This document shows, one piece after another, positions 1-64,000 of a DNA stretch of 64,000 nucleotides. The stretch covers positions 5,783,774 through 5,847,773 of the forward strand of contig JAVTVX010000030.1 of assembly GCA_033439265.1 (NCBI GenBank), given 5' to 3'. Source of the DNA: Dillenia suffruticosa. Its lineage: Eukaryota; Streptophyta; Magnoliopsida; Dilleniales; Dilleniaceae. Numbering within the stretch: position 1 is the stretch's first letter; each line of letters begins with the position of its first letter. The notes beneath the pieces are model-generated. The model saw nothing but the letters and a program-made list of their open reading frames with translations, ran no database searches and was not told the origin of the DNA. The translations under genes were made by a program, and so were the position numbers.

Positions 1-1044
1 TACAAATAGTCCCACTGGATCTTCAGGGAAAATGGAACAACTACTGACTCCAAATCATAGATTGGATCATTCTACTTATAAGACCTTCGTGGAGGCTAAG
101 TTATGGCATGACCTTTCTATAGAAGAACAACCCTAAACCAAATAGCTATAGATCTAAAATCTCTTGCCAGACAAGACCAACATCGAAACCTCTATCAAAA
201 GTTGTTTGAGATCTCCTAAGTAGCGAATTTGATGAGTAAAGTTATCGATCCCCCAAATATTAAATGACTTTTCCAATTAATATTGATCCACTCTAATTAC
301 CTAAATTTATTTGAGAGTAGTGAACTTTTAGAGTGAAAATAAGAACTAAATTTCTAACTCTAAATTATTTTAAAAATGAAATAAATAAACAAAAGAATAA
401 TAAATGAATTAAACTAACTAAATTTAAATCCTAAAAATTTTTTATAAACAAAATTACTACTATAAAATGAGAAAAAAAAACTACTAAAAGAGATTACTTA
501 ACTAAGAAATTTAGAAAATAAAAAGAAATACTAATTAAAACTACTAGAAAAAAACTAAAACAATCTAAAACACCAATGAAAACTAAAAGTGGATCTTTTT
601 CCCAAAAAAAAATGACAAATTAATATCTAAAAGAAACTAATTGAAAATTAAAATATAAAACTTAAATATAATAATATACTGAAATTAAACAGAATATTAT
701 CATAAGACAACAAGAAAGACAAAAATTATAACGAAACATGTGAAATTAAAAGAAGAAATCGCAAATAGTGAAGACTCAAAGGAGTGGATTGATAATTTAA
801 AACTGCAAGATGATTTTATTTATTTTGAGTTGTGGGTTCAATTTTTATGAAATATCTCCACAGATTACCACGCAAACAATTTGAGGCTCCAGTCATGCAA
901 AACTGAGTTGTTTGGCCGCTGATCAAAAGCGCCTTAGTAGTGTAATTAATAGAGCAAAGCTCTATCCGTACACCGAACATTGTATCATTGAGAGCAATAA
1001 TTGCATACACAAACGAGCAAATCCTTTGCCACCTAGCAAAGTTG
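1..1044. other. AT-rich intergenic DNA
   Basis: I see no coding region here. Short frames are not conserved-looking and the A-rich stretch at 300-780 is low complexity. No RNA gene or transposon end was recognised. Confidence 0.6.
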
Positions 1045-1171
1045 AATAAGTACACACTCTCTCTCTCTCTCTCTCTCTCTCACAGAGTCCCGCGTCCGTG
1101 TCTGATAATTATTCTTAGCAAAATGAAAGGGATTGCTATTGAACAGAAAAATTATATGATAAATAAGTACA

Positions 1172-1206
<35 letters not shown>

Positions 1207-1252
1207 CCTATTCTTAGCAAAATGAACGTGATTTGAACAGAAAAGTTATATG
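1045..1252. repeat. Tandem duplication carrying two CT microsatellites
   Basis: Two copies (about 1045-1160 and 1162-1252) each begin AATAAGTACACACTCTCT, run through a (CT)n tract, and continue with TTCTTAGCAAAATGAA and then GAACAGAAAA.TTATATG. The first copy has about 27 extra bases after the CT tract. The second copy ends where the terminal repeat of the next element begins, which helps place that element's left edge. Confidence 0.75.
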
Positions 1253-3187
1253 TTTAGTTTTGAAATTATGGATCAAGTTGTCAATTTAGTCTCTAAACTT
1301 TAAAAACTATAGAAAAATACTCAAATTTTAAAAAATGTCACAAATTGAACTTATTAATGATGGAGTCAAATTTTTCTTTTAATTGCTAACATGAAATGAT
1401 ATGATAAATGAATTAAATATATGGATATCGATTTGACGATACCTAATCATCATTTCCAGACACCTTACACAGCCTCGTCGGAGGCATGCTAATATGGCAA
1501 TGCCACGTAACCCACATGCTAACATGGCACCACGTCAACAAGGGGGGACATTCTGGTCTTTCAAGTATACAAAAGGGATAGTTAAGATGTGTCCGGTTGT
1601 GATAAATAAGGGTATTTTTTAGAAAATATTTTCTAAGAAAATGAAACAATATTTAAATATTCTATTTTTTAATTTAAAAAAAAAATAATAATTAAAAAAT
1701 ATTATTTTTTAATTTATAAAGAGAAATAAAAAATAATTTTAAAGTTATTTTTTACTATTTTTCATTATAAATAAAATTCGTATTCTTTAATATTTTCAAA
1801 ATTTTCTATTTTTTAAAAAATAAAAAATATGAAAAAATTAAAAATTATTTATCATAACTAAACGTATCTTTGTTTTTTTAATAATTACAAGAAAATTAAA
1901 ATTACCATAAAATACTAATGACGCACAAATTTAATATTTTTGAATTTTTATTTTTATGTTGTAAAATTAAAATATAATTATGAAATTAAAATCCTAAGTA
2001 ATGAATAAAAAAATATAAAATGTGAAAATAGATAACAAAACTATGCAACAAATATACATTAAATAAAAAACATACCCGACGTTAGAGAAATAAAGAATTC
2101 AAACCAAACGAGGCACTAAATTGACAAATTAAAGTCTAAATCAAGGTTTGGAAACACAGAATCGAAGGCTGATAAAGACGAATCCGATGGCGATTAAGTG
2201 ATCTCTTCGGCAACAAAGGCGAATCTAAGGGTGGCGACTGACTGTAATTCGAAGAGGACAGACGGTGGTTGCGAGGGCAAACAACGGCGATGATGAATGA
2301 GTTGAGGCGGAGAAAATCAGGCGATGGAGAAATCATAGAAAACGAAGATGAATTCAAGGACAGAAGCAAATTGAAGGTGAATCAAACCAAGATGGAGACT
2401 GAAATTCCAGAAAAGGTGGAGATGGTGATTGACAGTGATTTCGATAAAACCGAAGGGGTGACTTTGGAGATTGAAGGCTGTGATTGAACTCTAAAGGCGA
2501 AGAAGAGGGATTGACTGTAGATAATGATGAAGAATGAACTTTTGAAGGCGAATTGAATAACTAATGGAGAAAGCGAACGGGCGGAGAAGTCGAAGAAGAC
2601 GCTGACAGTTGAATCGAAGATGCTTGAAACGATTGATGGTGGAAAATTCAAAGAGGACGAACAGCAACGAGATCCAATCGATGACAAACAGAACTTTAGA
2701 TGGCGAAATTTTAAGAGAATCCTTTCCAGAAATTTCTCAATTCCCTCTTGCACAAACTTCTCTGTTGAATCTAGGGCTTCTTCTCCCATTGGGCTTGACT
2801 TGAGTGGGCTTGGACTTGACCTTGTCTTTGATTGTGGACCGAAATTTGAACTAATTTGGTCTTATTGTTTTTGGTGGAATCATCTGGTCTTTTGTGTAAT
2901 CGAAAGACCAGAATCCCCTTACTGACGTGGCACGCCACGTTAGCACATTGATTGTGTGGCACTACAACATCAGCATCAGTACATCTAACTCATTCTTACG
3001 TCATTTCACATCAATAGTTAACAGATAATTTGATTCCATCAATTATGAAGAGACCAATCAGTAACATTTTTGGAAGTTCAAGAACTCTTTTGTTTTTTTT
3101 GTGGGACAGTTCGAGAAACTCTCCTATAACGTTTTGACGCTCAGGAACTAATTTGAGAACTCGACCATAATTCAGGGATTAGAGATG
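1253..3187. mobile_element. Non-autonomous DNA element with ~300-bp TIRs (MULE-type, possible Pack-MULE)
   Basis: The left arm (about 1253-1575) reads as an imperfect inverted copy of the right arm (about 2895-3187). Matching landmarks are GAAATTATGGATCAAG / GAATTATGGTCGAG at the tips and AAAGACCAGAAT plus GACGTGG and TTAGCA at the inner ends. There is no transposase. The interior is AT-rich to about 2130, then has balanced, GAA/GATGGCGA-rich sequence at 2130-2880 that looks like captured host DNA, though no frame is recognisable. Long TIRs with foreign filler fit a Mutator-like non-autonomous element. I could not define a 9-bp target duplication, so the superfamily call is an inference. Confidence 0.6.
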
Positions 3188-3324
3188 TAATTTTTCCTTT
3201 TTGAATACATAGATATTCTCCCTAGTGTAACTGAATCCATATATGGACAAACACGTTCAAATCATGTTTGATTAAACGTCTTATCTTCATTTCACATCCT
3301 TGACGAGTACCAATGATTAAAACG

Positions 3325-3444
3325 TTGGCCCAGCCCCAGATCAACCCATCCCCAGTCCCTAACTTAAATTCGAGCCTGGGGCAGTTGGCCCAGCCCCAGA
3401 TCAACCCATCCCCAGTCCCTAACTTAAAATTAAGCCAGAGGCAG
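3325..3444. repeat. Two-copy 60-bp tandem repeat
   Basis: Two adjacent 60-bp units start GTTGGCCCAGCCCCAGATC at 3325 and at 3385. They are nearly identical and diverge only at the end of the second copy. No coding role is visible. Confidence 0.9.
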
Positions 3445-3534
3445 ATCTTTCTCATATGGGGTACACATTTTGCAGTCCATTACCAAGTTAAACACCAAAT
3501 CTTCCTTCTTTTTTTTTTTTTTTTTTTTTTTTTA

Positions 3535-3700
3535 CCACCTGTGTTCGGGTTTTGCCCGACTAATTCAGTTCGAATACTGTGAAACTCATTTTAGGAGTTG
3601 GCTCTCTCAATCATTTTTTATCAATTTTAGAATTCGAATTCGAGATTTCTGATTAAAGATAGAGTATCCGACTATTCAACAAAAAAAGAAGTTTGGTATT
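3535..3700 (+). repeat. Dispersed repeat, CCCGACTAATTC type
   Basis: A block containing GCCCGACTAATTCAGTTCGA, then AACTCATTTTAGGAGTTGGCT and AATTCGAGA, is related to the block at about 46480-46600 (CTGACTAATCCGATTCAAGT, CACTTTAGAGGTTGGCT, AACTCGAAATCGAGA). It is probably a short interspersed element or a transposon-end fragment. The family is not identified. Confidence 0.45.
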
Positions 3701-4083
3701 AAAAACCAAATCTTCAACATAGAAGTAAGGGAAATGTTGCTTTTTTTGTGTGTGATAGAAGTGACGAAAATGCTTTTATGTTGGGATTGATTCTTTTTTA
3801 GCCATACGTGACTCTTTTTCCTTTTTGTTCTAACGGACAATACAAAAAATTTCAGCTATTATATTATTCACTGCATTAATATAAACAAATTTATGTAGAA
3901 ATTATTTTAAATAAGAGATAGTCGGACCCTTCTATAAAAACAGTAAAGAAAAATATAATCAGCTCCGACCAAAAAAAAAAAAAGATTGAATGAAGAGCTG
4001 GAGATGTCCTAAGCCGACACCAACTCACTTGGAGGAAACAACAACCAATCCCACACAACACAACAACATCTCTCACACTTTAT

Positions 4084-4091
4084 CTATAAAT
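4084..4091 (+). promoter_or_regulatory. TATA box of the inhibitor gene
   Basis: CTATAAAT lies about 90 bases before the ATG at 4176, with a CA-rich, U-poor leader of plausible 5'UTR length after it. Position and sequence fit a plant TATA box. No other promoter element is claimed. Confidence 0.6.
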
Positions 4092-4175
4092 CCCTCACTT
4101 CAAGGCAACACCAAAGGTAAACCTCTCCACAATCCCCCAACTCCAAAACCTTAAAACCTCCGAGAACAACAAAAA

Positions 4176-4742
4176 ATGAGAAAACCCTCCCTCGCTTTCT
4201 CTCCAAATTCACCCTACCAATTCCTCCTCACTATCATCTTCCTCTTCACCTTCCACAATGTTATCAAGGGCCACGATCTCATCAGGGACACGTGTAACAA
4301 ATCTGCGAAAGGTGATCCAAACATCCACTACATGTTTTGTGTATATGCTCTCCAAGCAACCCCAAACGGCCATTGTGCAAGTCTCGGCGGACTAGGCATG
4401 AACTCCATCAAGTTAATTAGAGACAACATGACCAACACCAGGTGTCACACAAGACATCTCCTGGAAAACAAAAGGCTGGACCCATATGTTAAACAATGTC
4501 TAGAGGATTGCTTTGAGCTCTATTCGGATGCTTTGCCATATGTAAGACAAGCCATCAAAGAGTACAGGGCAAAGAATTATGTTGATGCAAATATACATAT
4601 AAGCGCAGCCATGGATGCTTCAACCACTTGTGAAAATGGGTTCAAGGAAAAGAAGGGTGTGGTTTCTCCATTGACGAAGAGAAACAAAAATACTTTTGAG
4701 TTGTCTGCAATTGCACTTTCCATTATGAACATGGTTGGCTAA
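4176..4742 (+). CDS. Pectinesterase/invertase inhibitor family protein (Pla a 1-like)
   Basis: A single-exon frame of 188 residues. Residues about 15-32 are a hydrophobic signal peptide (QFLLTIIFLFTFHNVIKG), so the protein is probably secreted to the cell wall. The four cysteines typical of PMEI-domain helical-bundle proteins are at 40, 55, 112 and 152 (DTC, FCV, EDCF, TCENGF). Residues 67, 90 and 108 are extra cysteines. The C-terminal stretch CENGFKEKKGVVSPLTK closely resembles plane-tree pollen allergen Pla a 1 and related 'putative invertase inhibitors'. The family blocks cell-wall/vacuolar invertase or pectin methylesterase by a 1:1 complex; sequence alone does not say which. The start is supported by the signal peptide immediately after it and by the TATA box 90 bases upstream. 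The gene stands alone, with repeats on both sides. Confidence 0.9.
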   Translation: MRKPSLAFSPNSPYQFLLTIIFLFTFHNVIKGHDLIRDTCNKSAKGDPNIHYMFCVYALQATPNGHCASLGGLGMNSIKLIRDNMTNTRCHTRHLLENKRLDPYVKQCLEDCFELYSDALPYVRQAIKEYRAKNYVDANIHISAAMDASTTCENGFKEKKGVVSPLTKRNKNTFELSAIALSIMNMVG

Positions 4743-5187
4743 TTAATTTTGTTACACTTAATATTATATATATTTATATCCTCCTTATTCTTTAAGGTTT
4801 ATTTCAAATTTAGGGATTGAAGATTGGGGTATGATAAAAAAAAAATTATTACCCTTGTATTTGGAGTGTGTTAATTAACACCTTGTAATATGAGACAGTG
4901 AAAATCAAATTTTAATTATTTGGGAAATGTCAATTAAAGTTATTAAATATTGTGTTTAATTGAAGTATAATTCAAAATTATTTGAAATATTTAGTTGTTT
5001 GGTTTGTTTCTATCCTTAATGTTTCCTTTGTTATAATTTTGTTTTGCTTAGAACTTTTCATAGAACATTTCATTTATGAATTTTGAGTATCAAACTAGTA
5101 TTCATAATTATCTTATCGCAAAACATATAAACTCAAAAAAATTAAAAATTATCGGAAGTAGAAAATGATAACGATTATGAATTTAAA

Positions 5188-5225
<38 letters not shown>

Positions 5226-5242
5226 ATTTATATATATATATT

Positions 5243-5273
<31 letters not shown>

Positions 5274-5381
5274 ATTTTTCCTACAACTTCCGTGAGTAAA
5301 GTTGCTTTGTTATTGATCCAGGCTTAGGGTTAACATATGTTTTATTTGTTTTCTCTGTTTTTCCTATATTCTCTCTGTTCC

Positions 5382-5422
<41 letters not shown>

Positions 5423-5760
5423 CCGTTTTATTTCACAGGCTAATAATGATCAACAATGTTATTTGGTTTGAGGTGGTTGTCTTGAGTTTATTGTAAGTTT
5501 CTCTTTGTTAGAGCTCATTCGAGTTGCCAAGATAAAAGCAAAGGAGTCAATGACAAAATTTCTCAAGGAGAGGTTTCGGATGATGATACGAGGAGTGACT
5601 TCTAATATATGTTTGTCCCTCTCTGTCTTTGAATATCAATACCTATGAGAGGTTTGAAACGTCAATCAGATTCAACTCAAGTGGCACTGAGTCTCAAAAA
5701 AAAAAAAAAATGAGAGGTCCGAAACATTCAATTCTATTTAGCTGAAAATTGAAGTCTTAC

Positions 5761-5813
<53 letters not shown>

Positions 5814-7600
5814 TAACCTCATTGAATTTGATAAAATTTGATTTGAGATAGGTTAAATCTTAAATAATAAAATTTTTTTTACGTCTATTTTCTTTAAATC
5901 TAATTTAAAAATAAAACTTTACTTAAAAAATACTAATTGCTAACTGAAAATTGAGGACGAAACTTAATGGTCATGTTTTCATTCCACGGTTTTTAAGAGA
6001 ATTGCAGCAAGAAAATTTTTTAATCTCTGTATTTATTTTTTGTTTTGGGGGGTTTAATATTATATTGGTATTTATTTGATGGAAAGGGCATAAAGAAAAT
6101 GGGACACGCGGTTTCTCTTCAGTTCTTCGAAACTCCTGAGAATCGAATCACGTAAGCAACATCAATCATACGGAGTGAGTGGTTAATAAATCATTCCGGC
6201 CAAGCTTCTCTTATCCTCACCATGTGAATTTTAGGACAGGAGTACAAAAGAATAAAGGAGGTAAAATATTACCCTTCTAAACTTTTACCCTGTTCAGATA
6301 TATTTGATAATAATAAGATACAAGTAAATATTAATCTATTTAAGGGTAGAGGAAAGGAAGAGGAAAGCCCAAAAAATAATAAATAATATAAAATCTAGAA
6401 GAAAAAAAATATTATATTCTTCACTTTTTTAGTTCTTTTATTTTTTGAAAAACATTTATGAAATTTACCCTTTTTTTATATAATATAAAAAGAAAAAGCA
6501 TTGTGTTATGGAATAGAGTTGTGCAGGCCATCATAAGTCATAGTTGTACAATTATTACTCTTTTATTACTTTTCTAAAGTGATTAAAAGAATCTTTAGTG
6601 AGAGAATGGAAAATATTATGTCTCCTGTCTCCTACCATCAACATCATGAGTCTTGCCCATAAATCTAAGTAGCCGAGAAATCATATGCCTAAAGCAGGTT
6701 GAAGGGTCACTGTTTTTGCAGTTAAAGAGGTAAGTCTGATTTTAAGATAAAGCAACATAATCCATACTTGGTTAAGCAATAAATGAGCCTTTTGGATTGG
6801 AACAGTCCAGAAGGAAGATGAGAGGAAACAAATAAGGAGGAGATGTAGATGGATTTTCTGCAAAATTTCTGCATTACCATACCATATACGCATTCGTATA
6901 CATACTTTATTATTAGGATTTTCACCCATAAGATGAGTTTCATGACGACATTGCATCATAGCATGCCTTACGGTTATATAACAAGTTTTTTGACCTATTG
7001 TATCATGACCTCTTTACATTACATTGTTTACCCAGTTGAACTGGGCAGCAAGTTGTTCCAGCTTAGCTCATCACCAGATGAGCCGAGCTTCAGTTCGTTT
7101 CATTTATCGTATCATTTAAATTTCAATTAACTTTTTACCAACTCACTATTCAAATGTGAAAATTAAAGTCTTTTTCGTGGGTATGGTCTCATCATTTACT
7201 CACAATGGAAGTAGAAAATAGTCAATTTTCAATATAAAGAGGAAATGTATCTTGCTACTTCAAGTATAAGACAAGAATGGGCGTAAATGCTTTCACAAGA
7301 TCATGTTCAACAAAAGTGAATACCGTCACCGTAGAAAAGGGCTGCAAGAAAATGAAAGAATGGAGCAGAAGCTTAAAGCAAAACCTGTCTTGTCTAGGGA
7401 ACGGGTGAAAACCCAAATGATCCTTTGGAAATCCAAAATCTCTCCAAGCTCAACAGAAAACAATTTTCCAAGATTAACACTTTTGATTTACATCCATAGC
7501 CACAAGGGGCAAGGACAACATACAAATTGAGAAGCAACAAGAGCCAAAATAATTAAAAACTAACAACAATTTAGATAAAGAAATGAAATAATAATGGATT
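4743..7600. other. Intergenic DNA with TA and CT microsatellites
   Basis: Contains a TA/TTTA array at about 5188-5275, a (CT)n tract at about 5385-5419 and a (TA)n tract at about 5766-5811. Short frames near 6680-6960 and 7300-7530 match no family I know. No gene is supported. Confidence 0.55.
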
Positions 7601-8220
7601 AGAAAAACTGAATTCATGTAGTTTCTCTTTCGCCTACTGTTTAGCAAAAAACTTAAAATAAATTGATCTAGTCACCCGGTAATTGAAGTCATATCTCTTA
7701 CATTCAGAAGTAGAGGACATGTACCTAAAATAATCTCCTTTTCAGATAAGTTGAGGCCATGTTTCTTTTTGCATGCTTTTGGGTGCAAGAAGATGTGAAG
7801 GATGGTTACACAATAGCCATACCCCTAAAACAAGTAAGAAAGCCAAAACAATTCCAAGGTTACATGTCACCAATCAAACCAGAATGGAAAAATTAAATAT
7901 CTCCATACCGCATGAGCCGTGCATTCCACAAATTCCTTTAAAAAGTGAAACCAATTTGTAAATGAAATGAAGATCAAAAATGACAATTCGTTGATGTTTG
8001 GCAATTGCTTAAAGCAGAAGCATGATGGGAGTTTTAAAATAATTCTGCAAGTATACTCCCTATCTAACCTATCGCATTATTTTGCCCCGCTACATGCCAG
8101 GGACGACCTTCCTACAGTCACTCAACCACACTCATAGAAGAGTTGAACACAGAATAGTTTCGGTTGGAAATTTTAAAATGTGAAACAAACCCAAAACTCA
8201 GGCGACAGTTCCTTGTTGGA

Positions 8221-9807
8221 CTAGCCAGCCATTGGATGGTTATAGATGTACTCAATGGCAAGATTACAGGAGTCAATCTTATCTGCTTCTTTGTCTGGAA
8301 TTTCGAGCTTGAATTCCTCTTCTAGGGCCATTACGATCTCCACATTGTCCAAGCTATCCAAGCCTAAATCCTTTTGGAAATGCACATCAGGTGTCACCTG
8401 TAGATGACACCCTTGTTAATTTCCAGCTTATGATAGTGATGCAATGTTGAAACTGTGACAACTAAGAGATGCACCAAATGCAATAACCACCACCAAAATT
8501 TGAAGTGAGACGCATAGACCATCATCAGGGAAATGGCAACAAATTGAGAATTAGTATAGCATTGGGAAGGGAGGAGATATAGGCTTTGAATACACGTGTA
8601 AAAAGGAGTATTAAAAAATCATCTTTCAATCAATAGATTCCAGAGATTAAATTGCAATGAAAAGAAACTAACAATTATGCTGCATGTTCTCTAACGTGAA
8701 CAGTTAAAAGCCAGGTTTACTGCAGTGATGGAATCACCCAGTTGCTGCAACATGTGAGCTCACCATCACAATCAGAGAGAAGAGAAGGAGAAGCAGTCAT
8801 GCTAAATACGGCCGCATTATAATTCAACATAAGGGAGGGCAGGTGTAGTTGTACTTGGACAAAAACCTTGACCATAAAACAAGTGTTCAGAGTTCAGTTG
8901 TATAGCAGATCCAGACACCATTTTAGACAATTGTAGCACAAGAAGACCGCAGCACAAGTGATAGAGGTGTTGTCATAACCAAAAAGAACACAATACTCGC
9001 ATTATATTCAGACAATTAGGAGCTTGAAGTGTGTGAGTTGTAGAAAAGGTGATGCTTGAAAAGTAAATTCTCTTCAAATACTGGACTTGAATGGAGGAAG
9101 AGAGTTGTAGAGGTGCATGCTATATAAGGTACTTTTGCAATGACAACTAATCAATGGAATTGAACAGGGACATTTAAATCTTCAGCATGGTGTTGCCACA
9201 GGAGTATGACAATCGAATTTGTTACCTTCCTAAGTTGGTTTAATTGCAAGAAAGTAACAGCTTCTTACCTTCCTATTGGGATGGTCCATTTATCCCACTT
9301 AAAAAATGCCCATCAATCTATTTTAATGCCAGAGAAAAGAAAAAGGAGTGCAAATTTATGGACAAATGGATTACTTTCAAGAGATATTCAAGGTGTGGGC
9401 TAGCAGAACTCTGCTGCTTCTTGGGTTTTCATACTTCGAAGGGAGAAAAATATATATATACATATAAAACCAACCCCAGCAGTGACCAAGGAGTAGAAAA
9501 ATGGATAGGTAGTTGGCCTGATAACAAAAATGAGAAGGAAATGAATACACTTTGGCCTCATAACAGGACCATAAACCTTTTGCAAGTTAAAGGCCAGTGA
9601 TAAGTCTGTTCGTCCCAGGAAGGACCAACCATAAATCTTATGCACGCCCACATGGAATAGAGAATCTTGTTAAATTACCAATATTCAAGATTGGTGACTG
9701 GAACAACATAAGATTTCCACCGAGATGTATCAGATTAAGATTTATCTAGTCAAAAAGACGCTGGTGGCTAAATGGTTACTAATTGGTACGGTAAACTGCT
9801 AAATGTG

Positions 9808-9848
<41 letters not shown>

Positions 9849-12800
9849 AGCATGAGAAAAAGAGGTACCAAAAAAAGGTCCTCAAGAGCATAAACTCAAT
9901 GGTCTACATAAATCACGAACTATGCCAATTTATTGATAATGACTTAAACAAGAACTAAAATCATCCTCAAAAACCAAATAATAGATTAGCCTAAATCAAA
10001 CAAAACAACTAATAAAAAAATATAAAGTCCGGAACCAGAGGCCGCCCTAAGGGGAGCCACCCCTCCTAAAAGTTTTCAAAATATCCTGTATACATAGGGT
10101 TTTTAAAGGTCGAGTAAGGGCAAGTAAGGTATTTGGTCCCTGTAATTTTTAACTTTTCGATTGTATTATATTTTAAAGACAAGTTTTTCTAGAGTAACGT
10201 AGAATTCAGATAAAAAAGAATATTTTTAAATTCATTATTGGCTTTCTTTTAACCCATGTGTCAAGTTCAAATTCAATCGAACTCCACCCATTACCCTATT
10301 TTGTTTTCTGAATTTTTTCCCTTAAAAAAAAAAAAAAAAGACACCATATCAGGAGGAATCTTTCTTTCAATTTACAAGATTTCAAAGTTAGAGACATGGA
10401 GCATTCATCATATTTTTCCTAGGGTCTACACGATTTGTGAACTCCAACAAAAATTAAATTTGCAGTACACTATGAGTTAATTTTTTTTTTTTAAATGACA
10501 AGATACCAGATAATTTAATGGAGGACAGTGTATCACTAAGTCAGCTGCCACAACTATTTTGGAATTGCAACATAACAATTTCTTCATTTCTTTGCAATAC
10601 TTTTCCCCATTTCTTCATTTCTTTTGTTTTCTAAATGCCCTTTGCTATTTATTGGTTGATATGGATGGAAAAAGTTTTCATGTTCAAAAACCTGAAATCC
10701 ATGATGGAGAAGTTTCTTGTTCTATTCTTAGTGACCTTTTTCCATTCTTGTCAATACATGTTCTTTTGTTTTTCTTTTTTTTCACCATACCTCATATATA
10801 AAATATCTGAATAATAGCTTTTTACATTATTTGTAGTGTGAGTATTTTTATTGATATAATTTTTTATTTTAAATTTTGATTATATAATTCTCTATTTTAA
10901 TTATGAATTTAAAAGTGTAGCTTGGCCGAGTGAGAATGGGACCGCCACTGGTCAGAATACTTCAAAGACGTAAACAGAGTTAGAATGAGGGAGAGAGTGT
11001 GTATGAGTGAATTGTAAAGTACTAGAGGGAGACAAAGAAAGAAGTCAATTGTTCCCAATATCTGGAAGTATTAACCACCAATGAGATGCACTTCATCAAT
11101 CATATCCTTGTGTTCTTTGCCACCTCAAACAGCATTGGCCTCAAAATTCATGACCAAAGTTCAAGTCACGTGAGGCCTGGTGCCTTTTACAGCTTCCAAA
11201 TCACCATAAAAAAAAAAGAATCCAGTCCAAGATATGCATTCTCCTGAAAACCTACATGAGACACAATGAAAGAAATATCTTTTTCCCACATCTAGACTAT
11301 CCCTTCTGTCACTAAAAAGGCTGATTGGGCTCTATGCTGGATCAAGGGCTCAGAAACTTTCCCCAATAGATTTTTTCCAGCATTTTCTAAATGATGGCCG
11401 GTATAGGCAATCAACCCCAACAAATAGAGCCGGCTGAGATGTGGAGAATGATTGAGGATTTGACCGAGGCTGCAAAAGTCGCGCAGCGTCAAGAACCCAT
11501 GGAAGCTCGAATGGAGATTCCGGAAGGCGACTACAAACAAGTCAAGATTCTCTATCTTGAACTCAAGAATGTGAACCTTTTCATGAAACAAGACCTGAAA
11601 ATTGTGATGCGCAAGGTGGATTGGAAGAGTGGTTTACCACATGCTCCTGATTTGAATGGTTGAGTCTTTGATGAAGCATTAGATCCAATTTTTTGATGAA
11701 TACAATGAGTACGAGGATGAGCAAGAAGTTAACATCACTTTTGGAGAGTTGTAATTAAAGCAGTGTTTGACTTTTAAATCTATGATGAGGACAGAACCAA
11801 GAACCTAATTCTAGGCAGCAGCAAGTCCGTGACATTGCATGATGAGGGGACAGTCAAGTTATGGGATTTGCCTAGCAATTTCATCTTTTCGGAGAATGAC
11901 ATTGGGAAAAACCAAGCACTTTACTCTGTACAGAAGTAGCAAGAACTCAACAATGCTGCAGGAATTCCTACCTTGACAAGTAAATTAAAGAAAGAACAGC
12001 TTTCTGATTTCGAGGTGCTGCATTTACGGATGATGGGAAAGCCAATGAATTCAATGATTACTGCCACAATCATCATCCTCTGATTGCCTTCACCAACATA
12101 TAAGTTAGAGGACTTTTTGGTAGTGTATTTTGTGATTTCAGGCTGCAAAATTGCCGTTATGATGCTCAAATATCTGTATTTGGTTCAAAGCTTCAAAAGA
12201 AACTGAGGATGCTAAGGTGTTTATGATAGGTTCTGGTGCTCTAGGTTGTGACTTTTTGAAAAATATTGCCCTGATGGGAGTTCCATGTTGTAGCCAAAGG
12301 AAGTATGCCAATGAGATGAAGCATTACATCGAAGTAATTGACTGAAGTTCCAACCATACCTTGAAAAGCAAAGATGAATCACGCCTCGAGGACAAGTCTT
12401 TTTCCAACTGGGGGAGAATGACGCAGGATGCTTCAAGAAATTAGATAACTTCTAGTTGTTTTTTTAATGGTTTTCCTTCTTTGTTTAAGTTTCTATTTAG
12501 GAAGATTCCATTTTTCCTTTTTTTTCTTCTATTTCCTTAAGTAATTAGGATGTTAAAATAATTAAACAGTTTTGGTTTAAAATTTGGATTTGTTCTAATT
12601 AGTATAAAATGACAATAATAGTCACTTTATGGGTATAATTTTTTTCTATAAACCTAATTACTGTTCCAACCACAATCACCCTCTTCTAGCCCTAATTGTT
12701 GAAATCTAATTGCAGTAAACCCTTCCCCTACATCAGTTCTGGGTGAAGAAAATAGTTCCATAAACAAACCCACTAGGGAATTCTGCAACTATTTTCCCAC

Positions 12801-15800
12801 CAACTTTGAGAAATATAACCATCCTCAAGTGCCCTAGTCTATCTGTAACTAAAATCAATCACTGATCTACCCTCTCTACTCTTACTTGAAGTTGAATTTG
12901 ATTAAGTCCGGTACAACAAACTCCGGAGAGCCATCAAATTTCCTTCCTGAACTTAGAATAGGCAGAAGAATGCAACGGCACCTCATTTTCATTGTAAAAG
13001 TTGATGGAGCTGTCCAAATATATAAGTTTGAGAGATTTTACAACATATCTTATGGTCTAAAAGGCATAGTCTATGTGAGTAATCTCAAAAAATCATTCAC
13101 TGTAAGGGCCATTCTTGTATTTACAAGTGAAGGACGAACACTGGAAGTATTAAATACTAATTTATCAACTCTTATCAAATCCATCATACCCTTTTCTCCG
13201 CCTTTGATGCATACCATTAATTTTAACTTTTCTGGTAAATTTGTCATAATTTTAGCAACTTCTTGAAATCTGAAGTTTCTGACACATAGTTGGCTCATCT
13301 GTTACGCCCACAATCACTATTTTGGGCAGTATCCACATCATAAGTAACTAAAAAAGGAAACAACTACCTCACAGTAGCTCATCTTTACTTTTTGAAGATT
13401 ACTAAATGCTACCGTCAGTCTCATTCTGAATGTTACCGTAAATTGAAACCTTTCCAAATCCCTAATGTCTCTTCCAATGCAGGCAAAGCTGGAAATTCAT
13501 CATGATCATAGAACCTAGGAACAATTGCATATTGTAAACCCAGAATATTGCAGGGGAAAGGACACTTTGTCCCATGTTTCAAGAACATCTTCAATCTTAC
13601 ATTGGCATGCTTATGTTTCAATATACCACCAGACCAAACAGATCATCTATCTTTCTGTACTTCACCCATTATAAGGTCATCACAATCACAAAATTTAATC
13701 AAGCAAATTGGTATACCACCGAATCATCACAAAATCCATCATTATACATGATATCATGCATGCATATCTGCAGCATGCTCATATCCATATTTAATCAGTT
13801 GTCCCATATGTAAAAAAAGTCATGGTTAGGGCTTTCATACAAGTGAGAAGCAATAAATATCATGTGAGGCAGATATAGTCATGCAACTCACAAGCTTCTA
13901 AAAATATATAATCAAAACAGTAATGGTTAAGGCTTTCATGCAGGTGAGAAGCAACAAATATCAAGTGAGGCAGATATAGTCTTGCAACTCACAAACTTCT
14001 AAAAATATATTATCTCTAAAACAATTCAACCACTTCAAGGCTAATAGCAAGAATTATCCATATTGATTAAGCCCGATTCCTCAAGTTGAAAATATCATCC
14101 ACATATGAAAACATTGCTCCTGTTTCAACCTGATTAGTAAATGATTCTAGTATCCCAATCATCCACATGGATTATACCGTGTCATTCATTAGCATGTTTC
14201 AAGGATTCATGATTACAGAGCTCACACATAGGAATCAATTGTCATGGTTGTGAGAGATAATAAACGTAAAACTAAGAAAGAACTAGAAAGTTGCAATGAC
14301 CCATAATGGTCACAAATGCCACCTTTGCATAATGGTCTTGATTGCAATCACAGATCATAATTTACAAGCAAGCCACAGCGGGACCATTCTCTCCACTTCT
14401 TTAATTTTTTTTTTTTTTAAAGAATGCAGTAATTGTTTTCTCAAAATAAAGAAGCGTTCCAATACTCTTTATCATATTAAAGACTCTTCAATTCATTGAC
14501 TATTTAGTATTTCATGACATGCTTTATCTTGTAGTCGCAAAGAGGGGCCTTTTCATCATTCAAAAAAAGGCCTCAACATATTGTAAATGTTGGAGAGTGA
14601 TATGCTTGATTTAAAAGTGATAGATAGCCTATGTACTAACCACATTTCCATTCAATGAGTTGAGAAATCCCGATATTGGTGATATAGTGACAGCAATAAT
14701 TAGAGCTAAGAGTTAAAGAATAAGGCTCCTTGCTTATCATTAAAAAAAGGCAAGAAAGACTTTGTTGGATAAAGTAAGCAAAACTTTGGAAAATCCTCAT
14801 TCCAGTTAAGAATTATCAAAAGGTGTCTAGCGTGTGAGACTAAGTGGATGTAATTCAAATGTAGAAATCAACCGCTATTGAATGCAATTGAAATGAAAGG
14901 TCATAAAGCCATGTTATCATACTAAGAGGATTTTCATAGAGTTGCTACAAAATATAAATAGTTTAGCAATGCATCTAGTTATGCCTACTTAAGAGGTTGG
15001 GACTGATAATCTTCTTTGGGTGATAACAAGCAGTGCATCAAAACCAAAAAATCTGCAAGGGAGTCCTATTGTGTTGTTCATACATCAAATCTAAGAGTTC
15101 TACACGAGTTGTGAATGGTTAAGCAGTATGCATATATAGGAGAATGTTCTGTGAAGTAACTTTCTGAATCACTTGCTCTGGAGCTTATAAAAAGATCTAA
15201 GCTTTAGAAATTAACGATTACTAGATTTGCTACTTATTTTGTGTTGCTAGTGCATGTTTGCTGACAGTAAAGGAGGCAAAAAAATAAAACCAAAATCAAG
15301 AGATCAACTTAATTACCCTTGCCTATAAAATTAAGCAAAATGAAAAAGGAGGGGGAGGGGGCTCATGTAGCAAAAAATCAATAGAGATAGCTTTGTTACA
15401 CCAACTATTTGGGACATAAGGCGTGGTTGAATTGAGCTTAACAATTCCTTTTTTTTCTTCTAAGAAAATGGGCGGTGCAACATGAGAACTTCACAAGGGT
15501 CACCCTTCCTGGTACTATTCTCGCCGAAGCACACTTAACTGTGTTAACAATTCTTAAGGTTTGAATCTTATGATATCTTAATTTCAGTGCTAATCTTGGG
15601 TTTGGAGAAGTCCATGAGTTCATACAAATAAACAACCAGAAATTTGGAACTGAAGACAAAGTGAATAATTTGATGTTTAAAACTAATATAGGTGATTAAA
15701 GTTACTCCTACAATCAATTTAGAGGCCGCAAAGTTTACAACAGACTGAATTCTTACTCATTTAGAGTAAAAGACTTTGTGCATCTAGTAAAGTTTGAAGA

Positions 15801-16273
15801 GATAAATTGGGCTTTTTGAACTGCATTACAGCTTCGGAGGAACACCAACAATAATGTTTTTAAAAAATTTTGTTAGACTTGTAATGCAAATGAAATTCTC
15901 CACACGAACATCACATAGGCGAACTAATCAAATTGGCACATAACCCTAGATAAAAGTAAGGGGACATAACCCTCCTTCCCCACACCCACAATCAAGATCC
16001 ATCAGAGAGGACTATAATGACAAAATCACATGCCACTAACAATTCATGAAAAATTGGAGCAATTGAAGTATGGCTGACCTTAGAAGGATCGACTTTGGGG
16101 AAGGATTTGACGACGGAGAGAACTCTCTCGATGACTTCTTCCTTGTTGAGATGGTCATCGCCATGAGACGACATTGATCGGAGTGAGTTCAAGAGACTCC
16201 ATGCCTGTGGTTTCCTCACCGATGGCGTAACTGGTACTCGAATGTGACGCAGTATTGCCGCTCGAACTGCCAT
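8221..16273 (-). CDS. mtACP: Mitochondrial acyl carrier protein (two exons, 7.7-kb intron)
   Basis: Exon 1 is 16273-16079 (65 codons) and exon 2 is 8397-8221 (58 codons plus TAG), giving 123 residues. Splicing is phase 0: AAG|GTCAGC at 16079/16078 and CTACAG|GTGACA at 8398/8397. Residues 1-36 form an Arg-rich, acid-free mitochondrial presequence ([15 protein letters not shown]...). The mature domain has [20 protein letters not shown] and, in exon 2, [20 protein letters not shown]. The Ser of DSL is the site for the 4'-phosphopantetheine arm. The protein carries acyl chains for mitochondrial fatty-acid/lipoate synthesis and, in the same family, serves as a complex I subunit. Length matches plant mtACPs and the intron sits where plant mtACP genes have one. 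The odd feature is the intron size (7681 bases), filled with repeats and an E1 fossil on the other strand. Family call is secure; paralogue number is unknown. Confidence 0.92.
9813..9846. repeat. (GA)n microsatellite in the mtACP intron
   Basis: About 17 GA units, lying within the intron of the minus-strand ACP gene. Confidence 0.9.
11391..12560 (+). mobile_element. Fossil LTR-retrotransposon fragment carrying a ubiquitin E1 piece (uncertain)
   Basis: Three blocks lie together on the + strand inside the mtACP intron. First is a gag-like frame (11391-11663, charged, rich in Glu/Gln). Next is host ubiquitin-activating enzyme sequence (about 11790-12310). Last is a stretch near 12385-12470 that resembles the 3' end of a Ty3-type pol gene running into an LTR. 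Together they suggest an old, broken Ty3-like element that picked up host coding sequence. No matching pair of LTRs was found, so the element's limits and the gag call are weak. It is clearly dead, with several breaks. Confidence 0.35.
11790..12310 (+). pseudogene. Ubiquitin-activating enzyme E1 (UBA1-type) fragment
   Basis: Intronless translated pieces match plant UBA1 in order: [14 protein letters not shown] and [12 protein letters not shown] (N-terminal inactive adenylation half), [42 protein letters not shown], and [20 protein letters not shown] (start of the active adenylation half, including the GxGxxG nucleotide-binding loop). The join from VFCDF to RYDAQ skips roughly 200 residues of normal E1, so the copy is internally deleted. 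It lacks both ends and is broken in several places. Loss of introns indicates copying through RNA. It lies opposite to the mtACP gene and cannot make a working E1. Confidence 0.85.
12561..13820. other. mtACP intron interior, unassigned
   Basis: Contains an open frame on + at 12886-13266 (126 codons) with no domain I recognise. Composition resembles the rest of the intron. I do not call it a gene. Confidence 0.4.
13822..14023. repeat. 101-bp tandem duplication in the mtACP intron
   Basis: Two copies begin ATGGTTAGGGCTTTCAT at 13822 and ATGGTTAAGGCTTTCAT at 13923. They share GTGAGGCAGATATAGTC and TTCTAAAAATATAT. They differ at scattered sites, so the duplication is not recent. Confidence 0.9.
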
Positions 16274-16279
16274 CTCTCT

Positions 16280-17741
16280 CTTTCTCTCTCTCAGGTGGAG
16301 TTGGGAAGCGCTAGGGTAATTCAGGTGCTGGAAATGAAAAGCTTCGCTTCTAGCCTTCCCTGTTCTGACCGAATTTTAATGAACTATGAGCAAACACAAG
16401 TCCCGTTTTGTTTGAGCAATCATTTTCGTAAAATACGAAAAATAGGGTTTTCTTTTTCCTGCTTCCATTATTTTTTCCTCTCTAGGAGCCAATTCTAAAT
16501 ATTTACTTGTATCTTTTTTTTTTTTAATTTGGTTTTTAATTATTTTTCTCTTTTCTTCTTTTATTTGGTCCCTTAATTAAATGTATAGAACAGTAAACCA
16601 TCACTAAACCATCTTTGACTTATGGAGTTTACGAGAGAGAGAGAGAGAGAGAGAAAAAAAAAAAAGAAAAGTCAGGAAAGAAAAAAAAAAATTAAGGGAG
16701 ATGATGAAATTTTGGGGAGTTCGAGAAAAATTGTGAAATTTATTTGAAATTAAATATTTATTTATTATTTTTAAAGATAAATTTAGTATATTAAAAAATT
16801 AGAGTGATTGAATTTTTCTTTTCTCTCTTTTATTATCATATTTGAAAAGAAAATTTGTTATATTTTTAATGATAAAAAATCAACTCTTTTTTTTTTCTTT
16901 TCATATAAAACTCTCAAATAAAAGAAATATAGTCATTTTCTCTCGTAATCTCTTCTCTTCCGCGGCGATCCATCCGTCCCGCACGATTTGATTTGAGAAA
17001 ATATAAACAACAAATCTAAAATGCCTATAAGGCTAAGATATCTAGCCTTTTTTTTTTTCTTGGGACAAGGTATAACGGCTAAATGAGATTTATCAGGTTT
17101 AAGCATTCACTTACGACAGGATTAAAGGCATGCATAAGAACTATTTTGAAGAAAATATTTATAAAAAAGAAAAAAGATGCCTTTGATTTGAGGAAAGCCA
17201 CAAAATTTAAGCCAGCATTTTTAATTTCTTTTAGGTTTAAACCTAGTAAAATTTGGGATTCTTAGGTAAAATATTTAACTTTATGGACAAGAACCAATTC
17301 AAAATTTGAATTCCATCAAGATACATTTTTGACAAAATAATATACATAGGTAACAAAATTATTTTGTTTTTCCAACTAAACTCTGATGTCACTGTTGAAC
17401 ATACGTTAACCAACAGAAAAAGATTCAGAAATCAGTCAATCCTCACTAAAATATTGTCTAGTGTAACGAGTTTTCTGGGCCAAACAACGATCAGACAGCT
17501 ACAAAATAACAACACTACTGGTTGCAGCTATTTGCGGGACAATGCCGACAAAAGCAAGCTGCAAATTTTACTGGGAAAGTAGACAACGGTTGATCTACAG
17601 ATGGAGACCATCTTCCACGGAGTTACTCTCTCAAGTGCGACGATCAACCAGCTCCTCTTGAGGTCCTTTCCACAATGAGGTTTTTTGGTATACAGGGTTC
17701 GGATCTGCATGTATTAAGTTTTACATGTTGCAAAAGATCCC
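16280..17741. other. Region 5' of mtACP; no gene seen
   Basis: Bases just right of 16273 should hold the mtACP promoter and leader (minus strand), including a CT-rich patch at 16275-16293. A (GA)n tract lies at about 16634-16653. Beyond it the DNA is AT-rich and no coding unit is supported. Confidence 0.5.
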
Positions 17742-18363
17742 TCAAACGGGCACCCTCTTGCCTCTTGAACGATTTAGGAACTGCAGAGAAGGAACAAAAA
17801 GATCAGCATAATTGATGCTTAAGTTTGCCAAGATATAGGTCGAAAATTCAATTCCAACTTAGAATAGCTGATGATTGAAGAAGCTTGAACCCCAATAGTG
17901 TAGGGTTCTCGTGCGGTTCAACCATTCAACAACACCTTGGACCTGATGTTGGACATAGATGTGCTACAACAACTAATAATGCTTGAGCCGGCCCTCAAGA
18001 TAACAGGGTAAGAAAAATTTTAACAACAATGATTCACGCATGAGTAGCAAAACACATTTCTTGTGAAGCATTATCAGCCATACCGATGCTGTAAATGGTT
18101 GTCGAAGTATCCAACCAGAAAATGGTATCCTCTGCAAAAAAACAGCCAGTGTCGGCCAAAAGCCACCGTAAAATAAAACCATCAGCAAGCAGAACTATGA
18201 GGTTTGAAAAAGAATAAGAAAACATCAACAGTAGTTGACCAAACCTGAAGAGAACAATGGAACCATAAACCTCCAAAATCATGCGTACAAATGGCCATCC
18301 AAGAATGAGCAAAGCAAATCCAGAACCAAATTAATTTTAGTAAATTTTATAAATATTTGAAAA

Positions 18364-18432
<69 letters not shown>

Positions 18433-18800
18433 CCCTTAATAAATTAAAATAAGATAAGATGGATCAGCAAATAGAAAAAACATCAGAGGAATGGCGGGGA
18501 AGAGCAAAGTAAGAACCTTGAGACTCTGGCGCTTCATGAAGAATTGCACAGTATACATGGGTCCAATTGTAAGAGTCACTCCAAACAAGAATAGAATCCG
18601 AATATCATAAAAGAAAAGGCATCACAATTCACAAACCAGCTATAAAGGAAAGAGGGCGAAAAAGAACACAAGCACATGAGGTTAGCAAAGGTGAAAGTGA
18701 TTCCTCAAATTTCCCATGGCAAGCTGTTTCTGGTCGAAGAATAATATGATACCAAAAAAGGTGAACGCAATGCCGAACAAGGTCAGTCCCTGACCAATCT
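17742..18800 (-). pseudogene. Got1/Sft2-like Golgi vesicle transport protein, splice-defective copy
   Basis: Five exon-like blocks follow plant Got1 in order: 18800-18709 (IGQGLTLFGIAFTFFGIILF...AMGN), 18597-18517 (ILFLFGVTLTIG...FFMKRQSLK), 18327-18245 (GSGFALLILGWPFVRMILEV...VLF), 18165-18084 (GFWPTLAVFLQRIPFSGW...) and 17780-17742 (FLNRSRGKRVPV, stop). The family is a small four-helix membrane protein of ER-Golgi traffic; the RGKRVPV tail is diagnostic. All five blocks are open. Intact signals include the acceptor before 18800, the donors at 18516, 18244 and 18083 and the acceptor before 17780. The donor after AMGN reads TT, the acceptors before ILFLF and GFWPT read GG instead of AG, and the acceptor plus the expected GTISF start of the third block are gone, next to a long GA/CT microsatellite. 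Exon 1 with the ATG was not found. I infer a recent pseudogene; unusual splicing or an assembly error is the alternative. Confidence 0.78.
18367..18434. repeat. (CT)n microsatellite, about 66 bp
   Basis: Nearly perfect CT dinucleotides inside a former intron of the Got1 relic, immediately 5' (minus strand) of the block whose splice acceptor is missing. Confidence 0.95.
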
Positions 18801-21091
18801 CTGTTTCAAATGTACAGAGATAACATGAAATTCTGAAGACCACATAACAAAATCTAGTGCGAAATCCCATATAATAAGATATCTGAAAAAAAAAAAAAAG
18901 AAAAATTACTTGGACCGTAAAAAGTTTAACATGTGCATTTTAACAAGAACGATAACCAAGAAAACAGGAGAAAAGACAAGGAAAATATGATGAAGTAACA
19001 ATTAACATCCTCCAAGGTAAGATCAACTTGCGAACATCATTTTCATAAAGCAAAGCACTCTTTATTTGTTCCAACCAAGCCATCCATTAATAGCTCTTGA
19101 AGTTAAGGACTGTAGTTAAATGATGACCATAAAGAGCAAACTAGTTATCCTCAACTGCAAAAGAGAACCAGACTAGTAGCAGGATACAGAAATTCCTGAG
19201 TTGGTGTATATCCCGGTAAAAAGAAATTGCAATTTAGCTAAGTTCAAATAGAAGATCCGGACCAATCAGAAAGCAGCAGCTCTATGTCCTTGAAATGGAA
19301 TCACAATGGACTGAAAGCTTAAGTTTGTGAAACCTTCACTTACGAAAATTGAGCAAACAAACCCAATTATAGGGGGTAACATCAAAAATATTACACATTT
19401 CTCCGGAGAACTTTAGTTACTTGATGCAGTAGGAAAAAACCAACTTTTGGAGGCAGAATATCCAGCGAGGGCCCATGGGAACCGCAAGCCATAACATCTT
19501 TGATAGTTAGTCTAGGACATTATGTTAGTAACAGATAAATTTCAGACATTTTTTGGGATAATAATCTAGCAATAAATATCTAGAAAAGTGTCTGGCAACA
19601 TAAGATCCACATATCATCTAAAAGGGTCAGGTGGTGCTAAAAGTACCTCATAAATGTGGAATCAGGATGGGCAATGCGCACACAATCAGAACTCCTCTAT
19701 AAAAAACAAAATATTAACAGTTTCCAAGAATTTGAACCCAATATTTGAAGTAAACTATAAGTAACTTGACCACGAGGAAAGTTTACTCATAAGTTCTAAA
19801 TGTCATCTACATTTTATTTTTCCTTTGGGGGGGGGGAAGAGGAGAATAGAAAATACGCAACGGCTAATTTATGTGTATACATGCATATATAGGCAAAGCT
19901 GAAACTATATATATGCATCTCATAAGCTGAAACCCTATGAGCTCTGAGCAAAACAAATCAGGATGAGTCAAACTCGTATCTCTTCATTCTTTGGACAGAA
20001 TATGTCAATCTACCCATAAGGCCTCTATCTGAACCTCATCCTAGGTATTCCTATATATATAAGGCAGTTCTTGGCACTATCGCAATAGTTGTCAAACAGG
20101 ACATAAGAAACCTGATAGCTGTGTGCTACAATGAAAATAAGAAGTCCGTAGTCTTAAGCTTACAATCTGCATGTGGCATAGAAAGTGGATCTTGTCTTGG
20201 GAGCCTCAAAGATATCTAGCTTTCAAGATGTCTTTAGGACAAGTGGCAGGTTGCATGTCTGTGCTCTACCCATGTATCATGCCTTGGAGTTAATTTATCT
20301 CTTATTGGGCATCCACTTGCAATCGATACTAGCTACTGGTTTTTCTCTCAAGCCATAGATGTACCTACATTACATCGACAGTTCTAAAAATTTCGATGTC
20401 CATGTCCTCTTTGTATTGGAAATGGTGGTCAAACAAGACACTATTCTAACTTCGTAAGTAATGATAATGTAAAATTCTTATAACTTTTCCTTGTAACTGT
20501 ATTTAATTATGTAGTCTTGTGTCTCTGATCCCATGTCCATATTTGTGCTTCATAAGACATCACAAAAGTTTTAAAAACTATTGGTGAGCTATTTCTACCC
20601 TTTAAGGACCACGCATGCTTAGTCCATTGAGACAATAAGTATATATGTCAAGACATAAGGAACCTTCACATAGGCATAGGTCATCTTCCTTTGAGTTGCT
20701 TCAGCAACACCTTCAGCCAAAACTTCCATACAAACAGCAATAAAATTCATTTTTGTGCGCAATGTGTATGCATATATGAACACACCCGCATGCATCTGTC
20801 TGGGTGTAGCACACTGACAGCCTTGTCATGCATGTCGTCATGTGGGTGCATACAAGCGCCTGTGAGAGAAGGAGGAGGGTCCACTATGTCATTTCAAAAT
20901 ATTGCGACTGTCAAATACACAGATGCTACGTAGCAATATCTGTATTTTCTTTACTTCTTATTTTATACAACTCAAAGTGGGAGAGGAAATTGGCAGGATG
21001 AATCCTCCGCAATACCGCAGTCCATGGTTCAAATACCACCTTGGTGGCTACAAGCCCCTGGTAATACCATGACATTTTACCAATGTTCAGT
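18801..21091. other. Unassigned DNA upstream of the Got1 relic
   Basis: The missing first exon of the Got1-like gene would be expected on the minus strand here, but I could not identify an ATG-bearing exon ending in the usual KK|. No other gene or repeat was recognised. Confidence 0.45.
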
Positions 21092-21954
21092 GCCTACAAA
21101 AAAAACACGGTTTTAGCCACGGATTTTCGCGATGGAAAAAATTCGTCGCTATTTTGCGACGGATTTAGCGACGAAAAACTTTTTCGTCGCTAATTTGCCA
21201 CAAAATTTGCAACAAAAAGGAAGTCGTGGCTAAATTAGCGACGGACACATCATTCATAGCAAAATTCGTCGCTAATTAGTGACGAAAAAATTTTCGTCAC
21301 TAAATTCGTCGCTAATTAGGAACAAAAAATTTTTTGTTGCAAATTTCGTCGCTAAATATGACAAAATTTTGCCACAAATTTAAAATTCGTCGCAAAATTT
21401 AATCTTTTTTAAATAGAATTTTATTTTTTTATTTTTTTTTCTTTTATGTAATATTTAAGTTAAAAATCAATTTAGCGACGGATTTATTTTCCGTCGCTAA
21501 ATGAAAATCTCAATCCGTATATCCGATAATTTAGCAACGGATTAAAATCCGTCGCTGAATTTATTTTATTTTTATTTTATTTTAATAATTTCAGCGACGG
21601 ATTCCCAAATCCGTCGCTGAATTTTATATTCTTTTAATTATAATTTTATTTTATTTTTATTTTATTTTAATTTTATTTTATTAATTTGTATTAACAAATC
21701 ATATTATTATTTTATAATATTTTAATTTACATTTTATTTTATTATATTATATTTCATTTTTTAGAAGAATAATGTTATTTAATTCTTAAAAAAACCATAT
21801 ATTTTATTTTATTTAAATTATATATATTTTTTAATTAATTTATTATTTTTTTTACTTTTTTTGTTTGATTTAAAATTTTTTATTATTGTATAGGTAATTT
21901 TATTTTATTTGTATTATTTTATTCAATAATATAAAATTTTTAATTAAATATTAA

Positions 21955-22568
21955 TATGTCTGCGCGGGCGCCTGCCTGCCTGGGCGCCCGCGCCCTGCGC
22001 GTACCTGTCTCGGCGCTTGCGGGTGCCTGCTTGGGCGCCCGCGCCTGGGCGTGCCTGCCTGGGCGCCTAGGCGTGCCTGCCTGGGCGCCTAGGCAGGCAG
22101 GCGCGGGCGCCCGCGCCCCAGCAGGAGCGCGCGCACGCCCGCGCGTGCCTGCCTGCGCGCCCGCACCTGGGTGTGCCTGCCTTGGCGCCCAGGCAGGCGC
22201 GGGCGCGCCCGGGCACGCCTGCCCTGGGCGTGCCAGCAGGCGCACGAGCGCGCACGCAGCGCGTACCTGTCTCGGCGCTTGCGGGTGCCTGCCTGGGCGC
22301 CCGCGCCTGGGCGTGCCTGCCTGGGCGCCTAGGCGTGCCTGCCTGGGCGCCTAGGCGTGCCTGCCTGGGCGCCTAGGCAGGCAGGCGCGGGCGCCCGCGC
22401 CCCAGCAGGAGCGCGCGCACGCCCGCGCGTGCCTGCCTGCGCGCCCGCACCTGGGTGTGCCTGCCTGGGCGCCCAGGCAGGCGCGGGCGCGCCCGGGCAC
22501 GCCTGCCCTGGGCGTGCCAGCAGGCGCACGGGCGCCCACGCAGGCAGGCGCGGGCGCTCGCGCCTGGG
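21955..22568. repeat. GC-rich minisatellite (GCCTGCCTGGGCGCC type)
   Basis: About 600 bases at very high G+C sit inside sequence that is mostly A/T. Short units such as CGTGCCTGCCTGGGCGCCTAG repeat, and a block of about 262 bases (from 22001) is duplicated from 22263, with one extra 22-base unit in the second copy. The units contain self-complementary GCCTGGGCGCCCAGGC, so the array can fold. Frames across it are open only because of composition and repetition; they are not genes. Confidence 0.9.
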
Positions 22569-22599
22569 TTCCCTTTGTTTTAATTCTAAAAAAACATGC

Positions 22600-22668
22600 A
22601 GATGGAGGGATTCGAACCTTGGACCTTCGACTTCGGATTTGAGCAGATCACCACTCCACCATCACTTG
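22600..22668 (-). other. tRNA-like B-box block inside the CACTA-type element
   Basis: Read on the minus strand, TGGTGGAGTGGTGAT is followed about 35 bases on by GGTTCGAATCC, resembling the A and B boxes of a tRNA. The acceptor stem does not pair, so this is not a functional tRNA. Similar GTTCGAACC blocks occur at 23310-23322 and 28168-28180 in the same element family. Confidence 0.5.
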
Positions 22669-25011
22669 GTATTAGTGTTATGTGATGATATTTTTGTTTT
22701 CTTTTTTCCACCTTTTTGTTTCCTATTCTTATTTTTCTTTTCTTTTGGTTTTTTTTTTTCTTTTTATTTTCATTTCTTATATATAATAAATTTATTGAAA
22801 TTTGAATAAAAATATTTTGTAATTAAATATATAGATTTTTTAAATTATTAATATATTATAATTTATTGATAATTATAATTTTATAGTTTTAAGATACATT
22901 TTTAAATTATGGATTAAAAAAATAAAATAAAAATGAAAAAGAATAATAAAATAATAAAATAAAAGAAAAAAAGAAGAAATCAAAATATAATATTAATATA
23001 TTTTTTAATTAATTTATTATTTTATTTTAAATTAGTATTTTATTATTTTTTATTTTATTAAAAATTATCATATTTATTAGTTTTAATTAAATATTATTTT
23101 AGGTTGGTGGTATAAATAAAAAAAGTTTTTATATTTATTATTTTAAATTGTTATTATATATTATTTTATTATTATTAGAAAAATGTGAAAAAAAAAGATA
23201 ATAAATAATAAAAAAAAAAACTTTATATCACAATAATATCGTTGGCTCGGTGGTTTACAGGTTGCGTGTGTGCAGGAGTTCTGTGCAGGAGTTCGTGCAA
23301 GAGTTCGGAGTTCGAACCACGGTGTTGGCAGAAGTGCGACATTTTCCAGCAATTAAGAGTTGATGCTGCTGGCTCGGGCGGGCAGGTTGCAGGGCGGGCG
23401 GGCGGGCGGTCAGGTGGGGTGCTGGCTTGGGCGGGGGCAGGTTGCAGGGCGGGCGGGCGGTCAGGTTGGGTTGGTGCTGGGGTGGGTGGGCACGTGGATT
23501 TGCAGGCTCATGGGCAGGAATCAACGACGGATTCCGAATCCGTCGCTAATTCAGCGATGGATTTTAGCGACGGATTCCAAATCCGTCGCTAATTCAGCGA
23601 CGGATAATTTTTTGACGAGTTTGTATTCCGCTAAATTAGCGACGGATTTTAGCGACAAAAATTATCTGTCGTTAAATTTAGCGACGAATAATTTTTCGTT
23701 GCTAAATTTTGTGACGAATTTTAGCCTCGAAAACTTATTTGTTGCTAAATTTAGCGACGGATTCCAGATTTTCGTCGCTAAATTTAGCGACGGATTTCTA
23801 ATTTTCGTCGCTAAATTTTTGCGACGCGTTATTAGCGACGAAAAATTTTTCGTCGCTAAATCCGTCGCTAATGTTTTTATCGACGAATTTTTTTAAAATT
23901 TCCGTCGCTAAATTTGTGGCTAAAACGCTATTTTTTTGTAGTGGAAATTCAACCAATGAAGAACAAATTCATGAAAAACAAAGAAATGTTATATTCAAAA
24001 AAAAAAAGAAAGAAAGAAAAGTCGATGTTGGAGATTATGTGGATTTCTAAGCATATTCCTGGTAATGTACAGTAGAAAAGGAAAGGAAGCGACATCCAAA
24101 ACAAATTTAGACATCATAGCCTTGTAAATAGGCACATGAATAACCCCCCAGAACTGAAAATAATAAAACTTGCTGGAATTGTAGACAATGTAGACATAGC
24201 ACAACACCAAGAAACTAGGTTAGGAAACAATCGAAATAAAAAATTATTAATATACAAAAAATTTGCATTTACTCACTTTCCGGTAGCTGATCTCAAACGA
24301 CAAGTCATGTATGAATTTGACCTAAAAAAATTTTAAAAAAGGCACAATGTGGGAAAAAATTACAAATCTGATCCAATTTTGTCGAGTTTTTAAGACTCAA
24401 CATACTGCTATCCTCCCCACAACCTACCTTATTTCCATTGGAGGGTCTTACATCATCATGGTGGAAGTTAGAAAAAACTGGTAGGGACATGTGGTATAGA
24501 GGTGATACATCATCTCTCTCAACCTGTATCAATCAATCACCTATGTAGATATCGGGACGAGTTTCTCTCTATAGAGTCCTTGGAGTGAAAATAAGAGGGA
24601 AGTCATCAACGATAGGCATGACAAAAGATGAAGACTTTGCATATCAACTAGAAAGTCCTGTGACATTGGGTAGATGCTAAGAAGGTGACGATGATGTATG
24701 ATTTGACGACGGTAGTGGCCTCCTAGATTGTACTCTCTCTTGCCGTTGTTCACATCCTCGATCCTCATCATCTCTCTCGCCATCACATCTAATCGGTTTA
24801 AATCTCAAGAGGTATGTCATATTATCTGTCAAGACCACAATAACTGAGTCTGCCATCCCATGTACGTCAACACCGTTAGAGTCTCGAATCTAATGTAGAA
24901 AATTCCACTGCAAGAAAGTACATATGTGTGAGTTAAATTAACAAATCTAGATTATTGATATAAATCAAAAATAACAAATTGTACACTTACTACATAGTTC
25001 AAACAATCTCC

Positions 25012-26091
25012 TTAACAACCTATGAAGCAATAGGTGATGGCACGAAACCAGGCGCTGTAGGCAGAATCGACAGTGGGTCCAAGTGACATGTCAAGTGGAG
25101 TTAACTGGTCGCAACGCAGTGTCCAAATGTCAACATATCGTGCATGCTTGACGAACCAATCAATCTCTTGTAGACTACATGTGCTAGTTTTGTAAAATCG
25201 ATTCTCAATATCACAATGAATCAGAATATACTGTATACCTCCAAACCGACATATCACTTTATCAGGGAAATGTCACTTCACAATACTAAAACAGATAAAT
25301 GATACGCGAGTATACCAAATATCTTTACTCTCGTGACAATAGTCGGGAATGAAAGACAATATACTCTTAGTGTAATGCACTGTCACTATGTGCGTAGAGG
25401 GGTTGTCACATCAAACTCCACTTTCTACTACAAAACTAGAGGAATATCATTCTCCAAATCCAGCGATCATCTAATGAGAATAATATAAGAAAACATCTCC
25501 CATGCCTAAATCTATTAAAAAAAAATGAGTGTCCAATTTATCTCATGCGAGTTTGCATGCGTAACTATAAAAAATTATCTATACAACTATATCAAATACA
25601 TAAAACACCAACTATGATGACCAGAAATATCTAAATTCTTTAAAAATAACAAATACTATAAATATACGAAGTGTGAAATCTTATCACAAAATAACACATC
25701 CCCTATCAACAATAAAATATATATCTGCGTCTATCATAAAATATGTATATCATCAACACTCTCGGACAACACACCAAAAAGCTCAGATAACCAAGGTATG
25801 CCCAAAAAATTATCCTTAAATGCTGAACATGGAGCTCTAACACCTGACAGCCTCTTACTCATATTACCCCATGAAACACCCATTGACCTACCCATCACGG
25901 GAATTCCATCTATAGACAACCCTAAAAGTACTCCACATCCTGTAGTGTGATCGTGAGCTTACCATGAGGTATATGAAAAATGTGTCTTCTATCTCCATCT
26001 CAATTTAGGAATGTCAATCTAGTTGAATGAACCATAGTCAAGTAGCGCCCAAAAACCCCGACTGCTTTAGGAGAAGGAAAACCAACTCATC
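25012..26091 (-). pseudogene. Plant mobile domain, C-terminal part of the MULE frame
   Basis: Readable family landmarks in order on the minus strand: FIQLD (about 26040), FHIPHGKLTITLQDVEYF (about 25975-25925), GLSIDGIPVMGR (25925-25890), AFKDNFLGIPWL, YILLLIGDVLFCDK (about 25725-25680), LDDRWIWRM (about 25465), VRQARYVDIWTLR (about 25150) and AYSAWFRAITYCFIG (25057-25015). This order matches proteins annotated as 'serine/threonine-protein phosphatase 7 long form homolog' and MAIN-like, which share the transposon-derived plant mobile domain. The frame is split by several shifts and stops. The left half of the domain lies beyond the CACTA insertion, at 30265-30430. Confidence 0.85.
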
Positions 26092-26424
26092 AATCACTAC
26101 AAAAAAATTCGGTATTGACGACGGATTTAACGATGGAAATTTAAGAAAAATTCATTGCTAAATTTTTTAGCAATGGAGTTAATGATGAAAAATTAAATGA
26201 TATATCGCAAAAATTTAGCATCGAAAATTAAAATCCGTAACTAAATTTAGCGATGAAAATCCAAATCATTGCTAATGCACATGCCCACACACGCGATCAA
26301 GCCTGCCTACACCCACGCGCCCGCTAGTATACCTGCCTGCCTACCTTCTTTTATTTGCAAAAATTGTTTCCACTCGGATTCAAACATGTGTATGCAAAGT
26401 GTTGTTGAGTTATGACAACCACTA

Positions 26425-28904
26425 CACTACAAAAAAACACGTTTTTTGCGACGAACTTTAGCGACAAATTTTTTTCGTTTCAATTTTGCGACGAATTTTA
26501 CGACGAAAACTTTTTTTGTCGCTATTTGCAACGAAATTTCCAACGAAAAAAAAGTTGTAGCTAATTTAGCGACGACCGGAAATTCGTCGCTAATTTTGCG
26601 ACGAATTTATGAATTCGTCGCAAAATTTGAAAAAAAAAATTATTTATATATATTTATTAAATAATTAATTATTTTTGCGACGAATTTAGAAATTCGTCGC
26701 TAATTTTGCGACAAATTTCGGAATTCGTCACAAAATTTGAAAAAAAATAATAATAAAATATTAATATATATTTATTAAATAATTAATTAATTTTGCGACG
26801 AATTCTAAATTCGTCGCTAATTTTGCGACGAATTCTAAATTCGTCGCTAATTTTGCAACGAATTTTCGAATTCGTCGCAAAATTTGAAAAAAAAAATAAA
26901 ATACTAATATATATTAATTAAATAATTAATTAATTTTGCGACGAATTTTAAATTCGTCGCTAATTTTGCAACGAATTTTCTAATTCGTCGCAAAATTTGA
27001 AAAAAAAAAATTATTTATATATATTTATTAAATAATTAATTAATTTTGCGATGAATTTAGAAATTCGTCGCTAATTTTGCGACAAATTTTGGAATTCGTC
27101 GCAAAATTTGAAAAAAAAAATAAAAAAAAAAAAAAAAAAAAATTAATATATATTAATTAAATAATTAATTAATTTTGCGACGAATTCTAAATTTGTCGCT
27201 AATTTTGCAACGAATTTTCGAATTCGTCGCAAAATTTGAAAAAAAAAATTATTTATATATATTTATTAAATAATTAATTAATTTTGCGACGGATTCAAAA
27301 TTCGTCGCTAATTTTGCAACGAATTTTCGAGTTCTTCGCAAAATTTGAAAAGAAAATTAAAAAAAAATTAAAATATTAATATATATTAATTAAATTTTTA
27401 ATTAATTTTGCGACGAATTTATATTCGTCGCTAATTTTGCAACGAATTTTCTAATTCGTCGCAAAATTTGAAAAAAAAAATTATTTATAAATATTTATTA
27501 AATAATTAATTAATTTTGTGACGAATTTAGAAATTCTTCACTAATTTTGCGACAAATTTCGAAATTCGTTGCAAAATTTGAAAAAAAATAAAAAAAATAA
27601 AATATTAATATATATTAATTAAATAATTAATTAATTTTGCGACGAATTCTAAATTCGTCGCTAATTTTGCAACGAATTTTCGAATTCATCGCAAAATCTG
27701 AAAAAAAATAAAATTATTTATATATATTTATTAAATAATTAATTAATTTTGCGACGAATTCTAAATTCGTCGCTAATTTTGCAACGAATTCTGAATTCGT
27801 CGCTAATTTTGCAACGAATTTTCAAATTCGTCTCAAAATTTGAAAAAAAATAAAAAAAAATAAAATATTAATATATATTTTTTATTTTTTATTTTAATAT
27901 AATTATCACATTTATTATTTTTAATTAATATCTTATATTTTATTTTTATTTTATCTTTTTTAAAAATAGTATTATTATTTTTTTATATCTTTTATTATTT
28001 TATTTTAAACTAATATTTTATTATTTTATAATAAATTGTTATTTTATATTGTTTTATTATTATTAGAAATTTGTGAAGAAAGATAATAAGTAAAAAAAAA
28101 ACACTTATAACAGATACTAACATTTAACTTGATGGTTACAGGGTCTTAAACGTTTACGAAAGTGCAAGGGTTCGAACCATGGTGGGAGCAAAATGTAGAC
28201 ATTTTCAAGAATTAAGTGAGGGAGGGCTTGTGGGCGCCGGCTCGGGCGAACATGCGGGCGGATACTGGCTCGGGTGGGCGGGCGGGTGGGGTTCAGGCGG
28301 GAGCGCATTTTTTTTTCATTGCTAATTTAGCGACGGATTTAGCGACGAATTTATATCCGTCGCTAAATTTGAAAAATAATAAAATAAAATAAAATATTAA
28401 TTTATATTTATTAAATAATTAATTAATTTTGCGACGAATTCCGGAATTCGTAGCTAAATTTGCGACGAATTCCGGAATTCGTCGCAAAATTTGAAAAATA
28501 ATAAAATAAAATAAAATATTAATATATATTTATTAAAAAATTAATTAATTTTGCGACGAATTCCGAAAGTCGTCGCAAAATTAGCGACGAATTCCGGAAT
28601 TCGTTGCTAAATTTGAAAAATAATTAAATAAAATAAAATATTAATATATATTTATTAATTAATTAATTAATTTTGTGACGAATTTTGGAATTCGTCGCTA
28701 AATTTGCGACGAATTTAGCGACGAAAAATTATTCGTCGCTAAATTTAGCGACGAATTTCTAATTTTTCCTCGCTAAATTTTTGCGACGCGTTATTAGCGA
28801 CGAAAAATTTTTCGTCGCTAATTTCGTCTCTAACGTTTTAGCAACGAATTTTTATTAAATTTTTGTCGATAAATTTGTGGCTAAAAGTTGGTTTTTTTGT
28901 AGTG
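26425..28904. mobile_element. Non-autonomous CACTA-type element nested in the outer one, TSD CTA
   Basis: Left tip CACTACAAAAAAACACG at 26425; right tip TTTTTTTGTAGTG ends at 28904. CTA lies on both sides (26422-26424 and 28905-28907). It is 2480 bp and encodes nothing. The left 1.4 kb is a tandem array of palindromic modules, the right 0.6 kb has the same modules, and between them lie an AT-rich core, a GTTCGAACC block (28168-28180) and a GGGCGGGC-rich patch (28220-28305). It sits inside the GC/tRNA-like zone of the outer element. Intact tips and target duplication make it the youngest insertion of the nest. Confidence 0.92.
26450..27860. repeat. Array of ~105-150-bp palindromic units (GCGACGAATT...AATTCGTCGC)
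   Basis: About eleven units, each holding TTTTGCGACGAATT, AATTCGTCGCTAATTTTGC, ACGAATTTTCGAATTCGTCG and CAAAATTTGAAAAAAA followed by an ATTAATATATATTAATTAAA-type AT block. About three more units lie at 28330-28720. Each unit contains short perfect palindromes and opposed copies, so a transcript would form stacked hairpins. In CACTA elements, repeated subterminal motifs bind the transposase; here they have grown into a satellite-like array. Confidence 0.88.
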
Positions 28905-31900
28905 CTATATCACAATCCGTTTTGTGATTTTTTTTTCTTTTATTATCTTACTCTCACTTTTTATTATTATTATTTATCTCACTCTCATATCTATTTTTTT
29001 CTTCTTCATCTAGGGGTATTTTTTTTTTCTTTTCTATTCTCATTGAATTTTTTTTATTGTTTAAATTTGATTTTGATTAAATTAGTAATAAATAAAGAAA
29101 TAAAATATTTTTTGAGCCAAAAAGATAAATTTGATTAATTAAGATAGAATAACAAATTCTTTTTCTTGATTTATCCAACAAAAGGGATATGATTTGTTAA
29201 TTTTATCATAAATTTATTTTCTTGATTTACCCAATAAAATGAATAATAAAATAATAAAAATAAAGAAAATAAAAGAATGTTATGTTATACAATAACAAAG
29301 AAAGATAAAAAAGGGAAAATAAAAAGTTAAATTCTAGCAAGGAAATTCTTAATTTTATTTTGAAAATTAAAAATAATTTATATTTTGAATTATAATAAAA
29401 ATTAGTTTTAATAAAAAATTATTGATTAATGATAAAAATTAATCATTCTCTTTTTGACAAAAATTACTATAGTGAGTTAGTGACAAATTTAGTGACGGAT
29501 GTATATTTCCGTCGCTAAATTTTGTTACAAATAATTTTTTTGTGACTAATTATTGATAAATTTAGTGACAAAAAATTTTTGAAACTAATTACCGATAAAA
29601 TTTGTCACAAAATTTTTTTGTCACTAAATTTAGTGACAGATATGTATTTCCGTCGCTAAATTTTGTGATGGGATTGTGCTTCCATCGCTAAATTAGCGAC
29701 GGATTCTTGAATCCGTTATTAAATTTTTTTCTTTTATTTTTGAAATTAGTATTTTATATTTTATTTTATTAGTTTTTTCTTTTCTTTTATTAATTTATTA
29801 ATTTCTTTTATTATTTTATTATTCTTTTACTTTTTTTTTTTGAAATCTAAGGAAAGTTTGTAAACGAATGGTTACAAATTTAGTGATAAAAAATTATTGT
29901 AGTTAATTAGCGACAAAATTTGTCACAAAATTTTTTCGTTACTAAATTTAGCGATGAAAAGAGTATTCATTACTAAATTTAGTGATGAATACTCAATTTG
30001 TGATAAAATGTAGCCATAAATTTTTTATTCATCGTTAATTAATGATAAATTTTACAACGAAAATATTTTCGTTGCCAATTAACGACGAATTTAGTTACGA
30101 ATAAATTATTCATCGTTAATTTGGCCACGAATGCTTTTTCATCACAAATTTTGTCGTTAAATAGCAACGAAACTCTTTTTCGTCACTAAATTCGTCACAA
30201 AATAGCGATTAATTTTTTTCATAGCCAAATTCTATCACACAAACTGTATTTTTTTGTATTGAATATAGCCGTGTTTCCAACATCGTAAAACTGCCTATGT
30301 CAGCAGTAAGTGAGCCAAATAATGTCTTCTCCATCCTAAACTCTCGACAAATGTTGACCTTGTTGGAAGTATAGAATGCTCTGATCAGCAAGTCCAAAAT
30401 CTATCTGAGACATAATGAAAAAATAATTAGTCATTAAGCAAGATAGTGAAATATCTATAAGTTATGAAATAATGAAATGATAATTCGTGAGATGGTTTAC
30501 CAAATGACTGTAAATATGAGTGAATATTTTAAGAAAGCTATAAAATATAATAACAATTAATGTTCATTAAAAAATATATTAATATAAAATGATATCCGTC
30601 ACATTAAAAAATATAAAATGTACACTTAAAATACATTAACAATCAAACATTATTGATTTGGGTTGGGTAATATCTTTGATTGTGCTCCTATCTACTACAA
30701 AGTCTAGACTTCATTTGCTTTGTGCATCTCTTCCTATTGTGAACCTCGCACTACAACTCCCACATAATATCCGCAATGATGATACTCAAATCTCGTTGTG
30801 ATATAGAGATGATCTAGATCTTCTTTTCTCACATCGAAGTGATACATCAAGAGTGACAGTTAGGTACGAACTTACGGGTCAACCCGAATGGTCTCCCACT
30901 AATAAAAAATGATATTCATAAACTCTAAATAGGTGTTCCCAAATCATCCATTTCCTAATGATCATATGCATATCAATTATCATCTCTATTAGTACAGCAA
31001 CTGCATGAGAGCAAGGAATTCAATATGTTTGTCATTTTCTGCATAAGCAATACTTATTTTTCGTATCCACAATCTGTTTATTATCTCTCTTGTGACAATA
31101 TCTTGTTTATTTGTTTCTACTTTAAAAATCCTATACTCTTGTTAAAAGAGATAACCGTATAGAGGTTAGTCGCATTCATCTATCACCCTAGCATGGTTGA
31201 GGCATACTTTATTTACTACTCTCCTCTTACCATTCCCGCTCTCACCTCACCTAGTCGAGCCTCAAAATAGTTCACAAAATTGTAGAAAGTCTTAAACACC
31301 AAGACAGAAATAGATAGATTCCTTACACCCTTTAACATAGTATTATAACTTACACTTATATTTGTCATCATATATCCAAAATGAAAGCCAGAATCGTGAC
31401 AAAGAGTCCATTATTCAAAGGCAATATTCGCAAAATAATTGGGAGTATCTTTTTTTATCTCCTTCATTCTCGTCATGTATAAGCTCAAAGTTCTTATGCT
31501 ATGGCTATAATGCAGTAATGATCACAACTCTCTTACAAGCTTAACTTTTATGATGTCTGTTGAAATTACTAAGAACATAACACATGTAAAATCATGACAC
31601 AATATTCAGAGGTGATCATCCAAACTTTGGACGATCAATTAGTACTCTTATTCCTTTATGCCTACCTAAAATTAAACAAATGGAACCCTATCTATTTCCA
31701 ACACATGCTCTCGCACATAGCTCACAAACCATAATCACGAAGCAAGTAACTTTTCGTCAGCCAATCCGAATGTCAATGGGACAATGTGATTGGCGCCATC
31801 CATACTGCTTGCAATTAACAAATTGTGTTTATATTTCCCATAGAAGCGAGTCTCATCCACACATACCAATAACCTATAACTCTTAAAAACCATGATGTTA

Positions 31901-32126
31901 CACTACAAGAAAGCTAATTTTCAGCGACGAAAAATTATCGAAAGAAAAAATCCGTCATAAATAGCGATGGATTAACGTCGGATGAAATACCAAGAGATTA
32001 GCGACGAAAATATTTCTATCGTTAATCCGTTGTTGTAGTGATCTAGAGTAAAAAAAATATAAAACTATTAGCGACGGATTTAACGACGGAAAATATCTGT
32101 CATTAATCTGTTGCTGTAGTGGTGAA

Positions 32127-32176
<50 letters not shown>

Positions 32177-32532
32177 TATCAGCGACAGATTAGCGACAGA
32201 AATTTTAGCGACGGATTTTTTTAATTTTTTAATTTTTTAATTTTTCTTCTCTTTTATTATTTTATAATTCTTTTTCTTTTTTCTTTTATTTATTTTAGTT
32301 TTTTCTTTTATTCTATTAATTTATTATTTAATTTAATAGGTAAATAAAAAAAATAATTTGCTATTCAATGAAAATATTCAATAAAAAAATAATTTTCTGT
32401 CGTTGATATTTAGTGACGGATGTATTCTGTCGGTAATAATTAGCGGGTAGGTTTTCAGTAACGAAAATTTTTCGTCGCTAATACCTTTAGTGACGAATTT
32501 TTCTATCGCTGATACCTTGTTTTCTTGAAATG
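31901..32532. mobile_element. Small CACTA-type element in the MULE transposase, TSD TTA
   Basis: Left tip CACTACAAGAAAGC at 31901; right tip TTTTCTTGAAATG ending at 32532 (imperfect inverse). TTA flanks both ends (31898-31900 and 32533-32535). It is 632 bp with ATTAGCGACGGATT-type subterminal modules, a (TA)n tract at about 32136-32175, and two internal TTGTAGTG/CTGTAGTG copies at about 32031-32038 and 32114-32121 that look like old ends. It differs in tip sequence (CAAGAAAG) from the three larger elements, so it is a separate subfamily. Confidence 0.85.
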
Positions 32533-33799
32533 TTATGACCAAATACTCAAAACACTGCTTCAAATAACCTTTCACTATTTGCATTTGGCAGACCAAACTT
32601 TCAACTGACTCGTGTCCTTAGATTCTTTTACACTATTGCATCTAATAGACAAAATAGTTGTTTGTAAGAATCATCATAATCCTCATATATCATCTATTTC
32701 TCATCGCTGCCCAAATTCTTTTACAAAAAACTGCATATGTAGTTTTCTCCATCTTAATAGTTCATAGAAAAGAAATTTTGACATTATGATCTTTGTTTGC
32801 ATTGTTAAGAAAATATCGGGTCATCAAATTTGAATATACCTGCCTATGATCCTATGCCAACCAAAATTTACACGTGTACGGTCCGTCAACAACGATAATC
32901 ACAAAAGCATCAATAAGTCTTATTCTACGAGCATACAATCTCTGCCTATAATCTTCATCTCTTTGAATACATATTATTGTCCAAAGTGTAAGAGTTGATT
33001 TTCCAACACAAAATTGATAATGATGTTCCACATTGTATATTTTGGCAGCATGAATAAATGTTCTTTCGTCTCAAATCTCATCCTCCTTTTCAATTTCTCA
33101 CTGAAACTCCAATTATCAACTGTCAATCTACTATATTCTTTAAAAGACACATAACCATCACCTCCGATTGTAGTGGTCATGAAGGGAATTGATTCACCTA
33201 TTTAGCCATAGACATTACCATGACCACCACCTCCGGGTGCAGAGACCGAGGAGGACCTTATCATGAGCTCGTTGGCATCACCACCATCACCATCAAGTTC
33301 TCTATCATCTTCATCCTCATCATTATCTTCTTATTTTGCCTCTTCTTTTGACATTTCTTCTTGATCAACATTGTGATCCACTTCTGTGAAAATAAAATCC
33401 ATTTGAAATTCGATATATGGATAAATATCCGTATAATCACAATCTTGTTGCGACGAGATTCCACCATTATAAGATTTTATATACAACTTATAAGTGGAAT
33501 CCGCTCCCATACTCACTACAAACTCCATCAAATTAAAAATATCGTCATTATCACTTATCGACACCAATTTATACCATATATTTGTACGTTAAATGTTTGA
33601 GACAGGACACGGATGAAAAACCTCCATATTTTGTATCATAGAATTTATCTAAAAACTCTTACATATCACAGATACTAACTTATTAAAATAGATATTTTTT
33701 CTCACTCTAATTAATTTGGAAGGACCATGATCTTAACCAACATCCTTCTCACCCATAACAATATCACCATTATTATAGTATAACAATTTTGCCATATCT

Positions 33800-36650
33800 A
33801 TCATTTTTTCAAAATATCAAAATTAAATTTGTTAACATTTAATTCAACTTGTCATAAATTTATACAAATAATCCTCTTTTACAATTTAAACCATAAATAT
33901 AAACTTATAACAATTCAATAAATATACTAAATTCTAAACATACTAAACCCTAAATTTATAATAATTAAACTTTTCAACAAAACTATTTCATTGAACATAC
34001 CATATATTATTCACTATCAAAATAAACATTTTAAATGAATCAAAGATAACAATACACCTTCAGAAGTTGTAGAACACATGACGAGTATGGAATGCGCCGA
34101 AGGTTGTAGATCGCAGAACATAGTCGCTGAAGGTTGCAGAACACATGACATCCGCCAAAATGCACCAAAGGTTTTCGAATTACACTAGGTTAATGTTAGG
34201 ATTAGGGTTTAGCTATAGGAGAAAAGAAGAGAAGAAAAAGGAATGGAGAAAGAAGAGGGACAAGCGTCTTGAAGAAGCTCTCGAATATATCGAGTTTTCA
34301 AAACTCAATAAATATGGACTAGATTTCTAATTAGTTTGCGTTGAGGGTGTTTTTAGGAGTTTTATTTTATTTGAAGTTAAATCTGTACATGACTAGTCAA
34401 ACAACACCATCTTCCTTGAACTTGGAAATGCTGGACTACAATCGACACAACATGAAATAAGAAACAAAAATCAAAAAGAAAGATTAAGCTAAATTCACTT
34501 TCTACATGCACCCAAAATTAGGGTTTCAGTGCATAATTTCTGCAACTCAAATACCGGAGCCGTTACGGGTACTTTAGGAGCTGAATTGGGAATAAAAAGT
34601 TTAGGTTAGAATCAATACCTGCAAGAACAAATGCTGCAACAATGCGAGAGAGAGAGTGAGAGTTGAGAGGGTTTTGCTTTGTCCTTTTGCCTGAAAATGA
34701 AAAACAGTAGAGAAGAGTGCTTGATTATTTGAACATATGCATCGTCATCTCCCGTAGTTATCTGCAACGTGGATTATGGGAACAATTCTCTTAAAATAAC
34801 ATAGTTCCAAAGCACTTATTGCCTTGTAAGGGAAGAAAGGTAATTTTGATGTTAGATTTGAATAAGTAAAATTCTAATTTAAATTTTATAAAAAATTAAA
34901 AATAATTTAGTTAAAAAAGATTGGCAGCAAAACATTCTCAAGATTGGGGTTGAGTATTTCAGGTTCATGCTTTTCCATATGCCTTTTAATGTTTTATAAA
35001 ATTGGAATAGATTGGATGGAAGGAAGCTGTGAGAGCACGACGACAATTAGGCATGATGATGCTTCTAACTCTGGTTCTTTGAAGTGGGTGAAACATGGAG
35101 GGAATTGAGTTGATTAATGTTGATGCCTTTTTTTTTTTTATTATATGATATTTAAATTTTAAATTATATAAAAGAAATTACAACTACCCCTATTTCTTTG
35201 TAGGCAATATTGATGTGAATATGCTTGGTGGCAAGGGATAACAAAAATTTGTCGGGCCACTTGCTCTATTTTTTTTTTTTATTATCGATATTTAAGTTTT
35301 ATTTGATTAGTTTGATTCAAGTATTATGATATCTATTTTAGAAATTAGTTTTATCAAATCATTTTTTATCATTTTCAAACTGACTAAAGGGATAAAAAAT
35401 CTTATCACTCAACCTAAAAGAGTTTGTTACCGCTCGCACTTCATTAGTTATTAAGGTTGCGGCTCTTGACTTGTCTCATTGTTGAAACTCTTTTCCAATG
35501 ATTTGATTTAATAAGTTTAATTTTGTTCTTAAAAAAACACATACATGTAATTATGCAGTCTAAATGTGTCAAATTAACATAATCAACATTATATTATTTA
35601 GTTATATTTTATATAAATTTAAAATATTTTAATAAATTACAGAATAACAGTTTAGTATACAAAATAATAAAATAAGAATTTAACAGATATTATATTTTAA
35701 CTCAAAATTTTTGAACAGAATTATAAATAGCAACAAACTTTCAGCTATTATAATAAATTTGCAAACTTAAGACAAAATATCATTAAACAATTTTTTTAAT
35801 TGGCTTAAAAGTTATAAAATTTAATAAATCAAGTTATTTGAAAATATGGTATGCACTGTCGTTTAGCGTACTTAATATTTTTTCAGAGGAAGTGAATTAA
35901 ATTATAGTAGTAAATTTTAATTTATTTAATTATTATACGGGAATTATTATTAAAATAAAAGATACCTAAGACTTGATTTTATTAAAATTTCCATTTTTTT
36001 CATAGTATTCAGAGAGTTTTAAATTTTCTTTTTTAATATCCATACCAATAATTTTCCCAAACAACTTTGTAAATCAAATACATTTAGTAGTTCTATTGGG
36101 ACAAGAAAAAGTTGTATTGTTTACTCTTTTATGTTAAAATTTGAGAAAATTGTATTGTAAATATTTAATAGTTCAATTGATTTGATATGCATATTTGTAG
36201 CTATCAAGTAACACATATTTCATTTTTTTTCTTTTTCCAAAAATAAATCGGCCTTTATTTGAATATCTTAAAATATTTATAAAAATAATAAAATCACAAT
36301 GCAATAAAAAAAATTCCATTTTTTTCCCTTTTCCGGAAAAAAAAAATTGACCTTTACTTGAATATCTTTCTTAAAAGGAAAAATGCATTGTCAATTCTGA
36401 GTTGTTCATCGCCACTCACCATATTCCTCTCTCTCTCTCCACTGAGCATTCGAGGATACATGGGATAGCATGCCATTGCGATCACTTTCAAACTCTTCAC
36501 AAATCAAAATTCAACACAAAACCGGCGTCTTCCTAAGTGGAGTTCGAATATCCACTCCACCCCCTTTTTTGTGTTCTCCATTCCAGTCAGTCAATCATTT
36601 GACACGCTGATTACTTATCTCGCAGTTATCATATTCCCTCATTTTTTCTT
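33800..36650. other. AT-rich DNA between the MULE and the permease gene
   Basis: 33800-34330 probably includes the MULE's 5' flank and one terminus, but no terminal repeat was identified. A degenerate TTGATTAGTTTGATTCAAGT block at about 35300 resembles the dispersed repeat seen at 3535 and 46480. No gene is supported. Confidence 0.45.
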
Positions 36651-36719
36651 TATTTATAGATAACATCACGACTTTCTTGCGTTGTCGTTCCAAAGGTTGT
36701 TTTTCCAACTCTTTCCACT

Positions 36720-36867
36720 ATGACAGGTTTCTCTCGCTATCTCTCCCCTCTCTATCATGTTACTCTGAATGTTTCATTAGAAATCTTACCTGGGTTTGCT
36801 TAATTTATGCTTAAACTTTGTTGGGTTTTTAATTAAATTTACATGTATTGATTTTACTGATCAATAA

Positions 36868-36898
<31 letters not shown>

Positions 36899-39800
36899 CT
36901 TTTATCTTTACATGGAAGTATCTCCCAATGATAGTATTAGAATTAGGTCCTGCTATATTTTGGGCTTACAACATGAGGTTTCTACCACCTACTAAGCTCA
37001 AAATCGATGCTGGAATTGATTCTTACTTTTCATGAATTTTCCTAAAATGGATTAACCATAATTTGAGTAGGATTAAATCCCCATATACTTTGAGACCCCT
37101 TTTATATTAACTTTGTCTGGACTTTTGAGATAAGCCCAACATAATTAAGGTGAAGATTAGACAAGCCATGTATTTGTGATATACTAATGTCTTTCTGAAT
37201 TATGTAATCACTATGAAACCATACATGTTTACGGTCTCCTAAATAAATATTAGTTTTCCACTGGTTGACTTGCTGAGTTCATCCTGGTTAATTGAAGATT
37301 GAGAAGAATTGCAGAAGGAAAATAAGTCTTTGTCTTTGTCTCGGTGGCACTACTTTTCTTTTAGTGGACTCTAGTATGCCGTAAATGTGAAGGTAAATAA
37401 CAAAAAGTTACGTCTTATTGGACCTTGGCACTCTAATGAATCATAAGAAGCTGGCTTCTTTCATTTTTTTTATACTGATTTTTACTTATAGCAGATGCAT
37501 ATCTTTGTCCGTCTCTGTGGATGTGTGTCAAATTTTGGGGCGTAAACTGGATTCTTCCTTTTCTTTAAGAAATGATTCTTTCTTGAGGTGTTGGTTGCAT
37601 CCTAATCGTTGATAAGAGGTCAAGCTGAAATAATCTCGGGATTACTTAATCTGTTTATTGTGTTTTCCCCAAAAGAAGAGAATGGGGATGATGGATTGAA
37701 GTGGAGCAGTTTCTTTTGTGTGAGGATAGAGGATTTAATTTTTTTACCCACACATGGCATGGGGCAGGGACATGACAACCCTCCTTCCAGGATCAAAATT
37801 TTCGGTCACAGGAATTCTCAACACTCTGCCCCCATTTCTTTCCCATTTCCGCTAAAACTGTGAAGTTGTGTACGGTTGGATTGACAAAAGAAGAAGCTCA
37901 TAGATGTCAATCCTATTTTAAGTGCATGTTTATACCTGATTGAAGATTTGAAGTTTAACTTTTTTCGTTTTATAACAATAGGTTCTTTCTTTGTGTCAGT
38001 AGATGAAGGTCAGTTTTTTATTTTTATTTTTTACGCATTAAGACATGTCTATAACTAATAAAGAGAAGGTGAAAGTTTTAAGAATATGTTCTCTCTCTCT
38101 CTCTCTCTCTCTCTCTAACATATTTATGGTTAATCTCATCAAGACAATGTTTTGTAAAACCGAAACTTATGCTTGAATATTTGAAATTGATGTGGTTATG
38201 CGTAGGGAGATGTAAATACATATATCTGCAAGTTATCCACCTGCAGATGTACCACCCCTAGATGAATATGCAAATGATACAGTGATTTCAATATCTAGAA
38301 GTATGTGTTTGTAAGTGTTTTGTGCTTATATGCATAATGCGTGTGTATGTGCGCGTGCACACGTGCTGAAGTTCAAAACTTGCTCTAGTCTCACACAAGG
38401 GAATGAGTGCTATACTATAAAGTAGGCTTCCGGAGTTATGTGAACAGCCTTACGTGATCAGAAATTTTGTTTGAAAAGGATTTTACCAGTAAGCTATCTC
38501 CCTGTTAAAAGGATTTAACAAAACTTTCCACACTGGAGTAATTCACTCAGTAGGATTGCACTATCATCCCTAAGTCTCAATTAAAGGAAAAGAACTCAAG
38601 GCTCTGTCTTGTTCTAGGATTGGTCATGCTCTCATTCACAGATATGTATGTGCGTGCCATATAACCCCCTTTGGAGGTAAACATATGAACTAATTAAAAT
38701 GTCCCTTAAGTAAACTTTGGTGTAAGAATGTGTCAGTCAGAATATGGAGCAGTTTTTAACCTGTCTTATAACTTTGTGTAAAATGTTTCCAGGATAAAGC
38801 ACCTTCTTTTCAAACTTTGTTGGTGATCTGCCTAGAGTAAAACGCTTAAGTAAAATTCTCATGTGTGACATTTACGCATGGCAGCTGTATAATTAAACTT
38901 GGATCTCCTTAATGGTTTGAAATGATTGTTTTTGTAACAAGTAACTTTATGAGTGATAACAACTTAGGTGATGCAGCTGAATTGTGTGGAATTGATTTGC
39001 ACCATTGATACCGTTGTATCTTGCATTAAAAGTAAATGGCTACTATAATTGGCCATATATCCTTTTGATTTTGTTGATATACTCTCTGGAACTACATGAA
39101 AACTATTGGTATAAAATAAAAAGCACATATTTGGGATATGTAGTTCTAGAATTACTTACCATACATGTGTATATTGTTCTGCTGACCTGATGGTTCTTTT
39201 ATCCAATTTGCTTTTTTGCCTTAGTTGCTTGGATCCCCCGGCACAATTCCTATTCTAACTAACCGAAATGTCTGAGTTTTGTATGTGATAAGAAATAATC
39301 CTGCGTATCAGTTCAACAGGGCCAACTGTTTGGATTCAAAATTCAGTTTGTCGTGTATCTCATAATTAAGTGAATCCTCACTGTTTATAAATATATATAA
39401 TATCCATATAATTAGGTACTTGATGATACTTTCTGTGATTTGTGCTTACAGATACCCAAGAACCAGTTTTGGACAGAGACAGCACTACAACTGACCTCCC
39501 ATTATTTGGCAGATTAAAGCGTTGGCAATGGTGGCTTTTGGTAGCAATGAACATCTTCTTTCTCATTTGTGGACAATCTGCTGCAGTTCTTTTGGGGAGA
39601 TTTTATTATGACCAGGGAGGAAATAGCAAATGGATGGCGACACTTGTTCAAACAGTTGGATTTCCTATTCTTTTCATCCCGTTCTTTCTTCTCTCTTCAT
39701 CAGAGGGAGCCCCTGCTCCTTCTGCTCCGCCTTCTCCCACCACTTTGGCCTTGGTTTACTTCACTCTTGGAGCAGTGATAGCTGGTGACAACATGTTGTA

Positions 39801-40548
39801 CTCTGTTGGGCTCCTGTATCTCTCTGCATCTACTTATTCACTTATTTGTGCTACTCAATTGGCTTTCAATGCAGTTTTTTCCTTCTTCCTGAATTCCCAG
39901 AAGTTCACTGCTTTAATATTCAATTCTGTCATTATTCTCTCGTTATCTGCTGCTCTCGTTGCAGTTGATGATCACTCTGATGAACCTTCAGGAGTCTCAA
40001 AGCTGAAATATTTCAAGGGATTCGTATGTACCCTTTCTGCTTCTGCATTGTATTCACTTATACTGTCTCTCATGCAGCTTGCTTTCCAGAAGGTTATAAA
40101 GAAAGAAACCTTTTCTGTGGTCCTAGAAATGCAAATTTATACATCAGTAGTCGCTAGTTGTGTTACTACTATTGGGCTTTTTGCAAGTGGCGAGTGGAAG
40201 ACTTTGAAGGGAGAAATGGAAGGTTTCAGTAAGGGGAGTGCATCTTATGTAATGACTTTAGTTGGGACAGCTCTTGCTTGGCAGATTTGTGCTGTTGGTG
40301 TTGTGGGCTTGATTTTTGTTGTGTCTTCGCTCTTTTCCAATGTTATTAGCACTGTTGCTTTGGCACTTTGTCCCATTGCTGCTGTAGTAGTTTTCCATGA
40401 CAAGATGGATGGAGTGAAGCTCATTGCCATGCTTCTGGCTCTGTGGGGTTTTGCTTCTTATCTCTATCAGAATTACCTTGACGATCGGCGGGCTACAAAA
40501 GCACAAAGGGATGCTAATTTAACCCACACTAATTCTTCTTGCGGATGA
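36720..40548 (+). CDS. Purine permease family transporter (PUP11-like)
   Basis: Exon 1 codes only ATGACAG (36720-36726) before GTTTCT; exon 2 is 39452-40548 after GTGCTTACAG. Joined, they read MTDTQEPVLDRD... and give 367 residues. Exon 2 has no ATG in the right place, so the 7-nt coding exon decides the start. The protein has about ten hydrophobic helices of the drug/metabolite transporter fold, with family landmarks GRFYYDQGGNSKWMATLVQT and LYSVGLLYLSASTYSLICAT and, near the end, VALALCPIAAVVVFHDKMDG. Plant PUPs move adenine, cytokinins or related bases with protons across the plasma or internal membranes; the substrate here is not predictable. A TATA-like TTTATAGA (36653-36660) and a CT-rich leader precede the start. 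The 2.7-kb intron carries CT repeats (about 36872-36898, 38092-38117). No breaks are seen. Confidence 0.93.
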
Positions 40549-41020
40549 TCTTTTCCCGTTTTGATAGGTCTTCTTGTTGATGCCAATTGTTGTTATTGTT
40601 TTTATCTAGTTAATGAGTTTGGAGTGAATGTAATAAATTTCTTTCTTTCCGATTAGCACTTGTCACTAGATTGTTGTTAATAGTGGCCTTGAATTTTATT
40701 GTAGTATTTTGTGCTTCGGAGTTACTTGTAGACGCATACAGATTTTGAATTAGAGCTACCTTCTGGTTATTGTTGTTAATAGTGGACTTTACCCTCCCTT
40801 GCATCCAACCACTAATTTCTGAAAGACTAGTAAAAGGAGCCCACTGACAACAAGAAGGATGATGGCGCACTTGAAGGTTGGCATGTGCCATACAGCCTTT
40901 GCCAAGGTTTGGTGGTGCACCGTAGGAAACTTTACCTCTAGACCAACATAACAGAGAAGTCTATAGTGAACCAAGTCCACTGAAACTTCACATTCCCGTC
41001 AGGCAAATTAGAAATTCAAA
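40549..41020. other. Permease 3' region
   Basis: Contains the likely 3'UTR after the TGA at 40546-40548, with AT-rich candidate poly(A) signals but none that is decisive. No other gene is seen. Confidence 0.45.
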
Positions 41021-41028
41021 AAGTTCTA

Positions 41029-41675
41029 GTCCCCGAAATAGAAAATCAGAAATTCAAGAAGTTGGCACGCCACATTGTGAACAACAGTTTACCAGATATT
41101 GGGGCTTATGCCAGGTCAATATGAATTCTCCCATTTCCAGTCCGCCAATGAGAAAACATTAGAAATTTAAGAAGTTAGTGGACCTAGCAATGAGAAACCC
41201 TCTATGGGGAAGACAATCTTAGTTGCCGAGGATTGTCTACTGCTACAAAAGTAAGCTGAAACTATGCCATCTAGGCTTGGTGCAGCTATTGAACTGTCCA
41301 AAAATGGAAAAAAAAAAAAAAAAAAAGAAACCAGCTCGTGCCACATGCTTTGGCGTCTCACGAGAAGCGATCTTGCAAATTTATTTCACTGCTGCTTCTC
41401 CATTTATGCAAAGTTGAACACTTGCACCAAGCCTACCAGAAATGGTTACAGAAAACTTACAAAGCCCTCAGCAACTAAAATTGTCTTCTCCATCAAGGGT
41501 TTGTGAGTCCCTCAGCAACTAAAATTGTCTTCTCCATCAAGGGTTTGTGAGTACTCCGTACACTAACATCTTGAATTTCTGATTTTGCCTCTAGGGGACC
41601 TTGAGAATTTCTCATTGGCGTGGCATGAGCCGGATACAGCAACTACTTGAATTTCTGATTTTCTATGAGTGGGGC
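41029..41675. repeat. Large imperfect inverted repeat (foldback/MITE-like)
   Basis: The left arm (about 41029-41232) is a degenerate inverse of the right arm (about 41465-41675). Matched pairs are AAAATCAGAAATTCAAG / CTTGAATTTCTGATTTT, CGCCAATGAGAAA / TTTCTCATTGGCG and GAAGACAATCTTAGTTGC / GCAACTAAAATTGTCTTC. The right arm also holds a 44-bp tandem repeat starting CCCTCAGCAACTAAAATTG at 41465 and 41509. It could be a non-autonomous transposon or an inverted duplication; no target duplication was defined. Confidence 0.65.
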
Positions 41676-41679
41676 TAAA

Positions 41680-44600
41680 AATTGGGGAATTTCTTATTGA
41701 TCTTACATGAATGTGAATTTCAAATGTACCGGGCCCATTGTAAACTCCTTACTTTTGTATAGGTAAAGTTCCTTGCAGCATACTACCATACTTGGAAAAT
41801 TTTCTATAATGCCAAGTAGACAATCGGTGAAAAGATAGCATTATAATAGCATCACTTGGAAAGAGCTCAGGAAAGTCCTAATGAATTCAGTAGACCTGAA
41901 ATAAGAATATTGGCATGAATGGTCAGATTAAAATTTGTGAAGTGATGACTTTGTCCAAATGTTTTTAGAAGCGGTTAAAAACCGGAGTTCTTTTTTTGCA
42001 AATGTTCGATCAAACAGGTGAGGCCAGCTGGTGCAGCATGTACGTCATAGCTAGAACTTGCAAAGGCATGGTTCTTATTCATACTCCTCACTCTGCTTTT
42101 TTCACTGCTGCTTTTTGTTCTGTTTCTGCACATGTTTGAATCTTTGTTGTTGCTGCTCTAACTGTTGGTAGGACAAGAACAAGAACAGGTGCCAGCTTTG
42201 CAGTCATGCGGACTAGTCTGGGCAATTCTTTGAAGAGACTCATGATAAAGATATGAATCGGGCTTTTATGAGGTACTGCCATTTTTTGACAGAAGTTTTG
42301 TTAAAGATGGTATAAATCAATGCTTGGAACAACCTATGAGCAGGAGTAGTAGAACTAACATAAAATAAGCTTTACAAACAATATGTGATCCATGCCTTTA
42401 GGCTTAAATTTTGAGCAGAGTTGGATCCTTTTCATGGAGTTTGGAAAGAGATTATAGATTAAATGATCATATCTGCTTCTTATTTGCCTTGATCGACAAA
42501 TGAAATCTGTGACAAGCACACACCAATTGATTACATGCTTGTTAATTTGTCTCGAACCACCTGCATTAATCAAATTACTGTCTGCCACTTAATGTTGAGA
42601 ACTGTTATTCATGATATTTTCCATCAGCTGAAGTCATATCACTTGAATTTATCTCAAAATCAAACGTAGAAAGTGACCATGGCTATGGTGGGGTGAGAAC
42701 ATAAGAATTTTATACCTAATTATTAAGAACTTAAAGAAAAAGAAAAAAAGAATCTCAGACATAAGGCAAGGGTTCTAGATTTATCGAAAATAAGATTGAA
42801 AACAAAGCATACATAGATTCAACATGTATAAGAAAAAAAAGGAACAAAAAAAAGGCAAAAGACAATTAACTTGGTATGTTGAGCTCAGAGAAGTGCTTCA
42901 GCCTCCATTAAAGAAACGTGTTGATGGTTGAAATAATACAGGATGGGATGTACAACGTGTGATTCAATCAAAAATTAGCATTGTAATTAGGATCTTCGTT
43001 TGTTGTTAATTGATTTGTGGTTTGCTTAGCTTCTCTAATTTGAAAATGTAAATCTGGCTTCCTAACTACAAACTAACGTACTTAACAAAATCCATTGCAA
43101 ACACAAACCTCAAAGCTGTTTTATAATTAGATTTTTTCCCCAGTCTTGCTAATTATTTTGTAATTTGCAAAAATTTTCTCATTTCAAAAAATATACTTAA
43201 CAAAATTCATTATACATGCCCATCTCAAATAAATAAAGGAGTTTATTTGTGTACTAGCCATTTTTAGTGAGCCTAGAGGAGGGCTTATGATTAATACTTG
43301 AAAGGTTGATCCAGATTCATCCTCAACCACAATAAGAGCAGCATATATTGAAAAGACAATGACGGAAATAAATTTTGAAGTAGTGGACTTCTGAAAATCA
43401 GGATAAAGAAAAATGAATGCACTGAAAGCTGGTTCAACGTAGAAAGAGATGACGAAGGAGGAGAGAGAGAGAAGGGGAGAGAATAAAGGAGGAAGAGACA
43501 CACAAGAGAGAGATGATAGAGAAATTAATGTCCATATTCATTTCATCATTCAAGTTTTATATGATGGAGCATTATTATGATTAAGGATCTGTGAAGGACC
43601 AAAGAAAAAATGTTCATGGAATAATTTCAGATTAAAATTCAGGGTTCATAATCATGTAATGGCATTGCTAGACTATTTGGGAAATCTTTAACTTCTCTCA
43701 ATTTAGTTGAATCTGTACATCTTATTTTACTTATAATATTTTTCAATTAAAATGATTTTTTTTTTTAAAGAAATTATAAGATTTTGCAAGTAGAAGTCGA
43801 AATATTTTATAAAAAGACAAAATTGTCTCCATGCCACTAATTTTTTTTTTTTAATCATACTAATGATTCTAATTTCAATTTTTTTTTCAAACATTCTTTA
43901 TCTCTGACAAAGTGATGCAGTGATGACAGGGTGCAAATATCTCTCTCCGGGAGCTTGTAATGAACCTCGAACATTAGGAGGGTGCAGAACTCATAGCAAC
44001 TGGATTTTTCATAACTTAAAAGAGTGTATTTGGTACAGTTTTTATGGGATGTTTTTTCATCAACCTCTACATGTTGGCTTGACCTGAGCAAAAGATGAAC
44101 CATTCATCTTCAAAATTCTATGGGCTTCTTGACCCATACAAGAAGCAGCTTCTACAAGCAATAACAAAATTTAAACTACAGCCACTTCAAGGGAGAAAAA
44201 AGTCTGGGGATTGCAGATTCAGCCTTTTACTTTCTCGAGGATTTCTCCATTTTCAAATCCTATACATATGAGTACCACATTTTTCTCAGTTTGTTCGCTG
44301 GATAACTTGCGTCCTTATCTAGGGGTCTTGATGAAAATCTATTTTGGCCTCAAGGGTCATCTCTGCCTCTCCCTTTTATATCAGAAGTTCAAGCAATGGT
44401 TGGAATTTGAGTATCAAATTGTTTCTCCACCTCATGGATTTGCCTTGTCGATTCATAGCCATTCATGATTGGCATCTGCTGAGAAAAAAAAAAATAAGCA
44501 AGAAAAGATGCATAAAAATAAATTACTTGCATGAATTGTGTATTGGGTTGAGTTGAGTTAAGACTTCAAATTGTATAGCCATAGAAAATTAGATTTGCAG

Positions 44601-44860
44601 GATCTACCTCACAATCCATTTGGACAGATCATAGGGATGGGCCGGTAGAGTGCATGTTCATTATATATTTTTTTGGTACCTTGACTAAGTCATCGTCCCT
44701 AAACCCTAAACCAATCGCTGTAAAGCCCGCTTTGCTGGGGCAGATCTTCCGACATTCATTTTTTCTACTTCCAGCCTGAGTCAAACCCTAGAAGTGGTGG
44801 AATGGTGCAGCCCCTTGGCCAGCTGCACCGACCAATGTTGGCGTGCATGATCATTATAAA
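41680..44860. other. Intergenic DNA, no gene recognised
   Basis: Several short frames exist (for example 43184-43501 on minus, 44211-44468 on plus) but none shows a domain. The sequence may contain further decayed parts of the kinase relic found just downstream; I could not read them. Confidence 0.4.
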
Positions 44861-45095
44861 CGTATAGTGTTCAAGCGATATTTCTTCGACAAGGGAATCC
44901 CAAAGGGAGAAGGATATTTGTATCTTCAGGAACTTTGTTCAAGTTATAAAAGAAGGCAAAGGAGACACCGAGTCTGGTTAAATGAAGATGATACCTCCTT
45001 TGCCTTCTTAATCTGAACAAAGTACTCAAAAAATGGATGTATGCTTCTCCTATAGAATTCCTTTGTTGATTATATATCACATGAACACTGTACAT
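44861..45095. repeat. ~235-bp palindrome (hairpin)
   Basis: The left arm (44861-44970) and right arm (about 44980-45095) are inverse copies: GTATAGTGTTCA / TGAACACTGTAC at the outside, GGGAGAAGG / GCTTCTCC in the middle, ACTTTGTTCA / TGAACAAAGT and AGAAGGCAAAGGAG / CTCCTTTGCCTTCT at the inside. The loop is only about 25 bases. It may be a MITE or an inverted duplication. A transcript would form a long stem. Confidence 0.75.
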
Positions 45096-45161
45096 GCATT
45101 CTAAACATGCACTCCAACGATGCTTCCCAATGATTTGTCCTAATATGATTGGGAGGGTAGA

Positions 45162-45389
45162 AACTGCAAATCTGATTTTGATGCTATATACCTTGATATC
45201 TGACTCAATTCAACTGATATGCATTTCATGCAAGTATTTGATGAGTATGCATCTTTCTTTTCTTTTTTTTTTTTTTTTTCCTTTCTCATTTGTGCTCGAC
45301 AGATGCCAATGATGAATGGATATGAAGCAACAAGGCAAATCAGTGATGCAGAGAAGCAATTGGGCACCCACATTTCAATCATTGCATGA
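45162..45389 (+). pseudogene. Receiver-domain fragment of a hybrid histidine kinase
   Basis: NCKSDFDAIYLDI (45162-45200) followed, after about 100 bases ending in GACAG, by MPMMNGYEATRQISDAEKQL and GTHISIIA then TGA (45303-45389) matches the receiver-domain segment around the phospho-acceptor Asp, where plant cytokinin/ethylene-type hybrid kinases have D.QMPVMDGYEATR...HIPIIALTAH. The Asp of YLD would be the acceptor. A splice acceptor precedes MPMM, but no GT donor follows YLDI and the frame ends where LTAH should be. Neither upstream kinase domain nor the receiver's C-terminus was found, so this is a relic. It abuts the palindrome at 44861-45095. Confidence 0.72.
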
Positions 45390-45861
45390 GGCAGAGTTGA
45401 CCCTCCAAGCTGCGGAATTTTGGCAGAAGTGGAGGCAGAGAAAAAATCTGTGCATTCTTTTTTGGGTGATTTGATTTTCGGTTCTTCAAGAGTTTGATTG
45501 GCATTGACATAATAGCAGAAGAAGAGGATCATCTAAACCACCTGCATTGATCAAATAATATTATAAGCTCTTTCTTACCATTTAAAGTTGTGTTATTCCT
45601 GCATTGATTTGTTTTGGAATTTCTCATATGCCTAAAGCCAATAAACATGATTTAGCAAAACAAAACATCACAAGAAAGAGACTTCAATATCAAAAAATCT
45701 TCATAAACCCCAATAATTAGAAAATAAATAAATAAATAAATCATTGAAGAAAGTCATACAAAGAACTTTATTGGATATAATAATTGAGTTCTCCAATAAA
45801 TCACCAGAATTATGAAGAAGAAAAGGCCTTAATGCTATCAACAACTTCCATTCAGCCTCAC

Positions 45862-45863
45862 TC

Positions 45864-45937
<74 letters not shown>

Positions 45938-45958
45938 TCTCTCTCTCTCCCTCCTTTT
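45862..45958. repeat. (CT)n microsatellite, about 97 bp
   Basis: One of the longest CT tracts in the window, slightly interrupted near its right end (CTCCCTCT). Apparent frames across it on both strands are compositional artefacts. Confidence 0.95.
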
Positions 45959-46479
45959 CTTTCTGCTCATTCTCTATGCCAACAAAAACACGGTGTTAGT
46001 GTTCAATTGTATATCTTCCCATTTATAAAGAAAAGATATATCCATGTACGTGCAAGAAATCTTCTTCTCTTGCGAAATAAATATTTTATAGTAACTAAAT
46101 AAAAATTGATTTTGAGAAAATCTTTCAGATTACGTGCCAAAACTGTCCCATATAATAGATATATTGCATGTAATACTTGTGTTGCATTTGCATTCTACCA
46201 CTTTCCCATTTGTAAACTATTTCAATTTTGGAAACTCAGATCTCCAAACATATATTTCTGATTCTTATTCTTAGCCAAGATTTTCTTAACTTTTTTTTAT
46301 AATGTTAAAAAAAAAAAAAAAAAAAAAAAACACTGTAAAATTTTGTTTATGCCTTACACTGAGATTGGATTTTTTTTTTTTAAGTAATTTTGTGCTTAAT
46401 TTACTTCAAGGGCTTGAATACTGAGCATCCGATTTATGTTGTGGTCGGACTTTGGAGGCTTTATTTTTTATTTTTTGGT

Positions 46480-46610
46480 TTTAGTCACCCGTATCCGAAT
46501 TTTACCTGACTAATCCGATTCAAGTATTGTGAGGCCCACTTTAGAGGTTGGCTGTGGCAAATCCTCTTTCGCTATTTCCAGAACTCGAAATCGAGACTAT
46601 TGTAATATTG
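46480..46610 (+). repeat. Dispersed repeat, second copy of the CCCGACTAATTC type
   Basis: ACCTGACTAATCCGATTCAA, GTGAGGCCCACTTTAGAGG and AACTCGAAATCGAGA align with the block at 3535-3700. The ending resembles the CTCGAACCC-GAGA element common in plant short interspersed repeats; the family is not proven. Confidence 0.45.
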
Positions 46611-48501
46611 TATATATCATCATTCTAATGAAGGTGGAAATCTAATTGCCCAGTAGATTGTTTAGAAATTTGTTTTAGTTTAGTGAGAATTTTGGGAAAA
46701 ATGTAGATGAGAATTGGAGATTTTTTTGTGAAAATAACATTAAAAAATAAAAATAAAAAAACAGTAGGGTGCGTGCCAGTCGATACTTGGAGGCTGATAT
46801 TTGACGGTATTCTGGAAATGGACTGATATTTAAACTGAGGTAAAACATGCTCATTCTAAGAAATATACCGACTATACTCGCAATGCACGTATCGATGACA
46901 ATGGAAAAATCTGTCCGTCCATGTGATCGGTTTTTGGAGTCATACTAAAACTAATCCAGTTCGTGACTTGCAAGGATCCGTTAAGGGGACTACACTCTCA
47001 ATATAGTTTTTTTCACACCTAAACTACGAATCGAACTCGAAAAGTTAATTAAAAGATCTAATATCATATCCCACTAAACCAACTATCCGTTGATTCTGTC
47101 CATGTTATTATGTGTTACGATTCAATCCAAATACTTTGAGAGTTGAAGAATGAAAATGGGTCTAACCCTGGGGTTGGCAGGCTTGAGCACAAGATTAAAT
47201 CAATTGGGCCTGCAAAGACTCGGCTGATCCCAGCCGATGCTCAAGTATCCTCACAAATTTTATTTTATTATTTTTGCACTTAACCGTCAAGATTTGGGAA
47301 CCAAACTAATTCCATTCGAGTAAATATAGATCTCAATTTAGAGACCAGCTTTTTTAATACATGATTTTTCATTATCAAAACTTAAACTTAGAGATTTTAA
47401 TTAAGAAAATTTAATTCCAATTTTAAAACTCACAACTAATCAGATTTGCCAAAACCAAGCTGAGTAGCCCGAGTTTTGTTGGGAACTAAGTGTAAGACTA
47501 GCGCATAAAGAGTTTCCTCTTACTTAACACAATGAAATATACAATGGGCCAGGGGAGTATGCATTATTTCTCGTTTGAAACTACCAAACAAATTTGATGC
47601 ACAACTCATGTATCCAAATACCAGCAAATTCAATGGAATTTAATAGGTTGTCTGACCATAAAAATGAAGAATGCAAATTTTTCCGAACACGTCCCACCTT
47701 AACAGGTCAAAAATTTCTTCCATTCACATGCCACACGAATCTCTCCTAATCATGGCATTAGCTACTCTCCACCAATTTAGTGGGAGGGACCAAAGGAACC
47801 ACCCCCCTTACCCCCACAAACCCCAAGTGCAATTCCTCTTTGTCCCTTTGCTTGGTTGACTTATGAATTCTAGAGCAACGCAATCAATCCTTTACGCCAG
47901 GTTAGCCAAACAGACTTTAAAAGAGACTTGGTACGTTAAAAAATTAAAAATATAAACTACAAACCGCAATTGCTTATAATTAACTCTTGACTTCTAGTTC
48001 CCATCATTCAATCTCTCTCTCTCTCTCTCTCTCTCTCCATATTATTATTAATTGAATGGAAGACATGATACGAATGGGTTGAGCAGGTGAACAACTTGAC
48101 TCTGTTCATTCATCCTTTGTGCACTATAAATGCAATTTCTCAGGACGACTCCTTAAATTGGCGCGCGTCTCTGGTTCAGAGATGAATATATGAAAGGTCC
48201 CTGGCCTTCCACGAGCATGAAGAAATATTCCCCCTTTCAATTTCTAATCTATCTTTTTTTTTTCTTTTTTTAAGAACACTAATGTCATGATTTTTCTGTA
48301 TTTAAAATTTAATTTTTGTGTGAGCTAATTTAACTAGTCTTTTGAGACATAATCAAGAGCTCTTGGCTGGAAAATTCCGGTAATTAGGCAGCCGGGGAGA
48401 GATGATCAAGGCTGATCCGAGGTTAAATGAGATTTTTAATATAAAAATTATAATAACAATAATTTTAGTTCTTTATAAATAAATTTGGCTTTGATTTATA
48501 A

Positions 48502-48540
<39 letters not shown>

Positions 48541-50066
48541 AAAATGCTTACTTTAATTTAAACATATTATAGTTATAATAAAATAAAGAACAATTTAGTC
48601 GAATTTAGAGGCACTCTTAGCCGAGAATAATCGCCTGCATGATTGTTTTTTTTCCTGATAACTACAATTTAGTATTTTGGAGTGGTGTGCAAGTCGACTC
48701 TGGTTTACATATCATTCAAAGGTCAAACAGATAAACTCAATCACCCACAACACCAGATATACAAGGCAATTGTCCCAAATAGTGATGCATTATTCAAGTG
48801 TTGTTAATACGATATAACAATACTAAATTCTTGTAATTAAAATTTTAAATTTGAATATTAAGAGAAAAAACACTAAAAGAGTTTGTTTTTTTAATGGATC
48901 CGATAATTAATTTAAAATAGATTAATATAGATCAATAAATTGATTATCGGATACCAATCAATCAATCAAACAAAAACATAATGATGCATTTTAATTTAAA
49001 TTATATAATCTTTTTTTATTTCGTTATTGGGGTTTAAATTCAATTTTCTGCATAACGTAAAGGTAACGTGCTTGCCAAAGTCAACAGTATGCAAAAATTT
49101 GGGGCGTAATTGAGTGATGTACTTAATAATCAAATTTTAAATGATAAATATAAAGAAGGAGAACTAATGTGGAATAGTCGAAACAGAGAAGCAGCCTAAA
49201 CCACACGGCAGCAAACTCAAATGTAAGACATCGCTATCAAAAGAGCGCATGAAAATTTCTAAGGTATACCATTTCAAACATTAGTTTTGAGGATATAGGT
49301 TGCTCCTTTCGTAAAACATTCCAATTTTCCACAGCCAATCTTGATTGTATCAAGAAGATTGGAATGGCCATGGGCAGGATATTGGGGAAAACGAAAGGAT
49401 GCTCACACACGGGCATGGTGTCGAAATTGTGAGAGAGAGAAAAAAAAAATGAAGGGGACAAGAAATGAAACGTAGCATCCCCGCATGGCCAGACCAAGGC
49501 CACCTTTATGCAAAACTACTATTTACTGTTTACTGTTTCGCTAGATCATCTGCGAGCACCATCCATCATAAATTCTTTATCAGATATCACATCACCCGTC
49601 TCATCTCTGTCGTGGTCTGAACAGGGTATTTAATACCTTCTGAATCCACTACGTCTTCTCCAGTCCATTTTAATGGCTGTGATTTCATCATCATTCCACT
49701 TCTAATCAAACACCACTAGCGTTGCAATCCAAATAGGAAACCACATTCATTTGAACTATGAACAACACCTTGCAAACAAATAGCATACCCAACTGTAAAA
49801 ACTAACACACCATTTTTTTTTCCTTTTTTTTTTTTCTGTATTTGGAGAAATTGTACAGATGTGGTCTCTGGTCTGTGGTGTTTTCTTCTCTTTGATTCCC
49901 AAAAATATAATATTCAGGAATATCTTTTAGTAATCGATGAAAACTAGCTTAAAAAATCAAAGCACAAACATTTTTAAAATTTTAACAAAAGTGCGAGGGC
50001 GAAAGCGTACTTTCACTCCGCACCTTCATCACCAGCCTCGTGCCAACGGTCAAACGATCGACACCG
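46611..50066. other. Intergenic DNA with CT and TA microsatellites
   Basis: A (CT)n tract at about 48009-48037 and a (TA)n tract at about 48508-48536 are present. No frame in this stretch carries a recognisable domain. The right end, near 49900-50066, is probably the 3' side of the minus-strand gene that follows. Confidence 0.5.
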
Positions 50067-50954
50067 TCAGTGGTTGTGAGTGAACCTCCCGAAATCTGCA
50101 AGCTTCCTCGATCTGTTGGCACAGAGATGAGGCTTCGCCGAAACCCTAATCTCGCCGGAGATTCCCATCTCCGGCTGCATTCCTTTCCAGCGCCGATTCG
50201 GACTCGCTCTCACCATCGGACTTAAACAGAAAGCGAATCCAGCAACGTTTCTTCCCTGTAACGGCTTTCCACGCCGGTTAATCACCGGCGGCGGCGTCGC
50301 TTTCAGCGTTTTCCTCCATCCTTGTGATGATTCCGACGAGTAACCACTCGCCGACCCGGATCGGTCAAACTCTTCGCAATCTTCCTCCTCGTCCGAACCT
50401 CTTACCGGCGACATTCCGCGATCTCGAGTCTTCCATTTCCGGCCAGTATTTTCTTCCGAACAAAAACGCGATTCCTTATTTCTTCTCCGATGCGGCAAAA
50501 TAGACGAGAACCACGACGGAGAAGATGACGAAGACGAATCTCTCAGATCTCTGCTCAATTTCTCCGATCTAGATCTAAACAGGCTGGAAAACAAGGAGAA
50601 TCTGTGATTCCCTCTCTTCTGGTTCGAACTCCAGAAGCCAGAGTTCGAATTGTAAGTCGGATTAACCTGAGGAGTACTGTAGAAACGGATATCAGAGATT
50701 GAGTGATGATGACGACAGTTGGAGTCGGTATCAGATCGGCGACAGATGTAGGGAGAAACAGAGCGAGGGAAAATCAATGGCGGAGGGTTGGCGTCGGAAT
50801 TGCGACGGTGAGGATGATCTTCGGTGGCGGAGAGAGCTCGAGATTGTTCGAGAGCTCGCTGAGCTAAGATGAGGGAGATGAGGCGTTCGCGGAGACAAGA
50901 AGCGCATACGCCGTTGCTGCTGCTGAGATCGGTACAGTGTTTCTTACACCTCAT
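50067..50954 (-). CDS. Plant-specific protein with N-terminal Cys/His motif, function unknown
   Basis: A single-exon frame of 295 residues, starting at the ATG at 50954. The N-terminus has MRCKKHCTDLSSSNGVCASC followed by LRERL: a CxxH...CxxC motif at residues 3-20 plus LRERL. This resembles the start of OCTOPUS/DUF740-type and related plant proteins, so a small metal-binding site is plausible. The remainder is Ser/Arg-rich and probably disordered: FSLFSSLFRSRSEK (about 119-132), a poly-Ser stretch (SSSSSSPSWFSSI), an acidic patch DEEEDCEEFDRSGS and a conserved-looking C-terminal block GKPLQGRNVAGFAFCLSPMV. No signal peptide or membrane helix is seen. The G+C is clearly higher than the surroundings, as expected of a real exon. 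A GA microsatellite lies in the probable leader. I do not know its function; a link to OCTOPUS-like polarity proteins is only a motif resemblance. Confidence 0.82.
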   Translation of the reverse strand: MRCKKHCTDLSSSNGVCASCLRERLISLILAQRALEQSRALSATEDHPHRRNSDANPPPLIFPRSVSPYICRRSDTDSNCRHHHSISDIRFYSTPQVNPTYNSNSGFWSSNQKRGNHRFSLFSSLFRSRSEKLSRDLRDSSSSSSPSWFSSILPHRRRNKESRFCSEENTGRKWKTRDRGMSPVRGSDEEEDCEEFDRSGSASGYSSESSQGWRKTLKATPPPVINRRGKPLQGRNVAGFAFCLSPMVRASPNRRWKGMQPEMGISGEIRVSAKPHLCANRSRKLADFGRFTHNH

Positions 50955-51098
50955 TTAATCTAATCTGATTTTGATCGAATTCTGAAGTTTGCGGTGGAGG
51001 TTTTGATTTTGATTACCTCATTCTCGTTCTGATTCATCATCTTCTTGTTTTTGTCATTTTTATGTTTTTTTAGTCCTTGAAGATCTTGGGGGGGGGGG

Positions 51099-51102
<4 letters not shown>

Positions 51103-51154
<52 letters not shown>
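51103..51154. repeat. (GA)n microsatellite in the probable 5' leader
   Basis: About 25 GA units after a run of nine or ten G, 150-200 bases upstream of the ATG at 50954 (minus strand), so CT-rich on the coding strand. CT-rich leaders are common in plant genes. Confidence 0.9.
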
Positions 51155-51159
<5 letters not shown>

Positions 51160-51299
51160 TGTGGGAAGAGGGGAGTTTTGATTTGGGGGTGCTTGTTCGA
51201 ACGGGGTTTTGCTGTCTTTAATAATCATGCAGAGGTGAGAGAGAGAGAGAGAGCCAAAGCCAAAGGTGAGAGAGGAACAGGGCCAGGCGTGTGGCAAGA

Positions 51300-53769
51300 G
51301 GTGCGATGTTAGCGTGGCACTGGCAAATATGCTCATGGTATTTTTTTAATAAGGGATTTAAAAAGATAACAAAAAATATATATAAATATTACAAATCAAT
51401 AACTAATCGGTCTAATATATCAATATTCCTTAAATATGATATCAAGTTCTAGATATCACAAAATTTTATTTTTAAAAAATTTAATTTAATTCAAAATATA
51501 ATCAGATTAACATATTTATCAAATATTAATAATTTATTAAAAAAAATTATAAATATTAAATAGACAATAACAACTAATAACACAATATTGAATCCTTTTA
51601 AAAAGATAAATACGAACACAAACTCCTATACTCAAGTTGGAAACAAATTCTATTATTGAAATTAAATAATTTAATTAATTTATATTTATAATTCACATAA
51701 GATCGAGTGATTTTATGATTAAATTTGGAGGTACAATAAATGAGCACAAAATTGATATGGATAAGTCGCTTAATGGTATAAATTAATTGAAGACAAATCT
51801 TAAATTTTTCTTATTATTTGCGGGCTCTGCCTCTGAGTGTTGTTAACTAATATCTCTCGAATCAGTTAAATTTTATTTTAAATAAATTAATTTGATATTT
51901 AAAAAGCCCACACAAAAATTAACATTACTCTTTAAATGTGTGGAGCCCATTTTGTCTGTAACTTTCCAAACATTCTCCTAAAAATATATTTGTACTTAAA
52001 TTTTCCATTGAGTGCACGTTTGTTCTTGACTCTTTTAGTTTAAACCATTAAATTATTTTAATCATATATAATTCTTAAGGTACTACAGCTCTACTAAATC
52101 ATATATAAATTATTTTCAAAATCTCAAAATGTTTAAAAGTGCTTTTTTAAATTAATTTTTCCTTTCTAATAAAGAGTCAAACTAATAATTTCCGGATTGG
52201 AAAAATATTTGGCATGACCATCTGAAAAGTATTAATTATGGTATAAAAATATAATTAATTCCTCTCTTTTATCACCTTCAAATTATTTTTCACCAAAGAA
52301 ATTTTACTAAATATGTTAATGCAATACCAATGTCACGTTATTATCAGTATTATATTAATCTATATCTAAACTATTTATAATTAAATGAATTCTGTGATCC
52401 TAAATTTTAATATGATCGATCTTTTTTTTAATAAAAATAATTTTAAAAAATTATTTCATAAATTTTATTTATATTTTTAAATATCCTCATCAAACCTAAG
52501 CATTTTGAGGTAACCTAGACTCTTGAATTTCGTTGAACTTGTGCACACGTGCTTGGATGCGCGTATAGAGGGGGAAATTGAGGGGAGGGACGAGTGCAAG
52601 TGCGGTTTGACCCTTTTTTTTTGGATTTATTTTCCGGATAAAATCTTACTAAACAGATTCTATTCTTCTTGTAAGTAACCTTTTTATGAATAAAAATTTT
52701 AAAAATAATTTAAAAAATCTCCTGAGATGATAGTTTTTAAGAAAAATCTCCTGAGAAAATCTTTAACTTCACATTATTTTTTATATTCTAATTTTTTAGG
52801 AAATATTTTTTTCTTTCATTTATATTTTCATTTGAAAAATATAAAATTTTAAATATGTTCATATTACAAATTTATTTATCCTTATGTCTTCTCTTCTCTT
52901 TAATTTTAACTTGTAATTTTTTATTTTTAAATTTTTTAGTTTAATTTTATTCCAAAAATTATAAAATTAATTTGTTTTTAAAAGTAAAATTATTAAATAA
53001 CTTTTAATTTTATTTTAAAAATTATTAATTTTTATTTTTTTTACGAGGAAAAGAAAAACAAAAAAAAAAAGACACCCAGCAAACGTGCACTAAGTGTTCA
53101 ACTTTCGATCATGTGGGCATGACCACGAGGGGGTTGATGGAGGTTGGAACGTGCGTTTGAGATGGAAAAGTGCGAACACAGTCAGCACGTCCGCTTTGCG
53201 CTTGCACGGCCTCTTGTTTTTTTCAAAAGTTCACTTCACGCGCTGCCCGTGAGAATGGTATTTCTTTTTTCCCTTCTTACGTGGCTTTTTATCCCCAAGT
53301 GATTTTGGTGTTGGGTTTGACCTGGCTCATATATATATTTTTTGGCAAGATTAGATTTAAATAATTTAATTTAGGTAAACTAATTGCATTCCCTTTTAAT
53401 ACAGGGAAAGAAAAAAGAACTCTTCATTAGAAAAATTATTCTTTTTTGGGGCTTTCCCCTTCAAATAAATTATGATTTTATCGAATTATTTGAATAAAAT
53501 ATGTTCTTTACTATGTGCTAGAAAACATTTAGCATAGAAATGAAAAAGGAAATATTAGAGAAGCACTTTTAGCATATTACTAGAAAATCTATTTTTTTTT
53601 TTTTTAAAAAAAACTATTAGCATCCGATAATTATATTAGATCTGAATAAATCTATTTCGAGTCGAGTTAGATCAACAAAACTCTCATATGCCTATTTCTA
53701 TTATACACAATACTTAAATCCAGTATCTTGTTTAAAGGATACTAATACCCCACTAGGCGTTGGTAGGAC
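51300..53769. other. AT-rich intergenic DNA
   Basis: Long runs of A/T with no domain-bearing frame. A short less AT-rich stretch at 53080-53330 has no recognisable gene. Confidence 0.55.
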
Positions 53770-54040
53770 TGCTATACGAATCGAGTCAAATTCGAGTCGC
53801 TTGGTCAACGGCTTGACTCGACTTGATTTTGATCAAATTCGAGTCGAGTATATGATACAATCGAGTCGAGATCGAGTAATAGAATTTTAAACTCGAAAAC
53901 TTATCAAATAACTCGATAACATATATTAATATATACTATATATGTTTATATATTATTATAATAAAACAATTAAATTAAATAGAATATATATTATATATAT
54001 ACAAATTACTTATCGAGTTTGAGTTCAAGTTCGAGTTCAA
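53770..54040. repeat. TCGAGTCGAG-rich repeat fragment
   Basis: Within about 270 bases, GAGTCG/CGAGTC-type words recur many times (AATCGAGTC, TTCGAGTCGC, GACTCGACTTGA, AATTCGAGTCGAG, ATCGAGTCGAGATCGAG). Such ACTCGA-rich tracts are typical of a common plant dispersed repeat. No ends or duplication are visible. Confidence 0.5.
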
Positions 54041-54536
54041 TTATTTAACAAAACAATTTATATAACCTTTAGTACTTAATGAAATTACAATAAATGGCAA
54101 TTGATATTAGAGATTCATAAATAATACATAAAAATACATTTGTTCACAAATAAGTCTAAAATATTCATAAATTAAAAATAAATATTTTTGTTTATATATT
54201 TTTAAGAGATAATTTCGTAAAATGAAACATGTATGTGATAAAATATTTTTAGGTTTATTTAAATATTCATAAATATTTAAATATTTTTTTTGGTTTTATA
54301 TATGTGATAAAATTGTAAGATAACAATTTTTTCAACCTATATTATCATTAAAACAAATTATACAATAGATAAGTAAAAGCGTCTCTAAATAGCTTCTCCT
54401 TTTTTTCTAATTAAGAAAAACCAACTTTTTAAAAGTAATTTTTAAAAATTTATTTGAGTTAACTTTAATTTTAAATTACTTTAAATTGAACTCTTTGATA
54501 ACAAAATATTATATCATAATTTAATTCCACAAACGT

Positions 54537-55736
54537 TGTCAAATCTTAATATTTTGATAATAACAAATCCATATATGTGTTACTAATTAAATTTCCAAGT
54601 GTGTATAATTTTAAAATATTTATTTTTCAAATCACATAAGTCTTTATGAATGAAAATTGAGATTCTATAGAAATTTTAGTAAAAACTTTAAAAAACAGTT
54701 GTATAAAAAATGTTACCATAGAAAAATAGTCGAAATTCATATTTTCAAACTAGATATGAGCTACTGTGGTTTTAATTTATTTTCAAAACCTAGTTTAGTA
54801 CGTTAAGTATAGATTGGGAGCTGTAATTAACCCTTTTAACTTATCCAAATGAGTGATTAAAATTTAAATTTCTTGGAAGGATTTAATGTAATCTTTTACT
54901 AGAGGCAAAAAGAAATGAGGCATTTTTTTTAGGAACTACAAGTAGGATTTCAGGAGGGATTTGCTTGAAATTATCTCCCCATGAGTTAAAGTTTTTGAAA
55001 TTTGGATTTTTCACACTTTAAAGGGATTGTTAATATTTAAATTTGAAAAATTACAGTAGTTAAAATAGGATTTTGAAAGAAGATCTAAGAACTAAAAAAC
55101 AAAATTTGAAGATACTTTAGTCCTGCAGCAGGCTGTTTTTAAAGGGGTTTTTGAGTCTTTAAATGACTACGGTAAAAACAAGTTTTGCAGAGATTATTCA
55201 TGCTCTAGTTTAAGAGAAAACTAAAATAAAAAATACTCATTTTATCACTTCATTCTGACATCTTGTTCTGTCTTCCTATTATATCTGTTGTGTTTTTTCA
55301 CCTTTATAATTTGTTGATTAGTTGTTGTATAGTCTCACAAGTTTGGGAAAAGTGTGACAAACATTCTCTTGAGTTGATAAGCTAGGTATGAGATAATTTG
55401 GATTGGGTTAATGTTGAACTAAATCATATTCAAAGGTAGAAGGTGCAGATTATCAACATTATAGTTTTGTATTTGTCTCTATAACTCTCTTTGCATAGTA
55501 TAAATTGGCTATCGCTGGACTCTAAATTGACGAGCTGGAAGAGTGAACGTAGATATAAGGCCGAATAACTATAAATTGGGTTTGATCTCTCTATCTCTAC
55601 TCTAAAATTTTTGTACTTATATTTGCATATTTCATATAGTTTGGCCATATGTGTAATTGAGATTTTAAGTGGAGTAAAATCTAGAATTTGAAATTAACCA
55701 ATTCAACCTCTCTTCTTAGTTATATAGAGACCAACA
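54537..55736 (+). repeat. Left LTR of the Copia fossil
   Basis: Begins TGTCAAATCTTAATATTTTG and ends GAGACCAACA. It aligns along its length with 60927-62175. The exact first base is uncertain by a few tens of bases because the flanks are AT-rich. Confidence 0.8.
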
Positions 55737-58700
55737 AGTGATATCAGAATTAGTACACGACTCCACAAAAGTGCTGACTCTTGAGTAAAAAATCTAATGG
55801 GTTCACATATTACTTTTGGCTAACTCACAAATAAGGCTCATTATTTCAATGGAGTTAACTTCTCTTATTGGAAGTATAGAATGGAAACCTTTATACAAGC
55901 CACCGATTATGAATCTTGAGAAGTTATTTTTTAAGGAAACCTAGAAGTAAAAACCTTATAATAACTAAAGAAGATAAAAGAAAAATGTCAATAAATTCAC
56001 GAACAAGACATCTGTTGTTATGTGTAATATCTCCAACTGAATTTAACTTAGTTTGTTTTTGTTTTATAGCCAAAGAAATATGGGATAGATTGTGCATCAC
56101 TGACAAAAGTACAAGGACTGTTAAAGACACCGGGATTAATTTTCTTATATTGGAATATGAACTGTTTAAATTTTGGTAAGGAGAACATATAAAAGAGATA
56201 TTTAATCGACTTATTTCAATCACAAACGAACTGGGGTCTCTTAGAAAAAGTCTTTCAAATACTGATCTTGTTAGAAAAATTTTAAGGATATTCCCTAGGG
56301 CCTGGAATGCAAAAAACACAGTAATTAAGGAAGTCCAAGATTTGTCAAAGTTGTCATTGAATGAGCTAAGAGGAAAACTCATGGTTTATGAAATAGAAGT
56401 ATATTATTTTGCACTAAATGAAGGGAATAAAAAGAGTATTGCATTCATGGCAAAGGAGGAAACAAAATCTAAAGAAGACAATAACGAAAATGAGATGAAC
56501 TTGTTGGCTAGAAACCTGTCTCGAATGTTCAGAAAAAGAGGTAAAAAATCTATAAAATTTCAAAAAACTAATGTCTTTCAAAAGTCCAAAAATGATAAAG
56601 GAAAAGGCATCCAAATGAAGGAAGAAAAGAAAGAAGTGGTATACTATGAATGTAGAAGATCTAAACATATAAAATATATATGTTCAGTTCTTGCAAAGAA
56701 AATGCAGAAGTTTTAGAAGAAAGCTAAATCAATGATGGCTACTTGGAGTGATCTAAATGAATCAACAAATCTAACATCTGTTTAATGGCAAATTTTCAGA
56801 TGAAATCTAACTCTGAATGCTGTGAAAATTTTAATTTTGATATTAACAATATACTAAAATTGATTTTAGAGTTTAGATGCAAAATTCAGCACTTAGAAAA
56901 TGAAAAAAAAAAACTTCTAAAATAGACAAACGATATTCTGAATTCTAAAAATGATAGTTTAAAATTTGAAAATGATGATTTAATATCTGAAAATGATATT
57001 TTAAAATATGAAATTATGGCTTTAAAATTTGAAAAAGAAATTGTAAAGTCTGAAAATAGTGTTTTAAGAGAAGAAGTAAACTGAAAAATAGAGTAGAAGA
57101 TTTATCAAAATCAATAAAATCAACCTTCCAAAAATTTAATGAAAATGATGGGAAATTAACTAGGCCACTTACATTTCAAAAACTTGATTTTTCCAAAAAT
57201 GGTTTAAGGTATAAGTTTGAAAATGAGTTTGGTTTACAAACTAATAAAATAGTGATTGTCACTGTAGTAAAAAATAGAGAACATAAAAAACTTCAGAAGG
57301 CAGAAATCAAGTATAGAAGCAATGATCATAGAAACAAAGCTTTCAGGGGTAGAAGAAGTCATCAACTTGCCTATTTTTACAGAAATTTCAAAAGCTCTTC
57401 TAAATTACAAAAATTTGATTTTTACATGCAAAATCTCGATATACAAATGATTTTTAGAAAATGAAAAATAATTTTTCATACTTCTATTGTCATAAATTTG
57501 AGCATATTGGTAGATTTTGTTTGTTGAACAAACTTAGTAATAATTAAGAAAATTTTATTTCTAACACAAGTTTGTTATCTAGAGGATCCAAGCTAGTTTG
57601 GGTTTCTAAGAACAGATGATCTTATTTAATTTGTGCATGAACAAGAGGTTAAAGTAAAAGGAAAATGATATGTCAATAGTGGTTGCTCAAAATATATGAC
57701 GGGTGATGACTCATTGTTCAAAAAGTTGGAAAAGAATGAGTATGAAATGATAACATTTGGTGATGATAATAAGGGTAAAATTATTGGCAAAAGTACCATA
57801 GGTATAAACTCTATATTTGTAAAAAATGTCTTGCTTGTTGAGAAGTTAATGCATAATTTGTTGAGTATTAGTTAATTATATGATTTGGGATATGATATAG
57901 TTTTTTTTTTTAAATAAATGCATAGTTTAAGAGAAAATTGTTGGATATCCATAGAAAATAACATTTTTGCATGACATAAAAAATTAGGTTTTATAAACTT
58001 TAAACAATTAGAAAGTTTGTGTAAGAAAAATTTAATAAGGGATTTACCAAAAATATTTTTAAAGGAATACATAAAATCCAATGCATGTTCACTTAATAAA
58101 CAAGTAAAATCATTATTTAAAAGTAAAGATTATATTTCAACATTTAGATCTTTGAAAATTTTGTATATGGATTTAATGAACCAATTATAATTCAAAATTT
58201 AGAAGGAAATAAATATGATCTTGTAATTGTAGATGAGTTTTCTAGATTTAAATGCATTTTATTTTTAGTCAATAAAAATGATGTTTTTGAGTTTTTTAAA
58301 ATTTTTGTTAAGAAAATTCAAAATAAAAAAATCTAAAAATAGTTGGGTTAAGAACGGACCATGGTAGAGAATTTCATAATATAGAATTTTTAGAATATTG
58401 TAATAAAAAGTGAGTTAATCAATTTTTTTTGGCTCACTATATATCCCAACAAAATGGAGTAGTTGAAAAAAAATAGAACGATTTAAGAAATAACTAGAAA
58501 TATATTAAATGATAATGGTGTAAGAAAATATTTTTGAGTCGAGATTGCTTCTACTATTTGTTATATAATTAATAGAGTATATCTTAACCTTATGACCGTG
58601 AAAACTTTCTATGAATTATTTAAAGGAAGAAAATCTAGTGTGTCTCACTTTCATACATTTAGATATTCATATTATATTTTGAAAAATAATTTAAACGCTC

Positions 58701-60926
58701 TAAATAAATCTGATGAAAAAGTTATAGAAGGAATTTTTCTAAATTATTTATTGAATAGTAAAACATTTAGAGTATTTAACAAAAAATTCTAAAATTATAG
58801 AATAAATAATAAATGTCAAATTTTATAAAAATGAATTTCAAAATTTGGAAAATAAAGAAAACAATGACAATATAAAAATACAATGATACCCCCATGAAAA
58901 TGATAAAAATAAAGATGTAGAAATTGAAAATCAGCCTAGAGATAAAATCATTCGAAACTGAAAATTTTTACCTAATCACTCTGAAAATGATATTATTGGT
59001 TATATAAATGAAGACATAAGAATCAAATCAAATTATAAAAATATAGAAAACCAATTTGTATTTTTATCACATATAAAACCAAAAAATATAAAAAAAAAAA
59101 ACTCTTAAAAATGAAAGTTAGATAAAAGCAATATAAAATCAATTTAAAACAAATAATGTGTGGTCATTAGTTTATAAATCAAATGATAAGACAATAATTA
59201 AAACAAAATATGTTTTTAGAAATAACATCAATGAAAATAGAAATATTATTAAAAATAAATCTAGATTGGTTGCTAAAAGATATTTATAAGAAGAAAAAAT
59301 TGATTATGATAAAACATTTGTATCGGTAACTAACTTAGAAGCAATTAGATTATTTTTAACCTATATATGTTTTAAAATTTTTAAATTATTTCAAATGGAT
59401 GTAAAAAGTGTATTTTTGAATAAATATATAAAAGAGGAACTATATGTTAGTCAACCCCCAGATTTAAAGAATCTAATAAAGAAAATCATGTTTATAAATT
59501 ACAAAAGACATTATATGATTTAAAACAAACACGTAGGGTATAGTATGAAAGACTAAGTGATTTTCTTATAAAAAATAATTTTAAAAAAGAAAATATTGAT
59601 ATTATATTATTTGTAAAACATGTTAATGATGATATTTTGGTTATACAAATTTATATTGATGATATTATTTGTTGTGTTACTAATGAATATTTATGTGATG
59701 ATTTTAATAATATGATAAAAAGTAAATTTGAAATATGTATAATGGATGAATTGAATTCTTTTTTAAATTTACAAATTAAACAAACATTTGAAGGAAATTT
59801 TATAAATTAAGAAAAATATGTAAAAGAATTAATTAAAAAATTTGGGATGAAAAATGCATAACATATTAATATTTCCATATCTAGCTCTATTAAGTTAAAT
59901 TTAGATGAAAATGGAAAGATGTAAATGAAAAATATTATAGAAGTATGATAGAATTATTATTATATTTAACTGTTTCATGTCCGGATATTTTATATAGTAT
60001 GTGTTTGTATGCTAAGTTTTAAAATAACTCAAAGAAACACATTTAAAAGTTACAAAAGAATTCTGAAATATGTAGCAAGTATCTATAATCTAGAGATTTG
60101 GTACCTACGAAATTTAAATTTTGAATTAATTAGATATTCGGATACTGACTATACCGGATGTAAAATCGACCGAAAAAATACTTCAGGTACTTATCAATTT
60201 TTAAGAAATAGAATTGTGACTTGGGTATCTAAAAAAAAAAATTCAGTTGACGGACGAATTGGAATATGTGTCAATAGAAAATTATTGTATTCAAATCTTA
60301 TGACTAAAATAACAACTAAAAGATTATGGTTTAAATTATAAGAACATTTTGATATAATGTGATAATATAAGTGTTATATGTCTAATAAAAAATCTCATAA
60401 ATCATTATAGCTATAAACCCATAGAAATTAAACACCATTTTAGAAGAGATAATGTTTTAAATGGATATATTGTTTTAAAATATGTTGATATAAAAAATCA
60501 ATTGATAGATATTTTCACAAAATCTTTAGATAAATAAAGATTTGAGTTTATTAAAAATGAAATTGTAATTTGTTTTCCCTTTTGAAGAGAAAATAAAATG
60601 AAGAAGGCTCTATAGAAATAAGGGTAGAAGTGGAGTACTGATTTTTTATTATCTTCTATGTACGGTTTGTTTCTATATTAATGAGAATTTTTTCTTTTAT
60701 CTCCATTTATTATCTTTTTATTTTTGATGAAATAAAAACGGGAGATATATATATATGATGAAAATTTGTGAAATTAATGGGGGAGATATTAAAATGCTCA
60801 CAATATTCACATATTCATTAAGAGAGGAGGGGAATATAATTTGTGTGCATTTCATGAGCATATTATTTTTATTTTTTTTTAGGATTTTACTGTCATTAAA
60901 AATGAGAAGATTGTTAAGAAAATTAT

Positions 60927-62175
60927 TATCGAATTTTAATATTTTGATAATAACAAAATCTTATATATATTACTAATTAAATTATAAGTATGCAGTACTT
61001 TAAAGTATTTATTTTTCAAGTAACACAAACCTCTATGAATGAAAATTAAGGTTCAATAGAAATTCTGGTGTTCATAAAAGATGTTACTATAAAAGTTGGG
61101 TAGAAACAGTTGAAATTTAGATTTTCAAACCAATATGAGTTGTTGTAGTTTTAATTTATTTTCAAGAGCTGACTCAACATATTAAGTACATATTGAAAAT
61201 TATACTAACCATTTAACTTGTCTAAATGGGTTATCCAAATTCAAATTTCTTGAAAGAAATAAATGCAACTTTTTACTAGAGGTAAAAAAGAAATTTTAGA
61301 TTCTGAGACTTTTTTTTTTTTCAAGAATTACAAGTAGGTTTTCACGAGAGATTTGTTTGAGTTTATCTTCTCCGTGAGTTAAAGTTTTTGAAATTTGAAT
61401 TTTTCACACTTTAATGAGATTGTTAGTATTTAAATTTGAAAAATTACAACAATTAAAATGGGATTTTGAAAGAAGATCTGGGAGCTGAAAAATATGATAT
61501 GAAGATACTTTAGTTCTGTAGCAAGTGGTTTCTAAAGGGATTTTTGAGCCTTTCAATGATCATGATAAAAACAAATTTAGAAGAGAGCTTGAAGGAGATA
61601 TCAAACTACTATATTTGGATTATATTTAGAAGTTTTTGCAAAGATTATTTATGCTCTACTTTGAGAGAAAACTGAACTCAAAAACACTCATTTGATCACT
61701 TCATTCTGACAATTTGTTCTGTCTTCTTGCTGTCTGTTGTATTTTTCTACTGTTGTAACTTGTTGATTAGTTGTTGTATAGTTTCATAAGTTTGGGAAGA
61801 GTGTGGAGAGCATTCTCTTGATTTGATAGGTTAGGTGTGAGAGAGTTTAAATTGGATTAATATTGAACTAAATAATTTTCAAAGTGGAAGATATAGATTA
61901 TCAACATTACCGTATTGTATTTGTCTCTATAACTTTGTTTGTATAGTAGAAATTGATTATCGCTAGACTCTAACTGGTTGAACCGGAAGAGTGGACATAA
62001 ATATAGAACTGGATTACTATAAATTGGGTTTGATCTCTTTATCTCTACTTTTTGATTTTTTTACTTAAATTTGCATATTTCATATAATTTGTTCATAGGT
62101 TTAATTGATATTTTAAGTGGAGTAAAATTTAAAATTTGAATCTAACTAATTCAATCCCTTACATAGAGACCAACA
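60927..62175 (+). repeat. Right LTR of the Copia fossil
   Basis: Shares CGTGAGTTAAAGTTTTTGAA, GATTAGTTGTTGTATAGT and the GAGACCAACA end with the left LTR. It has an extra stretch of about 50 bases near 61580-61635 that the left copy lacks. The flanking 5-mers (AACGT left, AACAC right) match only partly. Confidence 0.8.
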
Positions 62176-64000
62176 AACACAAATACCCCCAAAACGTTGC
62201 TCGGTTGACCCAACAAATTTATGTTTCCTCTTTACCTTTTCTTTTGGGTTAAAAATTTTAATGTTTTTTTAAACGAGAGACATCAGATTTTCTATGGTGA
62301 TAGATGTAAAATTTTCACCAATCTCAAAAGCAAAACAAAAAATAGATTTGGCAATTGGCATGCACAGGTCCAATACTTGTGTCAGTCTATAACAAGCACG
62401 CCCAGTGGTCCCAATGCTTCATATTTTGGCATGCAAGAAGGGAATTACTACTCTTTTTGGGACTGTTTGAAACCTAAACAATCATGACACCTCCCATAAA
62501 GACTTTATACATGATGAATGATGTTATCTTTTTTACTTTTTCAATAAAACATGACTGAAATATTATTTCTTGAGTCAGCCTGCCCATTTCTATTATTATT
62601 ATTATTATTATTATTTATATAAAAAAGTTTCGAATTCAAAATTTCTAAAAAAAATGATTTTAATCAATTTTTTGTTAAATAATTTTTAGAGCCACCAGTA
62701 AACAGATCTATGATGGTACATATTGCCGGAAATGGTCATAACCCAAGACACAGCTAGAAAATCCTGTAAGGCTTGGTGGATATCTCCCAAATAAATTGAT
62801 TTGAGACAGATAGATGAAAGAAAAAAAATGTAATTATAGTGTGTCAATGATCCTCTGCGTCCCTCAAGAATAACTCAAGCGATGAAATCTCTTTACTTCT
62901 ACTCTTTCTTTCCTAATTGATTCCTTTTGGTTGTATTTATTTGTATATAAAAAAAAAAAGACCCTCTGCCTTTATGGCCATTACTCATCTAAAGAATATA
63001 ATTCTATACTAATTCATATTATTGTATTTTAATCCTAATAAAACTGATATATTGTTCTGATTTATTTATTAGTATTATTTCCCGATTCTAATGGTATAAA
63101 TTTTTTTTTCCCGTTGAGATACTACCTCTCATACCACAATGTGGCAAGAATTCCTCCCAAGGGAAATTATTAAATATGATAAGCCGTGTCCTATCAAAAG
63201 CATAAATCATGGTCATAGATAGGGCGGTCCGGGGAGCGGGAGGGTAATAGATGCATGAAATTTAAAAGGAAAAAAAAAATTAATAGGCATAAGTTTTCAA
63301 TATTTTTAGCTATATTTTAATAAATATTGCTAAAACTTTTAAAAATATAATTAAAAATTTTAAAAATATTGATGGATCTCACAAATGTATTCTGTTTTAT
63401 AAAAATTATAATCTTTGTTTTTTTAAAAAAAAAATTTGTATTTTTACTACTCGATCTCTTAATAAAATTTTTAACTTTATTTATTTCCAATAGGAGACCT
63501 AAGAAATCATAAGCGAAAATAAACGGAATACTGTGTACCAAAATATGCATCGGCTGAAACTGAAAATAAATTGCATATTTATTGATAAGCAATATCTTAT
63601 AAGAAAACCAACTTAGGCCCATCTGGTAACATCTTGTTGTCTCCGCTCTTCATTAATTTTTTTTTATAAAAATATAAATTTTATAAATGAAAATCAAAAT
63701 TTTCACAAAATAAAACTAAAATTCTCATTATATAAATATTTTTTTTTCTATTAAAAATTCCTATTAGTTTTTTCTTACTTGATCTCTACTTTTTCAAATA
63801 GCAAATGAAAGAGCATGCAATTAAATTTTGGGGAGACAATTTAAGAAGAACCACACAAACATTTGTTGCACCCCAAGTCAAAATCTTGACTTCTTCTCAC
63901 TCACTCTCCTCTCTATTATTCAATTTTCCAAAAGTTTAATCACCGGACATGAAACACTATTCAGTTTTGAAGACTTTAGCACGTACGGAAGAATAAAAAA
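62176..64000. other. AT-rich intergenic DNA
   Basis: No gene or mobile element was recognised. A (TTA)n tract lies at about 62591-62615. Short frames at 62221-62487 and 63317-63622 carry no domain. Confidence 0.5.

What the first reader, a model, noticed from the sequence alone, without database searches (positions are those of the whole stretch)
26095..30261. Element inside element: two CACTA-type copies with perfect 3-bp target duplications
The sequence shows AAT on both sides of 26095-30261 and CTA on both sides of 26425-28904, with CACTAC...GTAGTG (or GTATTG) tips. Removing the inner copy rejoins the outer one, and removing the outer one rejoins a plant mobile domain reading (FIQLD side and QSILYFQQ side). 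This gives a clear order of events: MULE, then outer element, then inner element.
Basis: partly seen in the sequence, partly recalled or inferred. Interest (0 to 1): 0.72.

Follow-up and report, generated by a model that had tools for sequence, protein, structure and literature searches.

The report
Jumping gene nested inside another
A plant DNA transposon sits inside an older one, which itself sits inside a still older decayed transposon; copies elsewhere in the same genome that lack each insert confirm the order, so this is a clean example of a common kind of event.

Summary
Outer element 26095-30261 is flanked by AAT/AAT, inner element 26425-28904 by CTA/CTA; tips are CACTAC...GTATTG and CACTAC...GTAGTG. 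Four other copies of the outer element run through the inner site without an insert (4 of 7 non-self loci cut). All 11 non-self loci cut from the host family run through the outer site with one target triplet (11 of 50 non-self matches). The host is a decayed MULE with plant mobile domain remnants, minus strand. So the order MULE, outer, inner holds. Both inserts are non-autonomous CACTA (En/Spm-type) elements. Two more CACTA-type copies lie nearby: 21092-23943, and 31901-32532 (TSD TTA), the latter in the same MULE and lacking in 7 of 11 relatives. Not novel in kind. Side feature: 18 of 32 related copies hold a tRNA-like A-box/B-box module at up to 2 mismatches, 0 in controls; the inner element landed in the outer one's A-box-like stretch. 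Whether the module works is unknown.

The parts
26095..30261 (-). Outer CACTA element (opposite orientation to the third copy); 1684 bp without the inner element
   Evidence: tips and AAT TSD; length; site empty in 11 of 11 MULE relatives tested; complete relative L011, 1893 bp, TSD ATT
26092..26094 (.). left target-site duplication of outer element, AAT
30262..30264 (.). right target-site duplication of outer element, AAT
   Evidence: right flank begins AAT
26425..28904 (+). Inner CACTA element, 2480 bp, rich in GCGACGAA repeats
   Evidence: tips and CTA TSD; absent in 4 outer-type relatives; 45 GCGACGR motifs
26422..26424 (.). left target-site duplication of inner element, CTA
28905..28907 (.). 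right target-site duplication of inner element, CTA
25015..32996 (-). Decayed MULE with plant mobile domain that hosts the outer and fourth elements; true ends not defined
   Evidence: SWIM 26.8 bits, cut-off 19.6, and MULE PF10551 14.2 bits, cut-off 27.6; PMD PF10536 pieces at profile 32-49, 50-104, 276-347, each below cut-off; 51 matches of 30262-30860 in the genome, self included; relatives align to about 32996
31901..32532 (.). Fourth CACTA-type element, tips CACTACAAGAAAGC ... GTTTTCTTGAAATG (right tip degenerate), TSD TTA at 31898-31900 and 32533-32535
   Evidence: joined flanks continuous in 7 of 11 MULE relatives
21092..23943 (+). Third CACTA-type element; right tip GTAGTG intact, left tip GCCTAC degenerate, no matching 3-bp duplication
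   Evidence: right end 82% identical to inner over 245 bp, stopping at the tip
26376..26424 (-). tRNA-like stretch of the outer element: B-box-like TGTTTGAATCC; A-box-like part cut by the inner insertion
   Evidence: B box 2 mismatches; joined sequence printed; A-box matches in relatives L009 and L012
28125..28179 (+). A/B-box-like module in inner element (2 and 1 mismatches)
22608..22661 (-). tRNA-like module of third element, A box TGGTGGAGTGG, 32 nt, B box GGTTCGAATCC, no mismatch
23243..23319 (+). second A/B-box-like module of third element, facing the other way (1 and 2 mismatches)

Best explanation
Successive insertions of plant DNA transposons. A non-autonomous CACTA (En/Spm-type) element was pasted into the plant-mobile-domain stretch of a MULE copy, duplicating AAT; later a second non-autonomous CACTA element of a related subfamily was pasted into the first, duplicating CTA. 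A transposase supplied in trans by an autonomous CACTA element recognised the CACTAC tips and the GCGACGAA-type subterminal repeats and made 3-bp staggered cuts. Shown: tips, duplications, empty sites, order. Inferred: the transposase, its binding to the repeats, and whether the MULE was already decayed when hit.
For: Tips and duplications exact. Inner site empty in 4 of 7 non-self loci cut. Outer site empty in 11 of 11 non-self loci cut, of 50 non-self matches. 17 of 32 other copies have a right tip followed by their own 3-bp duplication (the right tip of L035 is weak and L022 offers two). Homology among third, inner and outer elements stops at or within 7 bases of the tips. Chance control negative. 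No stop-to-stop frame of 120 codons or more in the outer or inner element, so non-autonomous.
Against: The outer right tip (GTATTG) has one mismatch to the others. MULE and PMD matches other than SWIM lie below Pfam's cut-offs. No MULE terminal repeats found. No autonomous CACTA partner shown: the search for PF02992 in the genome did not complete.
Confidence: 0.97

Rival explanations
1. Two CACTA elements landed side by side, or one composite element moved as a unit, and the nesting is only apparent.
For: These elements share similar repeats, so boundaries could be misread.
Against: Four outer-type relatives are continuous across the inner site and two of them have their own matching 3-bp duplications (L011 1893 bp ATT; L009 2347 bp GTT), so the outer element exists alone; the crossed tip pairings lack matching flanks.
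Confidence: 0.02
2. Chance: A-rich tips and 3-bp matches arise by themselves in a 32% G+C window.
For: With two mismatches allowed, 18 tip-like matches occur where 9.6 are expected and 2 of 100 shuffles reach 18.
Against: 0 of 300 simulated windows gave an exact tip pair with matching 3 bp; genome copies share the tips.
Confidence: 0.005
3. The inner element's landing in the outer element's A-box-like stretch was directed: in this orientation it reads CCACTA, like the CACTA tip.
For: The CTA target is part of CCACTA.
Against: One event only; among the 17 copies with a duplication CTA occurs once (L031).
Confidence: 0.05

Closest known systems
CACTA (En/Spm, CMC) superfamily of plant DNA transposons
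   Same: CACTAC tips, 3-bp target duplication, subterminal arrays of short direct and inverted repeats (as described in passages of PMC8978399 and PMC2613891)
   Different: No long open frame, so no transposase, in either element; the GCGACGAA-type motif differs from the En/Spm, Tam1 and Tgm motifs (recalled); tRNA-like modules, which the passages seen do not mention (a term search for tRNA in PMC8978399 found none)
MULE with plant mobile domain (PMD), as in Ikeda et al. 2017, PMC5418596 (passages seen)
   Same: MULE transposase remnants and PMD remnants on one strand, transposase first
   Different: Decayed here, and a single fused frame was not shown; that paper reports MULE-PMD fusions in several grasses and Amborella, while this window has 32% G+C, low for a grass (recalled); species not identified

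Membership tests
CACTA superfamily | CACTA-type terminal inverted repeats | tested here: met
   26 of 32 other copies have the left tip
CACTA superfamily | 3-bp target-site duplication | tested here: met
   AAT, CTA in the window; 17 of 32 other copies; empty sites with one triplet
CACTA superfamily | subterminal repeat arrays at both ends | tested here: met
   GCGACGR 45 in inner, 21 in third, but 0 and 1 in the two outer parts, where diverged versions such as GCGATGAA and GTGACGGA stand (sequence) and the ends still match the third element at 73-74%
CACTA superfamily | tnp2-type transposase gene (autonomous members only) | tested here: not met
   no stop-to-stop frame of 120 aa or more in outer or inner element: both read as non-autonomous
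CACTA superfamily | autonomous partner in the same genome | not tested
   search unanswered
MULE with plant mobile domain (host) | MULE transposase and SWIM finger | tested here: met
   SWIM 26.8 bits, above cut-off 19.6, read with X at stops (a shorter piece scored 14.7); MULE domain 14.2 bits, below cut-off 27.6
MULE with plant mobile domain (host) | plant mobile domain | tested here: inconclusive
   three pieces hit PF10536 in order, E 0.007, 0.019, 0.11, all below cut-off
MULE with plant mobile domain (host) | terminal inverted repeats and about 9-bp target duplication | tested here: inconclusive
   no long inverted repeat between 33.5-38 kb and 17-25.5 kb; best 47 bp at 77%; duplication not looked for

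The most novel reading that the evidence does not exclude
These CACTA families carry outward-facing RNA-polymerase-III-type internal promoters (tRNA-derived A and B boxes 31-34 nt apart) between their body and their G+C-rich subterminal part, kept for a role in transcription of the ends (small RNAs, insulation or transposition control); the inner insertion broke the outer copy's promoter. (Probability set at 0.15, lowered from a first 0.2, because the conservation test proved biased.)
Probability: 0.15. Interest if true: 0.55.

Novelty: new member of a known kind. Interest (0 to 1): 0.25.

Why it matters
The nest is a textbook example with each step backed by empty sites, useful as a calibrated case for nested-transposon annotation. 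The part that could matter is the tRNA-like module shared by many of these CACTA copies. In the held library, searches for CACTA with tRNA-derived, SINE, polymerase III and subterminal terms (1 paper), CACTA with tRNA-like (3 papers) and DNA transposons with tRNA-derived promoter terms (8 papers) listed no paper whose title or abstract start concerns it; none of those 12 was opened. If the boxes drive transcription, that would be an unusual way for a DNA transposon to make RNA from its ends.

Tried and rejected
Third element 21092-23943: no 3-bp duplication found; left tip degenerate. MULE terminal repeats: not found. ARAGORN found no tRNA in the window and no Rfam tRNA match appeared among the 58 matches at E up to 1 in 20.8-30.6 kb, so the modules are not intact tRNA genes. 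Rfam matches in the CACTA repeats (MIR6297 best, 55.6 bits, cut-off 114) are below gathering scores.

Against the module reading: in the window itself the region 21092-30261 has 6 A/B-box pairs at up to 3 mismatches against a shuffle mean of 0.69 (1 of 100 shuffles reaches 6), but at up to 4 mismatches 6 against 5.44 (42 of 100 reach it), and pairs at up to 3 mismatches also occur outside the elements (44777, 47027, 61975). The outer-type relatives L009-L011 have no module at up to 2 mismatches (0 of 3); L012, tested only, has one with a perfect A box and two B-box mismatches. Conservation test: a model with boxes masked hit 20 of 33 elements, but 14 of the 20 were its own seeds, chosen because their boxes are good, so the box conservation (A 0.87, B 0.89, between 0.74, other columns 0.78) is biased upwards, and other 11-column windows reach 0.93: it shows nothing firm about selection. 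Copies also share descent.

A global-identity comparison of ends was dropped because its shuffled control (0.76) was as high as three of the six values. In that call no BLAST match printed between the joined outer element and the third or inner element spanned the junction (first 40 rows printed); gapped alignments across it scored above the shuffle maximum (73.5 against 59.5 for third_B; narrowly for the other two). A MAFFT alignment of four modules was poor. Long frames of other copies (first 90 residues, two best per locus) were looked at by eye only.

Rows and loci left out: one search scored 40 of 592 candidates; of its 39 non-self main places 35 were held and 32 used (L009-L011, L014-L042; L034 is the place of L007). 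Left out: L012 (its match lacks the left end), L013/L002 and L006 (orientation not sorted out); four places not fetched. One search scored 40 of 160 candidates; 11 of 50 non-self matches were tested; 7 of 11 span; L046, L047 and L054 gave no match and L048 a partial one; hits past the tip by more than 3 bases: inner right 4 of 33, inner left 9 of 27 (up to 100 and 91 bases; I read these as outer-type copies matching the inner element's flank, which is outer sequence, not checked one by one), outer ends 13 of 33 and 6 of 29 (up to 9 and 17), third right 2 of 33.
Full report
WHAT IS THERE. Read from the sequence, the outer element 26095-30261 begins CACTACAAAAAAA and ends TTTTTTTGTATTG, with AAT on both sides; the inner element 26425-28904 begins CACTACAAAAAAA and ends TTTTTTTGTAGTG, with CTA on both sides. 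The coordinates in the finding are exact. Of four possible pairings of these tips, the two nested ones have matching flanks and the two crossed ones do not. Random places in the window share 3 bp with probability 0.024, and 0 of 300 simulated windows held a tip pair with matching flanks.

THE INNER EMPTY SITE. The window lies in a 596-Mb genome of 37 contigs. The outer left 330 bp gave 53 matches (40 of 592 candidates scored), 33 of them, self included, starting at the first base of the tip. Eight loci were cut; one is the window. In four of the other seven (L003, L004, L005, L008, fetched longer as L009-L012) the outer element without the inner one aligns continuously across the junction, 72-76% identity over 1.07-1.38 kb, with no insert at the junction and one target triplet, CTA in three and CTG in L012. 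L011 (1893 bp) and L009 (2347 bp) have right tips followed by their own duplications, ATT and GTT. The other three loci match the end or scattered blocks only.

THE OUTER EMPTY SITE. The stretch right of the outer element (30262-30860) gave 51 matches, self included (40 of 160 candidates scored). Twelve loci were cut, one the window. In 11 of 11 others the two flanks, joined with one AAT, align continuously over 0.7-1.26 kb at 74-78%; the triplet is AAT in 7 and one base different in 4. So the outer element was inserted into a member of a repeated family, and the insertion is absent from every relative tested.

THE HOST. On the minus strand the flanks read as a decayed MULE: a SWIM finger above Pfam's cut-off and a MULE transposase match below it, then plant mobile domain pieces in profile order, each below the cut-off; other pieces gave nothing or unrelated weak hits. 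The frames are full of stops. Ikeda et al. 2017 (PMC5418596, passages seen) describe MULEs with a fused plant mobile domain in several grasses and Amborella.

MORE ELEMENTS. A fourth CACTA-type element, 31901-32532 with TTA on both sides and a degenerate right tip, sits in the transposase part of the same MULE; 7 of 11 relatives align across its joined flanks, three gave no match there and one a partial match. Its order relative to the outer element is not known. A third, 21092-23943, has an intact right tip, a degenerate left tip and no duplication; its right end is 82% identical to the inner element's over 245 bp and the match stops at the tip. Neither the outer nor the inner element has a stop-to-stop frame of 120 codons or more.

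GENOME COPIES. Of 32 loci examined (L009-L011, L014-L042), 26 have a CACTAC-type left tip where expected, which is partly by choice since they were found by that end, and 17 a right tip followed by the same 3 bp. Matches to the outer element's two ends go at most 9 and 17 bases past the tips; some matches to the inner ends run on into its flank, which is outer-element sequence (that reason is my reading).

A SIDE FINDING. The elements hold tRNA-like modules: an A-box consensus, 31-34 nt, then a B-box consensus. Third element: TGGTGGAGTGG, 32 nt, GGTTCGAATCC, no mismatch. Among 32 copies, 12, 18 and 22 have such a module at up to 1, 2 and 3 mismatches; reversed sequences gave 0, 0, 0 and five local shuffles 0 to 1. 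In the third element two such modules face outwards. No tRNA gene is called. The joined outer element reads TGATATAGTGG at the inner site, one mismatch to the A-box consensus by my count, so the inner element landed in an A-box-like stretch; relatives L009 and L012 have a perfect A box there. Limits: at 4 mismatches the window's count is no more than chance; the three outer-type copies L009-L011 do not pass at 2 mismatches; and the conservation test was biased, 14 of its 20 elements being seeds chosen for good boxes. Copies share descent, so likeness alone does not prove function.

MECHANISM. Shown: order, duplications, precise ends. From the lack of long frames: non-autonomy. Inferred from En/Spm (passages of PMC2613891, and PMC8978399): a transposase in trans acts on the tips, a second protein binds the subterminal repeats, and insertion leaves 3-bp duplications. 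The autonomous partner was not found because the search did not complete.

VERDICT. Confirmed and ordinary in kind; nested transposons are common in plants (recalled; for LTR elements the listing of PMC6911290 says so). The tRNA-like modules are the part worth a second look.

Noticed in passing
22608-22661, 23243-23319, 28125-28179, 26376-26424; L034, L033, L039 and others: tRNA-like A-box/B-box modules inside CACTA elements, 18 of 32 genome copies at up to two mismatches, 0 of 32 in reversed controls
   Followed up: partly
31901-32532: Fourth CACTA-type element with TSD TTA in the MULE transposase part; joined flanks continuous in 7 of 11 relatives
   Followed up: yes
21092-23943: Third CACTA-type element with G+C-rich internal tandem repeats (22-bp and 28-bp units), degenerate left tip, no target duplication
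   Followed up: partly
25015-32996: MULE with plant mobile domain remnants, a family with 51 matches (self included) of one 599-bp stretch in this genome; the window's 32% G+C is low for a grass (recalled)
   Followed up: partly
23664-23795 and other CACTA repeats: Below-threshold matches to plant microRNA families MIR6297, MIR9563 and MIR774: those entries may come from CACTA subterminal repeats
   Followed up: no
26419-26429: After the inner insertion its own tip completes a perfect A-box consensus (TAGTGTAGTGG) beside the outer B-box-like site; probably coincidence
   Followed up: no
39439-40548: Purine permease-like gene (PF16913, E 1.4e-131)
   Followed up: no
4155-4742: Pectin methylesterase/invertase inhibitor gene (PF04043)
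   Followed up: no
56180-56716: Copia-type gag remnant (PF14223)
   Followed up: no
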